Made by a program: the position numbers and the translations under genes | Shown here: in pieces, positions 1-64,000 of the stretch | How the letters are laid out: each line of letters opens with the position of its first letter | How positions within the stretch are numbered: the stretch's first letter is position 1 | DNA from: Chloroflexota bacterium | GTDB taxonomy: Bacteria; Chloroflexota; Anaerolineae; Anaerolineales; Anaerolineaceae | Reading direction: 5' to 3' | DNA: 64,000 nt | Assembly: GCA_016887485.1 (NCBI GenBank) | Contig: CP069394.1 | Span: forward strand, 1,178,001 to 1,242,000 | Notes under the pieces: model-generated | Told to the model about the DNA's origin: nothing | The model's database searches: none | Seen by the model: only the letters and a program-made list of their open reading frames with translations

Positions 1-23
1 ATATTTGTCAATGCCTAAAGGAA

Positions 24-53
24 TCAAAAAGCGCTCCATTGCTGAAGCGCTTC
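24..53 (-). terminator. Rho-independent terminator of the DUF4349 gene
   Basis: On the minus strand AAGCGCT and AGCGCTT form a 7-bp stem around a loop of about 10 nt, followed by a run of T. It lies about 20 nt past the stop of the DUF4349 gene. Confidence 0.7.
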
Positions 54-73
54 AAAGGATCTTCTAGTTTGGA

Positions 74-1060
74 TTACTTTTCAGGTTTACTATCCGGGAT
101 TTGTTCCAGTGCTTTCCGTTTCTTGGCCTGACGCTTGGCCTTGCCTTTCTTCATCATCCTGACCACGAAGTAGATTATTGCGCCGAATAAGGCCAGGAAG
201 GGCAGCCAGGAAATCACGAACCAAATCAGGATATCAACGAGCTTCTGCCCGGCCTTCACCAGGGCTTCCACAGCATTCTTGACCGTCCCCTGCGGTTCCC
301 ATCCGGCAATCACAATGGGCTGCAGGGATTCTTTGGCAACAATCTCCACCGAAATGGCGGACATGGCAGCGGATTCTGACAGGTACTGCATCCGGCCCTT
401 GACCGATTCGATCTGTCCCCGATAGTAGGTCAATTCATCAAACACATCCAACACGTCTTCCGTATCCTGCGCCTTTTCCATAATGGCGGTCAGGGCTTCT
501 TCGGCCGCTTCCAGGTTACGCAGCTGGGATTCGAGATCTGTATATTCCGAAGTAACATCCTGGCCGGACACATTCTCAAAAAGGACATCATCTTCAGGCT
601 CCGGCGTGAGCCCTTTGATAGCGGTCATAATCGGATCCAACTGCCCGGCAGGCACCCGGATGGTCACATTGGCATAAGGCACCGTGTTGCCGCTGGAGGT
701 GGTGGACTGGTAGATATTTGAATAGACCACGAACCCACCCGCACTCTCAGCCATTGCAATGATCGAATCAAGTGACGTGGTTGGATTTTCGACGGCAATC
801 CGCAAATTCGCATTGTAGATCACCATCCGCTCTGTGGCTGCTGCTGATTCGCCCATTCCAGCGTCATAACTGCGAGGGGACTCTGCCGTCATGCCATCCA
901 TTTCCATCGCTTCTTCCATCACGACATACTCATTTTCGAGGCCAGCCTCAGGCATAAAACCCACTTTATCTTCTGCAGTGGATTGCGCGGCTGCGCATGC
1001 AGAGGCAAATAAGGCGACTATCAGGATCATGCTGACCAGTAAGATATTTCTCTTCTTCAT
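74..1060 (-). CDS. DUF4349-domain lipoprotein
   Basis: Probable membrane-anchored extracytoplasmic protein of unknown function. The N-terminus is a lipoprotein signal ending in an LFASAC lipobox, with the Cys at about residue 22. A DUF4349-like body follows from about 80 to 270, including an Asp/Glu-rich coiled-coil stretch at about 165-225. A strong membrane segment lies at about 280-303, and the tail is Lys/Arg-rich, consistent with a cytoplasmic end. Two adjacent ATGs are possible. I chose the second (1060) because AAGGAG then sits 6 nt upstream, against only 3 nt for the first. Family assignment is by pattern recognition; no enzymatic role is claimed. Confidence 0.75.
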   Translation of the reverse strand: MKKRNILLVSMILIVALFASACAAAQSTAEDKVGFMPEAGLENEYVVMEEAMEMDGMTAESPRSYDAGMGESAAATERMVIYNANLRIAVENPTTSLDSIIAMAESAGGFVVYSNIYQSTTSSGNTVPYANVTIRVPAGQLDPIMTAIKGLTPEPEDDVLFENVSGQDVTSEYTDLESQLRNLEAAEEALTAIMEKAQDTEDVLDVFDELTYYRGQIESVKGRMQYLSESAAMSAISVEIVAKESLQPIVIAGWEPQGTVKNAVEALVKAGQKLVDILIWFVISWLPFLALFGAIIYFVVRMMKKGKAKRQAKKRKALEQIPDSKPEK

Positions 1061-1128
1061 CATTTTCTCCTTTTCTTCAGAACGAGCTTATCCATACTAT
1101 TTTATACTTTTTTTGACGCTCTAGGTAT

Positions 1129-1169
1129 AAAAAAAGTTCCCTGATGGGATAATTACCCATCCAGGGAAC
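1129..1169 (-). terminator. Rho-independent terminator of the phosphoesterase gene
   Basis: On the minus strand GTTCCCTGGATGGG and CCCATCAGGGAAC form a long stem (one bulge) around a short AT loop, followed by seven T. It lies 28 nt past the phosphoesterase stop. Confidence 0.85.
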
Positions 1170-1196
1170 ATTTATTATCACTGAAATCCGTCTATC

Positions 1197-1931
1197 TCAC
1201 CAGCCCTCGCTCAACCGGGCCGCATGCCGCACTGGCAAACCAGCCGCCAAAATTCGCTCCTGTACCGCTTCGACGTCATAGGGCACCCGGTGATAAACCC
1301 AGGGCAGTTCTTCCTGGTCATCGTAGATCATATATGATGACAGCGGGTTATGGTCTCGGGGCTGCCCCACCGATCCGGGGTTCACAATGGACTTCAAATT
1401 CAATTTAAACGGCTGATCGGGGCCGATCAGGTAGAGATTCGTGGAATCCGCAGTCTCGTCATCCATCTTGAAAATACAGGGGATATGCGTATGCCCAACC
1501 AGACAGAATTGGGTATCAAACATATCCATATTCCTCCTGGCGATGCTGAGCTCCATCACATATTCCCAAACTGGGTTGCGCGGGCTGCCGTGTGCCAGCG
1601 TGAACGCATCGATTTCAAGTTTCTCAGGGCGTTCACGCAGCCAGCGGTAGTTCTCGGGGGTGAGCTGGGAAACCAGCCATTCCAGAGAAACCCGAGCATC
1701 ATTATTGAAAGCGTGAATATCAATTTCACCCAGGATTGCCGCGTCATGATTCCCCTTGACGCAGGCCAGTTCAGCCAATTCCCGCAGAGCGTCAATGCAC
1801 TCATTCGGATCCGGCCCATACCCCACCACATCCCCCAGACAAAACACACGATCAAAAGGCGCTGCATCATCAAGCACGGCTTGCAGCGCCGTCAGGTTCG
1901 AATGAACGTCCGAAAGGATCAGGGTTCGCAT
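1197..1931 (-). CDS. Calcineurin-like metallophosphoesterase
   Basis: Predicted cytoplasmic dinuclear-metal phosphoesterase. All family motifs are visible: DVHSN at residues 8-12, GDVVGYGPDP at about 33-42, GNHD at about 60, and GHTHIP at about 140. The 244-residue length is normal for the single-domain family (YfcE/PF12850-like). The substrate cannot be read from sequence. The start codon lies 1 nt after the stop of the DUF3048 lipoprotein gene, so the two are probably translated together. A strong terminator follows. Confidence 0.85.
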   Translation of the reverse strand: MRTLILSDVHSNLTALQAVLDDAAPFDRVFCLGDVVGYGPDPNECIDALRELAELACVKGNHDAAILGEIDIHAFNNDARVSLEWLVSQLTPENYRWLRERPEKLEIDAFTLAHGSPRNPVWEYVMELSIARRNMDMFDTQFCLVGHTHIPCIFKMDDETADSTNLYLIGPDQPFKLNLKSIVNPGSVGQPRDHNPLSSYMIYDDQEELPWVYHRVPYDVEAVQERILAAGLPVRHAARLSEGW

Positions 1932-1932
1932 T

Positions 1933-3141
1933 TTATGGCAGATTGAAAATGAATTTCCAATCGCCTTCCGTCTGGGTAGCGTTGGAATAAATGCCCATGA
2001 TGGCCATCCAGGTATTCCCCGGCTTCAATGGGAATGGATCGCCATTTTCATCGAAGAATTGGATGGGTTGGTTATTGCTGGTGGCTTTCCAGGTCACCTC
2101 ATAAGCCTGACCATCGCGGAAGATCACAGCTGGGCGCCCGGTCGTGTTCCCCCAAATATCAATATCATGCATCGCGGCGGTATATTCCGTGTAATAGGCA
2201 TTAAGCACAACCACATTAGAGAAAGCCAGCTGTTCACCTGTATTACGATCCGTCAGGGGGACCATTTGGAGTTCAGAGCCGGTTGTATCCTCAATTAATC
2301 GCAGGTACTTGCCTGTGGGAATATCGAAGACCCATTCGCCCCGGTCCAGGTTGGAATACTGCACCAGGACATCCGTCCCTTCCGAGCCGCCGGCAGGCGC
2401 CACAGGATCAAAAGCCATGCCATCCAACGTGTACTGATGGTTATCCACACCGCGTCGTGAGGCCAGTGCCGTCAGTTCAGCGGAGTTGGCAAAAATACTG
2501 ATAACCGTGCTATCACCGTTATCACAAATCGCAGGGCAGGCATTGCCCGTGCCGCTGATGGCGCGAACACCCAGCGAATCAACGATCTTGGTCAAAATCG
2601 TCTCATACGCACCCTGAAAACCCAGGATGCCCTGATACATATTCACCAACTGCGGGTCCACCAACCGCCCGGACCGCACCGGCCCGATCTGGTCGGCATT
2701 CTCGCCATAAAAAACACCAATAAACCGGTTGCTGCCATAGCCGATATAGTATTCAAAGACGATATCAGCCGATGAAAGGCCGGCATGTGGCCGACCGGTT
2801 GCCGGGTAGTTCGCCACCTTGACGAATACTGGCCGCCGGTTCAAATTCTCTGGATTATCAACCATCAATCCGGTCAAAGGATTAACCCCCTCGGGAAAAT
2901 CTGCTGGGCCCACGGCACCAACCGTTGGTACCTGAGTGGGCGTAGAAGTTGCTGTCGGTTCTGGAGTGGCGGTTTCGGTTGGCACAACCTTTTCGGTAGC
3001 GGAAGGCATCGCAGCAATCGTCTGCGCGGCATAGGTGCCTGCCATTTCTACTTCCGATAAACCAGTCTGACCACAAGCCGTGAGGATCGTGGTCAGGAGT
3101 GCCAAAACTAACCAAAGCGTATAACGTTTGTTTCGATTCAT
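1933..3141 (-). CDS. DUF3048 (YerB-like) lipoprotein
   Basis: Secreted lipoprotein of the DUF3048 family; the biochemical function is unknown to me. The signal peptide ends in TILTAC, with the lipobox Cys at about residue 23. A Thr/Pro/Val-rich linker follows (about 45-75). The DUF3048 body begins at NPLTGLMVDNPENL and contains the RPVFVKVANYP and IGPVRSGR stretches. A longer reading frame upstream exists, but ATG 3141 is preceded by GAGGTG at ideal spacing and opens directly into the signal peptide, so I start there. First gene of a two-gene unit with the downstream phosphoesterase. Confidence 0.85.
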   Translation of the reverse strand: MNRNKRYTLWLVLALLTTILTACGQTGLSEVEMAGTYAAQTIAAMPSATEKVVPTETATPEPTATSTPTQVPTVGAVGPADFPEGVNPLTGLMVDNPENLNRRPVFVKVANYPATGRPHAGLSSADIVFEYYIGYGSNRFIGVFYGENADQIGPVRSGRLVDPQLVNMYQGILGFQGAYETILTKIVDSLGVRAISGTGNACPAICDNGDSTVISIFANSAELTALASRRGVDNHQYTLDGMAFDPVAPAGGSEGTDVLVQYSNLDRGEWVFDIPTGKYLRLIEDTTGSELQMVPLTDRNTGEQLAFSNVVVLNAYYTEYTAAMHDIDIWGNTTGRPAVIFRDGQAYEVTWKATSNNQPIQFFDENGDPFPLKPGNTWMAIMGIYSNATQTEGDWKFIFNLP

Positions 3142-3160
3142 AGGTTCACCTCTGGGCACA

Positions 3161-3191
3161 ATTTTACCCCAACACCCAGAAGTTGCGTCAA
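3161..3191 (-). promoter_or_regulatory. Possible promoter of the DUF3048 gene
   Basis: Minus strand TTGACG (3186-3191) and TAAAAT (3161-3166) separated by 19 nt. The elements are good but the spacing is longer than the optimum of 17. It lies just upstream of the chosen start at 3141. Confidence 0.4.
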
Positions 3192-3232
3192 TTGGCATTT
3201 TTTCCGATTAATTCGGAACTTGCCAAGAGATT

Positions 3233-5116
3233 TTATTTTTTCGCTGTCTCAATGATCTCTGCAATCATATCAAAGCGGTTGAACGAGGGGATGATATACA
3301 CACCCTGGAAGGTCTTCCGGATCTCCTGGATCAATTCCACGGCGATCCGCTTCCCTTCTCCAATCATATCCTCGCCCGCATTGGCCATCCGGTCCTGAAT
3401 CTCCTGGGGAATCACAATCCCTGGCACCTCGTTATGCAGGAAGCGCGCGTGGCGGTCTGTCACCAATGGCAGCACACCCGCCAGCAGCGGTGTGGTCAGT
3501 TCACCATGGCGCTCAGCATAATAAGCCAGGAATTCGCGGGCTTTATCCACTTCAAAGACCGGCTGGGTCAGGAAGAAATCCGCACCGGCAGCCAGCTTCT
3601 TCCGCAGGATCCGAATTTCCCGGTCAGGGTCACTGGGGCAGAGGTTCAGCGCGGCGCCCACAAAGAAGTTCGTCGGCTGACCAATCTCACCACCGGCATG
3701 GTCCACTCCGGTGTTGAAACCTTCTTTGATCAGCCGGATCAGGCCGGTCGGTACCATGTCATAGGAATCGTTCGCATCGGGATAATCGCCAATCGCTGTT
3801 GGGTCACCCATCACCACGAACACATTGCGAATATTGATCGCATGCGCCGCCAGAAGGTCACCCTGCACCCGCAATAAATTGCGCCCACGGGTGGGAAAGT
3901 GGAGGGTGGTTTCAATGCCGAATTGTTTCTGAATCAGGTTACAGACCGCCCAGGGGCTCATCCGCATCCGGGCACGCGGACTATCGGCCACATCAATCAC
4001 ATCCGCGCCTGCATCCGCCAGCAAAGAAGCACCGGCGATCAGCTTATGAGTGGATAGTCCTCGAGGTGGGTCCATTTCCACAGCTATCACAAATTCACCC
4101 TTTGTCAGCTTCTGCGCCAATCCGGAAGGTCCCTCAGCCGGTTCCATCTCGGTGGACCGCACACCTTCCAGCTCAGCCAGCTGCACCACGGCAAAGTCCT
4201 CCGGTGCCCCGGAGATCGCTTCAGCAATCACCTTGACATGCGCCGGCGTGGTGCCGCAGCAGCCGCCGATCACATTCGCGCCGGCCTGCCAAAAGGCCAG
4301 GGCATAATCCTTAAAATAATCCGGCCCGGCAGGATACATGATCCGGCCGCCAACCCGTTCCGGGAAGCCAGCGTTAGGCATCACGCAGAAACGTCCATCC
4401 GGCACTGCGCCTTTCATCTGTTTTAAAATCCGCAGCAGTTGAGCAGGGCCGCCGGAGCAGTTCACGCCAATCACGTCCACGCCGAAGCTGTCCATTTGTT
4501 CAGCCACTTCCTGCGGGGTGTCACCCAGGAGAGTTCGCCGGTCACGGGTGAAGGTCATCGATCCGATCACCGGCATTGTCTCATCTATGGAATGCACTGC
4601 CCGCACTGCTTCACGTACCGCGTAAAGGTCCACCATCGTTTCAATCAGGATCACATCCACACCAGCCTCAATCAAGGCTCGGGCCTGTTCCTGATAGATC
4701 TCAAAAGCATCTTCCGGTTGGATGTGTCCAAAGGGCGCCAGGGGCAGTCCCAAAGGGCCAATATCCCCGGCGATCATCACGTCCTTGAAGGAGGCCTCCA
4801 CCACCCTGCGGGCCAGCTTGACCCCGGCGGTGTTCACCACATCCACCTGGTCATCCATGCCATGCCGCTCGAGCTTGGTCCGGTTTGCGCCAAAGGTGTT
4901 GGTCTTGATCACTTCGGCACCTGCAGCAATATAATTACGGTGGATTTCACCTACCGCAGCCGGGTCTAGCAGGTTTAGTTCGTCAAAGCACTCATCAATA
5001 TCCACGCCGTGTTCATGCAGAAGCGTCCCCATTGCGCCATCAAAAATGATCGGCTTGTCAGATTGGGTCAAACGTCGGATAAATTTTCTCTCTTCTTTTT
5101 TCATAATAACCTTCAA
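3233..5116 (-). CDS. Bifunctional homocysteine S-methyltransferase / methylenetetrahydrofolate reductase
   Basis: Fusion in the methionine/folate one-carbon pathway, of the Bacillus YitJ type. The N-terminal half (about 15-300) is a homocysteine methyltransferase barrel with its zinc cysteines visible: GVNCSGG at about 215 and GGCCGT at about 285. The C-terminal half (about 345-615) is a MetF-like FAD barrel, with the LHFPTRGRN and VMGDPT stretches. It should make 5-methyl-THF and may also transfer methyl groups to homocysteine. It starts 6 nt after the metH stop, so it is cotranscribed under the same SAM riboswitch. The total of 627 residues fits the fused family. Confidence 0.9.
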   Translation of the reverse strand: MKVIMKKEERKFIRRLTQSDKPIIFDGAMGTLLHEHGVDIDECFDELNLLDPAAVGEIHRNYIAAGAEVIKTNTFGANRTKLERHGMDDQVDVVNTAGVKLARRVVEASFKDVMIAGDIGPLGLPLAPFGHIQPEDAFEIYQEQARALIEAGVDVILIETMVDLYAVREAVRAVHSIDETMPVIGSMTFTRDRRTLLGDTPQEVAEQMDSFGVDVIGVNCSGGPAQLLRILKQMKGAVPDGRFCVMPNAGFPERVGGRIMYPAGPDYFKDYALAFWQAGANVIGGCCGTTPAHVKVIAEAISGAPEDFAVVQLAELEGVRSTEMEPAEGPSGLAQKLTKGEFVIAVEMDPPRGLSTHKLIAGASLLADAGADVIDVADSPRARMRMSPWAVCNLIQKQFGIETTLHFPTRGRNLLRVQGDLLAAHAINIRNVFVVMGDPTAIGDYPDANDSYDMVPTGLIRLIKEGFNTGVDHAGGEIGQPTNFFVGAALNLCPSDPDREIRILRKKLAAGADFFLTQPVFEVDKAREFLAYYAERHGELTTPLLAGVLPLVTDRHARFLHNEVPGIVIPQEIQDRMANAGEDMIGEGKRIAVELIQEIRKTFQGVYIIPSFNRFDMIAEIIETAKK

Positions 5117-5122
5117 TTTGGA

Positions 5123-8100
5123 TTAATCACCCAGCAATTGTTCCACCCGGCTGGTGCCAACATTGAAATATTTGGCATCCGGATGGTGGACAATAATCGC
5201 AGCGGTGGATTGTTCAGGGACCAATTGATAGGCCGCCGTCAGGGTCATTCCCAGAGCCGACTCGGCGGGAAGCAATTCAAAGACCTTGACATGGTCTTCC
5301 AGTTCGGGAATCGCAGGGTAGCCCCAGGAATATCGCTTGCCCCGGTTGGGCTCCAGGCCCAGCTCCCGGCGGATATGTTCATGCATATAATTTGCTGTGG
5401 CTTCCGCCATCTGGACGGCCAACCCGTGCAGGTAATAGCCCTCAGCATACTCACCAGCGGCTTCCAATTCCTCAAAGCGTTTCGTGGCATTCTTTCCCAC
5501 CGTGACTACCTGGAAAGCGACCACGTCCATCTTACCCGATTTCTTTGAAGCGAAATAATCCGCCAGGCTCAGCCCTTCGCCGCCCTCCTGTCGTGGGAAG
5601 GCAAAGCGCTCAATCACGACCGGCTCAGCCTCCTGCAGTGTGTCTGGATCGTAAACCAGCAGCTCATCGCCCACCGATTGACAGGGCCAATAGCCATAGA
5701 CTGCCTGCGGCTGCAGCCAGCCTTCTTTTTCCGCGGCCTTGCGCATCCGCACCAGGCGCTCTTCAAACTCAGCCTTGAGGCTCTTCCATTCCGCACCGTG
5801 GGCGTTCTTGGCACCCCAGGAAAGGCGGTAGAGTTCATTTAATGAAAGATGCTCGCCAACGATTTCCAAGGGCATATCACGGACTACCCTTGCCCCCCAA
5901 TATGGTGGCTCAGGCAGTTTATCTAGAACCGTGACAACGTTCTTGCGCACGGAACGAGGCACACTTCGTGTGCTGTGCAGATCCTTGCCTAATTCGTAAT
6001 CGGCGGATTTTTGAATTTCATCCACCAGCACTTCCCGTTTATCCGGGGTCATCAGCGCATCCATGGTGGATAGCCCTTCAAAGGCATCCTTGCAGTAGAA
6101 CACGCCCGGCTCATAGTAATGACCGGCTTCAGTCAACAGAATTCGTTTTCCAAAGCGAGGGTTAATCGCTGCACCGCCAACCAGCACCGGGAAGTTCAAC
6201 CCGCGCCGGTCAAGCTCATTAATGATCAGGGGCATCTGCTTGCTGGTAGAAACTAACAATGCGCTCAATCCAATCGCATCGGCTTTTTCTTCAACAGCCT
6301 GGGAAATGATCGTCTCCGCGGGCACCTGTTTACCCAGGTCCACCACGGTGTAGCCGTTATTGGAGAGGATCGTCTTGACCAGGTTCTTGCCGATGTCATG
6401 AACATCGCCATAAACCGTTGCCAACACCATCTTGCCTTTGGTCGTGCCTTCCTGCTTATCGAGGAAGTTCTCCAAATAATTAACAGCCACCTTCATGACT
6501 TCCGCGCTTTGCAGCACGAAAGGCAGAATCAATTCACCTGCACCAAATTTATCGCCGACATCTTTCATAGCGGGTAACAGCACCGTGTTGAGGATTTCCA
6601 CGGCTGTTTCACCCTTGGGGCGGTCAGGGTCGCGGTTCAGGAGGATATCAATATCCGTTTCAACATTTGCCTTATGCCGGCGCAAGATCCGCCAGTGCAG
6701 CCGTTCCTCAGGCGTCATTTCAGCAAGATCGGAATCGCCGCTGTCCTGTTCGCCGCTGTCTTCCACCGATTCGAAATAAGTGATCAGCCGGGCCAACGCC
6801 TGGTCATCCCGGTTGAAGATCAAATCTTCAGCCAGCTTGCGTTCATCCTCAGCGATTTCCGCATAGGGCTTGATATGAGCCGGGTTCACAATGGCCATAT
6901 CCAGGCCAGCCACCACACAGTGATAGAGCATCACACTGTTCAACACCGCACGCGCTGGTCGTGAAAGGCCAAAAGAGACATTGCTCACACCCAGCGAGGT
7001 CAGCACGCCGGGGAAAGCTTCCTTGATCCGACGGATGCCTTCCAACGTCTGGATGGCCGAATCTCGCAGTTCGGGATCACCGGTCGCCAGCGTAAAGGTC
7101 AGGTCATCATAGACCAGATCTTCGGCTTGCAAGCCGTATTCATTCACCGCCAGGTTATAAATCCGCTCCGCCACTTCAACCTTACGGTCAGCGCTTTTCG
7201 CCATGCCGTCCTCATCAATCGTGAGCACGATCACAGCCGCATTGAACCGTTTGGCGAGGGTGAAGATCTTACCGGCTTTCTCCGGGCCGGATTCGAGATG
7301 CGTGGAGTTGATCAAACTGCGCCCGGGGTTGGATTCCAGGGCTGCTTCGAGCACATCAACCTCAGTTGTGTCAATCACCAGCGGCACCGGCACGGCATTC
7401 GCCAGCCGTTTGACCACCTTGCGCATCAATTGATCCTCGTCGGAGCGTTCCGTCAGCGCCACACAGACATCCAGACCATGCGCGCCCTTATCCACCTGGG
7501 CACGGGCCATTTCCACGATGCCGTCATAATCCTCTTCCATGATCAGCCGTTTGAACTTGCGGGAGCCCTGCGAATTAAGCCGCTCACCGATCAGGAAAGG
7601 TGCAGGTTCCTGGTGCATCGGCACGGCCTGCACTGGGGAAGCCAGCATCGGCTCCGCCGGTAGTGCGGGCGGTTTGGCGTGTCCGCGGTCCAGCCCTTCA
7701 TTGAGCCGGCCAATATGATCTTCACTGGTACCGCAGCAGCCCCCCACCACCCGAACGCCATAATCATTGACGAATTCGAGCATCAGGTCAGCAAAAGGCT
7801 GGGGTTTCATCGGGTAAACGGCTTCGCCGTCCACGTTCAAAGGCAAGCCGGCATTGGGAATACAGGAAACCGGCAGCCGGGAATTTTCGGTCAGGAAACG
7901 GATCGGTTCCCGCATATAATCCGGGCCGGTCGAGCAGTTAAGACCGATCACATCAATGCCCATCTCTTCCAGGATAGCCCGGGCAGCGGCGATGTCCGTG
8001 CCCAGCAGCATCCGGCCGGTGGTATCCAGTGTCACCTGCGCCTGAATGGGCAGAACTTCACCTGTCTCTTCAAAAGCCGCGTGAATCCCCTGGATCACAG

Positions 8101-8650
8101 CCTTGACTTCGAGGATATCCTGCGAAGTTTCGATCAAGAGCAGGTCCACCCCGCCCTCAATCAAGCCCACAGCCTGCTCGCGGAAGACATCCGCCAGTTC
8201 CTCAAAGCTGATATTCGACATTTCGGGGTCTTCAGTGGAGATCAATTTACCGCTGGGGCCCATTGAACCGGCCACAAAGCGGGGTTTATCCAGTGTGCTA
8301 AATTCATCCGCCACCCTTCGCGCCAGACTGGCTGCCGCGCGGTTAATCTCATTAACGCGGTCACCCAGGCCAAATTCCGCCAGGGTCAGGCGATTGGAGC
8401 GGAAGGAATCCGTCTCGATCACATCCGAACCGGCTTCCATGAAGCTGCGGTGCACCGTTTCAACGGCCCTCGGTTTGGTAATGACCAGATAATCGTTACA
8501 ACCGGCGGTGCGTTCTCCGCCAAAATCTTCAACGGTCAGGTGCTGCCGGTCCAGGTTGGTGCCCATAGCGCCATCAAAAAGAACAACACCCCGGTCGATG
8601 GCATCAAGGTAACGTCGGTTGGTGAATCTCTTATTATTTTCTGAGGTCAT
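5123..8650 (-). CDS. metH: Cobalamin-dependent methionine synthase
   Basis: Transfers a methyl group from 5-methyl-THF to homocysteine via cobalamin. The full four-module architecture is present in 1175 residues. It has a homocysteine-binding barrel (about 15-330, zinc site GLNCSTGP and GGCCGTS), a pterin-binding barrel (about 350-610), and a cobalamin cap plus Rossmann domain (about 660-880) with the axial-ligand motif GDVHDIGKN. The C-terminal AdoMet reactivation domain (about 920-1170) contains RYSWGYPA. ATG 8650 has GGGAGG 8 nt upstream. It is the first gene of the riboswitch-controlled operon. The reactivation domain implies an enzyme exposed to occasional cob(II)alamin oxidation. Confidence 0.95.
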   Translation of the reverse strand: MTSENNKRFTNRRYLDAIDRGVVLFDGAMGTNLDRQHLTVEDFGGERTAGCNDYLVITKPRAVETVHRSFMEAGSDVIETDSFRSNRLTLAEFGLGDRVNEINRAAASLARRVADEFSTLDKPRFVAGSMGPSGKLISTEDPEMSNISFEELADVFREQAVGLIEGGVDLLLIETSQDILEVKAVIQGIHAAFEETGEVLPIQAQVTLDTTGRMLLGTDIAAARAILEEMGIDVIGLNCSTGPDYMREPIRFLTENSRLPVSCIPNAGLPLNVDGEAVYPMKPQPFADLMLEFVNDYGVRVVGGCCGTSEDHIGRLNEGLDRGHAKPPALPAEPMLASPVQAVPMHQEPAPFLIGERLNSQGSRKFKRLIMEEDYDGIVEMARAQVDKGAHGLDVCVALTERSDEDQLMRKVVKRLANAVPVPLVIDTTEVDVLEAALESNPGRSLINSTHLESGPEKAGKIFTLAKRFNAAVIVLTIDEDGMAKSADRKVEVAERIYNLAVNEYGLQAEDLVYDDLTFTLATGDPELRDSAIQTLEGIRRIKEAFPGVLTSLGVSNVSFGLSRPARAVLNSVMLYHCVVAGLDMAIVNPAHIKPYAEIAEDERKLAEDLIFNRDDQALARLITYFESVEDSGEQDSGDSDLAEMTPEERLHWRILRRHKANVETDIDILLNRDPDRPKGETAVEILNTVLLPAMKDVGDKFGAGELILPFVLQSAEVMKVAVNYLENFLDKQEGTTKGKMVLATVYGDVHDIGKNLVKTILSNNGYTVVDLGKQVPAETIISQAVEEKADAIGLSALLVSTSKQMPLIINELDRRGLNFPVLVGGAAINPRFGKRILLTEAGHYYEPGVFYCKDAFEGLSTMDALMTPDKREVLVDEIQKSADYELGKDLHSTRSVPRSVRKNVVTVLDKLPEPPYWGARVVRDMPLEIVGEHLSLNELYRLSWGAKNAHGAEWKSLKAEFEERLVRMRKAAEKEGWLQPQAVYGYWPCQSVGDELLVYDPDTLQEAEPVVIERFAFPRQEGGEGLSLADYFASKKSGKMDVVAFQVVTVGKNATKRFEELEAAGEYAEGYYLHGLAVQMAEATANYMHEHIRRELGLEPNRGKRYSWGYPAIPELEDHVKVFELLPAESALGMTLTAAYQLVPEQSTAAIIVHHPDAKYFNVGTSRVEQLLGD

Positions 8651-8699
8651 GCTTCAATCCTCCCAGCCTGCGCCATGCAGCTTTCAAAATTAAATCAAT

Positions 8700-8725
8700 C
8701 GCCTCTCAAAACAAGATGAGAGGCG
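8700..8725 (-). terminator. Riboswitch expression-platform hairpin
   Basis: CGCCTCTCA and TGAGAGGCG form a perfect 9-bp stem followed by an AT-rich stretch on the minus strand. Its 5' arm and loop contain CTCATCTT, which is exactly complementary to AAGATGAG of the aptamer's P1 3' strand. This gives a mutually exclusive antiterminator. The T-tract is imperfect (GATTGATTTAATTTT), so control could be partly other than classical termination. Confidence 0.8.
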
Positions 8726-8749
8726 GAAATGAACAAATGGTTCATACAC

Positions 8750-8859
8750 CTCATCTTCCAGATCCACCCTCTTCGGGGGCTGCCGGAATTGGCACCTGTG
8801 ATCCCAGATCCTGGTTGCCGAGGCTTCAACGGGCCGGTCCCTCCACCTCTCTGGATGAG
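8750..8859 (-). ncRNA. SAM-I (S-box) riboswitch aptamer
   Basis: The minus strand carries the hallmark S-box sequence: AGAGAGGTGGAGGGA, GGCCC, TGAAGCCTCGGCAACC and GGTGCCAATTCC. It is closed by a P1 helix pairing CTCATC (8854-8859) with GATGAG (8750-8755). It lies about 100 nt upstream of metH. From family knowledge, SAM binding stabilises P1 and frees the downstream terminator, switching the methionine operon off when SAM is plentiful. Confidence 0.97.
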
Positions 8860-8874
8860 TTTTCAATCAGACAA

Positions 8875-8903
8875 AGTCTATCACAATAGGATACGAAAGT
8901 CAA
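8875..8903 (-). promoter_or_regulatory. Promoter of the SAM riboswitch-metH operon
   Basis: Minus strand TTGACT (8898-8903), a 17-nt spacer and TAGACT (8875-8880). The predicted start lies a few bases upstream of riboswitch helix P1. Confidence 0.85.
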
Positions 8904-8967
8904 TTTGGCAAGAATCGGCAATGAGAATAGGTGTTGGAATTAGCTCATTATTTTGATTAATTGATGA

Positions 8968-9786
8968 TTACTCTCTGCCGACCGCTTCCAGCACACCGGT
9001 CACGGTGCCGAAACCCGGGTTCTCAGGAACGATAAATTCCTTATCATAAAAGGTCCCCACCAGAGCGATCTCATGCCGAATTGCTTCAAGATCCATCAGG
9101 TGTCCGATCAGGATGATTTCATCCAACCCTTCCGCATTAGCAGCGTTGATCGCGATCACAGCAATCACTTGCGCCACCAGGCGTACCAGCCCGGCCGCCA
9201 GATTTTCTCGCGTGATGGTCTCTTCGCGGTCCAGCTTGCCCAGGTTCACCGCATTGGCCTCTTCCGGCAGCCGCCCCACCTGACCGCCGACAGCTTCCCG
9301 CAGCATAATATCCACGGCGGCCGCATCTCCTGCCAGTGCCAACTCGTCAATCTCGCGGGGGGCATCCGTTCCCAGCAATAATTTGGATAAGCCCAAAAGT
9401 GTTCCACCCCCGACAGCCGAACCAGTGACATGGTGCACTTCTCGTCCGCGGGCTGCTACCATCGCTGTGCCGGTACCCGCACTGACCACCAATCCCTGCT
9501 TGCGACCGGCCAATGCCAGCCCACCCAGCCCTACAGCCAGCATCTCATCCACCTTATGAATGGCGAATCCATCCAGGCTCTCAGGCAAGTCACGATAGCG
9601 CCCACCTGTCACGCCAATTCGCGTTCCCGCAGCCAGCTCACCAGCCTCTTGAATCGCTAGCCTAAGCTGCCCCTCTGCGTCCAATCGGGGGTTTGCCAGC
9701 ATTTTATGCGTCACCCCTGATGCGGTTTGGTGGGCCAGGTCAATATTAGTCATGCCGATGTCTGCTGCCAGGATCATATCCGTCAT
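8968..9786 (-). CDS. Type II pantothenate kinase-like protein
   Basis: Probable ASKHA-fold kinase phosphorylating pantothenate in CoA synthesis. Visible motifs are a phosphate-1 loop AADIGMTNID at the N-terminus, a central VSAGTGTAMV, and GGGTLLGLSKLLLG, which is characteristic of the CoaW/fumble family. The catalytic Glu expected after the first strand is not obvious to me. ATG 9786 was chosen over one four codons upstream because GGAG lies at 6 nt spacing. The 272-residue length fits bacterial type II enzymes. An alternative is another ASKHA ATPase. It is divergent from the next gene. Confidence 0.65.
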   Translation of the reverse strand: MTDMILAADIGMTNIDLAHQTASGVTHKMLANPRLDAEGQLRLAIQEAGELAAGTRIGVTGGRYRDLPESLDGFAIHKVDEMLAVGLGGLALAGRKQGLVVSAGTGTAMVAARGREVHHVTGSAVGGGTLLGLSKLLLGTDAPREIDELALAGDAAAVDIMLREAVGGQVGRLPEEANAVNLGKLDREETITRENLAAGLVRLVAQVIAVIAINAANAEGLDEIILIGHLMDLEAIRHEIALVGTFYDKEFIVPENPGFGTVTGVLEAVGRE

Positions 9787-9924
9787 TAATTTCTCCATTA
9801 TTTCCGTTATTTGAACGATTTTACCTCATCACCCTTCTTTACGCTTAAATTAATCGGATATACGAACTGTTACAGTTTATTTGGAGAGATTAATGCGTTA
9901 CAATTAGAAATTAAGGAAAACAAT

Positions 9925-10323
9925 ATGAAAAACGGCTTATTCAAATTCCTCCGCAGCTTCTTACCTCTCTCGATCATCCTGACCGTCATCGGCTGGCTTG
10001 GGCTCCTGCTCGTCATCCGCGGCACCGTCCCCACTTTGGGACCACGCTGGGCTTTCTTTTTCCTCGGCGTGCTCGCGCTGACCGGTCCGGCCATCCCGAT
10101 CGTTTATTTTCTTCATAAACGTTTCCCTGCCGATCCCCCGGTGGATGATATGGTCATCCTGCGCCAGTCGCTTTGGGTCGGTGTCTTTGGCAGCACGGTT
10201 GCCTGGCTCCAGTTGGGACGGGTGCTGACCACCGGCATGGCCTTGATCCTGGCGGGGGTTTTCGTCCTGATCGAGTTCCTGCTCCGCCTCTTTGAGCGCA
10301 GCCGCTGGAACCCGAGCCGCTAA
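9925..10323 (+). CDS. Small hypothetical membrane protein
   Basis: I do not recognise this 132-residue protein. It is strongly hydrophobic, with about four membrane segments: at roughly 12-32, 40-60 and two between 80 and 120 (containing VGVFGSTVAWLQLGR and FVLIEFLLRL). It ends in a basic tail RSRWNPSR. The start at 9925 has AAGGA 7 nt upstream; an upstream in-frame ATG at 9811 lacks a ribosome site and is polar, so I reject it. It lies 33 nt before selA and may be cotranscribed, but nothing ties it to selenium metabolism. Confidence 0.7.
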   Translation: MKNGLFKFLRSFLPLSIILTVIGWLGLLLVIRGTVPTLGPRWAFFFLGVLALTGPAIPIVYFLHKRFPADPPVDDMVILRQSLWVGVFGSTVAWLQLGRVLTTGMALILAGVFVLIEFLLRLFERSRWNPSR

Positions 10324-10356
10324 CTAACAAAATAAATCAAGTCCAAAAACACCGAT

Positions 10357-11724
10357 ATGCCCGATCTGAGCCAATTACCTTCGATTGATCGTCTTCTACG
10401 TCAGCCTGAAGTTCTGGAAATCATCCAGTCCTTTGGCCGTCCGCTCACGCTGACCAGCGTTCGCACGGTGCTGGAAGAGCTGCGTCAAGCGGCGATTAAT
10501 GAAGAGCAGCCCATTCCCACCAACCCCGAAATTCTCGATCTGATCCGTGAGCAGCTGGAAGACTGGATCGCGCCCACCCTGGTCCCGGTGATCAACGCCA
10601 GCGGCGTTATCCTACATACCAACCTGGGTCGAGCGCCGCTCAGCCAGGCCACCCGGCAGGCCATCTCAGATATCGGGACCGGTTATTCCAACCTTGAATT
10701 CAATCTGACCACCGGCAAACGCGGCAAGCGGTCCGTCCATGCCGGGCGCATCCTGAGCCTGCTCACCGGTGCGGAAGACGGTTTCGTGGTCAATAACAAC
10801 GCTGGTGCCGTCCTGCTGACGCTCGCGGCTCTGGCAAACGGGAAGAACGTGCTTGTTTCACGCACCCAATTAGTGGAAATTGGCGGCGGTTTCCGCATCC
10901 CTGATGTGATGCGCCAATCCGGCGCGAATCTGGTGGAAATCGGTACAACTAACCGGGTTCACCTGCGAGATTTCGAGCAATCCCTGAATGAGGGCAATAT
11001 TGCCCTGATCCTGATTGCCCACCACTCCAACTTCAAACTTATCGGCTTCCACAGCGAGCCGGAACTGGCTGAAATTGTGGAAGTTGCCCACCAGCATGGC
11101 GTCCCCGTGGTGCACGATATCGGATCGGGCGCACTGCTGGATACCGCCGAATTCGGGCTGGCCCATGAGCCCACCGTACAGGAATCGCTGGCGGCGGGCT
11201 GTGACCTGGTCTGCTTCTCCGGTGATAAATTAATAGGCGGTCCGCAAGCTGGCATCATCATCGGCAAGCAGGAACTGCTCGCCCCGGTCAAGACCCATCC
11301 CTTTGCCCGGGCTTTGCGGGCGGGCAAGCTGACCCTCACGGGTGTCAGTGCCAATTTGCTGCATTATCTCAAGAACGAAGCGTTGAGTGAAGTGCCGATC
11401 TGGCAAATGGTCGCCATGCCGCTCAGCATCATTCAGGCTCGAGCGGAGCAATGGCAAAAAACACTGGGCTTTGGTGAAGTGCGGCCCGGCAAGTCCACCG
11501 TGGGCGGCGGCAGCCTCCCCACTGAGGAAATGCCAACCTACACGCTGACTCTCACCCCCGCCAAACCGGATGTTTTCCTGCGTGCCTTGCGTGATGTGCA
11601 GCCACCGATCATCGCCCGGATCGAGAACGACCAGGTGCTTTTTGACCCACGCACAGTACTCGTCGAACAGGAAAAGACCTTCCTGCAAAATCTAAAACAA
11701 ATCTGGGACAACACCAGGCCATAA
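10357..11724 (+). CDS. selA: L-seryl-tRNA(Sec) selenium transferase
   Basis: PLP-dependent enzyme converting seryl-tRNA(Sec) to selenocysteinyl-tRNA(Sec) using selenophosphate. The 455-residue length is typical. The N-terminal SelA segment (LPSIDRLLRQPEV) and the NASGVILHTNLGRAPLS entry to the aminotransferase fold are visible. The PLP-lysine motif CFSGDKLIGGPQAG lies at about residue 289. selB, selC and selD are not in this window and no in-frame UGA gene was recognised, so the rest of the Sec machinery must be elsewhere if it exists. No strong ribosome site precedes the ATG. Confidence 0.9.
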   Translation: MPDLSQLPSIDRLLRQPEVLEIIQSFGRPLTLTSVRTVLEELRQAAINEEQPIPTNPEILDLIREQLEDWIAPTLVPVINASGVILHTNLGRAPLSQATRQAISDIGTGYSNLEFNLTTGKRGKRSVHAGRILSLLTGAEDGFVVNNNAGAVLLTLAALANGKNVLVSRTQLVEIGGGFRIPDVMRQSGANLVEIGTTNRVHLRDFEQSLNEGNIALILIAHHSNFKLIGFHSEPELAEIVEVAHQHGVPVVHDIGSGALLDTAEFGLAHEPTVQESLAAGCDLVCFSGDKLIGGPQAGIIIGKQELLAPVKTHPFARALRAGKLTLTGVSANLLHYLKNEALSEVPIWQMVAMPLSIIQARAEQWQKTLGFGEVRPGKSTVGGGSLPTEEMPTYTLTLTPAKPDVFLRALRDVQPPIIARIENDQVLFDPRTVLVEQEKTFLQNLKQIWDNTRP

Positions 11725-11749
11725 ACTATCATGAATTGGAACCTATCAC

Positions 11750-12988
11750 ATGAAATCTAAGATCGACCAACTCCTCATCGATAATAAAGCAGCCGGCCTT
11801 TGGGTGACCGGGCCCGCACAGCATAACCCCGCGATGGTCTACCTGACAGGCGGCGGCCATATGACCATGGCAGATGTGATCAAACCGGTCGGCAAACCGA
11901 TGGTGCTGTGTCATGCCCCCATGGAACGTGAAGAAGCCGCCCGTACCGGGCTGCAGACCGTTAACTACACTCAATTCCCGCTCAAGGAACGGCTGGAAGC
12001 CGCCAAGGGCGACCGAATTTTAGCTCAAGCGCTGCTCTATAAAGCCATTTTTGAACAGGTCGGCCTCACGGAGGGCACTGTGCTGCTCTACGGCCGCTCC
12101 GAGGTTGGCAAGCACTACACTCTCGTCAGCAAGCTTCAGGAATTGCTCCCCGGTCTGACCTTCAAGGGTGACCTGGAGGACGCAGTCCTGCTGCAGGCTA
12201 TGGCGACCAAAGACACAGCCGAGATTGAACGAATCCGAGCTATGGCTGTGGTCGTACGCACAGTGGTCTCAAGGGTGGCGGAATTTCTCACCCATCACCA
12301 GGTCGAAGATGAAACCCTGGTCAAAGAAGACGGCTCTCCGCTCACCATTGGTGAGGTCAAAGGGTTGATCAACCTCTGGCTGGCTGAACTGGGTGCTGAA
12401 AACCCCGAAGACACCATCTTCGCCATTGGGCGCGATGCGGGCATCCCCCACAGCAATGGCACCCCCAGTGACCCGATCCAACTTGGCAAGACCATTGTCT
12501 TTGATATTTTCCCATGCGAAAAAGGCGGCGGATATTTCTATGACTTCACCCGAACCTGGTGCCTCGGTTATGCTCCCGCAGAAACCCAGGCAGTATATGA
12601 CCAGGTCAAATCGGTTTATAACCAGGTCGTCTCGGAACTGAAGGCTGGCGTGAATGCCGCCCATTTCCAAAGCCGGACCTGTGACCTGTTTGAAGAACAG
12701 GGACATCCCACCATCCGCCAGAATCCGGCCACCGAAAGCGGCTATGTCCATTCTTTGGGCCACGGCGTAGGGCTGAACATCCATGAGAAACCGTGGTTCA
12801 GCCGCCCGGATGACCCAACCAACGCTTTGGTCCCCGGTTCGGTATTCACCGTTGAACCCGGGCTCTACTATCCCGAAAAGGGGATGGGCGTCCGGCTGGA
12901 AGACACCTACTATGTCACACCGGATGGCAGGTTTGAATGCTTTGTGGACTATCCCAAGCAGCTTGTTCTGCCAATGGCAGAAAGGTAG
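11750..12988 (+). CDS. M24B-family metallopeptidase (Xaa-Pro aminopeptidase-like)
   Basis: Predicted cytoplasmic dinuclear-metal aminopeptidase/prolidase with pita-bread fold. The N-terminal creatinase-like domain spans about 1-160. The catalytic domain shows the expected ligands in order: DIFP and YDFTRTW (two Asp, about 250-270), HSLGHGVGLNIHE (His, about 335), TVEPGLY (Glu, about 367) and VRLED (Glu, about 380). The 412-residue length is normal. The stop is 8 nt before the tsaD start, so the pair is probably cotranscribed with selA. Confidence 0.85.
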   Translation: MKSKIDQLLIDNKAAGLWVTGPAQHNPAMVYLTGGGHMTMADVIKPVGKPMVLCHAPMEREEAARTGLQTVNYTQFPLKERLEAAKGDRILAQALLYKAIFEQVGLTEGTVLLYGRSEVGKHYTLVSKLQELLPGLTFKGDLEDAVLLQAMATKDTAEIERIRAMAVVVRTVVSRVAEFLTHHQVEDETLVKEDGSPLTIGEVKGLINLWLAELGAENPEDTIFAIGRDAGIPHSNGTPSDPIQLGKTIVFDIFPCEKGGGYFYDFTRTWCLGYAPAETQAVYDQVKSVYNQVVSELKAGVNAAHFQSRTCDLFEEQGHPTIRQNPATESGYVHSLGHGVGLNIHEKPWFSRPDDPTNALVPGSVFTVEPGLYYPEKGMGVRLEDTYYVTPDGRFECFVDYPKQLVLPMAER

Positions 12989-12996
12989 TGAAAAAT

Positions 12997-14022
12997 ATGA
13001 CTCTTCCCAGTGCACGAATCCTCGGCATTGAATCCTCCTGTGATGAGACCGCAGCAGCCATCGTCACCGATGGCCGCGTGATCCAATCCAGTGTTGTTGC
13101 CAGCCAGATTGACCTGCACGCTCAATATGGCGGGGTGTTCCCGGAGCTGGCCTCGCGCGAACACGTCAAGGCAATTTATGCCATCGTGGAACAGGCCCTC
13201 CAGCAGGCGCATCTGGACATCAAAGATATTGACGCTATCGCCGTCACCCGCGGCCCCGGCCTGGCCGGGTCATTGGTGGTGGGCGTGAATATGGCCAAAA
13301 GCCTGGCTCTGGCGGCCCAGAAACCCATCATCGGCGTCAATCACCTCGAAGGGCACATCTATTCCGCCTGGCTCTACCTGGCGAACACCTCCCCCCACCA
13401 GGCGCCGCGCTTCCCCCTGTTGGCGTTATTGGTCTCCGGCGGTCACAGCGAGCTGGTTTTAATCAAGGATCACCTCCAATATCAGCGCCTGGGCGGTACC
13501 CTTGATGATGCAGCCGGTGAGGCTTTTGATAAAGTTGCCCGGCTATTGGGGCTCTCATACCCTGGAGGTCCCTCCATCCAAAAGGCCAGCCACACCGGCA
13601 GCACCACAGCCTTCGCTTTCCCGCGGGCCATGCTTGAAGACACCTGGGATTTCTCCTTTAGCGGGGTCAAGACCTCAGTGCTGCGGATGACGGAAACACT
13701 GCAGGAACAGGGACGCTCCCTGCCCATTGAAGATCTGGCAGCCAGCTTCCAGGCCGCGGTGGTGGATGTTCTGGTAGAAAAAACCCTGATGGCGGCGGAA
13801 GAATTTGATGTCAACGAGATTATCGTAGCCGGTGGCGTTTCCGCCAACAAGCGCTTGCGCGAAAGGATGTTGGCGGAGAGCAAACACCCCGTTCACATTC
13901 CCCCGCTCTCTCTCTGCACCGATAATGCAGCCATGATCGCCGGCGCGGGCTACTACCATTACATCCAAAACGATTTCACCCCGCTCAATTTCGATGTCCT
14001 CCCGACCTGGCCGCTCTCCTAG
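12997..14022 (+). CDS. tsaD: tRNA threonylcarbamoyl transferase subunit TsaD
   Basis: Catalytic subunit for N6-threonylcarbamoyl adenosine at position 37 of ANN-decoding tRNAs. The signature ILGIESSCDETA stands at the N-terminus, the metal-binding NHLEGHIYS at about residue 110 and LVSGGHSEL at about 140. GGVSANKRLRERM at about 280 and CTDNAAMIAGAG at about 305 follow. An upstream in-frame start at 12937 would overlap the preceding peptidase gene. I use ATG 12997, which opens directly into the conserved domain and has AGGT about 10 nt upstream. This gives 341 residues, the family norm. Confidence 0.95.
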   Translation: MTLPSARILGIESSCDETAAAIVTDGRVIQSSVVASQIDLHAQYGGVFPELASREHVKAIYAIVEQALQQAHLDIKDIDAIAVTRGPGLAGSLVVGVNMAKSLALAAQKPIIGVNHLEGHIYSAWLYLANTSPHQAPRFPLLALLVSGGHSELVLIKDHLQYQRLGGTLDDAAGEAFDKVARLLGLSYPGGPSIQKASHTGSTTAFAFPRAMLEDTWDFSFSGVKTSVLRMTETLQEQGRSLPIEDLAASFQAAVVDVLVEKTLMAAEEFDVNEIIVAGGVSANKRLRERMLAESKHPVHIPPLSLCTDNAAMIAGAGYYHYIQNDFTPLNFDVLPTWPLS

Positions 14023-14045
14023 CCAGCCCTGACCTAATGTAACGA

Positions 14046-14672
14046 ATGGCCGCTGAAAGTCATCCAATGAGTGAAACAAACAATCAAGAGACGCTCAATC
14101 TCGAAGCGCTTCGCAAAAAGGACAAACGAGCTTTTGCCCTGCTGGTCGATCAAAACTCCGACCACATCTACCGGCTTGCCCTCCGGCTGACGGGGAACAC
14201 TCAGGATGCCGAAGACGTGGTCCAGGAAACCTTTATCAAAGCCTATAAGAATCTCGACAAATTCGAAGGCCGCTCAAAGGTCTCCACCTGGCTTTATCGG
14301 ATCGCCACCAATGAGGCGCTGATGATGCTCCGCAAGCGCAAGGATGGGATCACCCATATTGATGAAGGCATAGAAACCGATGAGGGCGAAACCATGCCCA
14401 TCCAGATTGTTGACTGGTGCTGTCTGCCGGAAAGAGAGATCATGAGTGATGAGTCCCGGCAGATGCTCAAGAAAGCGGCTATGCAGCTCTCCGATGCCAA
14501 CCGGGCAGCCTTCCTCCTACGGGATGTCGAGGGCCTGTCTACCCAGGATGCCGCAGCCGCTCTGGATATCAGTGAATCAGCTTTGAAAGTCAGGCTGATG
14601 CGGGCCAGAATGCAGCTTCGAGAAGAATTGAGTGAATATTTTGCCCATCGAATGGCAGAGGAAGACCTATGA
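14046..14672 (+). CDS. ECF-type RNA polymerase sigma factor
   Basis: Extracytoplasmic-function sigma-70 factor. Region 2 (about 25-95) includes DAEDVVQETFIKAYKNLDKFEG and STWLYRIATNEALM. Region 4 (about 140-195) contains the DVEGLSTQDAAAALDISESALKVRL helix-turn-helix. Between them lies an acidic linker with CCLPERE. A start seven codons downstream (14067) is also possible; neither has a strong ribosome site. The stop overlaps the ATG of the zinc anti-sigma gene (ATGA), the classical ECF/anti-sigma arrangement. Target genes are unknown. Confidence 0.9.
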   Translation: MAAESHPMSETNNQETLNLEALRKKDKRAFALLVDQNSDHIYRLALRLTGNTQDAEDVVQETFIKAYKNLDKFEGRSKVSTWLYRIATNEALMMLRKRKDGITHIDEGIETDEGETMPIQIVDWCCLPEREIMSDESRQMLKKAAMQLSDANRAAFLLRDVEGLSTQDAAAALDISESALKVRLMRARMQLREELSEYFAHRMAEEDL

Positions 14673-14932
14673 CCCACCAACACGGGCTTGAATGCGAAGA
14701 TTTGATCCACCACCTCAATGATTACATTGATGGTGAATTGGATGATACCCTTTGCGGGAAAATTGAAGCCCATATCGAATCCTGCCCAAACTGCAAGGTG
14801 GTGGTAAACACCTTAAAGAAAACCATCCAGCTCTACCAGGATGATGGTGAAAGCGTCACTTTGCCATTGGATGCCCGTCACCGACTTTTCAAGGCCCTGG
14901 ACCTGGATGAAGATGTTGAACGCAAAGAGTAA
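14669..14932 (+). CDS. Zinc-binding anti-sigma factor (ZAS-like)
   Basis: Short 87-residue protein with the ZAS-type His-x3-Cys-x2-Cys motif in the IEAHIESCPNC stretch (about 31-41), preceded by LNDYIDGELDD. Family members bind their cognate ECF sigma factor and often respond to thiol oxidation. It has no membrane segment, so it should be a soluble regulator. It overlaps the sigma gene by 4 nt, and AGAGGAAG lies upstream of its ATG. Its own 3' end is overlapped by a zinc-ribbon reading frame. Confidence 0.85.
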   Translation: MTHQHGLECEDLIHHLNDYIDGELDDTLCGKIEAHIESCPNCKVVVNTLKKTIQLYQDDGESVTLPLDARHRLFKALDLDEDVERKE

Positions 14933-15122
14933 CCCTTCAACCCACACCAGTGAAAACACCTCAACAACCGATTCTGCCGCCAGCTGTGCCATTCAGTCCA
15001 GTATAAGCCTCCAGGCAGGGATGATATGCCCGCGTTGTGGGCAAGCTGTGATCGACTATGACGGCCTTCTGCAATTGGTTTGTCCCAATTGCGGCTTGAA
15101 AGAAGTCGGTGCCTGCACCTGA
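14913..15122 (+). CDS. Small zinc-ribbon protein
   Basis: A 69-residue reading frame overlapping the last 20 nt of the anti-sigma gene. The N-terminal half is Ser/Thr-rich and unstructured. The C-terminal half holds two CPxCG knuckles, CPRCG and CPNCG, 14 residues apart and followed by LKEVGACT. It is too regular a rubredoxin/zinc-ribbon motif to be chance. Function unknown. The exact start is uncertain (ATG 14907 or 14913; no clear ribosome site). Translational coupling to the anti-sigma gene is plausible, which would make this a three-gene sigma/anti-sigma/zinc-ribbon unit. Confidence 0.6.
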   Translation: MLNAKSNPSTHTSENTSTTDSAASCAIQSSISLQAGMICPRCGQAVIDYDGLLQLVCPNCGLKEVGACT

Positions 15123-15166
15123 TAATACTGAAGCGGCCTCCGTGTGAGGCCAGAAAGGAAATCAAT

Positions 15167-15586
15167 ATGTACGCAAAAGCAGTTTGGAATGGGGATATGG
15201 GATTCACCGGCGCCAATCAGGATGGTTTCCTGGTCCCAATGGACGCAAAGAAACAGGTCGGCGGTCATGATATGGGATTCCGCCCTTTGGAACTATTGGC
15301 AATCGGTTTGGCCGGCTGCACCGGGATGGACGTGATCTCTATTCTCAAAAAGAAACGCCAGGAAGTCACCCAATTCGAGGTGAACGCGGAAGTTGAACGA
15401 GCCGCAGAACACCCCAAAGTGTTCACAAAGATCGTATTGGAATATAAGTTTTCGGGGAAAAATCTGGACCCGCAGGCCATTGAGCACGCGGTGGAACTCT
15501 CAGAAACAAAATATTGCGGTGCCCAGGCTATGCTGCGCGAAACTGCAGAAATTACATATAAAATCACAATCACACAAGAAGATTAA
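15167..15586 (+). CDS. OsmC/Ohr-family protein
   Basis: Predicted 139-residue OsmC-fold protein, a family of thiol-dependent peroxidases active on organic hydroperoxides. It shows the two conserved cysteine regions: GLAGCTGMDV (Cys about 52) and ETKYCGAQAM (Cys about 117). The start at 15167 has AAAGGA upstream at good spacing; the longer frame from 15080 is out of line with family length. It lies 45 nt after the zinc-ribbon frame on the same strand, so an ECF sigma/anti-sigma/peroxidase oxidative-stress grouping is possible. That last point is inference. Confidence 0.85.
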   Translation: MYAKAVWNGDMGFTGANQDGFLVPMDAKKQVGGHDMGFRPLELLAIGLAGCTGMDVISILKKKRQEVTQFEVNAEVERAAEHPKVFTKIVLEYKFSGKNLDPQAIEHAVELSETKYCGAQAMLRETAEITYKITITQED

Positions 15587-15613
15587 ATTATCATTCCAGC
15601 TTGGAAACTATAT

Positions 15614-15652
15614 TACCGGATTAGGCCTGTTCCTCAGCGTCATAATCCGGTA
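15614..15652. repeat. 10-bp perfect inverted repeat between convergent genes
   Basis: TACCGGATTA (15614-15623) and TAATCCGGTA (15643-15652) are exact inverse copies 19 nt apart. They span the 3' end of the MFS gene and the gap to the OsmC gene. It may act as a transcription terminator for either strand, but there is no proper T-run. Confidence 0.55.
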
Positions 15653-16973
15653 AATCTATTTCCACGTCCCGAATCGACTTAAAGAATGTGCCTGTGATCC
15701 CCACTGCAGCCACTAAAATACCGCTCATCGCAATCATCAAAGACATGCCTGCGCCAGGGCCGCTGCCAACCAGGCCGCGAAATAAACGCGTCCCCCACCC
15801 ATCTGACGTTAGAAAAGCCGGTTCAAAGACAGCATCTGCCAGCCAACCGGATAAGGCCATTGAAATGGGAATGGTAATTTGCGCGATGAAACGCCGCACG
15901 GCAAAGACCCGCCCCTGCTGGTCCGGTGGAACTTTCTTTTGCCAAATGGCCTGATTGCAGCCATTGATGGTGGGCATAAAGAATGCCAGCAGGAAAACCG
16001 ACGCCATCCAGATCCAGGGTTGTTCACTTATCCCCATCAAGAATCGGCCTAGAATGCCATTCAAAATCCAGCCAAGTAATATCCCGGCAGCCATTTGTTT
16101 GGGACCGCCCCAGATCGCCAGGAACACTCCCCCAACCAAGGCCCCAACAGCGGAAAAGGATTGCACAAAGCCTAAAATCTGAGCATCTCCCGTTCTGGCA
16201 AGCACCATCGGATTAAGAACCGCCCAACCAATCACCGTCATGAAGTTGGCGGCGAAGAATACCAATTGGAGTTCCAACAGACCACGTCGTTCAAAGATAT
16301 ATTTAAACCCGAAGGTCATATCCTTGATAAATTTCTTAAATGTTATCTTGGTCTTTTCGACAACCGGTTGAGGGACGATAACGATTAACAAAGTGATGAT
16401 CGCCACAAAAAAGGTCATAATATCAACCAACAGAATGCCGCGAATGCCGATCACGCCGATCAGAGAGCCTGCCAAAACCGGGCCGATGATGTTCGAGGCG
16501 CTTTCCACCATACTGATCATTCCGCTGGCGCGGCTGTAGTGCTTCTTCGGTACCATCAGCGTCACTGTGGCGGAATAAGCCGGCCACTGGAAGGCCTGGA
16601 AGGTGCTGGCAAACGCTGTCGTAGCATAAATATGCCAAATTTCCAGCCGACCGGAAATGAAGAGCAGGAAAACAACCACCGAAGCCAGGACTGCGCCCAG
16701 ATCGCTGAGCATCATCACCAGTTTCCGATTCCAACGATCCACCAATACCCCAACCAAAGGGGTGACAATAATTAATGGTGCATAAGTAAATACACCCACT
16801 AGTGCCAATGCCTGAGCGGACCCGGTCTTTTCCCAGGCCCAAATGCCCAAGGCAAAACTCGTCATAAACGATCCGGCGACGGAAACAAACTGCCCCAGCC
16901 AGATGATTATGAAAGCAGTCAGATTTTTTGGACGCTTTTCATTTAAGTTGGATGATTTTCCAGTCTCTCTCAT
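15621..16973 (-). CDS. Major facilitator superfamily transporter
   Basis: Integral membrane transporter of about 450 residues with roughly 12 hydrophobic segments. It resembles the MFS_3/macrolide-efflux and enterobactin-exporter branch. The loop after TM2 has GVLVDRWNRKLVMMLSD, the typical MFS motif A (G-x3-D-R-x-G/N-R-R/K). There is a charged central loop (KTKITFKKFIKDMTFG). The substrate is unknown; drug or metabolite efflux is the family expectation. The first codon of the longest frame is TTG; the next codon is an ATG (16973), which I use. Confidence 0.85.
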   Translation of the reverse strand: MRETGKSSNLNEKRPKNLTAFIIIWLGQFVSVAGSFMTSFALGIWAWEKTGSAQALALVGVFTYAPLIIVTPLVGVLVDRWNRKLVMMLSDLGAVLASVVVFLLFISGRLEIWHIYATTAFASTFQAFQWPAYSATVTLMVPKKHYSRASGMISMVESASNIIGPVLAGSLIGVIGIRGILLVDIMTFFVAIITLLIVIVPQPVVEKTKITFKKFIKDMTFGFKYIFERRGLLELQLVFFAANFMTVIGWAVLNPMVLARTGDAQILGFVQSFSAVGALVGGVFLAIWGGPKQMAAGILLGWILNGILGRFLMGISEQPWIWMASVFLLAFFMPTINGCNQAIWQKKVPPDQQGRVFAVRRFIAQITIPISMALSGWLADAVFEPAFLTSDGWGTRLFRGLVGSGPGAGMSLMIAMSGILVAAVGITGTFFKSIRDVEIDLPDYDAEEQA

Positions 16974-17177
16974 CAATTATCTCAATGCAATTCTATGGCT
17001 GGGCACTTGTCTTTCTTAGGCAAGAAAGTGCCTCTTCAATAAGCCCCAAGACCCCAAGCAGATACACAGTATACCATTGATTGCGATGCGAACCGGGCTC
17101 CAGAATTGGTTATTTTTGAACCTGAACCCCTTTTTTCCCTTAGAGACAGCTTGAAATAAATCTGGTAGAATCCAAAA

Positions 17178-18689
17178 ATGTATCCAATTCTGAGAAAAAA
17201 ACCGATGAAAATCCATACACGGAAAATCACCCTGATTCTGACGCTGGTCGTCATCCTGCTATCAGCCTGTACCGCCAATCCTCTGGCCACAGAACAGGTG
17301 CCCTCTGCAAATACTGAGAGTGTGGTCACAGAAACTGAAGCGCTCACTGCAACACCCAACCCAACCCCCAGCCCCACGCCTCTCCCCTTGAATGGGCAGG
17401 AAACCCAATACGACATCGATTTGACCATCGATTACTACAATCAATACATCTCTGGCAGCAGCCGGGCCCTTTATACCAATAAAACCGATCTTTTGATCCA
17501 CGAAATGGTCTTCATCGTCTATCCTGCCAGATTCCAAGCGATCTACATCAAATCCATTCGGGTGAACGAAACAACGATCACAGATTACGACTGGGATGCG
17601 CTCTACCTCGTGATCCCATTGAGCGCGCCATTACAGCCCGGGGAACAGGTTGCGGTCTCCTTTGATTTCGAACTGAACATGCCGACCCGTGAGGGCATCT
17701 TCAGTTATAACGGCAAAGAGCTGAACCTTTCCTATTTCATCCCAATGATCCCCTATTTCAATCCAGATGGCGGCTGGGTCATGAACGATGCTCAGGTCGT
17801 CAACAGCAAGATTGTTGGCGAATTCATCGTTCTGGAACCCTCGGATTTCAGTGTGAACATTCAATTCGCTGACCGCCGAGATAATTTCACCATTGCCGCC
17901 CCGGCCCTGCCCCAGGAGGCTGATGGTGTCATTCATTACCAGGTGGATTTGGCGCGTACCCTGACCTTTTCGATCAGTGATCAATATACCATAACGGAAC
18001 GGGAAGCTCAGGGGGTTAAAATCCTCGCTTATACCTTAAATGAACATGCCTGGGTTGGGGAAGATGTCGCCGATGTGGCAGTCCAATCTATTGACCTCTT
18101 TACGGAACTATTTGGCGAATACAACCGGGATGTGCTTTCAATTGTAGAGTTCAATGCCACCATCGGTATGGAATTTGATGGTCTGGTTTTTCTCAGTCCG
18201 GCATTCTATAACCTCTATCCCGGCAGCCCTCGATCGAACATCTATGTTTACACCGCCCATGAAATTGCCCACCAGTGGTTCTTCGCAATGGTTGGCAATG
18301 ACCAGGCGATGGAACCCTGGCTGGATGAGGCCTTTGCCACCTACGCCCAGAAGCTATTCTATGACCGCTTCTATCCGGATGACGCCGCCTGGATGTGGGA
18401 TAACTATGTCCTCGCCTATAATGCGCAAGGCGATGTAGATATTTCCATTTATTTTGGTGGAGATGATTCTGAATATCGAAAGATCGTCTACCTTAGAGGC
18501 GCTCGTTTCCTCCAGGCCCTTCGAGAAACCCTGGGAGAAGATACATTTTTCGCCTTCCTGCACGATTACGTCCGAACCTATCAGTACACCATCGTCACAA
18601 CCAGAGAATTCTGGACTTTCCTGCAATCCTACACAGACCTGGATTTGACCAGACTCCATGACGAATATTTCGGGACACCATTAACCTAA
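17178..18689 (+). CDS. M1-family (gluzincin) metallopeptidase lipoprotein
   Basis: Extracytoplasmic zinc peptidase anchored as a lipoprotein. The signal ends in ILLSAC (Cys at about residue 31 from 17178), followed by a TPNPTPSPTPLP linker. The catalytic HEIAHQ lies at about 361-366, with the third ligand in EPWLDEAFATY at about 384, the correct gluzincin spacing. The aminopeptidase GxMEN motif is seen only as a variant, IGMEFDGLVFL, so specificity may differ from classical M1 enzymes. A start at ATG 17205 would also give a good signal peptide. Confidence 0.85.
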   Translation: MYPILRKKPMKIHTRKITLILTLVVILLSACTANPLATEQVPSANTESVVTETEALTATPNPTPSPTPLPLNGQETQYDIDLTIDYYNQYISGSSRALYTNKTDLLIHEMVFIVYPARFQAIYIKSIRVNETTITDYDWDALYLVIPLSAPLQPGEQVAVSFDFELNMPTREGIFSYNGKELNLSYFIPMIPYFNPDGGWVMNDAQVVNSKIVGEFIVLEPSDFSVNIQFADRRDNFTIAAPALPQEADGVIHYQVDLARTLTFSISDQYTITEREAQGVKILAYTLNEHAWVGEDVADVAVQSIDLFTELFGEYNRDVLSIVEFNATIGMEFDGLVFLSPAFYNLYPGSPRSNIYVYTAHEIAHQWFFAMVGNDQAMEPWLDEAFATYAQKLFYDRFYPDDAAWMWDNYVLAYNAQGDVDISIYFGGDDSEYRKIVYLRGARFLQALRETLGEDTFFAFLHDYVRTYQYTIVTTREFWTFLQSYTDLDLTRLHDEYFGTPLT

Positions 18690-18750
18690 CTCAACCCATT
18701 AGCTCAGATTAACGACACTTTTGCCAATTAGAGAAGAAGATTTGTCGCGC

Positions 18751-18778
18751 TTGACATTCAGTCATTTAATGCTATGAT
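18751..18778 (+). promoter_or_regulatory. Promoter of the LysM-M23 gene
   Basis: TTGACA (18751-18756), a 16-nt spacer and TATGAT (18773-18778). The -35 element is consensus. It is followed by the CAGGAG ribosome site and ATG 18796, leaving a leader of about 10 nt. Confidence 0.8.
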
Positions 18779-18795
18779 GCCTCAGGAGAAAATTT

Positions 18796-20004
18796 ATGGC
18801 TAATGAAAACAAAAACTCCAAAAATGATAAAATAAACGAGCCTCTGGATATCGAAGTGATCCTCCCGGAGGACAAAGAACCCCCAACCAGTGAAGGATCA
18901 ACCGCATTGGGCTTTATGAAAAACCAAAAGACCCTCTGGATTGGCTTCTGGACGATTATCCTGATTGTAGGACTGCTTGGCATCTGGGGCATTGGCTCCC
19001 TGATCGTTCATGCCACTGCGGAACCCTTGGAACCGACAGCTATTCCCACCGCCACCTTCGTTCCCACACCGGAAAATCTGGCGGCACCCAATTTCACGAC
19101 TGAAAATGAGCAGGATGGCGTTGTTCGGGAACCGGAAGTACAGACTACAGTGGAAGCAGTAACTACCGTCGAAGTTAAAGACCGAACTGACTACGAAATC
19201 TACATCGTCCAGGAAGGCGATACCATCTTTGATATCGCGGATAGATACGGCCTGGCAGCAGAAACCATCCTCTGGACCAACTGGTACGTCCTGGGTGAAA
19301 TGCCGGATGCCATCTATCCCGGCAATGAAGTGATTATTCCCCCAACTAACGGCGCTATGTATAAATGGTATGATGGCGACGGACTGAATGGTGTCTCAAG
19401 TTATTTCGGCGTTACCCCTGAGGACATCATAAACTACCCCCTCAACAATCTGGACCCCGATTCTATCGGTGATTGGTCTCTTCCAAACATCGCAGCTGGG
19501 ACAATGCTCTTTGTGCCGGGCGGCACCCGGCCCAATGTATCCTGGGTTCCGGCTCGGGGTGAAGAATTATCCGGCAATGCCTATCTTGGCCCTGGCGCTT
19601 GCAGCGGCATCCTTTATGGCAATATCGGCACCGGCACTTTCACCTGGCCGACCGATAATCACTGGCTCTCCGGCTATGATTACACCCCACCGGTGCATAA
19701 CGGTCTGGACTTTGATGGTGACCTGGGCAGCCCGCTTTATGCCGCCGACTCCGGCGTGGTCATCTATTCCGGTTGGTCCGACCGTGGTTACGGCAACTTG
19801 ATCGTGATCGACCACGATGGCGGCTGGCAGACCTATTATGGTCACATTATGGATGGCGGCCTGCTGGTCGGCTGCGGCGCTAACGTGGTCAAGGGCGAAC
19901 TAATCGCCTACATGGGCAGCACCGGCAATTCTACCGGCCCTCACCTGCACTTCGAAATGCGTCAGGGCGGTGCCGCGGTGAACCCCTGGTCCTACCTGCA
20001 ATAG
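18796..20004 (+). CDS. Membrane-anchored LysM and M23 peptidase-domain protein
   Basis: Predicted cell-wall hydrolase or organiser. Order: acidic cytoplasmic N-terminus (1-48), one membrane helix at about 51-74, a Pro/Thr/Glu-rich stem, and a LysM domain at about 134-180 (YIVQEGDTIFDIADRYGL). A second LysM-like segment covers about 190-240, and an M23/LytM domain spans about 275-400. The zinc ligands are canonical: HNGLDFD (H-x3-D) and GPHLHFE (HxH). It is the only M23 protein of this neighbourhood with regular spacing; compare the three minus-strand paralogue-like proteins next door. Confidence 0.9.
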   Translation: MANENKNSKNDKINEPLDIEVILPEDKEPPTSEGSTALGFMKNQKTLWIGFWTIILIVGLLGIWGIGSLIVHATAEPLEPTAIPTATFVPTPENLAAPNFTTENEQDGVVREPEVQTTVEAVTTVEVKDRTDYEIYIVQEGDTIFDIADRYGLAAETILWTNWYVLGEMPDAIYPGNEVIIPPTNGAMYKWYDGDGLNGVSSYFGVTPEDIINYPLNNLDPDSIGDWSLPNIAAGTMLFVPGGTRPNVSWVPARGEELSGNAYLGPGACSGILYGNIGTGTFTWPTDNHWLSGYDYTPPVHNGLDFDGDLGSPLYAADSGVVIYSGWSDRGYGNLIVIDHDGGWQTYYGHIMDGGLLVGCGANVVKGELIAYMGSTGNSTGPHLHFEMRQGGAAVNPWSYLQ

Positions 20005-20025
20005 ACAAACCCAATATATCAAATC

Positions 20026-20056
20026 AAAAGCCGCCCAAACGGGCGGCTTTTTTGTT
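20026..20056. terminator. Bidirectional terminator
   Basis: AAAGCCGCCC and GGGCGGCTTT pair across a 4-nt loop, with T-runs on both strands (six T on plus, TTTTG on minus). It separates two convergent cell-wall genes. Confidence 0.9.
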
Positions 20057-20078
20057 GCCTGAAATTATTGGTTAACGC

Positions 20079-21551
20079 TTATTGTTCTGTCGAATCCACC
20101 GGGATAGCGCTGCGGTTATCAGGGTTCGTGTTAGCAAGGATATAAACATCCCCTTTGACCAAATATCCTGAATAAGCCTGATCCCCCTCTAAAGGCCGCC
20201 ATCCGGAGAGCACAAACGGGATCACCCCGCTGGCTCTCATCCACTCACCATTATATTTACGAGCGATGTGAATATGCGTCCCGGTGGAGTGGCCGCCCTC
20301 ACAGGAGGGATAGCCCAGGAAGTCACCCATCTCGACCTCAGTGCCCACCGGCACGCGTCCCTCATTGGAAATATGAAGATAGGTAATATTCCAACCGGTG
20401 TGTTCATCCCCATCCCCATCCAGGTCTAGGACAAGATATCCATCGCCATCGCGGACAACAACGCCAGCACCAACTGCTGTTGCAGGAACATTCGAAATGA
20501 AGCAGCCGGTCCGGTCAGACGGCGGAGCGAAATCCAAAGCGCTCCAGGGCATCAGACTGCCCCATCCGCTGTGCGGGCCGCCCGTGAAAGCCCAGGAGAC
20601 ATCGTTGACATAGGGCAAAGATAATTCCGGCTGGGTAAGCGAGCCTGGAATATGCGCTTCCACGCCCCAGGGATCGCCAAACAGCCGTTGGTAGGTTGCT
20701 GCAAAGCCATCCGGCCCTATGGCAGCCTGATAAGCATTCACATCCAGAACCTGCGCAAAATAATATTGCAGGGCAACGGTCGCGGCATTCTGCCAGGGAT
20801 CCGGCCGGGTGATGGTGCCATCGTCCAATTCAAATTCGATCAGATCGCCTTCACGCCAGCGATAATAGCCGTCATTCAGCGTGTCAGCGGCGTGCAAGAG
20901 CTGCAAGTAGAGCGTGAGCCAATAGGGCGATTCCAGCCCCAGGACGTTCTCATCCACATCCTCAGGGGGCACATCCATTGAAAATGCACCGGTCTGATAC
21001 TCCAGCACCGCCAGCAGCACCTTGGGGCTGACGGAATAACTAGCAGCCACGTAATCCACAATCTCAGCAGCCGAACGGGTTCCACTGAAAGCCCAAGCGG
21101 CATATTTATAAAGCCAGCCCCCCTGCTGATTGACAAACTGCGCTGTATTGAATGAAGAAGCATCCGGGCCATTGACATACACGGTATCCGGAATGATTTG
21201 ATACGGCGTGCCCCACAACGCCCGATAATAGATCGGGATCGACATGGGCATGCCAGTCGGCATGGTCGTGGCATCACTCGGGATATTGGGATTAACGGCC
21301 CGAATCTCCGCCACAGTGGTGTTGAACCGAGTTGCCAGTGCGGGCAGGTTATCCCCCGGCTGGGCGATATATTCCACCAACTGGCCGGGTTCATAAGCGG
21401 GCCGGGTTGGAAAAGGCGTCATTGCGGGAACAGCTGTCTCAATAAGGTTTTCATCGGCCGCAGGCAGGATGAAAGTCGGTGCCATGCTTGAGGTGCAGGC
21501 AGACAAAAAAAGAACCAGAAATATTGAGATCAGTAAAATTTTTCGAGTCAT
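20079..21551 (-). CDS. LysM lipoprotein with lysozyme-like and variant M23 domains (paralogue C)
   Basis: Secreted lipoprotein (lipobox FLSAC, Cys at about 19) predicted to bind and perhaps cut peptidoglycan. A LysM domain lies at about 60-110 (YIAQPGDNLPALATRF). A helical stretch at about 160-190 with YSVSPKVLLAVLEYQTG resembles the SLT/lysozyme-like entry helix. The C-terminal M23-like domain (about 315-470) has the His and Asp in GGPHSGWG...ALDFA separated by 13 residues instead of the usual 4, and ends in GTHIHIARKYNGEW. Two similar proteins follow upstream on the same strand. Catalytic activity is uncertain. Confidence 0.8.
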   Translation of the reverse strand: MTRKILLISIFLVLFLSACTSSMAPTFILPAADENLIETAVPAMTPFPTRPAYEPGQLVEYIAQPGDNLPALATRFNTTVAEIRAVNPNIPSDATTMPTGMPMSIPIYYRALWGTPYQIIPDTVYVNGPDASSFNTAQFVNQQGGWLYKYAAWAFSGTRSAAEIVDYVAASYSVSPKVLLAVLEYQTGAFSMDVPPEDVDENVLGLESPYWLTLYLQLLHAADTLNDGYYRWREGDLIEFELDDGTITRPDPWQNAATVALQYYFAQVLDVNAYQAAIGPDGFAATYQRLFGDPWGVEAHIPGSLTQPELSLPYVNDVSWAFTGGPHSGWGSLMPWSALDFAPPSDRTGCFISNVPATAVGAGVVVRDGDGYLVLDLDGDGDEHTGWNITYLHISNEGRVPVGTEVEMGDFLGYPSCEGGHSTGTHIHIARKYNGEWMRASGVIPFVLSGWRPLEGDQAYSGYLVKGDVYILANTNPDNRSAIPVDSTEQ

Positions 21552-21675
21552 ATCATTAAGGGGTTATGTTATCAAAAACCGAGGCCCATACCCACTCGGA
21601 CCACAGGTTTGAATTCCACGTTGGATTTTCAAGAAAGAAGGATACTCGCTCTAAAGGAAAAAGTCCAGTTAAGCG

Positions 21676-23286
21676 CTATTGCTCCCGGGTAATTTGGCTT
21701 TCATACGTGCTGGCGGTGTTGGAATAGATCACCTCATCGCCCCGGATAAGCCAACCTTCATAGGACTGGGTGGCCGCCTTCGCCTGCCATCCACTGAGCA
21801 CAAAGGACAATGGGCCATCAGCAGGAATCCACTCTCCGTTATAACGTCGGGCGATGTGAATATGCGTACCGGTAGCGCGGCCGCCCTCGCAGGATGGATG
21901 TCCAAGCCGGTCACCGACTTCCACCCAGGTACCCACCGCAATCCGGTCTTTGGTGGCCACATGCAGGTAGAGCATGGTCCAACCGGTTTGCTCATAGCCA
22001 TCCCCATCCATATCAATCACCACCACACCGTTTTCTGAGCGTGTAATCAATCCCTGAATGGATGCCACGACCCAGGCATTGGATTCTACACAGCCGGATT
22101 CTGCACTGGCAGGCGCAAAATCAAGCGCCGCGCGGATATCCGCCACCGACCAGGCAGCATGCGGGCCGCCCGTAAACGCCCAAAGCCGGCCAATCTCAAA
22201 AGGCAGGATCATTTCGGGCTGCTCGGTATCCACAGGAATCAGCGGTTCCACTTCCTGAGCCCTGATCCAGGGGTTGCCCATCATCGAATCATAAAAGTCC
22301 AGGAAATTCTGCTCACCATAGAGCGCCTGGGACCAATCTTCATAAGTATAGAGCGCTGCAAAGGCGTGCATCAGGCCCACCGTGCCGGAATTCAGGTCGG
22401 GGGCAATCCGGACGACATCGCCTTCGTCAAAAAGCACCACCAGGGTCCGCCCCTCCCACCAACCGTAATAACCATCCATCACATTGCTGGCGAACCAGGC
22501 CGCCTGGGCATAAAGGCCCTCCTCCGCAGAGTTGATATATCCCATCGGATATCTCACTTCATTGGACGTCTGGGGTTGACCGAAGACCCAGCCGGATTCA
22601 TATTCCAAGAAAGCCAGCACCAATCGGGGATTGATCGAGTATTCCAGCGCGATCCGTTCGATGATCTGCGCGCCAGTCATCACCACAATCGAATGGCTGT
22701 CATCCCGATAGGTTGAGAGATATCCCCCCGCTTCATTGATAAAGGCTTCAATATCAAAATCTACGGTGGAAGGAGAGAAAGTCACTTCGCTGTCCGGCAG
22801 GAGCTTGCTGGAGGAACTGGTGACATTTAGTTCGTTGGGAATAATCAACAAGGTGCCGGGGGCCAAGAATCCCTCTCTGTTGAGCGTGTTTGGCAGGATT
22901 TCATCCATCCCCACGCCAAAGTGAGCGCTCACCACCGCCAGACTGTCACCGGCCGTCGTGTAATACAAAATCTGGGGGTCATCACTGGGGGGGACAAGTT
23001 GTCCTTGAGTGGGAATGGCGGCAATCGGTGTTTCTTCTGGTGCTTCGGTTACAGCCACTTCCGTCATGAGTGTTTCAGTAACCTGGCTCACAGCTGGTGT
23101 TTGGGTCGGGATTGCGATTTGGTCGGTCTCAACCTCAACAACCGGCGCCAAGGCAGGATACACTATCACACCGCAGACGGCCAAAGCCAAAACCAGCGCT
23201 GATCCCAGGATCACACCGGTCCGCTTGACCCGTCTTCGATAATAACGTTCTCTAGCGCTGGATGGCGTTGAACGCCGACCGCCCAT
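21676..23286 (-). CDS. LysM, lysozyme-like and variant M23-domain protein (paralogue B)
   Basis: Membrane-anchored envelope protein. It has a basic cytoplasmic N-terminus, a signal-anchor helix at about 25-45, a Thr/Glu-rich stem and a LysM at about 108-150. An SLT-like helix at about 213-240 contains YSINPRLVLAFLEYESG, including an Glu-Ser pair. A variant M23 domain (about 370-515) carries GGPHAAWS...ALDFAP and GTHIHIARRYNGEW. ATG 23286 has GGAGG 6 nt upstream; the longer frame would begin with TTG. It overlaps the 3' end of paralogue A by 35 nt, so the two are translationally coupled. Unlike A and C it has no lipobox. Confidence 0.8.
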   Translation of the reverse strand: MGGRRSTPSSARERYYRRRVKRTGVILGSALVLALAVCGVIVYPALAPVVEVETDQIAIPTQTPAVSQVTETLMTEVAVTEAPEETPIAAIPTQGQLVPPSDDPQILYYTTAGDSLAVVSAHFGVGMDEILPNTLNREGFLAPGTLLIIPNELNVTSSSSKLLPDSEVTFSPSTVDFDIEAFINEAGGYLSTYRDDSHSIVVMTGAQIIERIALEYSINPRLVLAFLEYESGWVFGQPQTSNEVRYPMGYINSAEEGLYAQAAWFASNVMDGYYGWWEGRTLVVLFDEGDVVRIAPDLNSGTVGLMHAFAALYTYEDWSQALYGEQNFLDFYDSMMGNPWIRAQEVEPLIPVDTEQPEMILPFEIGRLWAFTGGPHAAWSVADIRAALDFAPASAESGCVESNAWVVASIQGLITRSENGVVVIDMDGDGYEQTGWTMLYLHVATKDRIAVGTWVEVGDRLGHPSCEGGRATGTHIHIARRYNGEWIPADGPLSFVLSGWQAKAATQSYEGWLIRGDEVIYSNTASTYESQITREQ

Positions 23287-24772
23287 CCCAAGCCTCCACA
23301 ATCCGGGCTCCCTTGATCAGGGAGCCATTGTATTCGACACCATACCCTGCAGACACCCAACCATCCATCACAAATGGTAGGTCACCATCTGCGGCAATCC
23401 ATACTCCATTATAACGCCGGGCGATGTGTAAATGCGCACCGGTGGAAACCCCGCCCTCGCACGAGGCATGTCCCACCCGGTCTCCGGCCTCCAAATAAGT
23501 CCCAACTTCCACCCGTTCCCAGCTGCTGACATGCATATAGAGGATCGACCAACCATCCTGCCAGATGCCATCGCCAGCCAGCTCCTGAACGACAACGCCA
23601 TTGCCGGTATACACCACCTCACCAGGAGCCACAGCCGCCACCCAAAATGCACTGGCATAGCAGCCCACATCATCCGGCGGTGCAAAATCAAGCGCAGCCC
23701 AGGCCGATCCGGCATCCCAGCCGGAATGAGGGCCGCTGGTATAGGCCCAGACATCGCCAACCTCAAATGGCAGTTGTAAAGTCGGTTGTGTCAGGTTTTC
23801 CGGCAGCAGCGGATCGACGGCATAGGAAAATGGGTTACCAAAGAGTGACACGTAGGTTTGGTAAATACCTGCCTCAGAGGTCGCCTGGTCCCAGGTCGCT
23901 GCTGTGGTCAAATTGCTCATCAAATTGAGTACGCCAGCGGTTCCGGCATTGATCGTGGGATCCACCTCAACGACAGTGGAATCCGTGAGCGTCCAAATGC
24001 TGATTGTTTCAATCCCCCACTTGTAAAAGCCTTCATTTAAAAGACTGGCTGCCAGACTGAGCTGGCTATAAAGCCCTTCTCGATATTCCTCATAAACCCG
24101 CATGGGATAGACCATCGTCTCGCTGGCAGGGGTTGCTTCGGTCACCCAGCCGCTCTGATACTCCAAAACAGCGAGCAATAAACGGGGATTCACCGAATAT
24201 TCCGTAGCCACCCGGCTCACTACCCCTGCACCGGAGGTCACCACTCCATCCAGGGTTTGGTAATACGAAGCCAAATACCCATTCCGGCTGGAAACAAAAG
24301 CATCCACATCAAAAGCAGCGTTTCCCGGGCTATAGACCAATTCCGAATCCGGGATGATCTTGAACGGTGAAGCCAGCAGATCAAAGGATGGAATCGGAAT
24401 GAGCAGATTGATCCCAACTTCAATAATATCCGGGTTGGCTATGGTGTTCTCCCGCAGAATCTGATTCACAGAGACCTGGTAACGACCGGCAATTTTCGCC
24501 AGGGTATCTCCTGCCTGAACGGTGTAATAGGCCACTTCACTGCGCAAGGTGGGTAGGGTGATCGGGTTATTTGAGGTTGGTGTGGCATATGCGTTGCTGG
24601 TTGCAGCCATTTCAGTCGGGCTGGGAGTCTCCGTCGCGTAGATAAACATTCCCTCTGTCGAAGTGCTACCCTCCGAACTGGAAGCCTGCCAAACCTTGGC
24701 ACCCGGTCCGGGCCGGTAACAGCCGGTCAAAAAAACCGCCATCAGTAGGAATATGCCTAAGACTTTTTTCAT
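23252..24772 (-). CDS. LysM lipoprotein with lysozyme-like and variant M23 domains (paralogue A)
   Basis: Secreted lipoprotein (VFLTGC, Cys at about residue 18) with a LysM domain at about 80-125 (YTVQAGDTLAKIAGRYQV). An SLT-like helix at about 190-215 has YSVNPRLLLAVLEYQSG. The variant M23 region (about 340-490) has SGPHSGWD...ALDFAP and GAHLHIARRYNGVW. ATG 24772 starts 8 nt after the deacetylase stop; the in-frame start at 24805 would overlap that gene and spoils the signal peptide. It belongs to the same operon as the deacetylase and paralogue B. Probably a cell-wall binding or hydrolysing protein. Confidence 0.8.
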   Translation of the reverse strand: MKKVLGIFLLMAVFLTGCYRPGPGAKVWQASSSEGSTSTEGMFIYATETPSPTEMAATSNAYATPTSNNPITLPTLRSEVAYYTVQAGDTLAKIAGRYQVSVNQILRENTIANPDIIEVGINLLIPIPSFDLLASPFKIIPDSELVYSPGNAAFDVDAFVSSRNGYLASYYQTLDGVVTSGAGVVSRVATEYSVNPRLLLAVLEYQSGWVTEATPASETMVYPMRVYEEYREGLYSQLSLAASLLNEGFYKWGIETISIWTLTDSTVVEVDPTINAGTAGVLNLMSNLTTAATWDQATSEAGIYQTYVSLFGNPFSYAVDPLLPENLTQPTLQLPFEVGDVWAYTSGPHSGWDAGSAWAALDFAPPDDVGCYASAFWVAAVAPGEVVYTGNGVVVQELAGDGIWQDGWSILYMHVSSWERVEVGTYLEAGDRVGHASCEGGVSTGAHLHIARRYNGVWIAADGDLPFVMDGWVSAGYGVEYNGSLIKGARIVEAWDGRSAFNAIQR

Positions 24773-24780
24773 TGTGGCTG

Positions 24781-25911
24781 CTAATTCTCTGTCGTATCGC
24801 TGCAATAGAGATCGTAATAGAGCAGTTCAAGTTCCATCGCATCCACCGCCAGCGCTTCATTATGCTGGCTGATCTGTAGCGCTTTATTCAGGGCCACATC
24901 CGCAGCAGAAGACCAGGCCCGAGGCAGAACCATCAAGGGGTCATCCATCCCCTGTTCAGGTGCACCCAGAGGAATCCAATTGAACATCAGAGGTCCCCTG
25001 GAATAAACAGTGAAGCCAATCTCAAAACCTGCCTCACGGGCCATCTGCACCGCGTCCACCGTGAAATTGCCACCGGGCCAGATCAAAGCCTGAGCGATGG
25101 TGCCAAAATGTTCTTTGATCACCTCTATGGGTTTATAGATCTCTTCTTCCATCACATCCGTAGCTGTGTAATCCTGCAGATAAACATGGTTATGCCCATG
25201 GGACTGCACTTCCACATAACCGGTTGCTACATAAGCTTCAATTTTCTCCCACAGTTCATCCGAAGAGGTATCCGTGGTCGGGAAAGCCAGAGTCAAGGTC
25301 CAATCATTGGCTTCCAGATAGGGCATGAACAGTTCAGGCGTATCTGGCCGCCGGTCATCGAGGATCAGGATCATCGAATATTTCGGAATGGCGGCGTTAT
25401 TTTCAAGAAAATCAACCAATTCCGTTGTGGTGATCGTTTCGAAACCTAATTGTCTGGCGTAATCCATAAAAAACTCAAAGTACTCTGTCGTAATTTCCTC
25501 TGCCTTGGAAGGTGTCTTCCCAGGTTCGAGGATACTGTGAAACATAATGGGTACAACAATCGTGCCAGGTTCCGCTTTGCCCTCGCCCCACTTATTTTCC
25601 AAATAGGTACAGGGATTTTCGATATATTCCATCGGCGTCACACCAGCCAATAGGCCCGAAGCAGAAGGAGCGGAAAGCGCCCAGGGCGTGGGGGTGATTG
25701 TGGGTGTCGGGGGAATCTCTGTTGCAGTCGGCGTTTGAGTGGCGGTCGCTGTGACCGTTGGCGTGGCAGTGAGTGTTACCGCCACTGTCTCCGTTGCCGC
25801 GAGCAGAGCCTCAGCAGTCTGCGTCTCTGCCACCATGGCTTCCGGATGCTCGGAGCAGGCTGATATCAGTAATAAAAGCAGTAATAATAATATTTTTGAG
25901 TATTTCATCAT
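24781..25911 (-). CDS. Polysaccharide deacetylase-like lipoprotein
   Basis: Extracytoplasmic NodB-fold protein of the carbohydrate esterase 4 type, probably acting on cell-wall or exopolysaccharide. A run of leucines ends in the lipobox LISAC. A Thr/Pro-rich linker (about 45-80) follows. Motif 1 reads ILILDDRRPD (a usual TFDD is altered but the DD pair is kept), motif 2 is QSHGHNH, and motif 3 is IWPGGNF. I start at ATG 25911; the longer frame starts with TTG at 25932. It appears to be the first gene of the operon with LysM paralogues A and B. Confidence 0.8.
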   Translation of the reverse strand: MMKYSKILLLLLLLLISACSEHPEAMVAETQTAEALLAATETVAVTLTATPTVTATATQTPTATEIPPTPTITPTPWALSAPSASGLLAGVTPMEYIENPCTYLENKWGEGKAEPGTIVVPIMFHSILEPGKTPSKAEEITTEYFEFFMDYARQLGFETITTTELVDFLENNAAIPKYSMILILDDRRPDTPELFMPYLEANDWTLTLAFPTTDTSSDELWEKIEAYVATGYVEVQSHGHNHVYLQDYTATDVMEEEIYKPIEVIKEHFGTIAQALIWPGGNFTVDAVQMAREAGFEIGFTVYSRGPLMFNWIPLGAPEQGMDDPLMVLPRAWSSAADVALNKALQISQHNEALAVDAMELELLYYDLYCSDTTEN

Positions 25912-25976
25912 ATCCCATTGTGTTGACAACAAATCATATTGATTATACCGAAAACATCATTTCGTATCTATTTTTC

Positions 25977-26005
25977 ATGACAAACCATGGATTTTATTGT
26001 AGACT
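25977..26005 (+). promoter_or_regulatory. Promoter of the multihaem cytochrome gene
   Basis: ATGACA (25977-25982), a 17-nt spacer and TAGACT (26000-26005), 45 nt upstream of the cytochrome ATG. Both hexamers differ from consensus at one or two positions. Confidence 0.6.
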
Positions 26006-26049
26006 ATTAAGTGAGGTTGAATGATCACCAGCGTAAAAGGAGTTCAATT

Positions 26050-27174
26050 ATGAAGAAAGTTGTATGGCCCCTGCTAGTGATATTCTTTATTTTGGGCGGT
26101 CTGGCTACCATTTTAATCCGAGAGGTTGCCCTGCCCCCTGAACCCCGAACAGAAACAATAACGAAGATCAGCTCCAACTGGTTCGATTCAGGACATTCAG
26201 AATTCACTGCTGAGCCCTTCACCCACTGGGATGAAGAGGTTCCCCCTGAAGTGCCCGCTAATTGTGCAAAGTGCCACAGCGCCCATGGTTATCTGGACTA
26301 CCTGGGCCAGGATGGCACAACGGTCAACGTGGTAGATAGTGCCGCGAAGATCGGATCCGTCGTCAGTTGCTACACCTGTCACAACCCAGCATCACAGGAT
26401 AAGGAATCCGCCTTGTTCCCCTCAGGGATCGAGATGAATGTGGTCGTACAGTCTGCCAACTGTGTAGAATGTCACCAGGGAACGCGGTCCGGGGTGAATG
26501 TTGAGAGCGCCGTGACCGACCTACCTGAGAATGAGATCAATACCGAGCTCAGCTTCATCAATGTGCATTACAAAGTCGGCGGCGCTGTCCGTTATGGTGC
26601 TGATGTGTTGGTTGGTTACGAGTACCCCGGCCAGTCCTATGCTGGGTTCTTTGAACATGCCGACAATTACCAGCAATGCACCGACTGCCATGACCCCCAC
26701 TCACTGCAAATCGATCCCCAGGAATGTGCCGTCTGTCACTCAGAGGTCAGTGGGTATGCAGATATCTATGATATCCGCACGGAAACCCCCGATTATGATG
26801 GCGATGGCGATACTGAGGAAGGCGTGAGTGGTGAAATAAACACCATGCATGACCTGCTCTATGCAGCTATCCAGCAGTATGCCAACGAGGTATTGGATGC
26901 GCCAATCGTTTACAGCAGCGCCACCTATCCCTACTGGTTTGTGGATACCAATAGCGATGGTGAAGGCAACGAAGATGAATTGACCTACGGCAACAGTTAT
27001 CACAGCTGGTCCCCCCGATTGCTCAAGGCCGCCTATAACTACCACTTGGTCGTGAAGGACCCAGGCGGCTTCATGCATAACGCCCCCTACTTGATCCAGA
27101 TCATGTACGACAGCATCTCAGATCTAGCCACTGTGATTAGCCTGGATACTTCCGGGTTGATCCGGCCCGAATAA
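26050..27174 (+). CDS. Penta-haem cytochrome c, membrane-anchored
   Basis: Exported electron-transfer protein. The N-terminal hydrophobic helix (about 3-24) lacks a lipobox and probably stays as an anchor. Five CxxCH haem-attachment motifs follow: CAKCH (about 74), CYTCH (about 109), CVECH (about 139), CTDCH (about 214) and CAVCH (about 229). A C-terminal part of about 140 residues without haem motifs includes an Asp-rich TPDYDGDGDTEEG, perhaps calcium binding. ATG 26050 has AAAAGGAG upstream at 6 nt. It converges on a flavohaem oxidoreductase, suggesting but not proving a shared respiratory role. Confidence 0.9.
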   Translation: MKKVVWPLLVIFFILGGLATILIREVALPPEPRTETITKISSNWFDSGHSEFTAEPFTHWDEEVPPEVPANCAKCHSAHGYLDYLGQDGTTVNVVDSAAKIGSVVSCYTCHNPASQDKESALFPSGIEMNVVVQSANCVECHQGTRSGVNVESAVTDLPENEINTELSFINVHYKVGGAVRYGADVLVGYEYPGQSYAGFFEHADNYQQCTDCHDPHSLQIDPQECAVCHSEVSGYADIYDIRTETPDYDGDGDTEEGVSGEINTMHDLLYAAIQQYANEVLDAPIVYSSATYPYWFVDTNSDGEGNEDELTYGNSYHSWSPRLLKAAYNYHLVVKDPGGFMHNAPYLIQIMYDSISDLATVISLDTSGLIRPE

Positions 27175-27193
27175 ATTTTCCAACCTGAATGCG

Positions 27194-27230
27194 AAACAGG
27201 CTGCCGGACTGCTGGCAGCCTGTTTTATAT
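27194..27230. terminator. Terminator of the cytochrome gene
   Basis: AAACAGGCTGCC and GGCAGCCTGTTT form a perfect 12-bp stem with an 8-nt loop, followed by TATAT on the plus strand. On the minus strand the same hairpin lies 25 nt past the small membrane peptide gene, and may serve both. Confidence 0.85.
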
Positions 27231-27250
27231 TCTTGATCGTGATTCTTTTA

Positions 27251-27352
27251 TTACGCACCAGTCTGAATAAAAGCGAAGACCAAGGCCAGCACAATACATA
27301 GAGTAATTATGATCACAACGAACCAACGTTCGATCAAATGTTGTATATCCAT
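27251..27352 (-). CDS. 33-residue single-pass membrane peptide
   Basis: Too short for usual gene calling. The reading frame begins ATG GAT ATA CAA and gives a short polar head (MDIQHLIERW), one hydrophobic helix of about 20 residues (FVVIII...VFAFI) and a QTGA tail. AGGAG sits 8 nt upstream of the ATG. It starts 13 nt after the stop of the flavohaem oxidoreductase, on the same strand, and a hairpin terminator follows it. The arrangement resembles small subunits of membrane redox complexes, but no homologue is recognised and the function is unknown. Confidence 0.7.
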   Translation of the reverse strand: MDIQHLIERWFVVIIITLCIVLALVFAFIQTGA

Positions 27353-27365
27353 GATCTATCTCCTC

Positions 27366-28682
27366 TCAGGCCATCTCATACTGCTCTGAATGGACATTCA
27401 TCGGAGAAATCTCCAGCGCATCCAAAGCCTTTTCAACAGCATCAATCATAGGCAAGGGGCCGCAAAGGAAATAAGTACAATCCTTATAATCCTCAGGCAG
27501 GTTACGGCGGAGCACATCCACAGTGATAAACCCCTTTTCACCCTGCCAGCTCTCATCCGGCCGCTCCAATACATGCACCAGATTCAAGTTGATTTTCTCA
27601 GTCAGGCTTTCCAGCTCTTCACGGTAGATCACCGAATCCCAGGTGGGATTGCCAAAGAAAAAGGTCACGTTGTTCTCAGCCTTGCGGTCAGCCAGGGTTC
27701 GCAGCATGCTCATCACGGGTGCTGCACCGATTCCACCGGCAATGAACACCAAATTGTTACACTGATGTTCGTCAATGCTGAAATTGCCATAGGGGCCATC
27801 CACATAGATCACATCGCCTGGCTTAAAGTCCTTAACCTTGGCTGTGAAATCACCCAGCTCTTTGATCGTAAAGCCGAAGGTGCCGTCATCCCTTTCCGAA
27901 CTCGTTGAGAAGGAAAATGGGTTCTCGCGGAAAATAAATGGCGACTCAGCCGTGATCCAGGCGAACTGCCCTGACTGAAATTGCATGCCTTTGTGTCCAA
28001 TAGGCTTGAGATTTAACGACCAGCTCTCGCCGCGTTCTTGAATCACTTCGGCGACCTCATAGGGCGTCTGTTTCATTCGAATTGGCCGTACAATCCGAAT
28101 GGCGATTAATATTAATACCCAAATTCCTGTCAGTCCCAGCCAGAGCACTTTTTGATAGGTCAACGACATATAGTAATTGACCTTGAACATATGATAAAGC
28201 CCCAGGCCAATTGCCAGATAGGCCAAGCCATCGTGGATCCAGCGCCAGATGTCGTACTTAAGCTTCATTACCTCCCGCCAGACAGACGTGACTACCAAAA
28301 CCAACATCGCCAGGATCGAGAGCACCGCGGCTCTGGCCCGCCAGGGAGCCGTCAACAGGTTCAACAACTGCAGGGTTCCCGGATTATTAATGAAAAGCAA
28401 TATGGGATGCACCAGCAGAACGAGGAAGGTGAAGATTGACAGGCTGTGATGAAATTGATAGAGCGTATCCATTGGGAAATGCAGGACAAAGAATTTCAGC
28501 CTTGAAGTTGGGATGGTCTGAAGTCCCAACAAGGCCATACCCATAAAACCTAATGCGACCGACACCTCACGCAGAAATTCACGTCCCTGCGGGCGGGGAA
28601 GGATCATCAGGAGTGCTATGGGGAGGAATACAAGCAGAAAATAGATGGCAAGCCAAAATATGGTTTGGAATCTCTTCTTCAA
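27366..28682 (-). CDS. Ferric-reductase-like flavohaem oxidoreductase
   Basis: Membrane NAD(P)H-dependent oxidoreductase of the ferric reductase/NADPH oxidase type. About six helices occupy residues 1-210, with paired histidines that could ligate haem: FHHSLSIF and LLVHPILL in one helix pair, WIHDGL and LYHMFK in the next. The FAD domain has ENPFSFSTS at about 265, and the NAD domain has FIAGGIGAAPVMSML at about 315 and FLCGPLPMID at about 410. I place the start at TTG 28682 because AAAGGAG lies 6-7 nt upstream. The longer frame (28721) also begins with TTG and lacks such a site. Confidence 0.85.
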   Translation of the reverse strand: MKKRFQTIFWLAIYFLLVFLPIALLMILPRPQGREFLREVSVALGFMGMALLGLQTIPTSRLKFFVLHFPMDTLYQFHHSLSIFTFLVLLVHPILLFINNPGTLQLLNLLTAPWRARAAVLSILAMLVLVVTSVWREVMKLKYDIWRWIHDGLAYLAIGLGLYHMFKVNYYMSLTYQKVLWLGLTGIWVLILIAIRIVRPIRMKQTPYEVAEVIQERGESWSLNLKPIGHKGMQFQSGQFAWITAESPFIFRENPFSFSTSSERDDGTFGFTIKELGDFTAKVKDFKPGDVIYVDGPYGNFSIDEHQCNNLVFIAGGIGAAPVMSMLRTLADRKAENNVTFFFGNPTWDSVIYREELESLTEKINLNLVHVLERPDESWQGEKGFITVDVLRRNLPEDYKDCTYFLCGPLPMIDAVEKALDALEISPMNVHSEQYEMA

Positions 28683-28820
28683 GTTTTTCTCCTTTTTTAG
28701 ATTACGAAGTGGAATAGGCAATTTCGATCATAGCTTAATTGTAACGTATTAATCAAGGGGGGCCATCGGTTGAAACTCCCTGGATTTGGCTAGTGAACGT
28801 TATTAAATTCGTTTCAAAGG

Positions 28821-28848
28821 TTGACAATATGATATTTTCGGATAAAAT
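28821..28848 (+). promoter_or_regulatory. Promoter of tRNA-Leu
   Basis: Consensus TTGACA (28821-28826), a 16-nt spacer and TAAAAT (28843-28848), ending 10 nt before the mature tRNA. Confidence 0.85.
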
Positions 28849-28858
28849 AGATTCCTGC

Positions 28859-28943
<85 letters not shown>

Positions 28944-28944
28944 T

Positions 28945-28971
28945 AACCCCCCACCTTGTTGGGGGGTTTTT
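28945..28971 (+). terminator. Terminator of tRNA-Leu
   Basis: AACCCCCCA and TGGGGGGTT pair around a short loop, followed by T5, directly after the tRNA. Confidence 0.93.
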
Positions 28972-29048
28972 GTTTTCTCCTTGTGAATCGGAAATGGTAC
29001 AATAGTTGTAACCTGAAAAACAGATTTCTACTTGGAATTTGACCTGCT

Positions 29049-29423
29049 ATGAAAAAAATCCTGACAGATAGACGTGTGATCGTTGTTGCTGCCATAGCCA
29101 TCCTGGTGCTGTTATTTATGAACTTCAACCAGCGGATGATTTTGCTGTCACGGCTGCGCGGACAGGAAAAAACGCTCACGCTTGAATATGCCGATCTGGA
29201 AGGAACCAAATTCGCCCTGGAAACCCAGGTTGCCGGCGCTGATTCTGACGAAGTCGTCGAAAAATGGGCCCGAGAAGAAGCCGGTATGATCCAGAATGGC
29301 GATATTCCCATCGTCCTGATTCCCCCTGCGGGTGGGGTGGCACCCACCCCGGCTCCATCCACAGCAGGGGAAGAGAAGGTGGAATACTGGGAAATCTGGC
29401 AAGAACTCTTCTTTGGTGATTAA
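29049..29423 (+). CDS. Septum formation initiator (FtsB/DivIC)-like protein
   Basis: Bitopic division protein candidate. It has a short basic cytoplasmic tail (MKKILTDRR), a membrane helix at about 10-27, then a coiled coil at about 30-65 (QRMILLSRLRGQEKTLTLEYADLEG). This is followed by the conserved-type EVVEKWAREEAGMIQNGD segment and a Pro-rich C-terminus. The family bridges FtsL/FtsQ with septal cell-wall synthesis. The 124-residue length fits. It lies just before a methyltransferase gene (6 nt apart), so an operon is likely. Confidence 0.8.
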   Translation: MKKILTDRRVIVVAAIAILVLLFMNFNQRMILLSRLRGQEKTLTLEYADLEGTKFALETQVAGADSDEVVEKWAREEAGMIQNGDIPIVLIPPAGGVAPTPAPSTAGEEKVEYWEIWQELFFGD

Positions 29424-29429
29424 CCCCCC

Positions 29430-30278
29430 ATGTCCATAAAACCGATCTTTTCTCATTTTCAGACGCGTCTGCTTGCCAGACCTGAAGAACTCGGGCCATT
29501 TCAGGGGTCCCTCGATCTGGGTATGAGCCAAATCACCCTGCAGCGGGTGAATGAAGGCTATCTACTGCCCGACGGCCAACTGCTCACCGATGAACAGGTG
29601 CTCAAAATCAATGAAGATGAGAACGGCTGCTTTATCCTTGAAGATAACAAACTCCGCAAGGTAGAGTTCTTCTCAGCCTTCACCAATCGCTATTACAGCC
29701 TGATGCCCACCGAATCCGCCCCCACCATGCTGATCTCCGGCATCCCAATGCATCGTATCAAAGGCACCAACCCCATGGAAGATACCCGCCAAAAGCTCAA
29801 GGCATTGGGCCGAGCCAATGGATTGGTGTTGGATACAACCACCGGCCTGGGCTATACCGCCATCCTGGCCGCCCAGACCGCCAAACAAGTTATCACTATC
29901 GAATTTGACCCCACCGTCATTGAGGTCTGCCGAGCCAACCCCTGGTCTCAGGAATTGTTCTCCAACCCCAGGATCCAGCAGTTAATTGGCGACAGCGGTG
30001 ACCTGGCGCCAACCTTTGCTGATGACACCTTCAACGCCATTGTCCATGACCCGCCGACCTTTAACCTGGCCGGGCACCTCTATTCCGGCAGCCTATATGC
30101 CACTTTCCACCGGATATTGAAGTCGAACGGTAAGCTCTTCCATTACATTGGCAACCCGGAAAGCCGCTATGGGGCCACCACCGGACGCGGCGTGGTGAAC
30201 CGGCTGCGCAAAGCAGGTTTCACCGTCTCCCCTCGTGACCAGGCCTTTGGTGTCCTGGCACAGAAGATGGGTTGGTAA
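29430..30278 (+). CDS. SAM-dependent methyltransferase-like protein
   Basis: A 282-residue protein whose C-terminal two-thirds looks like a class I Rossmann methyltransferase. VLDTTTGLGYTAILAA (motif I) lies at about 132, ITIEFDP (motif II, acidic residue for the ribose) at about 155, and NAIVHDPPTFN at about 207, a DPPxF motif IV seen in RNA/DNA and spermidine-synthase-like enzymes. The N-terminal 110 residues are an unassigned domain. The substrate is unknown. Cotranscription with the DivIC-like gene is suggested by the 6-nt gap. Confidence 0.75.
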   Translation: MSIKPIFSHFQTRLLARPEELGPFQGSLDLGMSQITLQRVNEGYLLPDGQLLTDEQVLKINEDENGCFILEDNKLRKVEFFSAFTNRYYSLMPTESAPTMLISGIPMHRIKGTNPMEDTRQKLKALGRANGLVLDTTTGLGYTAILAAQTAKQVITIEFDPTVIEVCRANPWSQELFSNPRIQQLIGDSGDLAPTFADDTFNAIVHDPPTFNLAGHLYSGSLYATFHRILKSNGKLFHYIGNPESRYGATTGRGVVNRLRKAGFTVSPRDQAFGVLAQKMGW

Positions 30279-30362
30279 CTTTATACAGTAAAGAAGTTAA
30301 TTTATTCGTAGGAATAAGAGACCCCATTCCCATCCCTTCCCCCAAGATGCGGAGCATCGCAG

Positions 30363-30385
30363 CCCCCGAAACGAAGTGGCGGGGG
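30363..30385. repeat. GC-rich intergenic hairpin
   Basis: CCCCCG (30363-30368) and CGGGGG (30380-30385) can pair; a smaller GATGC/GCATC hairpin precedes it at about 30345. The surrounding 185-nt gap (30279-30463) is richer in C runs than its neighbours and holds no gene. It could be one copy of a dispersed intergenic element, but only one copy is seen here. Confidence 0.35.
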
Positions 30386-30480
30386 TCAGAATTGGTCATG
30401 GATTAGGTGAACTAAACCAGAGACTTTCTTTCTGCTATCACTCCCATCAAGACCTCCATATCATGTATAATTTTGAAGTT

Positions 30481-30822
30481 ATGGATATTAAGACACTTAC
30501 CGAAAAAATGCACCGCTTCGTGCAGGAAAAAGGCTGGTATGACCCAAAAAGTCCCCGGCCCCAGACGCCAAAAAACCTGGCGATCTCCCTTAACATCGAA
30601 GCTGCTGAAGTTCTGGAACTTTATCAGTGGGCTGACACCGCCCCAGACCCTCATGGGCTGGCAAGTGAGTTGGCAGATGTCACCCTCTACCTGCTCCAGC
30701 TTGCCAGCGTCTCCGGAATTGACCTTGAAAAAGCTGTTTTGGATAAATTAGCCGTCAACTATACCCGCACCTGGGATCAAAGTTTGGAAGACAAACAAGA
30801 TGACAACCATGAAGAAGATTAG
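30481..30822 (+). CDS. MazG-like nucleotide pyrophosphohydrolase
   Basis: All-alpha NTP pyrophosphatase family, which hydrolyses (d)NTPs to monophosphates to clean or balance the pool. The metal-binding helices are readable: NIEAAEVLELYQW (E-x2-E type) at about 40 and ELADVTLYLLQLA (E-x2-D) at about 64. From ATG 30481 the protein has 113 residues, the normal single-domain length. ATG 30463 is six codons upstream and possible, but a TATAAT sequence overlaps it. The stop overlaps the start of the LOG-family gene. Confidence 0.8.
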   Translation: MDIKTLTEKMHRFVQEKGWYDPKSPRPQTPKNLAISLNIEAAEVLELYQWADTAPDPHGLASELADVTLYLLQLASVSGIDLEKAVLDKLAVNYTRTWDQSLEDKQDDNHEED

Positions 30823-31354
30823 TGTATTCGGTGGAGCAAACCCTCAGGTCGGCTCTCCTGCCTACCTCGAAGCGTACCATCTGGGAAAACTGCTGGGCGA
30901 AGCTGGTCTGGCTGTGATGACCGGCGGATACATCGGCACGATGGAAGCTGCTTCCAAGGGTGCCAATGAGACAGGCACAAAAGTCATCGGCGTGACCTGT
31001 GATGACATCGAGTCCTATCGCCCAATCTCTCCCAATGCCTGGATCACCGAGGAGTGGCGTGTTACTTCCTTTAAAGAGCGCCTCGACCGGTTGGTCGAGG
31101 AATGCGATGCAGCGATCGCCCTGCCTGGTGGTGTGGGCACCATGGTTGAGATCAGCCTAACCTGGAACCACCTGATTCTGCAAACAATTGACCCCAAGCC
31201 GCTGATTCTGGTTGGCGAGGGCTGGCATCACATCATGGAGACCTTTTTCACCAGCCTAAATGAGTACATTAGCATTAAGAGCCGTGAATATGTCAGCTTT
31301 GCGCCAAATCCCGAAACAGCCATTGATTTTTTACGAATGTACGCCATTATCTAG
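30800..31354 (+). CDS. LOG-family (lysine decarboxylase-like) protein
   Basis: Rossmann-type protein with the LOG signature PGGVGTMVE at about residue 111-119 and TGGYIGTMEAASKGA at about 37. Known family members are nucleoside 5'-monophosphate phosphoribohydrolases, so an enzyme acting on nucleotide N-glycosidic bonds is likely. Its overlap with the upstream MazG-like gene suggests a joint nucleotide-sanitation role, which is inference. ATG 30800 or the nearby ATG 30809 may be the start. Confidence 0.8.
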   Translation: MTTMKKISVFGGANPQVGSPAYLEAYHLGKLLGEAGLAVMTGGYIGTMEAASKGANETGTKVIGVTCDDIESYRPISPNAWITEEWRVTSFKERLDRLVEECDAAIALPGGVGTMVEISLTWNHLILQTIDPKPLILVGEGWHHIMETFFTSLNEYISIKSREYVSFAPNPETAIDFLRMYAII

Positions 31355-31375
31355 AATATAGAAAGATATTTAACC

Positions 31376-32812
31376 ATGAGCGATAAAAAACTTACTCCCC
31401 GAGCTGAAAATTACTCCGAGTGGTACAACCAACTCGTCCTCCGCGCCGAATTGGCGGATTATGCCCCCGTGCGCGGCTGCATGGTGGTCCGTCCCTATGG
31501 TTGGTCATTGTGGGAGAACATCCAGGATGCTCTCAATTCCCGCTTCAAGGCCACCGGGCATGTCAACGCGGCCTTTCCCCTCTTCATCCCCATGTCCTTC
31601 CTTGAAAAAGAAAAGGAACATGTGGAAGGCTTCTCCCCCGAGCTGGCCGTGGTGACCATTGGCGGCGGCACGGAGCTGGAAGAGCCCCTGATCGTCCGGC
31701 CCACCTCAGAAACCATCATCGGTTATATGTATTCCAAGTGGATCCAATCCTACCGTGATCTGCCCGTACTGATTAACCAGTGGGGCAACGTGGTCCGCTG
31801 GGAAATGCGCACCCGGATGTTCCTGCGGACTCTGGAATTCTATTGGCAGGAAGGGCACACCGCTCATGCCACAGCCGAAGAGGGTGAAATCGAGACCCGC
31901 CAGATGTTAGATATCTACACCGATTTCGCCGTCAATGAAGCAGCTGTCCCCGTGATCCCCGGCCGCAAGAGCGAAACCGAGAAGTTCGCCGGCGCTGTCC
32001 GCTCCTATACCATCGAGGCAATGATGGGTGATACCAAAGCCCTGCAAGCCGGCACGAGCCACAACCTCGGGCAGAATTTCGCCAAAGCCTTCGAGATCCA
32101 ATACCTCGATGAGAACAACACCCTTCAATATTGTTGGACCACCTCCTGGGGTCTCTCCACCCGCTTCGTCGGCGCTATCATCATGACCCACGGCGACGAC
32201 CAGGGCCTGGTCCTGCCGCCAAGGCTGGCCCCCATCCAGGTCGTGATTGTGCCGATCTTCCGCAAGGATGAGGAAAAAGAAGCCGTAATGGCTGCTGTCG
32301 AAAAAGTCCAATCTGAACTGGCCGATTTAAGGGTGAAGGTCGATGACCGTATGGAAGTGACCCCCGGTTTCAAGTTCAACGAATGGGAACTTCGGGGTGT
32401 GCCGCTGCGGATTGAGATCGGTCCGAAAGATGTCGCCAAGAACAGCGTTGCCCTTGCCCGGCGGGATATCCCCGGGCGTGATGGCAAGTCCTTCGTCTCC
32501 CAGGACGGTATCGGCGATACGGTCCGTGAGATGCTTGATACCATTCAGGCCAATCTGCTGGCAAAAGCCACCAAATTCCGCGACGAGAACATCTTTGAAC
32601 CCAAGGATTACGATGAGTTCAAAGAGATCATCGAAAAAGGCGGCTGGTGCTATGTCTGGTGGAAGCCCAGCGTAGAGAATGAAGCCGCAATTAAAGAAGA
32701 TACCAAAGCCACCCTCCGCTGCATCCCTTTGGACCAGCCCGGTGGTAAAGGTAAATGCATTTACAGTGGTGAAGAAGCAACGGAAAAAGCTTATTTTGCC
32801 AGAGCTTACTAA
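31376..32812 (+). CDS. proS: Prolyl-tRNA synthetase, archaeal/eukaryotic type
   Basis: Charges tRNA-Pro. The 478-residue length and order of motifs identify the type without the bacterial insertion (editing) domain. VRGCMVVRPYGWSLWENIQ is near the N-terminus, RPTSETIIGYM (motif 2 region) at about 105, QEGHTAHAT at about 160 and the anticodon-binding domain at about 285-400. A C-terminal extension ends in AYFARAY, as in this branch. Bacteria such as Thermus and Chloroflexota commonly carry this type. A hairpin follows the stop. Confidence 0.93.
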   Translation: MSDKKLTPRAENYSEWYNQLVLRAELADYAPVRGCMVVRPYGWSLWENIQDALNSRFKATGHVNAAFPLFIPMSFLEKEKEHVEGFSPELAVVTIGGGTELEEPLIVRPTSETIIGYMYSKWIQSYRDLPVLINQWGNVVRWEMRTRMFLRTLEFYWQEGHTAHATAEEGEIETRQMLDIYTDFAVNEAAVPVIPGRKSETEKFAGAVRSYTIEAMMGDTKALQAGTSHNLGQNFAKAFEIQYLDENNTLQYCWTTSWGLSTRFVGAIIMTHGDDQGLVLPPRLAPIQVVIVPIFRKDEEKEAVMAAVEKVQSELADLRVKVDDRMEVTPGFKFNEWELRGVPLRIEIGPKDVAKNSVALARRDIPGRDGKSFVSQDGIGDTVREMLDTIQANLLAKATKFRDENIFEPKDYDEFKEIIEKGGWCYVWWKPSVENEAAIKEDTKATLRCIPLDQPGGKGKCIYSGEEATEKAYFARAY

Positions 32813-32825
32813 ATCGAATTAATCC

Positions 32826-32870
32826 AGCCCTCTGGCCGCGTAGTGAATAGCCGCCAGAGGGCTGTTGTTT
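32826..32870 (+). terminator. Terminator-like hairpin after proS
   Basis: AGCCCTCTGGC and GCCAGAGGGCT form an 11-bp stem around a 16-nt loop, followed by GTTGTTT. The weak T-run and long loop make it an imperfect terminator. Confidence 0.6.
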
Positions 32871-32894
32871 CACAATCACGCAAGTTGAGAGATT

Positions 32895-33698
32895 ATGCCC
32901 GCAGTTAATCCAACCCGGTTGCGATTTCAGGTCGAAGCCCTGATGGCCGATTATCCCGAGCCAGTGACATTTCATCTGGCGCTGAATAATCTATTCGAGC
33001 TGTATGCCAACCGCGCCCTCCGCTTTGGCGATTCAACCGGACTCCGCCCGATGATCCCTATGTACCACCTCCCCGCGCCGGTGATCCGGCAGCTGGAAGT
33101 GGACCTTGAGCGGGTGGTGAAAACAAAACCGGAACCCGCCCTGCCCCTGGCGGATGAACTCTGGCATGATTCCTATTATGAAACCAAATTGGTGGCCATC
33201 ACACTGCTTGGGCTATACCCCCTCACCGATCCCCAACCCATTCTGGATCGGCTGAACCAATGGCTCACCCCGGATCTTGATCTGAGCCTTTTTCCCAAGT
33301 TGTTTTCCAATGGCACCCGCCAACTGCAAAAGGACTTCCCCGCTGTATGGGAAGATTTCCTGATGACCTTCCTGGAATCGGATGACCTGGAAAAAGTCGG
33401 TGTCGGTTTCCTGGGGTTGGCGGAGGGATTACGTGATCCCCAGTTCCAGAACCTGCCCGCCCTTTTCCGGCTCATCAGCCCCTTTGTCCACGCCCCCCAG
33501 ACGGAAACCTCTCGGGAGCTGGCGCACCTGCTTAGGGCACTGGCGGAAGTCTCTCCTACAGAGACCAGCTATTTTCTCAAACAAATCCTCACCGTCACCG
33601 ATTCAACCGAGATCAAACGGTTGGTCAACGACAGCCTGTCCGGTTTTCCCCAGGAATTCAGAGCAGAGCTTCTCCCCCTGGTCTCCCGTAATCGGTAG
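32895..33698 (+). CDS. HEAT-repeat-like protein (AlkD-like fold possible)
   Basis: I do not recognise it firmly. The 267 residues look almost wholly helical with leucine-rich helix pairs. The stretch DELWHDSYYETKLVAITLLGLY at about 87-108 resembles the repeat core of DNA alkylation repair (AlkD-like) HEAT proteins. The family's substrate-contacting Trp and Asp residues were not identified, so a glycosylase role is only a guess. A scaffold role is equally possible. It lies between proS and a small minus-strand gene. Confidence 0.55.
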   Translation: MPAVNPTRLRFQVEALMADYPEPVTFHLALNNLFELYANRALRFGDSTGLRPMIPMYHLPAPVIRQLEVDLERVVKTKPEPALPLADELWHDSYYETKLVAITLLGLYPLTDPQPILDRLNQWLTPDLDLSLFPKLFSNGTRQLQKDFPAVWEDFLMTFLESDDLEKVGVGFLGLAEGLRDPQFQNLPALFRLISPFVHAPQTETSRELAHLLRALAEVSPTETSYFLKQILTVTDSTEIKRLVNDSLSGFPQEFRAELLPLVSRNR

Positions 33699-33699
33699 A

Positions 33700-33960
33700 T
33701 CAACCTTTCTGTGGCATGATCTGACCGGATGGCAGAACCTGGATCACATCATATTGATCCACGCCCATCCAGATCGTCTCCCCACTCCCCCAAAGTTCCA
33801 TCAAATGGTATCCCGCATAATCATGATTGACAAGGATCATGGCAGCGGCGTTCACCCGCGCAAATACCCTTTCATTGGGCAGGGCAAGAGAAACAATATC
33901 GCCAGCCTTCATCCCAATTAATTCGTCAATCGTAAGTCCCGCGCCGTAATCCCTGACCAT
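33700..33960 (-). CDS. Small hypothetical protein
   Basis: An 86-residue protein of unknown function. It is soluble, with an N-terminal LTIDELIGMKAGDIVSLALPN segment and a C-terminal Trp/Met/Asp-rich part (LWGSGETIWMGVDQYDVIQV). A good ribosome site (GAGGTGAAGG) stands just before ATG 33960, which supports it as real. It ends 1 nt after the HEAT-like gene ends on the other strand. I recognise no family. Confidence 0.6.
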   Translation of the reverse strand: MVRDYGAGLTIDELIGMKAGDIVSLALPNERVFARVNAAAMILVNHDYAGYHLMELWGSGETIWMGVDQYDVIQVLPSGQIMPQKG

Positions 33961-34110
33961 CCTTCACCTCTTGAACCTTGCCTTCATATAACTATCTGAT
34001 TTTTAAACTTGGTTGTGATATTATAGCCTTAGAAACAGGTTAGAATTTTGAATTTTCATTAATATTATTTATTAAATTTTCTTTCCGCTAAATTAATCTA
34101 ATTCTAAAAT

Positions 34111-37100
34111 ATGAAAGCTTCTTTTTCCAAAAACAAACTCGCTTTGAACCTATTACTTGCCATTTATTTGGCAATTGCAGTCTTCACTTTGATCACGGTC
34201 ACTGTTCAAACCGTTTTTTGGGTTCAACGGCCTTTCCCGGGTGGTTTCTTTGATGTCAACAACAACCATATTCCAGTCGTAAATATCTTCAAACATAATA
34301 AATGGGCTCTGCAGGATGAAAAACTCGCCCACGGCTCAATACTTATCTCAGTGAATGGGATCACCCTGACAAAATCCACGACATTGCGTGATCTGCTATC
34401 CTCGGCCGAACAAGGAGATATTTTCGTCTTAGGCATTCAAGAAAATGGGCAGATCAGAGATATCGAAATCACCCTTTCCCATTTTACATTAGCAGAATCA
34501 ATTTTCTACTTTTTTATTCCCATTCTTGCAAGCACTGCCTGCCTTCTCTTGGGCCTCTGGTCCTTCACCGATCAACTCAATCGACCAATATCCGCACTCG
34601 AGACCACCCTGGCAACCAGCCTATCTTTGATATATGTCGCGTTCTTTGACTTTTTTACAGTTCACCATTTTAACGTGATCCTCTTCGTTGCAATGGGGAT
34701 GGCAGTGGGGTCTGTGCTTCAAATGGCCCTGTCCCTTCCTAAAGAGAGGAAATGGGACAAACCAAGCAGAGGACTAACCTTAATTGGTTTCATCCCCCCC
34801 ATGCTCCTGGCATCCTATGGTATTCATCAGATGACTTCCCCAATAGCTCAAGGCAGACATTACCTGGCCATTATCTCATATCTTATCATTTCGTCCATCA
34901 TTAGCGGTATCATCCTTGGGATTGTCGTCTTTTTTGACCGCATTAAAGGCAAATCCCCTCTTGTAACTCGCCATTCAGAAAACTTCATTATCGCCTTATT
35001 CGTTTCACTCACGCCATTAACCATCCAATGGATTGTCAATTGGATCAACCATACATTTCCACCCATCAATCCACTCTTTTTATTCCCACTCATTATCCTT
35101 CCTGCCACAGTGATCCAGATAACCAGGAAGTTCAGAACAGAGAAAATTAATAAAAAAGCATTTAGGATCCTGCTTTTCATTTTGATAATCATTTTCTTTG
35201 GATTGGCATATACCGGAATTGTTTATGCCCTCAACCGAGTTTTATTGGTCAATATTCAACCAGACAATCCCTTAATTATTGGCAGTCTGGCTGTGGTGGT
35301 TGTTTTGCTCCTCGACCCCATCAGAAAAGAAGTTAACAAGCTCCTAAAAGATGATGAAACAACTTCCGACGACCACTTGAAAAAGGCCATGGAATTTGCC
35401 ACGGTCTTTACCTCTATAAGCACCCGACGAGATGCACTGACACTCATGGGAGATGCAACCTGGGATATTATCAACGCTGACCGGATCAATATTTTCCTCT
35501 ATGACCAAGCTGAAGGCGGCTTCCTTGAGTATTCTCTTCCGGGAGCAAATAAAGTGGAATCTCCGGCTTTGCCTAAAGAAGCCCCCATTCCTGCTATCCT
35601 GATAGAATCCAAATCTCATCTTTTCTTGCAAGCTGGTCTGCAGGAGACCAAAAACATCGAGAAAAAACAGGCGGGATTCTCCTCGCTCTATTCCCATCTC
35701 AATATCCCCATATGGGGTAATTTTGGTTTATTGGGTTGGATCGAAGCCATAAGTCAAAAGAAAAATAAGCCCTATACCGATGAAGATATCAAACTGATCA
35801 AGTCTCTCGCCTCACAATTTGCCTTAGTCCTTGAGCGAATTGACACGATCGCATCCCTCCAGCAAAGGTTGCTGGAGATGGAGATTCTCAACAAATTCGC
35901 TCTGACTGTGAACAGTGTGTCCGATCTAGATCAGCTCCTGGCCGCCAGTTTTGATCATATTCAACAAGTAATTCCAATTGACAGCCTGTCTTTGATCTTG
36001 AAACAACCTGACCCATTAGGCCATCAACGCGTTTTCTTATATCAGGATGGTCAAATTCTGATATCCACGACGAATCCCAGCACGTTAGGAGACGAATATC
36101 CCGAAAAGGACGGTATCTCAACTACCTCATCCTTCTTGGTCAAGCACGAGACAGAACAATGGCTCCTCATCCCCCTCATTCAGGATGAAAACCATCTGGG
36201 CGTCCTAAGCCTTGGAAAACATTCGCCTCACAATGACTTCAACCAGATGATTATGAACCTGACCGAGCCCATTGCGACCCTGGTCACAACGGCCATCATC
36301 AAATCGGACTTGATGGACTCCTTACGCGAAAAAATGCATCATCTTCAACGATTGAATGACGTCAGCCAGCAATTAACAAGTACATTAAATATGGACTTGG
36401 TTTTTGAGAGGATCATTGACAGCGCTTTAGAAATTCTGCATGCAGAATCCGGGGCAATATTAATTGCCAACGATGCAAAAGATATATTAATTATCCGAAT
36501 CACAAGAGGCGCACCCTGGACCCATCTCGTCGGTCGAGGCATCCCAGTTAATCAAGGGATCGCAGGGACGGCCTACGCAGAACGTCACTCCATCATTTGT
36601 AATGAAAATATACTTGAAAGAATAATGAAATGGGATGATATCGATCCGGCGTCATTGAACGTTAGCAATATCCTATCTGTCCCATTGATCGTTCAAGATG
36701 AAGCCTTTGGCATTCTTGAAGTCTTCAATAAGGAAAACGGGTTACCCTTCACGAATATTGATGTGGAAATCCTGGAGGGTTTCGCCGCTCAGGCAGCAAT
36801 TGCCCTGAATAATGCCAGTAAGTATGCAAAAGCCGATCAAGCGCTGGAACAGCGAATTGACGAACTCACCATCATGCAGAAGATCGATAAAGATCTTCAT
36901 ACCAGCCGGGAACTCAGTACGGCTCTTCAGACCACACTGTCCTCAGCTTTAACCTATACGAAGGTGCAATCCGGCAGTATTATGCTGGTGGATACGTATT
37001 ACCATGAGATTGATGATATCTGGCAGAGGCTTCCCGGTTCGGATCAATGTAAACCATACAACCTGTTCGAATTGAGTGCTTTTCCCTGGTTCTCCGATGA

Positions 37101-38064
37101 ACTGGAAGATCCCTATCAAATCATCTTTGAAGACCCGGACGCACTTTCCGATCAATTAGGCCTTGAAGGAAAATATCAGGCCCATTTGATGATAACCTCC
37201 AAACTGGATGATGATCTCTATTCTCTCCTGATCCTTCACCTTGAAGACGCCAACACCTTCAAAGAACAGGATTTGGACTTCCTCTTGGGGTTGAATAACC
37301 ACGCCATGATTGCCTTGCGGAACGCCATCCTTTATGAAGACCTGAATCATGCCATCAATGCCAAGAACGAATTCATCAGCTTCATTTCCCATGAGCTCAA
37401 GAACCCGCTGACGGCCATCAAAGGCCACGCGGATATCCTTGCCAAAGGTATGGTTGGCGATGTGAACCCCGAACAGGAAGATTTCCTCAAGACCATTTCT
37501 CACAATGTCCGCCGGATGAGTACCTTCATCACGGATCTCGCCGATCAATCCCAAATCGAATCAAAATCCCTTCGCTTTGTTTTTGACACTTCTGATGTCA
37601 TTGACATGATTAATGAAGTCCTGCAATCCTATGGGCAGCAGCTCAGAGGTAAATCCCAGAAGGTTATTCAGAATTACCCGGAGGATCTGCCCCAGGTTTG
37701 GTGTGACCGGCAGCGTATGATCCAAATCCTTGCCAACCTGATTTCTAATGCCATCAAGTACACACCAGAAGAAGGAACGATCACGATTTCCGCCGAACAT
37801 ACCTTCAACGATTGGGACCCCAAAGGCGCCGCGGAAGTGGTCCACATCACCGTGCAGGACACCGGCTATGGCATTGATTATGAGGATCAGCCCCACCTCT
37901 TCAATAAGTTCTTCAGAGGGACAAATGAGAAAATCCTCAAGATCTCCGGCACGGGTTTAGGCCTCCGGATTTCCAAGAGTCTAACAGAGATGATGGGTGG
38001 CACAATGTGGTTCGAGAGCACACCCGGTGAAGGCTCCACCTTCCACTTCACTGTTCCGATCTAA
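34111..38064 (+). CDS. Large membrane sensor histidine kinase with PDZ-like and multiple GAF domains
   Basis: Orphan hybrid-size sensor of 1317 residues; no response regulator is adjacent. Order: first membrane helix (about 12-35), an extracytoplasmic PDZ-like segment (about 60-120, GSILISVNGITLT...TLRDLL), then about seven more helices (130-420). A row of about four GAF-like domains follows (430-1080), then HisKA with the phospho-His in FISHELKNPLTAIKGH at about 1093. The HATPase has an N box LANLISNAIKYT at about 1208, DTGYGID at about 1250 and GTGLGLRIS at about 1280. The PDZ-plus-helix head suggests sensing of envelope state or a hydrophobic ligand. No strong ribosome site precedes the ATG. 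Confidence 0.9.
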   Translation: MKASFSKNKLALNLLLAIYLAIAVFTLITVTVQTVFWVQRPFPGGFFDVNNNHIPVVNIFKHNKWALQDEKLAHGSILISVNGITLTKSTTLRDLLSSAEQGDIFVLGIQENGQIRDIEITLSHFTLAESIFYFFIPILASTACLLLGLWSFTDQLNRPISALETTLATSLSLIYVAFFDFFTVHHFNVILFVAMGMAVGSVLQMALSLPKERKWDKPSRGLTLIGFIPPMLLASYGIHQMTSPIAQGRHYLAIISYLIISSIISGIILGIVVFFDRIKGKSPLVTRHSENFIIALFVSLTPLTIQWIVNWINHTFPPINPLFLFPLIILPATVIQITRKFRTEKINKKAFRILLFILIIIFFGLAYTGIVYALNRVLLVNIQPDNPLIIGSLAVVVVLLLDPIRKEVNKLLKDDETTSDDHLKKAMEFATVFTSISTRRDALTLMGDATWDIINADRINIFLYDQAEGGFLEYSLPGANKVESPALPKEAPIPAILIESKSHLFLQAGLQETKNIEKKQAGFSSLYSHLNIPIWGNFGLLGWIEAISQKKNKPYTDEDIKLIKSLASQFALVLERIDTIASLQQRLLEMEILNKFALTVNSVSDLDQLLAASFDHIQQVIPIDSLSLILKQPDPLGHQRVFLYQDGQILISTTNPSTLGDEYPEKDGISTTSSFLVKHETEQWLLIPLIQDENHLGVLSLGKHSPHNDFNQMIMNLTEPIATLVTTAIIKSDLMDSLREKMHHLQRLNDVSQQLTSTLNMDLVFERIIDSALEILHAESGAILIANDAKDILIIRITRGAPWTHLVGRGIPVNQGIAGTAYAERHSIICNENILERIMKWDDIDPASLNVSNILSVPLIVQDEAFGILEVFNKENGLPFTNIDVEILEGFAAQAAIALNNASKYAKADQALEQRIDELTIMQKIDKDLHTSRELSTALQTTLSSALTYTKVQSGSIMLVDTYYHEIDDIWQRLPGSDQCKPYNLFELSAFPWFSDELEDPYQIIFEDPDALSDQLGLEGKYQAHLMITSKLDDDLYSLLILHLEDANTFKEQDLDFLLGLNNHAMIALRNAILYEDLNHAINAKNEFISFISHELKNPLTAIKGHADILAKGMVGDVNPEQEDFLKTISHNVRRMSTFITDLADQSQIESKSLRFVFDTSDVIDMINEVLQSYGQQLRGKSQKVIQNYPEDLPQVWCDRQRMIQILANLISNAIKYTPEEGTITISAEHTFNDWDPKGAAEVVHITVQDTGYGIDYEDQPHLFNKFFRGTNEKILKISGTGLGLRISKSLTEMMGGTMWFESTPGEGSTFHFTVPI

Positions 38065-38083
38065 GAAACAAGACTTAAAAAGT

Positions 38084-38110
38084 AAGACGCCCCATCAGGG
38101 GCGTCTTTTA
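38084..38110. terminator. Bidirectional terminator
   Basis: AAGACGCCCC and GGGGCGTCTT pair across ATCA, with a T-run on plus (TTTTATT) and TTTT on minus. It separates the kinase gene from convergent hppA. Confidence 0.92.
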
Positions 38111-38124
38111 TTATCTCTTGATTT

Positions 38125-40191
38125 CTAGAATAAGTGGAACGCTGCAATTAATGGAGCAAAGAGCGAGGAAACCAGCGACATAACCGTGATCAGTGTATTC
38201 AGAGAAGGACCAGCCGTATCTTTGAAGGGATCACCGACTGTATCGCCAACTACGCCGGCCTTGTGCGCATCGGAACCAGGGCCACCGAACTGACCGGTTT
38301 CAATGAACTTCTTGGCATTATCCCAAAGACCGCCGGAATTAGCCATCAACAAAGCGAAGATCACACCGGTGAAGATTGAACCACCCAGGAAACCGCCCAA
38401 AGCGTTCGGCCCAAGCAGGAAGCCAATTAATAAAGGCAGACCGACCGCCAGGAAAGCTGGCATAACCAGAGATGTTAGAGCACCTTGCGCCGCCAAACCA
38501 ACACAAGTGGCATAATCCGGTTTTGAAGTACCTTTAAGAATGCCGGGGTCCTCCCTGAACTGGCGGCGAATCTCCTCAATCATGTCAAAGGCGTTATGCG
38601 TGACGGAAAGCATAGTCAGCGCTGAGAATAAAGGCGGTGTCATGGCACCCAGGAACACCCCGGCCACAACGATCGGGTCCTTGAGGCTGAGACTGATCTC
38701 CGTCCCACTGGCCGTCACAACCTCTGTATAAGCAGCGAAAAGTGCCAACACGGTCAGCGCGGCCGCACTGATGCTGAAGCCCTTGGTGATCGCCTTGGCT
38801 GTGTTGCCAGCTGCGTCCAGCGTGTCGGTGGTTGTGATCACATGGCTATCCATCCCAGCCATTTCCGCAATACCGCGGGCATTATCCACAATCGGACCAT
38901 ATGCATCTGCGGAGACAATCATACCGCTGATGGCGAGCATACCCACCGCGCTGATCCCAATTCCGTAAATGCCAGGCAGGCCAGTTGCTTCCGCCAGGTA
39001 ATAAGAAAGAAGCGTGGCAACGGCAATCCCAATCACAGAGGGGACAATGCTGATCAGGCCATAGCTGAACCCGGTAATGATGTTGATAGCGGCACCTGAA
39101 CCGGAAACTCGCGCTGTCTCGTAGACAGGCTTGCGGTCTTCCGAAGTGAAGTAATCAGAGGTAAAGCCAATGACCACCCCTGTCACCAAGCCGGTCAATG
39201 TGGCCCACAGAATGCCAATATTAATATCACTCAACACCACTAACAGGGCAACCATCCCTGCAAAGATCACAGTAGTTAAAACTGTACCAAAGTTCAAGGC
39301 TGGGCCGGGCTTCCCATTCTTCCCCACCCGCACAAACTGAATGCCAATCAATGAGGCTGCAATACCTAAAGTACACAGGATCAGCGGGAGTACGACATAC
39401 TTCACATCCATTGTTGATGAGGCCGCAGCCAAAAGCATAACGGCTACCGTCGAAGCGACATAGGAGTCAAAAATATCTGCGCCCATACCTGCAACATCAC
39501 CGACGTTATCACCGACGTTGTCGGCAACCACTGCCGGATTGCGGGGATCGTCTTCAGGAATCCCGACTTCGACCTTACCCACCAAGTCAGCTGCAATATC
39601 AGCTGTCTTGGTATAAATACCGCCACCGGCTTTCGCCAGCAGCGCCAGGGCAGAAGCGCCAAAGCTGAAGCCAAGGACCGTTTCAGCTGAACCTGTCAGC
39701 ATGTAAATCACCGTCATGCCGAGGACAGCCAGGCCAACCATCGCCAGGCCCATCACGGAACCGGCATAGAAGGAGAGCTTGAAAGCTTTGTTGAGGGACT
39801 CGTTTGCAGCCGTTGCCGTACGGACATTCGCTTCAACTGCGATGCCCATTCCCATATAGCCGGCAATTGCAGAACAAACGGCCCCGGAAATAAAGGCTAT
39901 TGCCATCCGAATACCATTCATGGGTTGAATGGTCGCTTGCCCTGCAGCAACATCCACCAGGTCAAAGCTGAACACGATGGCGATGATGAAGCCTAAAATA
40001 ATGGCAACAATCGACAGAGCAAAATAAAGTCGCTTGAGGTAGGTTTGCGCCCCTTCACGAATCCATGAGGCCACTTCCTGGGCCTTTTCGGTCCCGGGAT
40101 CCTGCCGTTTGACCCAAAAATAAAGAAATACCGCCACGCCAATTGAAATGACGCTCGCGATGATACTGATATAAAGCCAAGTTTTTTCCAT
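38125..40191 (-). CDS. hppA: Membrane-bound pyrophosphatase, K+-independent H+-pumping type predicted
   Basis: Couples pyrophosphate hydrolysis to ion export across the membrane. There are about 16 helices in 688 residues. The substrate-binding loops [31 protein letters not shown] (about 205-235) carry the Asp and Lys residues of the family. The diagnostic [10 protein letters not shown] segment has Lys where K+-dependent enzymes carry Ala, which by published family rules predicts K+ independence and H+ pumping. ATG 40191 has TAGGAG 6 nt upstream. Confidence 0.93.
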
Positions 40192-40250
40192 TATTTACTC
40201 CTAATAAAAACTTTCCAGTAAACGATGCCACATAGGGCATCATCCATAAT

Positions 40251-41015
40251 TTACATATTTGCTGATCGCCACCAGCGGTAATTATTCTCGCGCAGGGTTT
40301 CTTTTTCTGGCATCGGATAATAAAGCAGTTTCTGGCCGTTACCAACAAAGAAGCCGTTTTTCACTGTGCGATATGCGATCTGAGAAGAGCTGGCCCGATC
40401 TACCATCTTTGTCGCTACGGGTTTTGTCTTCAGGTCTTTCAAGACGCCTCGCAGATGGTCCATGTTCTTATATGGCAGGTCACCCACTTCACCCATCTCG
40501 GGATCTTCTGCCAATTCGCCAAGCCGTAACTCGGTAAAGGCAATCGCCGGGAGGGTCACCAGTGAGGTTGGATTCTTCACGATCAGATCATAAAAATCCA
40601 GAGGGTTCAAGCGGCTGGCAACCAGAGGAGAAACTGGCGCAATCTCTTTATACAAATGCAATCCACTTTCCATCTCTGGGATCACATCCGTTGATTCCAG
40701 ACCAAGGGTCCGGCCATCCTGCGTTGTGAGGTAAAGCTGCCCCATAACGCTGTTATCAATATGCTCCAACACCCGATACACCGAGATGTAAATTGAGGAC
40801 TTAGCCGAACCATCCTCATGCGGGATACAGCGTGCAATCCCTTCCGGGATCCTAAAATACTTACTTCTGAATTTGGGGTCTATCTCAAAAAATATAGCCT
40901 GACCGCTTGATTTCTTCTCGGTCCCCACGGCGTAATAAGCACCGAATTCTTCCGGGGACAACATCGAAGCAATTAAAGCCTCAGGCATCAGAGATAGATA
41001 AAGATGAACAGTCAC
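40251..41015 (-). CDS. Hypothetical protein
   Basis: A 254-residue protein with no recognised family. It is soluble, with mixed alpha/beta composition. Recognisable stretches are HLYLSLMPEALIASMLSPEEFGAYYAVGT near the N-terminus and FRIPEGIARCIPHEDGS at about 80. A C-terminal basic/aromatic ENNYRWWRSANM ends it. The longest frame begins at 41069, but GTG 41015 is preceded by AAGGAGG at 5 nt, almost a perfect ribosome site, so I start there. No operon partner. Confidence 0.6.
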   Translation of the reverse strand: MTVHLYLSLMPEALIASMLSPEEFGAYYAVGTEKKSSGQAIFFEIDPKFRSKYFRIPEGIARCIPHEDGSAKSSIYISVYRVLEHIDNSVMGQLYLTTQDGRTLGLESTDVIPEMESGLHLYKEIAPVSPLVASRLNPLDFYDLIVKNPTSLVTLPAIAFTELRLGELAEDPEMGEVGDLPYKNMDHLRGVLKDLKTKPVATKMVDRASSSQIAYRTVKNGFFVGNGQKLLYYPMPEKETLRENNYRWWRSANM

Positions 41016-41133
41016 AATATCCTCCTTTGAAGGCTTTTCCGAAAATGTGATCGAAATCTGAACCATCACATTTTTTTAATAAAGACAAACTTATTATAAC
41101 ATTGATGCCTTATCGGCTTTCTGCGGCTTAATC

Positions 41134-41174
41134 TTAAAAAGTTGATTCCCAACCTTAAAGAACGGTTGGGAATC
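41134..41174 (-). terminator. Terminator of the trpB2 gene
   Basis: On the minus strand GATTCCCAACC and GGTTGGGAATC form an 11-bp perfect stem with a 9-nt loop, followed by AACTTTTTAAG, starting about 30 nt after the gene. Confidence 0.85.
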
Positions 41175-41202
41175 AGAGAGAAGAGAAAGGTTGATTATCA
41201 GG

Positions 41203-42576
41203 TTAGTATGCCAGATTTATCTCAGGCAACCTTTGGCGGATATCATCTTTGGTTATCTCATAGCCATCTTCTTTGAGGCGACCCTGGTTATAGGCGTCAT
41301 AGGACGCCATATCCAGCAAGCCATGCCCGGAAAGATTAAAAAGGATCACCCGCTTTTCGCCTTTGGCCTTCGCATCCAGCGCTTCATCGATTGCCGCGCG
41401 GATGGCATGAGCTGATTCAGGCGCCGGGATGATACCTTCCGTCTGGGCAAAGATACTGGCGGCCTCAAAGGTTGGCATCTGCGGCACGGCAATAGCCTCA
41501 ATGTACCCTGCGTCATAGAGGGCGCAAATTTGAGGTGACATCCCGTGATAGCGCAGCCCCCCAGCGTGGATCGATGCCGGGACGAAATCATGCCCCAGGG
41601 TGTACATCTTAACCACGGGTGCCATCTTGGCGGTGTCGCCATAGTCGAACGCATAAATGCCCTTGGTCAATGTCGGGGTAGCTTCCGGTTCCACGGCCAA
41701 CAAGCGGGTGTTCTTGCCACCCTTCAGGTTCTCATGCAGGAACGGGAAAGCAATCCCACCAAAATTGGAGCCGCCGCCTACGCAGCCGATCACCACGTCA
41801 GGATATTCACCAGCCAGGTCCATCTGCTTGAGCGCTTCCTGCCCAATCACCGATTGATGCAGAAGGACATGATTCAATACAGAACCAAGGCTGTACTTCT
41901 TTCTGCCCTCCGATTTGACGGCAACTTCCACCGCCTCCGAGATGGCAATGCCCAGCGAGCCAGGATTATTAGGATCTTCTGCCAAAAGCCTGCGTCCATA
42001 ATCCGTGCGATCGGTCGGGCTGGCATACACCTCCGCACCATAGGTCTGCATGATGATCCGGCGATAAGGCTTCTGATCAAAAGAAACCTTCACCATATAC
42101 ACTTCCAGATCCATGTCAAAGAATTTCGCTGCCATGGATAGTGCCGATCCCCACTGACCAGCGCCGGTCTCCGTGGTTAGTGCTTTGGTGCCATCCAGCT
42201 TATTGAAATAGGCCTGAGCAACAGCGGTATTGCATTTATGACTGCCAGAGATGGATGCCCCTTCATTCTTGAAATAAATATGGGCAGGCGTATCCAGGAA
42301 TTTCTCCAGCCTGCGAGCTCGGATCAACGGTGTTGGCCGCCAGAGCTTATAGATCTCCCGGACTTCCTCTGGGATGTCAATGTACCGGTCAGTGCTGACC
42401 TCCTGCATGATCAGGGACATCGGGAACAGCACATTGAGGAATTCCGGCGTGATCGGTTCCAGCGTCTGCGGGTTGAGGACCGGTGCGGGTGGCACCGGCA
42501 GGTCCGCATTGATGTTGTACCAATACTTGGGGATATCAGTATCATTCAAAAGATATTTATATTGTTCGTTAGACAT
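41203..42576 (-). CDS. Tryptophan synthase beta chain, type 2 (TrpB2)
   Basis: PLP enzyme condensing indole with serine. The PLP lysine stands in [20 protein letters not shown] at about residue 115, and [14 protein letters not shown] and GGGSNFGG (phosphate loop) are visible. The 457-residue length, with the long N-terminal part ([14 protein letters not shown]), is that of the TrpB2 branch rather than the TrpA-partnered TrpB1. No trpA is adjacent, so it probably works with indole from elsewhere or as a salvage enzyme. GGAGG 7 nt before ATG 42576 supports the start. Its leader is a tRNA-Trp-sensing T-box. Confidence 0.92.
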
Positions 42577-42630
42577 TGCATTACCTCCAGGTTTTCTAAT
42601 GATTGGACAATTGCCAGAGTAATGGGACCG

Positions 42631-42670
42631 GAAAACAAAAAACGCTCATCCCAGATATGGGACGAACGTT
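42631..42670 (-). terminator. T-box leader terminator
   Basis: AACGTTCGTCCCA and TGGGATGAGCGTT pair in a 13-bp stem (two GU pairs) with a 4-nt loop, followed by a T6 run. The 5' side lies just downstream of the T-box sequence, as in other T-box leaders. Confidence 0.93.
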
Positions 42671-42672
42671 TA

Positions 42673-42962
42673 GTCCGTGGTGCCACCCAGTTTAGGCAAC
42701 CCTTTAATCAAAAAACCCGTTGGTGTGCAACGGGGAAAAGGCCAGCCTCACTCATTACTCAGGTACGGCAGATTGCAACTGCGTATACCATTCACCCTGA
42801 TAACGGCGGTGTGTCCGTTTGAAGCTAATGGTTGCCTTTCGCTTCAAAAACTCCGAGGCCCATTCAACATTCCCGTGTGTACAGCTTCTCACCTTCTGCT
42901 GCTCTCTGTGACACCGTGAAACTGCCTACTCTTCCTCATCAACGTCTGTCTTTATGAGATTG
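42673..42962 (-). ncRNA. T-box riboswitch, tryptophan specifier (TGG)
   Basis: The minus-strand leader of trpB2 holds the Stem I motifs GATGAGGAAGAGTA, AGAGAGCAGCAGAAGGTGAGAAGCTG and a specifier loop GAA-TGG-GCC with the Trp codon TGG at 42860-42862. The T-box core GGGTGGCACCACGGAC (42673-42688) precedes the terminator. UGGC in the T-box pairs with the GCCA end expected of tRNA-Trp. Uncharged tRNA-Trp should allow readthrough, raising trpB2 expression when tryptophan is scarce. Confidence 0.95.
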
Positions 42963-42971
42963 TTGTCCCCA

Positions 42972-42999
42972 ATTATAGGCAAGCTGGCTGAGTTGTCAA
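42972..42999 (-). promoter_or_regulatory. Promoter of the T-box-trpB2 unit
   Basis: Minus strand TTGACA (42994-42999), a 16-nt spacer and TATAAT (42972-42977); both hexamers are perfect consensus. Confidence 0.93.
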
Positions 43000-43028
43000 G
43001 GGCAGTTGAGGTTCATTTCCCCGAAGGA

Positions 43029-43136
43029 CTAATCTGCCACCAGGAGGAATAAGTCAAAATATCAATAGGTCTGCCCGGTTGCTACGATCCCCTCATCATA
43101 ATACGCAGGAAAAACCACCAAGGGCGGTGCCCGCGT
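43029..43136 (-). pseudogene. Possible read-on remnant of the GT-C-like gene
   Basis: Downstream of the amber stop of the GT-C-like gene the same frame continues TRAPPLVVFPAYYDEGIVATGQTY to TGA (43062-43064). It then gives YFDLFLLVAD to TAG (43029-43031). In GT-C-like homologues an R-P-L motif and an E-Q-Y-F motif commonly follow the last helix (from memory). I read this as a possible decayed tail. The similarity is short, so confidence is low. Confidence 0.35.
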
Positions 43137-44648
43137 CTAGAAGATCCAGGGAATGGCGAAAATGAGTAAGATAGCAGCGAGGATCCCTTCCACCTGGTAC
43201 TTCTCCAATTTATCCAGGAAAACCGCCGCCACAGGGCCAAACATGAAAAAGTATGTTAGCTGCGTGCGCCCGCCTGTGGGTGACCATTTGAAAACAAGAC
43301 AATACAACAACATGGACACGATGAGCAATGCGGCATAAATCAGGACGTTTGGTTTTTCTTTACCGAATATGACGATTCCCACCACGGCCACCAAACTCAA
43401 GACAAAGATCATTAAATGTAAGGGGTTGCCACTCGGCTGCTCAGAGGTGTTGTTGTCAGGGATATAGAACTCGCCATCCACCGTCGTGCGGGGATCATTG
43501 ATCGCGAGGTCCAGGTCTTCATGCAGCTCTTCGAGATAGCTACCCATCCAACTCTCGGCATTAATACCGGGTAGAACAGCGTGTAAAGCGAGATTTCGGT
43601 TGATATTGGATACAAACACCTGCCAATTACGGATTTCATTGACCTGCCCTGCAAGGGCCTGAGGCTGGTAGATCTGGCCATAATCCAGCTGATTCCGCAT
43701 GAGATACCCCCCATTGATTATTGCCAGAATGGCTAAGGCCGCCAAAACCCAAAGCAGCATCCGTCCCAATCCCAATCGCTGCCATAAGGCCACAATGGCA
43801 TAAAGCGCAAAGGGCAGAAGGAAAACCAGAGCCACGGCACTGGTCAGCACAGCGAGCGCTCCCGCCATGGCGGACAGCACCAGGATTTTAGGTTTCTGAA
43901 CCTTCCGCAGGTAATACAACAGCATGAAAATAGCACTCAGAGTCCAGAAAGTCAGCAGCATAGTGTTTGTTGCGCTGGTCGCCTGCATGATCGCCACAGG
44001 TAAAGTCGCCCCAAAGATTGCAGCAAATCGACGCCCTCTGATGCTTGCTCCAACGACATCTGCCAGGCTGGCAGCCGCGGCAATCGAGCCCACATACGCC
44101 ACCCAGGCCACCATATTGGCTATTCGGTCTGAACCTGAGAGGATATAGAAGTTCAGCTGGATGATCTCAGCCCCCGGTGCGGCACTGTTCTGCGCTTCAT
44201 TCTCGGTGGCGTAATGCTCCATGCTCTGATTTTGGGCCCAATGCGCCACCCTGCTCATTGGGGTGTTCATCGTTTCATTGGCATTCGGCGGCGCGGTGAA
44301 GGCAACCACGGCGGTGACCACCAAAACCATGATCAAGAGTGCATCCAAAACGAAACCGAACCAGGTATCTCGGTGATAGACAACCGGCAGCCGTAATATC
44401 CTTCGGCCTTTCAACCTTAGCCAAATCCAGATAAGCCCGGCCAGGATTGGCAGCCCCCAGACGATGGACAATGCCAGCTTATTGATCGCATGGAACCAAC
44501 TCAACAATTCCGTGCTGATGACCGTATATGCCGCCCAGACGATTGCCCCCTGAACCAGTGAAACTCGCCAACTCGGTTCCCGTTCACTGTTACCCATCAT
44601 GATCCAGGCACCTAAAAAGGAGAGGATCGCTAGAATAAACATAAACAC
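43137..44648 (-). CDS. GT-C-like multi-pass membrane protein, probably truncated
   Basis: About 12 membrane helices in 503 residues. The loop after the third helix has NETMNTPMSRVAHWAQNQSMEHYAT, resembling the first lumenal loop of GT-C glycosyltransferase-like proteins. In those it usually carries an acidic residue and a His (N-D-S-x2-Y-H); here that signature is altered. The frame stops at an amber codon right after a membrane helix (AIPWIF). The reading frame continues past the stop for 24 codons (see findings), so the C-terminus may be lost. Function unproven. Confidence 0.6.
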   Translation of the reverse strand: MFMFILAILSFLGAWIMMGNSEREPSWRVSLVQGAIVWAAYTVISTELLSWFHAINKLALSIVWGLPILAGLIWIWLRLKGRRILRLPVVYHRDTWFGFVLDALLIMVLVVTAVVAFTAPPNANETMNTPMSRVAHWAQNQSMEHYATENEAQNSAAPGAEIIQLNFYILSGSDRIANMVAWVAYVGSIAAAASLADVVGASIRGRRFAAIFGATLPVAIMQATSATNTMLLTFWTLSAIFMLLYYLRKVQKPKILVLSAMAGALAVLTSAVALVFLLPFALYAIVALWQRLGLGRMLLWVLAALAILAIINGGYLMRNQLDYGQIYQPQALAGQVNEIRNWQVFVSNINRNLALHAVLPGINAESWMGSYLEELHEDLDLAINDPRTTVDGEFYIPDNNTSEQPSGNPLHLMIFVLSLVAVVGIVIFGKEKPNVLIYAALLIVSMLLYCLVFKWSPTGGRTQLTYFFMFGPVAAVFLDKLEKYQVEGILAAILLIFAIPWIF

Positions 44649-44726
44649 TCCATAATTTCAAATTTAATCATATTGGGTGGGAAATTCCTCACACATGGGA
44701 TCATTTCAGAACTCTTTACGAAGTGC

Positions 44727-46136
44727 CTAGAAATAATCCTTGTCAATGTCTTGCCAGGCCACGCCGTCGGGAATGGTCATGAAAGATGCCAGGCTGGGAT
44801 AAATGCCCGAAATCGCCTCGATCATCTTCAACGCCACCCGCCGGATGGAGAAATGGGCATTCTCTGCAGCCCTCAACCGGCAAAGGGTGAAGGCTTCTCG
44901 CATGTTCAGCGTGAACAGCACCCGCCGATTGAATCCATTGGGGATAATGTAACCGGCCAGATCCGTATTGAAGGCCCATAATTCATTGTAAAGGGATTCT
45001 GCCTGATCCATCGCTTCACGATATGCCACTTCACAACCGGCTTCGATAATCCCTCTCGGCACAGCGTAGCCCAGTAATGCCGTCAGAGGCTGCACCGTCT
45101 GGGTCATCATGCGGTGCCGTTTAAACTCAAAATAGGCGCCCTGATCCATCACCGCTTCAAAGGTCATCTGGGCATACTCAAATTCCCGTATAGGCTGGTC
45201 AAAGGGCCCCCGCTCAGCCATCAGTTCCTGAACCAACGCCTGCCGCCCGGAGTTATCCAATTGACGAATGTAAGACTGGCAGGCTTCAAAGGAAGCCTCT
45301 GGTGAGAATCGGAACAGAATGGCAGCCAGGATCTTCTCTTCACCATCATCATCGTAATCCACCAGGGTGAAGTCACAACTGGGAACCGGCTGCACTTTTT
45401 CCGCTTGCAGGGACATCTTTTCCGTTGTCTTAATCAAATAGGCGTTACAGCCCGCATACTTAATCAGGGTCGGGGCCTCTGCCTTACCGACCTTCAGCAC
45501 CCACTCTCCGATCTGCCGAACCTCGTCCAGTGGAGAGCTGAGCATTTTACAGATGGCATATTCCAGGGAGCGCGCATTGATCGTCACGCCGACATTCGCA
45601 AGAGAGGCCGCTGGCAGCAAAAACCGGCAGATATCTACCGAAGCCGGTTTGATCCGACGCTCATAAGTGACATCGCTCTCCTCCGGGCTCTGAGGAGTGG
45701 TTTTTCGCAGCCAATCCTGCACCCGTGAGATACATAGCTGGTAAGTCTCAAAAAGGTTATGGCAGGTCTGGCTAAATTTCTCCTCCAGGGGCTGCCCTTT
45801 CAATTCTTCGGGGAAATAAAAAGCATCCACATCCCATTGCTGGTAGCGGGTCGATTTTTCTGTATAGGAGGCCAGGCGGTTACCTTCGATGGTCTCTATA
45901 GCCAAACGCGAGACATTTTCCAGGGCCAGATGTAAAACGGCGTGCTCCGCCACAGAGGCGTGCCCATAACCCACAACCCATTTCTCATGGAACTTGGCAG
46001 CGCGGGCATCGGTCAATTCAGCCGCGATCACGTCAAATGCTTCCGGTGAGCGGGAGGTCTTGGCAAAAGCGACAGCTATGGTTTCAGGGCTGAGGTCTCG
46101 GGGGCTGAGTAAATAGATCCGTCTAGGTTTGGTCAT
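44727..46136 (-). CDS. Two-domain ThyX-like FAD-dependent thymidylate synthase
   Basis: A 469-residue protein built of two ThyX-like halves. Half one (about 15-245) keeps the dUMP-binding S-x-R-Y end of the signature (NRLASYTEKSTRY, 86-98) but has Gly-Asn in place of the leading Arg-His of RHR. Half two (about 300-460) keeps RHR (340-342) and the downstream LRAAENAHFSIR region (Arg 422), but has lost S-x-R-Y. The halves thus carry complementary active-site parts. Usual ThyX is a homotetramer of about 220-residue subunits whose active sites are shared. Its stop-to-start overlap of 14 nt with ribF links it to that operon. Confidence 0.8.
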   Translation of the reverse strand: MTKPRRIYLLSPRDLSPETIAVAFAKTSRSPEAFDVIAAELTDARAAKFHEKWVVGYGHASVAEHAVLHLALENVSRLAIETIEGNRLASYTEKSTRYQQWDVDAFYFPEELKGQPLEEKFSQTCHNLFETYQLCISRVQDWLRKTTPQSPEESDVTYERRIKPASVDICRFLLPAASLANVGVTINARSLEYAICKMLSSPLDEVRQIGEWVLKVGKAEAPTLIKYAGCNAYLIKTTEKMSLQAEKVQPVPSCDFTLVDYDDDGEEKILAAILFRFSPEASFEACQSYIRQLDNSGRQALVQELMAERGPFDQPIREFEYAQMTFEAVMDQGAYFEFKRHRMMTQTVQPLTALLGYAVPRGIIEAGCEVAYREAMDQAESLYNELWAFNTDLAGYIIPNGFNRRVLFTLNMREAFTLCRLRAAENAHFSIRRVALKMIEAISGIYPSLASFMTIPDGVAWQDIDKDYF

Positions 46137-47082
46137 GGCTGAATATCCTTCGGGCCGTGGCTTTATCGCGTTCTATTTGAGCGAGAAAAGTCTCTACGCC
46201 AGAGAATTTCTGCTCATCTCTGATCTTTTCAATGAATTTTAGTTCTAAGTGCTCCCCATAGATGTTACCATCAAAATCCAGGATATGCGTCTCAATGTTA
46301 GGCTTCTCCTGGTACTCAAAAGTCGGCCTGAGGCCAACGTTTGTGATCCCATAATAAGTCTTGCCATGGAAGATCGGCTGGGTGGCATAAACCCCGATGG
46401 CAGGCAGTTTTTTACGCGGCCAATGGTCGAGATTGGCGGTCGGCAGCCCAATCCGAGAACCACGGTCGGAGCCGCTTGTCACCGGGCCGTTCACGGAATA
46501 CGGACGACCCAGCATTTCCATTGCACTTCGCATATCGCCTTCATCCAGAGCCTGGCGGATGCGGGTGGACGAAATTTCACCCCCGCCCAGTTCCACAGGA
46601 TTCAGCGCTTCCACAGTAAACCCGATCTCCTCACCAATTTGTTCAAACACAGGGATGGTTCCAACCCGATTCTTGCCCAATGCAAAATTGTTCCCCACGA
46701 TTAGGACCTGCAATCCCAGTTTTTCCTTCAGCGTTTGCAGAAAATCCTCCGGTGAGAGGCTGGCAAATTCTCGATCAAACTGAAAAGTGATCACCTCGTC
46801 CACGCCCATTGCTTTGATTAAGCTCGTTTTTTCCTCCGGGGTCGTCAGGTAATAAGGCTCCTGGGTCCGGCCAAAGAAATCCGCGGGGTTGGGGAAGAAA
46901 GTGATCACAATAGAGGGCATCTCGTTGGAAAAGCTCTTTTGGCCGATTTCATTGATGATAAATTGATGTCCTCGATGGACTCCGTCAAAATTGCCAATCG
47001 TCACAACTGATTTATCGTACGGCAGTACAGGTAAATTGTCAAAACGAGTAAGATTCAATGTCGATTTTTCAGTGCCCGGCAT
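46123..47082 (-). CDS. ribF: Bifunctional riboflavin kinase / FAD synthetase
   Basis: Makes FMN and then FAD. The adenylyltransferase domain (about 20-180) begins with VTIGNFDGVHRGHQ (HxGH nucleotide-binding motif) and includes STRIRQALDEGD. The riboflavin kinase domain (about 185-310) has GLPTANLD and the C-terminal FIEKIRDEQKF. The 319-residue length is typical. It is the last translation-operon gene before the ThyX-like gene, which overlaps it by 14 nt; FAD production and an FAD-dependent enzyme are thereby neighbours. Confidence 0.93.
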   Translation of the reverse strand: MPGTEKSTLNLTRFDNLPVLPYDKSVVTIGNFDGVHRGHQFIINEIGQKSFSNEMPSIVITFFPNPADFFGRTQEPYYLTTPEEKTSLIKAMGVDEVITFQFDREFASLSPEDFLQTLKEKLGLQVLIVGNNFALGKNRVGTIPVFEQIGEEIGFTVEALNPVELGGGEISSTRIRQALDEGDMRSAMEMLGRPYSVNGPVTSGSDRGSRIGLPTANLDHWPRKKLPAIGVYATQPIFHGKTYYGITNVGLRPTFEYQEKPNIETHILDFDGNIYGEHLELKFIEKIRDEQKFSGVETFLAQIERDKATARRIFSHDQT

Positions 47083-47100
47083 AATAATTTTCCAACTTAG

Positions 47101-47140
47101 AAAAAGCGCCCTTCGTCAAATAAATGAAGAAAGGGCGTTT
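47101..47140 (-). terminator. Terminator-like hairpin between truB and ribF
   Basis: Minus strand ACGCCCTT and AAGGGCGC pair around a loop of about 17 nt, ending in TTTTT. It may attenuate rather than stop transcription into ribF, as truB-ribF are usually one unit. Confidence 0.6.
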
Positions 47141-47164
47141 ATTGTACTAATTATCCTGAAAGTA

Positions 47165-48082
47165 TCAGGAGAAAAACACCTTTCGCGGCTGCCATTCCTT
47201 GTCTTCAGGAACATATTCAAGCAATGCCACCAACTCACCTTGCTGGCTCACCGCACGCACCCAATTATCCGGATTTTCCGGCGCTTCCTCAACTGGAACA
47301 CGGTGACCGTGACGGATCAGGTCCACTTCTTCAAAGGTCAGTTCTCGTGAGGGCCAGTCGGATAGTGCTTCTGCAGCAGGAATCAGGTACTTGTACCAAT
47401 CGCCATTTTCAAAGGCTTCCTGGAGTTTACGAAGCTGAACGGCATCCCGCAGGGCAAACTCGCCGCTCTTGGTTCGGCGCAGCCCAACCAGATGACCGCC
47501 GCAGCCCAAAACCTCACCAAGGTCATTTGCCAATGATCGGACATAAGTCCCGGAGGAACAGTAGACATCCACAATGGCCTCGGGCGAATCCCATTCCAGC
47601 AGTTCCAAATGATACACATCAATTTCCCGGGGCTCCAGCTCCACTTCCTCGCCATTCCGCGCCATCTCATAAGCCTTGCGGCCGTTAATTTTCTTGGCGG
47701 AATAGGCGGGTGGCACCTGTTCAACGGTGCCTTCGAACTGGGTTAGGGCTTCCTCAATCTGTTCCTGAGTAAAGTTCACGGGACCTCGCCGGGTGATTTC
47801 ACCTTCGGAGTCATATGTATCCGTACTCTCGCCTAACCGGATGATAGCCTGGTACCGTTTATCCGAAGCCGAGACATATTCGCTCAGCCGGACAGCGGGA
47901 CCAACCAGAACTACCAAAACGCCTGAGGCGCGTGGATCTAAGGTGCCTGTGTGGCCTGCTCTTCGGATGCCAGTTCCTCGCCGAACAACTTGCACAACAT
48001 CGTGCGAGGTCATACCAATCGGTTTATCAATAACCAGTACCCCTGAGACAGCATTCTTTACATCAAATTCTTGTTCACTCAT
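47165..48082 (-). CDS. truB: tRNA pseudouridine(55) synthase
   Basis: Isomerises U55 in the T-loop of tRNAs. The catalytic-Asp motif GHTGTLDPRASGVLVV lies at about residue 40-55 (Asp 46), preceded by the VIDKPIGMTSHDVV signature. PPAYSAKKINGRKAYEMAR at about 120 and VYCSSGTYVRSLANDLGEVLG at about 178 are the other family blocks. The C-terminal PUA-like part is short. The 305-residue length is normal. Part of the nusA-ribF operon. Confidence 0.95.
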   Translation of the reverse strand: MSEQEFDVKNAVSGVLVIDKPIGMTSHDVVQVVRRGTGIRRAGHTGTLDPRASGVLVVLVGPAVRLSEYVSASDKRYQAIIRLGESTDTYDSEGEITRRGPVNFTQEQIEEALTQFEGTVEQVPPAYSAKKINGRKAYEMARNGEEVELEPREIDVYHLELLEWDSPEAIVDVYCSSGTYVRSLANDLGEVLGCGGHLVGLRRTKSGEFALRDAVQLRKLQEAFENGDWYKYLIPAAEALSDWPSRELTFEEVDLIRHGHRVPVEEAPENPDNWVRAVSQQGELVALLEYVPEDKEWQPRKVFFS

Positions 48083-48127
48083 AATTATTCCACACTCCCC
48101 TGAGATATTTGGGTGTTCTCCTTATTA

Positions 48128-49084
48128 TTATCTTGAACTTACTAATAATTCACGTGTTTGATCGATCACACGCGCCATAATTTCATTGAGATCGCCGTCA
48201 ATATCTGCACCGGCTGCGGCCGCATGACCACCACCGCCAAAGCTAAATGCGATTCCTGAAACGTCCAAACCGGGCTTGGCCCGCCAACTGACTTTTACCT
48301 GATTATGCTCTTGTTCGATGAAAATGAGTGCAATCTCGGCTTCACGGACCGCAGACAACACATTTACCAGATCGGCATCATCATTTCCAGCATACCCGAT
48401 TTTTTCACGATCAGCAAGGGTCAGAGAGGTGAAAACCAGACCATCTTCATACTCCAGCCGGTTCAACCCAGCACCCCAATATCGGACTGCCTTATAAGAT
48501 TTTAACACCAACTCTTCACGATAGATGTAGGTCAAATCCGCGCCTAGGTCCATCAAAGCCGCGGCCCTGCGCATAACGGAAGAATCGACATTTGAAGTAC
48601 GGAAACCAATCGTATCGCCCACAAGTCCCGAAAGGAGACTGCTGGCAACATCTGCATTAAATGCCAAACCCCAATCCGGGATATGGTCGTAAAGGATCGC
48701 AGCCGTGGCAGCCTGGTCGGGCTCAACCACGTTGTAAGTCCCAAAATTGAGGTTGGTCTTGTGATGATCCACAACCAGGTCCGGGCTGCCATACCCATTG
48801 AGGGCATCCCCAACCCGGGCGGGATCTGAACAATCCACCACCACGATCATATCGAATGAACCATCCGCCTTGCGGACAATCTGTTCACTTCCGGGCAAAT
48901 ACTTAAATTTATCAGCGCCATCCTGCAGGACCATCTGAACGTCTTTGCCTGCCTGTTGAAGGGCTAACCCGATGCCAAGCACCGATCCGGCTGCATCCGC
49001 GTCTGGACGGACATGGGAGACAATCAAAATTCGGTTACTTGCAGCAATTTTCTCTTTAATCTTAAGATTGATTTCCTTCGTCAT
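48128..49084 (-). CDS. nrnA: DHH-family bifunctional oligoribonuclease/PAP phosphatase (NrnA-like)
   Basis: Degrades nano-RNA and 3'-phosphoadenosine 5'-phosphate. The four DHH metal motifs are clear: DADAAGSVLG (about 29), VVVDCSD (about 82), VDHHKTN (about 104), and the GGGGHAAAAG of the DHHA1 domain (about 288). The 318-residue length fits. It overlaps the 3' end of rbfA by about 20 nt and lies 45 nt before truB, the standard place in this operon. Confidence 0.92.
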   Translation of the reverse strand: MTKEINLKIKEKIAASNRILIVSHVRPDADAAGSVLGIGLALQQAGKDVQMVLQDGADKFKYLPGSEQIVRKADGSFDMIVVVDCSDPARVGDALNGYGSPDLVVDHHKTNLNFGTYNVVEPDQAATAAILYDHIPDWGLAFNADVASSLLSGLVGDTIGFRTSNVDSSVMRRAAALMDLGADLTYIYREELVLKSYKAVRYWGAGLNRLEYEDGLVFTSLTLADREKIGYAGNDDADLVNVLSAVREAEIALIFIEQEHNQVKVSWRAKPGLDVSGIAFSFGGGGHAAAAGADIDGDLNEIMARVIDQTRELLVSSR

Positions 49085-49487
49085 TCATTTCCTCGTTATC
49101 AGGTTCTTCAATTTCTGCCGCTTCTTTCGTATTCGATAATCGTTCCGCCTTGATTTCTGCCAAAAGCGACTCGATCCGGTCAGCTTTTTCAGGTGTGTCA
49201 TCCCAATAGAAACGCAGCTTCGGCATCACACGCAACTTGACCACCCGGCCCAGTTCATACCGTAAATAACCTGCTGCACTGCGCAGACCATCCAATATTT
49301 CAGCGGCCTGTTCCTCGCCAACCAGCGAGGAAACATATATATTGGCAAAGTCCAACTCACGATCAACAGAGATGTCCGTAATATATGCGCCTTGAACCCG
49401 GGGATCACTCACCTTGGTTTCCAGCAACAAGGTCATCACTTGCCGAATCTGGTCCTGAATTCTCTGTAATCTAATACCTGAAGGCAT
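49062..49487 (-). CDS. rbfA: Ribosome-binding factor A
   Basis: Small KH-fold factor for 16S rRNA maturation and cold adaptation of 30S subunits. It has IQDQIRQVMTLLL at the N-terminus, DPRVQGAYITDISVDRELDFANIYVS in the core and LRMVPKLRF-like block reading KLRVMPKLRFYWDDTPEKADRIESLL. A Glu/Asn-rich acidic tail follows. ATG 49487 has AAAGGA upstream. It is translationally coupled to nrnA. Confidence 0.93.
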   Translation of the reverse strand: MPSGIRLQRIQDQIRQVMTLLLETKVSDPRVQGAYITDISVDRELDFANIYVSSLVGEEQAAEILDGLRSAAGYLRYELGRVVKLRVMPKLRFYWDDTPEKADRIESLLAEIKAERLSNTKEAAEIEEPDNEEMNDEGNQS

Positions 49488-49502
49488 GATTCAAATCCTT
49501 TA

Positions 49503-51290
49503 CTAGAACTTCTGCTCCTCAATGACATAACATTCGAGCAGATCACCCTCTTCAAACTCGTGGAATTGCTTCATTGTTATGCCGCATTCAAAGCCATCCC
49601 GGACTTCACGGACATCATCTTTACCACGTTTGAGCGACCCAATTTCACCTTCAAAGATCGCTTCACTGTTGCGGATCACTCTGATCTTACCATTCCGGCG
49701 AATTTCGCCGTCAATCACCCGGCAGCCGGCAGCCATACTGAATTTTGAGACCTTGAAGATCTGCAAAACCTTCGCCTTGCCGACAACCTTTTCAACCATT
49801 TCAGGTTCAAGCATACCTTTGATAGCTTTTTCAATATCTTCGGTAAGCCGGTAAATAATCGTATATAACCGGATTGAGACGCGCTCTTTTTCCGCCAGTC
49901 GTTCAGCAGCGTTATCCGCTTCAACAGCAAAGCCAACCACGATGGCATCCGAGGCTGTCGCCAGCATAACATCACTTTCGGAAATATTACCGGTTTCAGC
50001 GTGCAGAATTTTAATCGAGACATCCTGCGCCTTGTCACTAATTTCATTCAAAGAATTGACAATCGGTTCCAACGAGCCCTGGACGTCCGCTTTCACAATC
50101 AAGCGCAATTCCTGTTCCTCGCCAGCCTGCAATTGCTCAAAGAGGTCTTCAAGAGTGGCTTTCCGGGCAACGGAGTGGGTCTGTTCACTGGCCTCAATAT
50201 CAGCAACGATGGCTCGTGCGTCCTTCTCAGAAGCCACCTTGCGGAAAAGGTCACCGGCAGCCGGTACATCGTTCAAACCCATCACAACGATAGGCGTGGA
50301 AGGAGCAGCTTGCTTGATCCTTTCACCGCGATAATCGAACATGGCCTTGATCCGTCCAAAGGCTTTTCCAGCCAGGATGGTGTCACCTACTTTAATCGTA
50401 CCATTTTGAAGCAACAGGGTTGCCATGACACCGCGGGTCTTATCGAGTTCAGCTTCAACCACAGTCCCCAGGACTTTACCGGTGGGATTGGCTTCAATTT
50501 TGTTGTTCTCCGCCACTAACAGAATCGCTTCCATCAGGTCATCCAGCCCTTGCTTCTTCTTGGCCGAGACAGGCACCACAATCGTGTCGCCATCCCAGTC
50601 ATCCGGGACCAATTCGATCTCGGAAAGCTGGCGTTTGACCAATTCAGGATTCGCACTGGAGAGGTCCATCTTGTTCAGCGCCACGATGATCGGCACTTGA
50701 GCAGCTTTGGCATGGCTGGCAGCTTCACGGGTTTGCGGCATCACACCGTCATCCGCAGCGACCACCAAAATCACAATATCAGCACCTTGCGCACCGCGGG
50801 CCCGCATGGATGTGAAAGCGGCATGACCGGGGGTGTCCAGGAAGGTGATTTTGCGCCCTTTATGGTCAATCTGGTAGGCGCCGATATGTTGGGTGATCCC
50901 ACCCTCTTCCCCACCGGCGACATTCGTCTCTCGGATTGCATCCAATAGTGAGGTCTTACCATGATCCACATGACCCAGCATGGAGATAACAGGTGGGCGG
51001 GGTTTCAGATCTTTTTCTTTTTCATCAGCGATCATCCGCCGCCAAAGGGGAATTTCACCTTCGTCCTCTTTGGTTTCTTCGACGACCTGTTCCAATTCGG
51101 GATCAAAACCCAATTCGCTGGCCACAACCGCCGCTGTATCAAAGTCTACAGTCTGGTTAATGCTGGCCATAACACCATTGGCCATCAAGACTTTGATGAC
51201 CTGAATGGGGCTGGCCTCTAATTTTTCGGCTAAATCCCGTACACTGATACTAAAAGGCAGGATGACTTGTTTAATATCACTATCGCTCAC
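49503..51290 (-). CDS. infB: Translation initiation factor IF-2
   Basis: GTPase that places fMet-tRNA in the ribosomal P site. G motifs: [12 protein letters not shown] at about 107-118, DTPGHAAF at about 152, NKMD at about 208. Domains II to IV follow to residue 595. The start is GTG 51290 with GGAGG 6 nt upstream. The N-terminal region is only about 100 residues, with none of the long charged repeats of many IF-2 proteins, making this a short-form IF-2. Confidence 0.96.
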
Positions 51291-51389
51291 ACAACACCTC
51301 CATGTTTTCCCCTACCTTGAGAAATCTCTGAGATATCTCAAAGCCGTTTTGAATATTGAACTGCTCGGGAGCGACCAGATGATCTTAAC

Positions 51390-51716
51390 TCATCCTGACA
51401 AATCCTCTGCCCCCTTCATCGCCGGCTCATCCTCAGGAATGTGCTCCTGCATATACGCCAGAAGCGCTTGCTTTTCCTGTTCGGTGAGCTCAGCTTTGAG
51501 TGCATGGCCAAGACTGCTTTTTACGCCGCGCACCCAGCAGGATCGTTGGTCGTGAAGATAGGCTCCACGGCCATGCGCTTTTCCGGTGGGGTCAACCTGA
51601 ACACCCTCCGGACTTCTCACAATCCTGATCAAGGAACGCTTCGGCAAGATCTCCCGACAGCCGACACAAGTCCGCTGCGGCACATGCTTGCTGCGACGTT
51701 TGGTTTTCTTGACCAT
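51390..51716 (-). CDS. YlxR-family (DUF448) protein
   Basis: Small RNA-binding-like protein of the nusA-infB operon. The conserved RTCVGCREILPKRSLIRIVRSPEG (about 15-38) and GKAHGRGAYLHDQRSCW (about 45-61) blocks identify the family. The N-terminus is Lys-rich. Function in the operon is not well established; links to RNase P and transcription regulation have been reported for the family. It starts 22 nt after the nusA stop. Confidence 0.9.
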   Translation of the reverse strand: MVKKTKRRSKHVPQRTCVGCREILPKRSLIRIVRSPEGVQVDPTGKAHGRGAYLHDQRSCWVRGVKSSLGHALKAELTEQEKQALLAYMQEHIPEDEPAMKGAEDLSG

Positions 51717-51738
51717 CTAATCGCTTCTCATAACTTGT

Positions 51739-53736
51739 CTACCAGTCTTCCCATCCATCCTGTTCATCGATATTGGGCCGACGTTTCTTCTTGCTCTTTT
51801 TCTTCTTCGTACCTGATTTATCTGAGGAAGAATCCTCTTCAACAAATCTGGGTTTTTCATCTTCATAATAGCCATACTTGCGGGCATCATAGGAGAAGAG
51901 TTTATCAAATTCATCTTCCTCTTCTTTTTCCTCTGGCTCCTTTGCAAGCGCTTTCTTCGCTACAGGCTTCTCAGGTTCAGGTTCAGCAACAGCCTCTTCA
52001 ACCTTCGGTTCTTCAACCGCTTCAACTTCCAATTCAGCGATGGCTTCTTCTTCAAACTCTTCCGGTGTGGCTACAGCAACCTCTTCGGCCGCTGCACCTT
52101 CAGCAACAGGTTCAGCTTCCGCTTCACCAACGGCTTCTTCAGCCAGCTCCTGAGCTTCAACAGCTTCAGAGTCAGCCTGGGCCTGGGCCTCGGCTTCCGC
52201 CTCAGCAGCAGCTTCGGCAAGAGCGGCAGCCTCTTCCGGCGTGATCCGCAAAGCATCGGTCAGTGTCTTGACCTCTTCAAAAGATTTTGGACCAATGCCA
52301 TTCATAGCGAGGATCTTGTCACTATCCAGACGCATTTGCAAAACCAGATCACCCAGAGTATCAATTCCGGCTTCCTGGAGGATATAAAGGACATGTTCCT
52401 TAAGATCAACATCCAGAATATCAATATCAAAGGTCAACGGCGGCACAGAAGCATACGCCTCTTCGTACCGACGTTTTTCTTCCAGATCCTCTTCCCGGCG
52501 CTTCTTCTCAACCCGGCGTTCCACCCGGTCAACAAAAGCAGCCATGAAGTCATAATCTTCAGGCGGCAATGGACGCCCTTCAGCCTTCTTTTCCAGAAGG
52601 ACTGTAAGTTTCTCCATTGATTCGCCTTCCCGATCTAACATCTCAGCATAACGGGGATCCCTCTCCAATTTATGCATCGATTCACCGGCGGCTTCCGCCA
52701 GGCTCTTGATGTCAATCCGCCAGCCAGTCAACTTAGCTGCCAGGCGGGCATTCTGTCCATCTCGGCCAATTGCCAATGAAAGTTGATCTTCAGGTACAAC
52801 AACCGTCGCTGTGCTGCCATCTTCACTGGACTCCATCAGATAAACGCCCAAAACACGGGCCGGGCTAATGGCCTTGGAGATGAAAGCAGCGGTGTCGTTG
52901 CTCCATTCAATCACATCAATCTTTTCGTCATTCAGTTCACGCACAATGGCCTGGATGCGCACGCCACGGACACCCACACAGGCGCCCACTGGGTCAATGC
53001 CCTGCTGCGTTGCCGAGACGGCAACCTTGGCCCTTTGGCCGGGCTCGCGGGCAATTGAACGGATCTCAACCACACCGTGGTAGATCTCAGGGACTTCATT
53101 TTCCAACAGCCGCCGCAAGAAATTGCGGTGCGCCCGAGAAAGGAAGATCTGCGGGCCACGGCTAGTTTCCTTCACGTCATAGATCAAAGATCGAATCCGA
53201 TCATGCACACGGAGACGTTCTCGTGGGATCATGTCTTTACGAAGCATCAGCCCTTCGGCCTTCTTATCGAGGCCAATGGTTGCGCCTCGGCCACTGACGG
53301 CTTGAACGACACCGCTGACGATCTCGCCAACTTGCTTCTCAAAAAAATCAAATTGGATCTCACGTTCAGCTTCACGAATTCGCTGCTGGATCACCTGGCG
53401 AGCCGTTTGCGCGGCAACACGGCCAAAATCGTCAGGCGTGGTTTCTACAACCACCATATCGCCTAATTCGGCATCAGGATCAACTTCACGAGCTTCGCTC
53501 AGGAGAACTTCAGTTCGTTCGTCCTGAACGTCTTCTACGACCTCTTTTTCAGCAAAGATCTCGATCTGACCTGAATCCATATCGACCTTTGCTTCAACCA
53601 GTTGGGCATTAGAGGCATTAACCGCCCTACGATAGGCAGAGACAAGAGCAGACTCGAGCGCCTCCAGGATCACTTCCTTGGAAAGCTGTCGATCTTCCAC
53701 TACCTCATTAAATGCCAGTGCGAATTCACTCTTCAT
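51739..53736 (-). CDS. nusA: Transcription elongation/antitermination factor NusA
   Basis: Binds RNA polymerase and RNA to modulate pausing and termination. The N-terminal domain (1-130), S1 domain (about 135-205, [20 protein letters not shown]), and KH1/KH2 domains (about 225-350, containing [14 protein letters not shown]) are readable. They are followed by a helix-hairpin-helix-like segment (about 445-500). The last 165 residues are an Ala/Glu-rich, then Lys-rich, low-complexity tail ending GWEDW. The start at 53736 with GGAG upstream replaces a longer frame that would run through the leader hairpin. First gene of the operon; rimP is not upstream. Confidence 0.95.
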
Positions 53737-53776
53737 GTTGCTACTTACTCCATCAAATATTCTTGCATGATACACA

Positions 53777-53801
53777 GAAAAGTGGGGGACACCCACTTTT
53801 C
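53777..53801 (-). promoter_or_regulatory. Leader hairpin of the nusA operon
   Basis: GAAAAGTGGG and CCCACTTTTC pair perfectly (10 bp) around a 5-nt loop, about 40 nt upstream of the nusA ATG. It has no T-run on the minus strand, so it is not a plain terminator. A role in mRNA stability or autoregulation is possible. Confidence 0.55.
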
Positions 53802-53848
53802 GACGAAAGGGTATAAAACATAAGCCTAAGCTTAATAACTCACCTGTG

Positions 53849-53877
53849 ATTTTAGCACAAAGTAAAGGGGGGTGCAA
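53849..53877 (-). promoter_or_regulatory. Promoter of the nusA-ribF operon
   Basis: Minus strand TTGCAC (53872-53877), a 17-nt spacer and TAAAAT (53849-53854). It leaves a leader of about 105 nt containing the 53777-53801 hairpin. Confidence 0.8.
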
Positions 53878-54024
53878 GACATTGGGTGTGTAGGTGGAAA
53901 GATGGGGAGAAAATATAAAATCATCCACATCGTAAATATTCCGCCCAAATTGGATCAGGCTTATGGTATTCTTAATGCAATAACACTCACATTATTTCAA
54001 TTTATCAGATGTAAGGGGTCCGAC

Positions 54025-55602
54025 ATGAAAAATGAGTATCTTTGGTGGCGGGATGGCATCATCTATCAAATCTATCCCCGCTCTTTCGCAGATAGCAATA
54101 ACGATGGCATCGGTGATCTGCCCGGTATTACCAATAAACTGGATTACCTTCAGGATTTGGGCGTGGATGCCATCTGGCTCTCCCCCATCTATCCCTCACC
54201 TGATGTCGACTTTGGCTATGACGTGGCAGACTACACGGGCATTGATCCCAAATTTGGTACCATGGAAGATTTCGAGAAACTTGTCCGGGAAGCCAAAAAG
54301 CGGGATATCCATATCATTATGGACCTGGTCCTCAATCATACCTCTGACCAACACCCCTGGTTCATCGCCTCCAAGGAATCCGAAGAAAACCCCTATCACG
54401 ACTGGTACCTTTGGCTCTATCCAAAGTCGGATGGTGAGCCGCCAAACAACTGGGCTGCCATCTTCGGCGGTTCCGGCTGGGAATATGACCCCGAGATGGG
54501 CCAATATTATTACCACATGTTTTACAAGGAACAACCGGACCTGAACTGGCGCAACCCCAATGTCCACCAGGCGATGCTGGATGTTTTCCGCTTCTGGCTT
54601 GGCAAAGGCGTGGACGGTTTCCGGCTGGATGTTTTCAATGCGTATTTCAAAGATGCTGCCTTCCGCGATAATCCGCCCAAACTCGGTATCCGGACCTTTG
54701 ACCGCCAACAACACATCCATGATGCCTCACAGCCGGAAATGTACCCCCTGTTAGGTGAAATCCGAGCCATTCTCGATGACCACACTGGCGGTTACGTAGT
54801 CGGTGAGACTTTCCTGTCCGATACCGCCCATACAGCTACTTACTGCGGCAAAGATAAACTCCATGCCGCCTTCAACTTTGAATTCGCTGAAAACCGCTGG
54901 CATCCCAAACGCTTCCTCGATTCCGCTCAGAAGTGGTATGCCGCGCTTGAAGAAAATGCCTGGCCCAACAACTTCCTCAGCAACCATGACATGATCCGGG
55001 CCGCCAGCCGCTATTGCTTCGGCGAAGATGACCGGCGGGCCAAGGTTGCCCTGGCGATGTTACTCACTATCAAGGGAACCCCCTTCATATATTATGGTGA
55101 AGAAATCGGTATGCGGGATATCCCAGTCCGCAAGAAATCCGATGTGCTCGATCCGATTGGCAAAACCTTCTGGCCGCTCCATAAAGGCCGGGATGGCTGC
55201 CGGGCGCCTATGCAGTGGACGGGTGGAAAAAACGCTGGTTTCTCCGAGGCCAAACCCTGGCTGCCGGTGAACCAGAACTACCAGGAACGTAATGTTGTCA
55301 ACCAGGCCGCTCAACCGGAATCGCTGCTGCTCTTCTTCAAGAGTCTCGCTGCCCTCCGCAAATCCGAACCCGCCCTCCAACGTGGTGACTTCGAAGCGCT
55401 GACAACCGACCCGCATACACACCTGGTTTTCGAACGCACACTCGGTGATGATCGGTTGGTGGTCGTGCTCAACTTCAACAGCCGTGAAGTCCAGGCAGAC
55501 CTCCCTGAGGGTCAATGGCAGGCGATTTTTGGCAGCAACGGTCTTTTTGAAAATCATTTGGATCTTAAGCCCTACCAGGTCATCATCTTGAAACAACCCT
55601 AA
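54025..55602 (+). CDS. GH13 alpha-glucosidase (oligo-1,6-glucosidase type)
   Basis: Cytoplasmic alpha-amylase-family glycosidase of 525 residues. Starting signature WWRDGIIYQIYPRSFADSNNDGIGDLPGI identifies the family. The catalytic residues are the nucleophile Asp in GFRLDVFN (about 201), the acid/base Glu in VVGETFL (about 260) and the third acid in NFLSNHD (about 320). ATG 54025 has AAGGGG 7 nt upstream; the longer frame to 53872 lies across the divergent nusA promoter and lacks a ribosome site. No sugar transporter is adjacent, so the natural substrate is unclear. Confidence 0.93.
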   Translation: MKNEYLWWRDGIIYQIYPRSFADSNNDGIGDLPGITNKLDYLQDLGVDAIWLSPIYPSPDVDFGYDVADYTGIDPKFGTMEDFEKLVREAKKRDIHIIMDLVLNHTSDQHPWFIASKESEENPYHDWYLWLYPKSDGEPPNNWAAIFGGSGWEYDPEMGQYYYHMFYKEQPDLNWRNPNVHQAMLDVFRFWLGKGVDGFRLDVFNAYFKDAAFRDNPPKLGIRTFDRQQHIHDASQPEMYPLLGEIRAILDDHTGGYVVGETFLSDTAHTATYCGKDKLHAAFNFEFAENRWHPKRFLDSAQKWYAALEENAWPNNFLSNHDMIRAASRYCFGEDDRRAKVALAMLLTIKGTPFIYYGEEIGMRDIPVRKKSDVLDPIGKTFWPLHKGRDGCRAPMQWTGGKNAGFSEAKPWLPVNQNYQERNVVNQAAQPESLLLFFKSLAALRKSEPALQRGDFEALTTDPHTHLVFERTLGDDRLVVVLNFNSREVQADLPEGQWQAIFGSNGLFENHLDLKPYQVIILKQP

Positions 55603-55673
55603 GGGTCAGGTTCCATTCATTAGAGTGTCAGATCGCCGCTTCATCGAACGCTCTGCCCTGAAAGGACAGCTCG

Positions 55674-57911
55674 ATGAACATCCCCTACATTTCCGGAGAT
55701 AGCGCACCCCCCGAACTCCCCCTCGGTCGCTTTTTGCCGCCTATTCCTCGGGGAATGGTCACCCGTTGGGCAAGCAACAACCTTTCATTAGGCGATTTTG
55801 TCCTCGATCCCTTTGGATTCAACCCTCTCATCCCAATCGAACTTGTCCAGGCGGGATACCCCGTGCTGGTCACCGCCAATAACCCGATCCACGCCTTTCT
55901 GATTCGCATCCTGGCAAGTGCACCCCAAAAAGAAGAGATGGTGGCCGCCCTGCAGGATCTTGCCATCGCCGAAAAAGGCGATGACCGCATGGAGCCCTAT
56001 ATCCGCAGCCTCTACCAAGTCCACTGTACGGATTGCGGCACCCTGATTGAAGCCGACGCTTTCCTCTGGAAGAAAGAAGATCAGCGCCCCTATGCTGCTT
56101 TGGTGAACTGCCCAAACTGCGGTGCTAAAGGAGAGCAGCTTGTTGATATCACTGCGCTCAACAGCCTGGACGAACTCCCCCCCGCCCAATTGCACCAGGC
56201 TCGCGCCCTCAATCGGATCACCGGCAGCGATGATCCCTTACGGCCCCAAGTTAAGACCGCACTCACCAGCTACCCCATCCGGCCGCTGATCGTCCTGCAA
56301 ACCATCATCAACAAATTGGATGGCCTTGAACAAACCCCGCGCCGTCGAGACTTGCTGATTGCGCTGATCTTATCTGCGGCGGATCAGGGGAATACCCTCT
56401 GGGCCTACCCCACGCCGCGTGAACGCCCCCGCCAGCTCACCGTACCACCTGTCTATCAGGAAAAGAACCTCTGGAAGGCGATGGAAGACGCCATTCAAAC
56501 CTGGAAGGTGCTGGCAGATCCAATCCCAATGGAATCCTGGACCGGAACCCCACCTGATCACCCAGCCCTTGTCCTGTTTGAAGGACGGCTCAAGGAACTC
56601 GATCCCATGCCGGAAGCAGGCAAGATCCCGGCGATGATCACCGCCATCCCGCGCCCCAACCAGGCCTTTTGGACCCTCTCAGCGCTGTGGACCGGCTGGA
56701 TTTGGGGGCAGAGCGCTGTCGATCCCATTCGTCAAGTACTCGCCCGCCAGCGCTATGACTGGAACTGGCATACCAATGCCCTCCGCGCGATCTTCTCCCT
56801 CCTGAATGAACTAATCCAGCCGCCCGCCAAAATCCTGGGCCTGGTCGCCGAAGTGGAGCCTTTACTCCTTTTAGCCGCCTTGCTCGCAGCAGGCGCTGTT
56901 GGCGGGGCCCTTTCCACCTTTGCCTACTCACCCGATGACGAGATCGCCCAATGTCAGTTCCAACGTGAGGAGGGCCTGTCTGGGAATATCCGCCCCACCC
57001 AAATGCTGACCCGCGCCAAAGAAATCATCACAAATTATCTGCAGCAAAAAGGTGAGCCTGCCCATTTTGACCTTATCTTTGAAGCGACCGTAGCGGAACT
57101 GGCCAACCAAAACGCCCTGGCTGTTGAAATCTTCCAGGATAAAGAAAACCAGTTCGCCTCCGAAACGGAACGCTTTCTCGAATCTCTATTCGAACAGCGG
57201 GATTTCCTGCAGCGTGTTGGCGGCGGCACGGCATCGCTTGACACCGGCGTCTGGTGGCTGACCAACCCGGGTGAGACGGAGCCACCCCTGATTGATCGCC
57301 TGGAACAAATCGTCGTCCGGCATCTGATCCAGCGTGGCAAGACAACCTCCAATGAAGTAAAACAAGCAGCCTATGAGGCTTTGCCGGGGATATTCACCCC
57401 CAATCACGATGACCTGCTGAACTGCCTCGAATCCTATGCGGACCTGATTGACCCCGATTCCCACACCTGGCAGCTGCGGGAATCCGACCAGCCAGCTGTC
57501 CGGAAAGTTGACATCGCCGAGATGACCGCGTCCCTGACTCGGATCGGGGAAACACTGGGGTATGAAGTCCACAACAATGACATCCTGACCTGGCATGAAT
57601 CCGGCTCACCAATAGCCTCCTATAGTTTTGTGATCCTGGCCTCAGCCATCGTGGAAAAGCACCTCGCCAACCCCCAAAACGAAGCGAAAACTCGCATTCT
57701 CCTGATCCCAGGCAGCCGCGCCAACCTGCTGGCCTATAAAGAAGAACGTGATCCAGTTCTAAAAGCAAAACTGAATCACGGGTTTACGTTGATGAAATAT
57801 CGTTTGGTGCGGGATCTTGAGGCAAATCCGCTGCTCTCACGGGAACTGTTCCGGGAGCAGCTTATGGCAGACCCGCCGGAATTCCAATCCTCACAACTGG
57901 CATTATTCTAA
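55674..57911 (+). CDS. Degenerate DNA-methylase-like protein (DUF1156/COG1743-like fold)
   Basis: A 745-residue protein resembling large N6-adenine-type DNA methylases in order but not in active site. GDFVLDPFGFNP at about 40-51 matches the SAM-binding D-P-F-x-G-x-G motif with the second Gly lost. Two CxxC pairs (118/121 and 146/149) form a zinc ribbon. RPRQLTVPPVYQEKNLWKAMEDAI lies at about 251-274. ITAIPRPNQAFWTLSALW (322-339) stands where D/N-P-P-Y is expected. From memory, related methylases read DPP there. The C-terminal third (450-745) is unassigned. A methyltransferase reaction is doubtful; AAGGA 8 nt before the ATG supports translation. Confidence 0.55.
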   Translation: MNIPYISGDSAPPELPLGRFLPPIPRGMVTRWASNNLSLGDFVLDPFGFNPLIPIELVQAGYPVLVTANNPIHAFLIRILASAPQKEEMVAALQDLAIAEKGDDRMEPYIRSLYQVHCTDCGTLIEADAFLWKKEDQRPYAALVNCPNCGAKGEQLVDITALNSLDELPPAQLHQARALNRITGSDDPLRPQVKTALTSYPIRPLIVLQTIINKLDGLEQTPRRRDLLIALILSAADQGNTLWAYPTPRERPRQLTVPPVYQEKNLWKAMEDAIQTWKVLADPIPMESWTGTPPDHPALVLFEGRLKELDPMPEAGKIPAMITAIPRPNQAFWTLSALWTGWIWGQSAVDPIRQVLARQRYDWNWHTNALRAIFSLLNELIQPPAKILGLVAEVEPLLLLAALLAAGAVGGALSTFAYSPDDEIAQCQFQREEGLSGNIRPTQMLTRAKEIITNYLQQKGEPAHFDLIFEATVAELANQNALAVEIFQDKENQFASETERFLESLFEQRDFLQRVGGGTASLDTGVWWLTNPGETEPPLIDRLEQIVVRHLIQRGKTTSNEVKQAAYEALPGIFTPNHDDLLNCLESYADLIDPDSHTWQLRESDQPAVRKVDIAEMTASLTRIGETLGYEVHNNDILTWHESGSPIASYSFVILASAIVEKHLANPQNEAKTRILLIPGSRANLLAYKEERDPVLKAKLNHGFTLMKYRLVRDLEANPLLSRELFREQLMADPPEFQSSQLALF

Positions 57912-57919
57912 AATCCTCG

Positions 57920-60900
57920 TCACGTACTGGTTGCCGTTGGTGTTACCGTTGGCGTCGGTGTGACGGTAGGCGTCGGCGTCACCGTGTTAGTTGGCGTTGT
58001 GGTCGGTGTACTTGATGGCACCAGCGTCTCAGTCGGTGTGATGGTGGGGGTCTGAGTCTCTGTAGGCGTAGGCGTCACGGTCGGCGTGGGCGTGGGCACC
58101 TGGATATTCAATGAATACCGCTTCTCGGCATAGGTCCCTTCGGTGCTGCGCATCAGAACCCGAATAGTGACGATTCCCGGCTCCAGTTCACTCAAATCCC
58201 ATTCATAGAGCGTCTTAATCGAATCAACCTTGTTATTGGTCTTCTTCACCAAAGTGTTCCACTTGGTCGGTTCCGCCCCTCGGCCCCAGTCAATCCGATA
58301 GAAATCAAAATTGTCTGTGGCTGTGATGATCCCTTTAATCTCCAACGGGCTGGACGAAATTGTCTGTCCGTCTGTGATATTCGTCAGGTTGATCGTCGGC
58401 CGCGGATCGCTGGATTTACAGGCGCGCTCCGGCAGGAAGTATAGGGGATCCGTAAAGCCCATATCCTCCGCCCAGGCCTGGCCTGCCGAATTGTTCTTCA
58501 ACCATTCCTGTGCCCATTCATCTTCCACGTTGATCACAAACTGCATGGCCGTATACTCCGAACAGGCTTCGGAGGCCTCCAGACCTGTCCAGGTATCCAA
58601 GTTGATCTTCTTCCAGAGATCTTCCGCACTTGGTTTGGGCAGCTGATCTGAGGCAAAGATCTCACTCTTCTGTTGCGGGCACCAGGATGAGGGTTCCGCC
58701 CCGGAGACAGCACAGATCACGCGATCCACAATCCCAGCCGGGCGACCTAAGGATGAGGGATTCCCACCCTTAAGCTGATCTATCGCTTCTGTCATAAATT
58801 GAGCCCAAATTGGCCCAGCACCGCTCAACCCCGAGGTGTTGGTCATCGGGGTGTAATCCGTGTTGCCCACCCAAACGCCGACCACCAGATCGGGCGTGTA
58901 GCCCACGGTCCAGTTATCGCGGAAATCATTGGTTGTACCCGTTTTCACCGCAGCGGTGAAATCCAGGTTGATGACCGGATTGGTCCCAAACATAGGGATG
59001 CGGGCGGCTGTATCTGAAAGGATCGACGAGATCAGATAGGCATGTTCCGCCCGGACGACCTGGTCACCCGCAGGCGGTTCGTATTCAAAGATTACATTGC
59101 CGGAATGGTCCACAATTTTGGTGATTGCCACGGCAGGCACCCGCCGGCCTTCATTGGCGAAGGTCGCATAAGCCGAAGTCAGCTCATACAGGCTCACTTC
59201 GCCGCCACCGAGGGTCAGCGCCAACCCGTAATCCGACCGGGTCAGGCTGGTGATCCCCAGACGCTCTGCAAATGCGATCAACCCATCTGCGCCTGGTTTC
59301 GCTTCGTCATCATAGATCCCGACATATTGCAGTGCTTTAACTGCGGGGATGTTATAAGAATTCGCCAAAGCTGATCGAACAGTGACCGGACCGTGGAACT
59401 TGCCGTCATAGTTGACCGGTTCATAAGCCGGGCTAGTGTCATAAGGATCGGACGGCGCAAATTCCGAGGGGACGTCCCAAATCAGTGTCGAAGCCGTCCA
59501 CCCCTTCTCAAATGCCGCCACATAGGTCAGCGGTTTGATGGCAGAACCGGGTTGGCGGGTTTGGCTCAGCACCATATTCACCTGGCCGTCAATATCTTCA
59601 TTATAAAAGTCCTCAGAGCCCACCATCGCCAGAATCTCACCAGTATTCGGTTCAATTGCAATCAGTGCGCCGTTGGAAGCATTGTTATCCGCCAGCGCTG
59701 CCACCTGTTCCGAGACGATCCGCTCAGCCTCATCCTGCAGATCCGGGTCCAGCGTTGTGTAAACGGTGAAGCCGCTGCGATAGATGGTCTGTGGATCATA
59801 TTGTTGTTCAAGCAGATTGCGCACATAAACCACCCAGTGCGGGTAGGCCATGTTAAAGGTCGCGTCAGGGAAATCATAATTCGTCAGGTCCAGGGCAGCC
59901 TGGGTTGCGTCCTCATATGTTACGCAAACCGGCGGCATCCCCATCCCGACATCAATGCAATCCCGTTCGGAGCTCAGTTCATACATCAGCACCAATACGG
60001 AACGCTGACGGTAGAGCGTGGCCTCCCGGTTGGTATAAATATCATAAATGGACGGCCCCTGGGGCAGCCCCGCCAGGAAAGAAGCCTGCCACAAGTTCAG
60101 GTTCTTGGCTGAAGTGTTGAAATAGGTCTCGGAAGCAGCTTCTACCCCATAAGACATATTGAGATAAAAATTCTCATTCAAATAAAGTTCAAGGATTTCT
60201 TCCTTGGAATATTCCTGGGTAATTTTGTATGCCAGCACGATCTCACGGGCTTTCCGCCGGTAGGACTGCTCATAACGTTCTGATGGATCCAGCAGCAATG
60301 CCCGGGCGAGTTGTTGGGTGATCGTGGAGGCGCCCGATTCAATCTCCCCAGCCGTATAGTTCTGCCAAAGGGCCCGCAACATCGCCCACAGGTCAAAGCC
60401 GGGGTTGGTATAAAAGTCCTTATCCTCAGTGGCAATGGTCGCCGCAATCAGAAAGGGTGAAATATCGTCCAGTGAGACATAGGTCCGGCGGCCAGCGTTG
60501 GGGTCAATGATCTCGTAGAGAATATTCCCATTCCGATCCAAAATCCGGGTGGTCTCAAATTGAGCCGCCCGATCGCGCAGTTCACCGACATCCGGCAGAG
60601 AAGAGGAAATCCGGAAATACTGGTAAATGCCAATTGAACCGGCCACCAAAATGGCCAGGATGATAAAAAAGATAAAAGCCAGTAACACCTTTGTCCAGCA
60701 GCCTTTGCCCTTTTTCTTTCCATTATTGCGGACCGGCCGTTTCAGTTCCGAAGGTCTCCGCCCCCGCTCACCTGCCGGACGGCGCTGACCGGTGGTTCCA
60801 TCCGCTGACCGTTGAGGAGCGGTATAGGCAGCCGGGGTCACCCGGGTAGCCTGATCGTCCACTTCGCTGACAGCATGCGGCAAATTGGGGTCGCGGGGTA

Positions 60901-61495
60901 TCCAGCCTGAGGGCATATTGGGAGGCGGTACCGTGGGAATATCATCACTGGGACGCCGTCGAACATTTGAAACCGGCATCACCTGGGTCTCAGCGTCAGC
61001 AGCAGCCCCTGTTTCGCCCTCACCCTCAGTTGGGATCGCCCGTGTTACACTATTGGGGTCCACATGCGTCTCGGAAGGCATCACACGAGTCGCCTGGTCA
61101 TCAGAGGGAACTGTCTTAATCGGTTGGGTGTCTTCCTCGTCCAGCATTTCAATCGGCGTGAAGGGAACATCTCCCCACCAGCCGCCTGTTTGTTCGGGAT
61201 CGCCCGTGGGGTGATGTGGCGGGACAGGGGCATTTCCATTAAGATCAATGGAGTGCTGGTCTTCCGATTCAGGGAAAGCTTCTGATTCGCTTACCCATTC
61301 CGAGCCTTCAACGGGATTTTCCATTTCAGCAGAGTCATCGCCTTGATTTTCCTGGGGCAGGTTCTCTTCAGGTTCAGGTCTGTTATCATTCGCCATAACC
61401 GGGATTTCCTTGGTTATCTCCTCCTCAGAAGCCGACGAAGTGTCCGAGGTGGGTTCCATTTCGTTTTCATTATTAGGTTCATTTTCTTCCATCAT
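57920..61495 (-). CDS. Class A penicillin-binding protein (transglycosylase/transpeptidase)
   Basis: Polymerises and cross-links peptidoglycan. It has a long acidic, disordered cytoplasmic part (1-260, with TQ/TR-rich repeats of the DQATRV type) and one membrane helix (about 268-292). The glycosyltransferase 51 domain (about 310-490) contains ATEDKDFYTNPGFD with the catalytic Glu. The transpeptidase domain (about 590-960) carries GSAIKPL (SxxK), SYN and KTGTTNDF. A fibronectin-like Asp/Thr region follows, then a Thr/Pro repeat tail with PTPTVTPTPT. The length of 1191 residues is far above the usual 700-850, owing to the two ends. The cytoplasmic repeats could be phosphorylation sites. Confidence 0.93.
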   Translation of the reverse strand: MMEENEPNNENEMEPTSDTSSASEEEITKEIPVMANDNRPEPEENLPQENQGDDSAEMENPVEGSEWVSESEAFPESEDQHSIDLNGNAPVPPHHPTGDPEQTGGWWGDVPFTPIEMLDEEDTQPIKTVPSDDQATRVMPSETHVDPNSVTRAIPTEGEGETGAAADAETQVMPVSNVRRRPSDDIPTVPPPNMPSGWIPRDPNLPHAVSEVDDQATRVTPAAYTAPQRSADGTTGQRRPAGERGRRPSELKRPVRNNGKKKGKGCWTKVLLAFIFFIILAILVAGSIGIYQYFRISSSLPDVGELRDRAAQFETTRILDRNGNILYEIIDPNAGRRTYVSLDDISPFLIAATIATEDKDFYTNPGFDLWAMLRALWQNYTAGEIESGASTITQQLARALLLDPSERYEQSYRRKAREIVLAYKITQEYSKEEILELYLNENFYLNMSYGVEAASETYFNTSAKNLNLWQASFLAGLPQGPSIYDIYTNREATLYRQRSVLVLMYELSSERDCIDVGMGMPPVCVTYEDATQAALDLTNYDFPDATFNMAYPHWVVYVRNLLEQQYDPQTIYRSGFTVYTTLDPDLQDEAERIVSEQVAALADNNASNGALIAIEPNTGEILAMVGSEDFYNEDIDGQVNMVLSQTRQPGSAIKPLTYVAAFEKGWTASTLIWDVPSEFAPSDPYDTSPAYEPVNYDGKFHGPVTVRSALANSYNIPAVKALQYVGIYDDEAKPGADGLIAFAERLGITSLTRSDYGLALTLGGGEVSLYELTSAYATFANEGRRVPAVAITKIVDHSGNVIFEYEPPAGDQVVRAEHAYLISSILSDTAARIPMFGTNPVINLDFTAAVKTGTTNDFRDNWTVGYTPDLVVGVWVGNTDYTPMTNTSGLSGAGPIWAQFMTEAIDQLKGGNPSSLGRPAGIVDRVICAVSGAEPSSWCPQQKSEIFASDQLPKPSAEDLWKKINLDTWTGLEASEACSEYTAMQFVINVEDEWAQEWLKNNSAGQAWAEDMGFTDPLYFLPERACKSSDPRPTINLTNITDGQTISSSPLEIKGIITATDNFDFYRIDWGRGAEPTKWNTLVKKTNNKVDSIKTLYEWDLSELEPGIVTIRVLMRSTEGTYAEKRYSLNIQVPTPTPTVTPTPTETQTPTITPTETLVPSSTPTTTPTNTVTPTPTVTPTPTVTPTATST

Positions 61496-61602
61496 GGCAT
61501 TATTCTAGCACAAATCCCCTTTAATCCCCGAATGGCAAATTCGTCACGATTTTCACAAAAGGAGCCAGTTTTCCGGAGTGTTTCATTGGTAAAATTGAAG
61601 AT

Positions 61603-63966
61603 ATGGACGCTCAACCTGTTTTTTCCATCGGCCCAAAAGCCTTCATCCTTGCTTCTGATGGGGCTTTTACGCCTTTCCAACCGGAAAACGATCAGGTTTG
61701 GGAGCTCCAAATGCCTCAAAATGAGGTCTATCCCTTCTGCTTGCATACCACTTATGGATTGCGCTGCCGGTCAATGTGTCTTTTTCCCGTAATCACCATT
61801 GGGAACAAGCACTACCATCAAGCATCCACTTTCTTCCGCCCCCCCGCCGTCACCCAATATCTACCGGATTCGATCACGGTTCAATCTTCACCGGACGAGA
61901 ACTGTCAATTGACTTTTCAGGCCCACATCCCGGCGGAAGATGTCACCGTAGGGAGCGTCACCTTTACCAACACCAGCGAGACCTTACTCTCCCTCACCCT
62001 GGATCTGGCCGTCATCCTGGTCTCCATGCCGCAGGGAACCGCAGCTTACCCGGACCGGGAAGGGATCAATCAGATCATCTCGGGGCACACCAAGGATCTC
62101 TCCCCAGTACTGTTCATGACGGGCGGCCCCTCAGCGGTCAGCAGCCCCTATCCCGCCCTGTCCATCCCCATCCACCTGACAGCCGGCCAATCACGCAAGC
62201 TGACCTGGGCGCTGGCAACCAAAGAAACCCGTGAAGCGTCTCTCGACGCGGCTCGTAAGGTCGCTGCCTCACCCTGGCAAGAAACGGTCCAAAAGCATGC
62301 CAAGTTCCATGCTGCAAGGACCATCCTGGTACAAACCGGAAACCCGGATTGGGATTCCACGTTCACACTGGCCCAGACCGAAGCCCAGCGCCATTGGATC
62401 GGCCAGCCTGAAAATCAACAGTCTCCCTTTTTCCTGCGCTCCCGCCTGCCGGATGACGCGCCAAACAGCATCACCCAACAGACACGCAGGGATGATCTCT
62501 CACTGCTTGAAACGCTACATTTAAAGCAGGTTCTGCTACCCACCAGACCAGACCAGCTCTCAACCATCCTGGCCACCTTCCTCACCCGTCAAAAAGAGGA
62601 CGGCTCCATTTATTCCGAGGGGAACTCCTTTGCCTTCAGCCGGCCTTTTCACGAATGCCCGCTGCTGGCCAGCCTGGCATTGAAAGCCTTTGAAATTGAC
62701 GGGAACAGCGACCGTCTCAGCCGGACCTTCCCTGCCCTTTGCAAATCTATTGAACCCTGGCTGCCAGTGGAGAATTTCGCCTGGGAGGATACCCGCCAGC
62801 TGCAAATGGATACCGGTGTGTTCAACTTTGACATCTGGGAAGATACCGGGCACGGCCTCGATATCCGCACAGCGAAAAGTCCTGCCTTATTGGCGATGCT
62901 GTTGATGGAAGTGACAGCGCTGGCTCGGATCGCATCGTTGATTGGTGAGGAGGCTGCCGCAGGTAAATATCAATCCCTGGCAAATCAAATCACTCACCAT
63001 ATACACCAGTGCTGGGATGAGCGTAATAATTCCTTCATCTATAGGGATATCGAATCAGGTCTAACCCCCGACCGTGAACTTTTCTACCCGGGTCGGGTCC
63101 AGAAGGAACTGACTATTAGCAAAGCCTTCCTCAAGCCGCAGCGGCTGCAGTTACACTTGTTTGCCGCTGATGAACATACCCGGGCTTGCATCATTCGCCT
63201 GAAAGGAACTGATCCCCAGGGCAACCCCATTGAGGAAGTCATCAAATCTAGAGATTTACGCTGGGTGTTGGGAAAGGCCCATCTGACCAGCCACCAACTC
63301 TATCAATCCATCCAGTCCATCACCTTTGAAGGACTGCAGCCGGAGGACCGTTTCGTTCTGGAGACAGCGGATTTCTCCCAGCCGGATATTTCCTGCTTAT
63401 TACCCTTACTCACCCAATCCGCCACACCGGAAATGATCGAGAGCATTATTGCGAACCCTGCATTAATGGTTGAAAATGAGCGCTTTTTTGGCCTGGCTGA
63501 AACCTGGAAAGGCCGCCACGAGCTGCCGCCAGCACTCACGGTTCGAATCAATGTGCTCTGGAATACCCTCCTCATTGAGGGATTGCTCCACTCCGGACAA
63601 ACAGAGCTTGCCGCTGATCTCTTCACCCATTTGATGACGACGATCACAGCCGGGCTGGCTCATCATGATGGCTTCTTTCCGTTTTATAATAAGAGTGATG
63701 GATTACCGGCGGGAAACCGGAACGCCATTGCCGGGCTGGCCCCCCTGGGGCTGTTGTTGGAACTGGCTGGGATTCGGATCCTCTCGCCAAACCGTGTGAT
63801 CCTATGGGGCCACTTCCCCTTCGCAAACCCACTCAAGGTCCACTGGCAGGGATTATCCATCTATAAGGACAGCTCTCTGGTGAAGGTTATCTTCCCGGAT
63901 GGGACGAATTACACCGGCACCATAGAGGAACCGGTGGTTATATCAGCGGAATCGGATAAGAGGTGA
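61603..63966 (+). CDS. Six-hairpin glycosidase-like protein of unknown substrate
   Basis: A 787-residue protein. Its N-terminal 200 residues look like a beta-sandwich domain (VTVGSVTFTNTSETLLSLTLDLAV). The middle and C-terminal parts look alpha/alpha-barrel-like, with GSIYSEGNSFAFSRPFHECPLLASLALKAFE at about 330 and TALARIASLIGEEAAAGKYQSLANQITHHI at about 445. It resembles amylo-1,6-glucosidase and GH63-type proteins. It lacks a signal peptide, so it is probably cytoplasmic. I cannot identify catalytic carboxylates with confidence. It stands alone with a weak ribosome site; a further gene overlaps its end. Confidence 0.6.
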   Translation: MDAQPVFSIGPKAFILASDGAFTPFQPENDQVWELQMPQNEVYPFCLHTTYGLRCRSMCLFPVITIGNKHYHQASTFFRPPAVTQYLPDSITVQSSPDENCQLTFQAHIPAEDVTVGSVTFTNTSETLLSLTLDLAVILVSMPQGTAAYPDREGINQIISGHTKDLSPVLFMTGGPSAVSSPYPALSIPIHLTAGQSRKLTWALATKETREASLDAARKVAASPWQETVQKHAKFHAARTILVQTGNPDWDSTFTLAQTEAQRHWIGQPENQQSPFFLRSRLPDDAPNSITQQTRRDDLSLLETLHLKQVLLPTRPDQLSTILATFLTRQKEDGSIYSEGNSFAFSRPFHECPLLASLALKAFEIDGNSDRLSRTFPALCKSIEPWLPVENFAWEDTRQLQMDTGVFNFDIWEDTGHGLDIRTAKSPALLAMLLMEVTALARIASLIGEEAAAGKYQSLANQITHHIHQCWDERNNSFIYRDIESGLTPDRELFYPGRVQKELTISKAFLKPQRLQLHLFAADEHTRACIIRLKGTDPQGNPIEEVIKSRDLRWVLGKAHLTSHQLYQSIQSITFEGLQPEDRFVLETADFSQPDISCLLPLLTQSATPEMIESIIANPALMVENERFFGLAETWKGRHELPPALTVRINVLWNTLLIEGLLHSGQTELAADLFTHLMTTITAGLAHHDGFFPFYNKSDGLPAGNRNAIAGLAPLGLLLELAGIRILSPNRVILWGHFPFANPLKVHWQGLSIYKDSSLVKVIFPDGTNYTGTIEEPVVISAESDKR

Positions 63967-63969
63967 GCA

Positions 63970-64000
63970 GTGTTTCGGTCAAAGATCAGGTTTTTACTTG
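63970..64000 (+). CDS. Start of a further gene, cut by the window edge
   Basis: GTG at 63970 has GAGGTGA just upstream and opens MFRSKIRFLL, which looks like the start of a signal or membrane helix. Only ten codons are visible, so function is unknown. Confidence 0.4.
   Translation, partial: MFRSKIRFLL

Follow-up and report, generated by a model that had tools for sequence, protein, structure and literature searches.

Canonical flavin-dependent thymidylate synthases (ThyX), such as T. maritima (Tm) TM0449 and M. tuberculosis (Mtb) ThyX, are homotetramers of ~220-250 aa chains with four identical active sites, and each subunit carries the whole motif. Each site lies between three monomers of the 222 tetramer (PMC3498832). 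In site 1 of Mtb ThyX, subunit A supplies the RHR stretch 95-97 (R95, H96 and R97) and R199, subunit B supplies S71 and R190, and subunit C supplies R87, S105, R107 and Y108 (review, PMC6514825). According to this assignment, the RHR and the S-x-R-Y of one site come from different subunits, though they are neighbours in sequence. Catalytic roles have been ascribed to S88, R90, Y91 and R174 of the Tm enzyme (PMC8316439).

Several departures from this standard form have been described. The accessible part of Valas and Bourne 2009 (PMC3224940) mentions a domain duplication in the ThyX of Chloroflexi, occurring also in a few other species and uncharacterised, which is very probably the same type of protein as the one presented here; that part of the paper describes neither a complementary loss of active-site residues nor an occurrence in phages or on plasmids. 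Our literature search, which covered few subscription papers, returned this paper as the only one on a duplicated, fused or two-domain ThyX and gave no account of the complementary residue split, which at such coverage is weak evidence of absence. The Thermus thermophilus Thy1 of solved structure (6j61) is also a lengthened ThyX, with an extra C-terminal domain. Its chain of 270 aa has a single matched Thy1 stretch, against two here, which rules out a complete second copy of Thy1 as the extra domain. The atypical ThyX of Corynebacterium glutamicum (3fnn, 3ge9) likewise departs from the standard, but it is a single-domain protein whose PDB titles refer to growth dependence on ThyA, whereas no ThyA was found in the genome studied here.

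The protein described here has 469 aa and is encoded within a window of 64,000 nucleotides (the whole stretch of DNA that was analysed). Like canonical ThyX it has the Thy1 domain and the fold, and its two domains taken together contain all the residues that serve flavin, dUMP and methyl transfer there; it differs in that these domains have diverged, are fused and hold complementary parts of that set. We consider it probable (roughly 0.85) that this is a flavin-dependent thymidylate synthase that arose by ancient internal duplication and complementary loss, and that it works as a two-chain pseudo-tetramer.

The thyX gene and its surroundings

The relevant features are as follows.

44727..46136, minus strand: two-domain ThyX gene, 469 aa; intact ORF with ATG start and two Pfam Thy1 matches
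45396..46136, minus strand: N half, residues 1-247, Thy1 domain 1; from Pfam and genome profile matches and from model helices and strands, boundary approximate
44730..45395, minus strand: C half, residues 248-469, Thy1 domain 2; ThyX fold at residues 253-460
46123..47082, minus strand: ribF, FAD synthetase family; its 3' end lies 14 bases inside thyX

The start codon of thyX is located within the 3' end of ribF, with an overlap of 14 bases; in all Anaerolineaceae loci compared, the two genes are adjacent and overlap. FAD is the product made by RibF. The thyX gene is the last of a minus-strand series, with names assigned by inspecting the translations, that consists of nusA-like, infB-like, DHH-family, truB-like, ribF and thyX genes. 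The window also contains a T-box leader (113 bits, 42655-42951, minus strand) upstream of a tryptophan synthase beta-like gene (41203-42576), and a SAM riboswitch aptamer (81 bits, 8748-8861, minus strand).

Pfam Thy1 (PF02511) matches the protein in two stretches with a total of 173.6 bits, compared with a gathering score of 24.8, and no Thymidylat_synt domain (ThyA, PF00303) was found by Pfam in the 469 aa. When Thy1 was searched against the genome itself, the N half (E 1.1e-27) and the C half (E 2.9e-21) were each above the cut-off alone. The whole protein scores 82.6 bits with the NCBIfam thyX equivalog TIGR02170, below the cut-off of 87.9, which counts against its identification as ThyX; such a near miss is to be expected of a protein with its motif split between two halves.

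Partition of active-site residues between the halves

The uninterrupted RHR-x7-8-S-x-R-Y motif is present in neither domain, as RHR occurs in the C half only and S-x-R-Y in the N half only. The positions concerned, as obtained from the alignment (and, for the two motif stretches, from the translation), are listed below.

45942..45962, minus strand: HASVAEH, residues 59-65, the Tm H53/T55 region; S61, equivalent to Mtb Ser71 (role B), kept in the N half
45843..45884, minus strand: GNRLASYTEKSTRY, residues 85-98; S95, R97 and Y98 kept (role C), Arg-His lost
45624..45626, minus strand: R171, equivalent to Tm Arg147, kept in the N half
45543..45545, minus strand: M198 at the Tm Arg174 position, Arg lost in the N half
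45111..45119, minus strand: R340-H341-R342, the role-A flavin-binding motif, kept in the C half
44952..44954, minus strand: G395 at the Tm Arg147 position, Arg lost in the C half
44841..44876, minus strand: LRAAENAHFSIR, residues 421-432; R422, equivalent to Tm Arg174, kept in the C half

In the N-half stretch GNRLASYTEKSTRY, Gly-Asn stands in place of Arg-His and the third Arg is retained (GNR...STRY), and in the C half RHR 340-342 is directly followed by MMTQTVQPLTALLGY, with S-x-R-Y absent. The sequence-only reading had already noted an S-x-R-Y preceded by Gly-Asn in one half and an RHR lacking S-x-R-Y in the other, and the translation agrees with it; the split pattern recurs in 113 out of 113 relatives. 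Two further complementary residues can be added to those it recognized, the equivalents of Tm Arg147 (N half only) and of Tm Arg174 (C half only). We take Tm Arg147 to bind dUMP from the same chain as S88 and R90, in line with its UniProt record. When the two halves are considered together, the alignment accounts for the full set of flavin and dUMP ligands of roles A, B and C.

Two-domain Thy1 ORFs were selected for their profile match and length, irrespective of motif, and sequences more than 90% identical were discarded. The resulting 113 relatives come from Chloroflexota, Dadabacteria and Desulfobacterota, from plasmids of Actinomycetota, Bacilli and a Parabacteroides strain, and from tailed phages. 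Their halves were aligned jointly with 34 canonical single-domain rows, which keep both residue sets save for single substitutions at H96 and Y108. The C half has R95, H96, R97 and R199 (Mtb numbering) in every one of the 113 relatives, seven of them with RHNR. N halves never have the complete role-A set: R95 and R199 are each found in 0 of 113, while 8 still have H96 and 72 still have R97. Conversely, all 113 N halves have S105 and R107, and 110 have Y108; the C halves are without these three residues, save for three stray Ser and the R and Y of one phage protein in a misaligned stretch. The Tm R147 position is Arg in 113 N halves and one C half, and Ser or Thr occupies the role-B Ser71 position in 113 N halves and six C halves. 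Role-B Arg190 was considered as a further marker and proved not to be discriminating (R in 94 N halves vs 74 C halves), which counts against the main reading.

A separate alignment of 43 sequences gave as invariant columns H59, S61, S76, E84, E93, S95, R97, R171, E205 and P222 in the N part and R340, H341, R342, P360, Y396, L421 and R422 in the C part. Judged by sequence, these columns come close to a ThyX active-site list shared out between the halves. Being conserved in 113 of 113 non-redundant relatives, the split pattern is not attributable to chance at the level of these alignments.

Three motif-like candidates were rejected. An RHR string elsewhere in two N halves is unrelated and not a real motif, an S-x-K-F string in one C half is out of register, and a Geoalkalibacter plasmid ThyX (L157), considered as a lone C half, proved to be an ordinary single-domain ThyX. 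RHNR in place of RHR represents a one-residue insertion in the flavin motif and occurs in Bacillus/Paenibacillus-type plasmid or phage proteins (L154, L156, L170, L171, L173, L174 and L176). Two-domain ThyX is also encoded by large phages (L159, L160, L161 and L195-L213), including those of Vibrio and Microcystis and uncultivated contigs of up to ~530 kb, and some of these proteins are annotated as hypothetical. The split in phages was checked in L159-L161 and in those of the L195-L213 rows that are in the alignment. The product of the phage proteins could be a modified base precursor.

Origin, predicted fold and proposed assembly

The halves of the 469-aa protein are ~11% identical to each other (22 of 195 aligned positions), and each is ~19-24% identical to the canonical rows. 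When all halves were placed in a FastTree phylogeny, the C halves grouped in a single clade (support 0.99) and 106 of the 113 N halves in another (0.987), and these separate clades point to a single old duplication. The remaining seven N halves belong to longer, divergent two-domain ThyX of Chloroflexota (ORFs of ~560-630 aa; L090, L091, L092, L093, L097, L098 and L100), which show the same residue split; the placement of these N halves beside the canonical sequences is weakly supported. These seven may represent a second duplication event or a long-branch effect. Compared with its nearest relative, the gene has a dN/dS of ~0.08 in each half (dN 0.12 and 0.18; dS 1.5 and 2.1), indicating that neither half is decaying and that both are under purifying selection.

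An AlphaFold2 single-chain model based on 43 sequences has a mean pLDDT of 94.1 and a pTM of 0.89; it supersedes a model from only 19 close sequences, in which the N half was weak (mean pLDDT 78.7). The C half of the model (residues 253-460) matches T. maritima ThyX 3g4a with Z 15.2 and rmsd 2.4 over 191 residues (VIA-align); this fold match covers the C half alone, and the N half was assigned to Thy1 by sequence. PolB (4p5a/4p5b) is also among the structural matches of the model.

Comparison with the published subunit roles shows that the role-A set (RHR and R174) sorts to the C half and the role-C set (S88, R90 and Y91) to the N half, so the alignments place the partition in agreement with those roles. 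It had been proposed from the sequence alone that each half lost opposite residues after duplication, and this interpretation is strengthened by the way in which the kept and the lost residues divide, which follows their subunit of origin in solved ThyX structures. The C half would give what subunit A gives in the canonical enzyme, namely RHR for the flavin and R174 for dUMP, and the N half would give the parts of subunits C and B (S88, R90, Y91 and R147; Ser/Thr55 and H53). Two fused chains would then build a four-domain pseudo-tetramer with two complete and two dead sites rather than four sites, as follows from placing the C half as A and the N half as C in 222 symmetry. The earlier suggestion that a working site forms between halves holds insofar as the halves are complementary, but such a site probably does not consist simply of both halves of one chain, because role-B Ser71 is also on the N half; each live site would therefore draw on one C half and on two N halves, one from each chain. 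We infer that the fused chains would work only as a dimer, that each would bind one FAD, and that the activity would be dTMP synthesis. It is conceivable, if rather unlikely, that the dead sites have taken on a new use, such as regulation by nucleotide sensing or a separate folate/NADPH entry; if so, this would be an asymmetric ThyX with regulation beyond the reach of a homotetramer.

Thymidylate synthesis and alternative explanations

In profile searches of the source genome (2.9 Mb, 95% complete), neither a second Thy1 protein nor ThyA nor DHFR was detected. The sequence-only reading had named a complete ThyX or ThyA at another locus as a finding that would speak against it, and these searches returned none. 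The absence of a detected DHFR fits ThyX, as ThyX produces no dihydrofolate. A thymidine kinase is present, so that thymidine salvage is possible, which counts against a firm reliance on ThyX. Among 399 Chloroflexota genomes, tallied by hand from search tables, ~134 have the two-domain protein and 16 have a strong ThyA match, with no overlap; weak ThyA-like matches (E 1e-13 to 1e-15) occur in five of the two-domain genomes. For many Chloroflexota, the two-domain ThyX seems to be the sole thymidylate synthase. Counting against the main reading, neither ThyX nor ThyA was detected in G163, a member of the same family whose genome is near-complete and in a single contig. Its ribF locus (L217, G163:C1:2420500-2428500) has an esterase-like gene, with thyX absent. 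A thymidine kinase is present in G163 too, and this organism may depend on thymidine salvage.

One alternative is that the protein, though of the Thy1 family, makes something other than dTMP, acting for instance as a PolB-like UMP/dUMP methylase or as a hydroxymethyluridylate synthase. The structural match to PolB, the relatives in phages and the proposal made elsewhere that phage Thy1 proteins are hydroxymethyluridylate synthases are in line with it. We nevertheless consider it improbable, as the protein is the sole thymidylate synthase candidate of its genome, occurs in about a third of the sampled Chloroflexota and never alongside a strong ThyA, and keeps all dUMP and methyl-transfer residues, shared between its halves.

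Even less probable is that one half suffices for catalysis and the other serves as a structural scaffold, the complementarity being incidental decay. In its favour, both halves amount to complete Thy1 domains in sequence and some of the lost positions vary freely, but the full site is present in neither half, and the residues that each half keeps show no variation among several phyla and phages. Moreover, the split tracks subunit roles and not chance, for which eight positions in a single event would give 2 x 0.5^8 = 0.008. That the protein is a degraded, non-functional relic of ThyX, as the missed NCBI equivalog cut-off and the related genome without the gene might suggest, is hardly credible given the intact ORF, the purifying selection on both halves, the conserved ribF overlap and the catalytic residues that are invariant in distant phyla.

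If the protein is a thymidylate synthase with complementary halves, it would be a natural and ancient counterpart of engineered complementation, with a site divided between two fused and mutually dependent domains, and the three-subunit model of the ThyX site would become testable residue by residue. A ThyX with two sites instead of four would provide material for studies of cooperativity and half-site behaviour. The two-domain form is not confined to Chloroflexota; large phages and plasmids also encode it, at times under a hypothetical-protein annotation.
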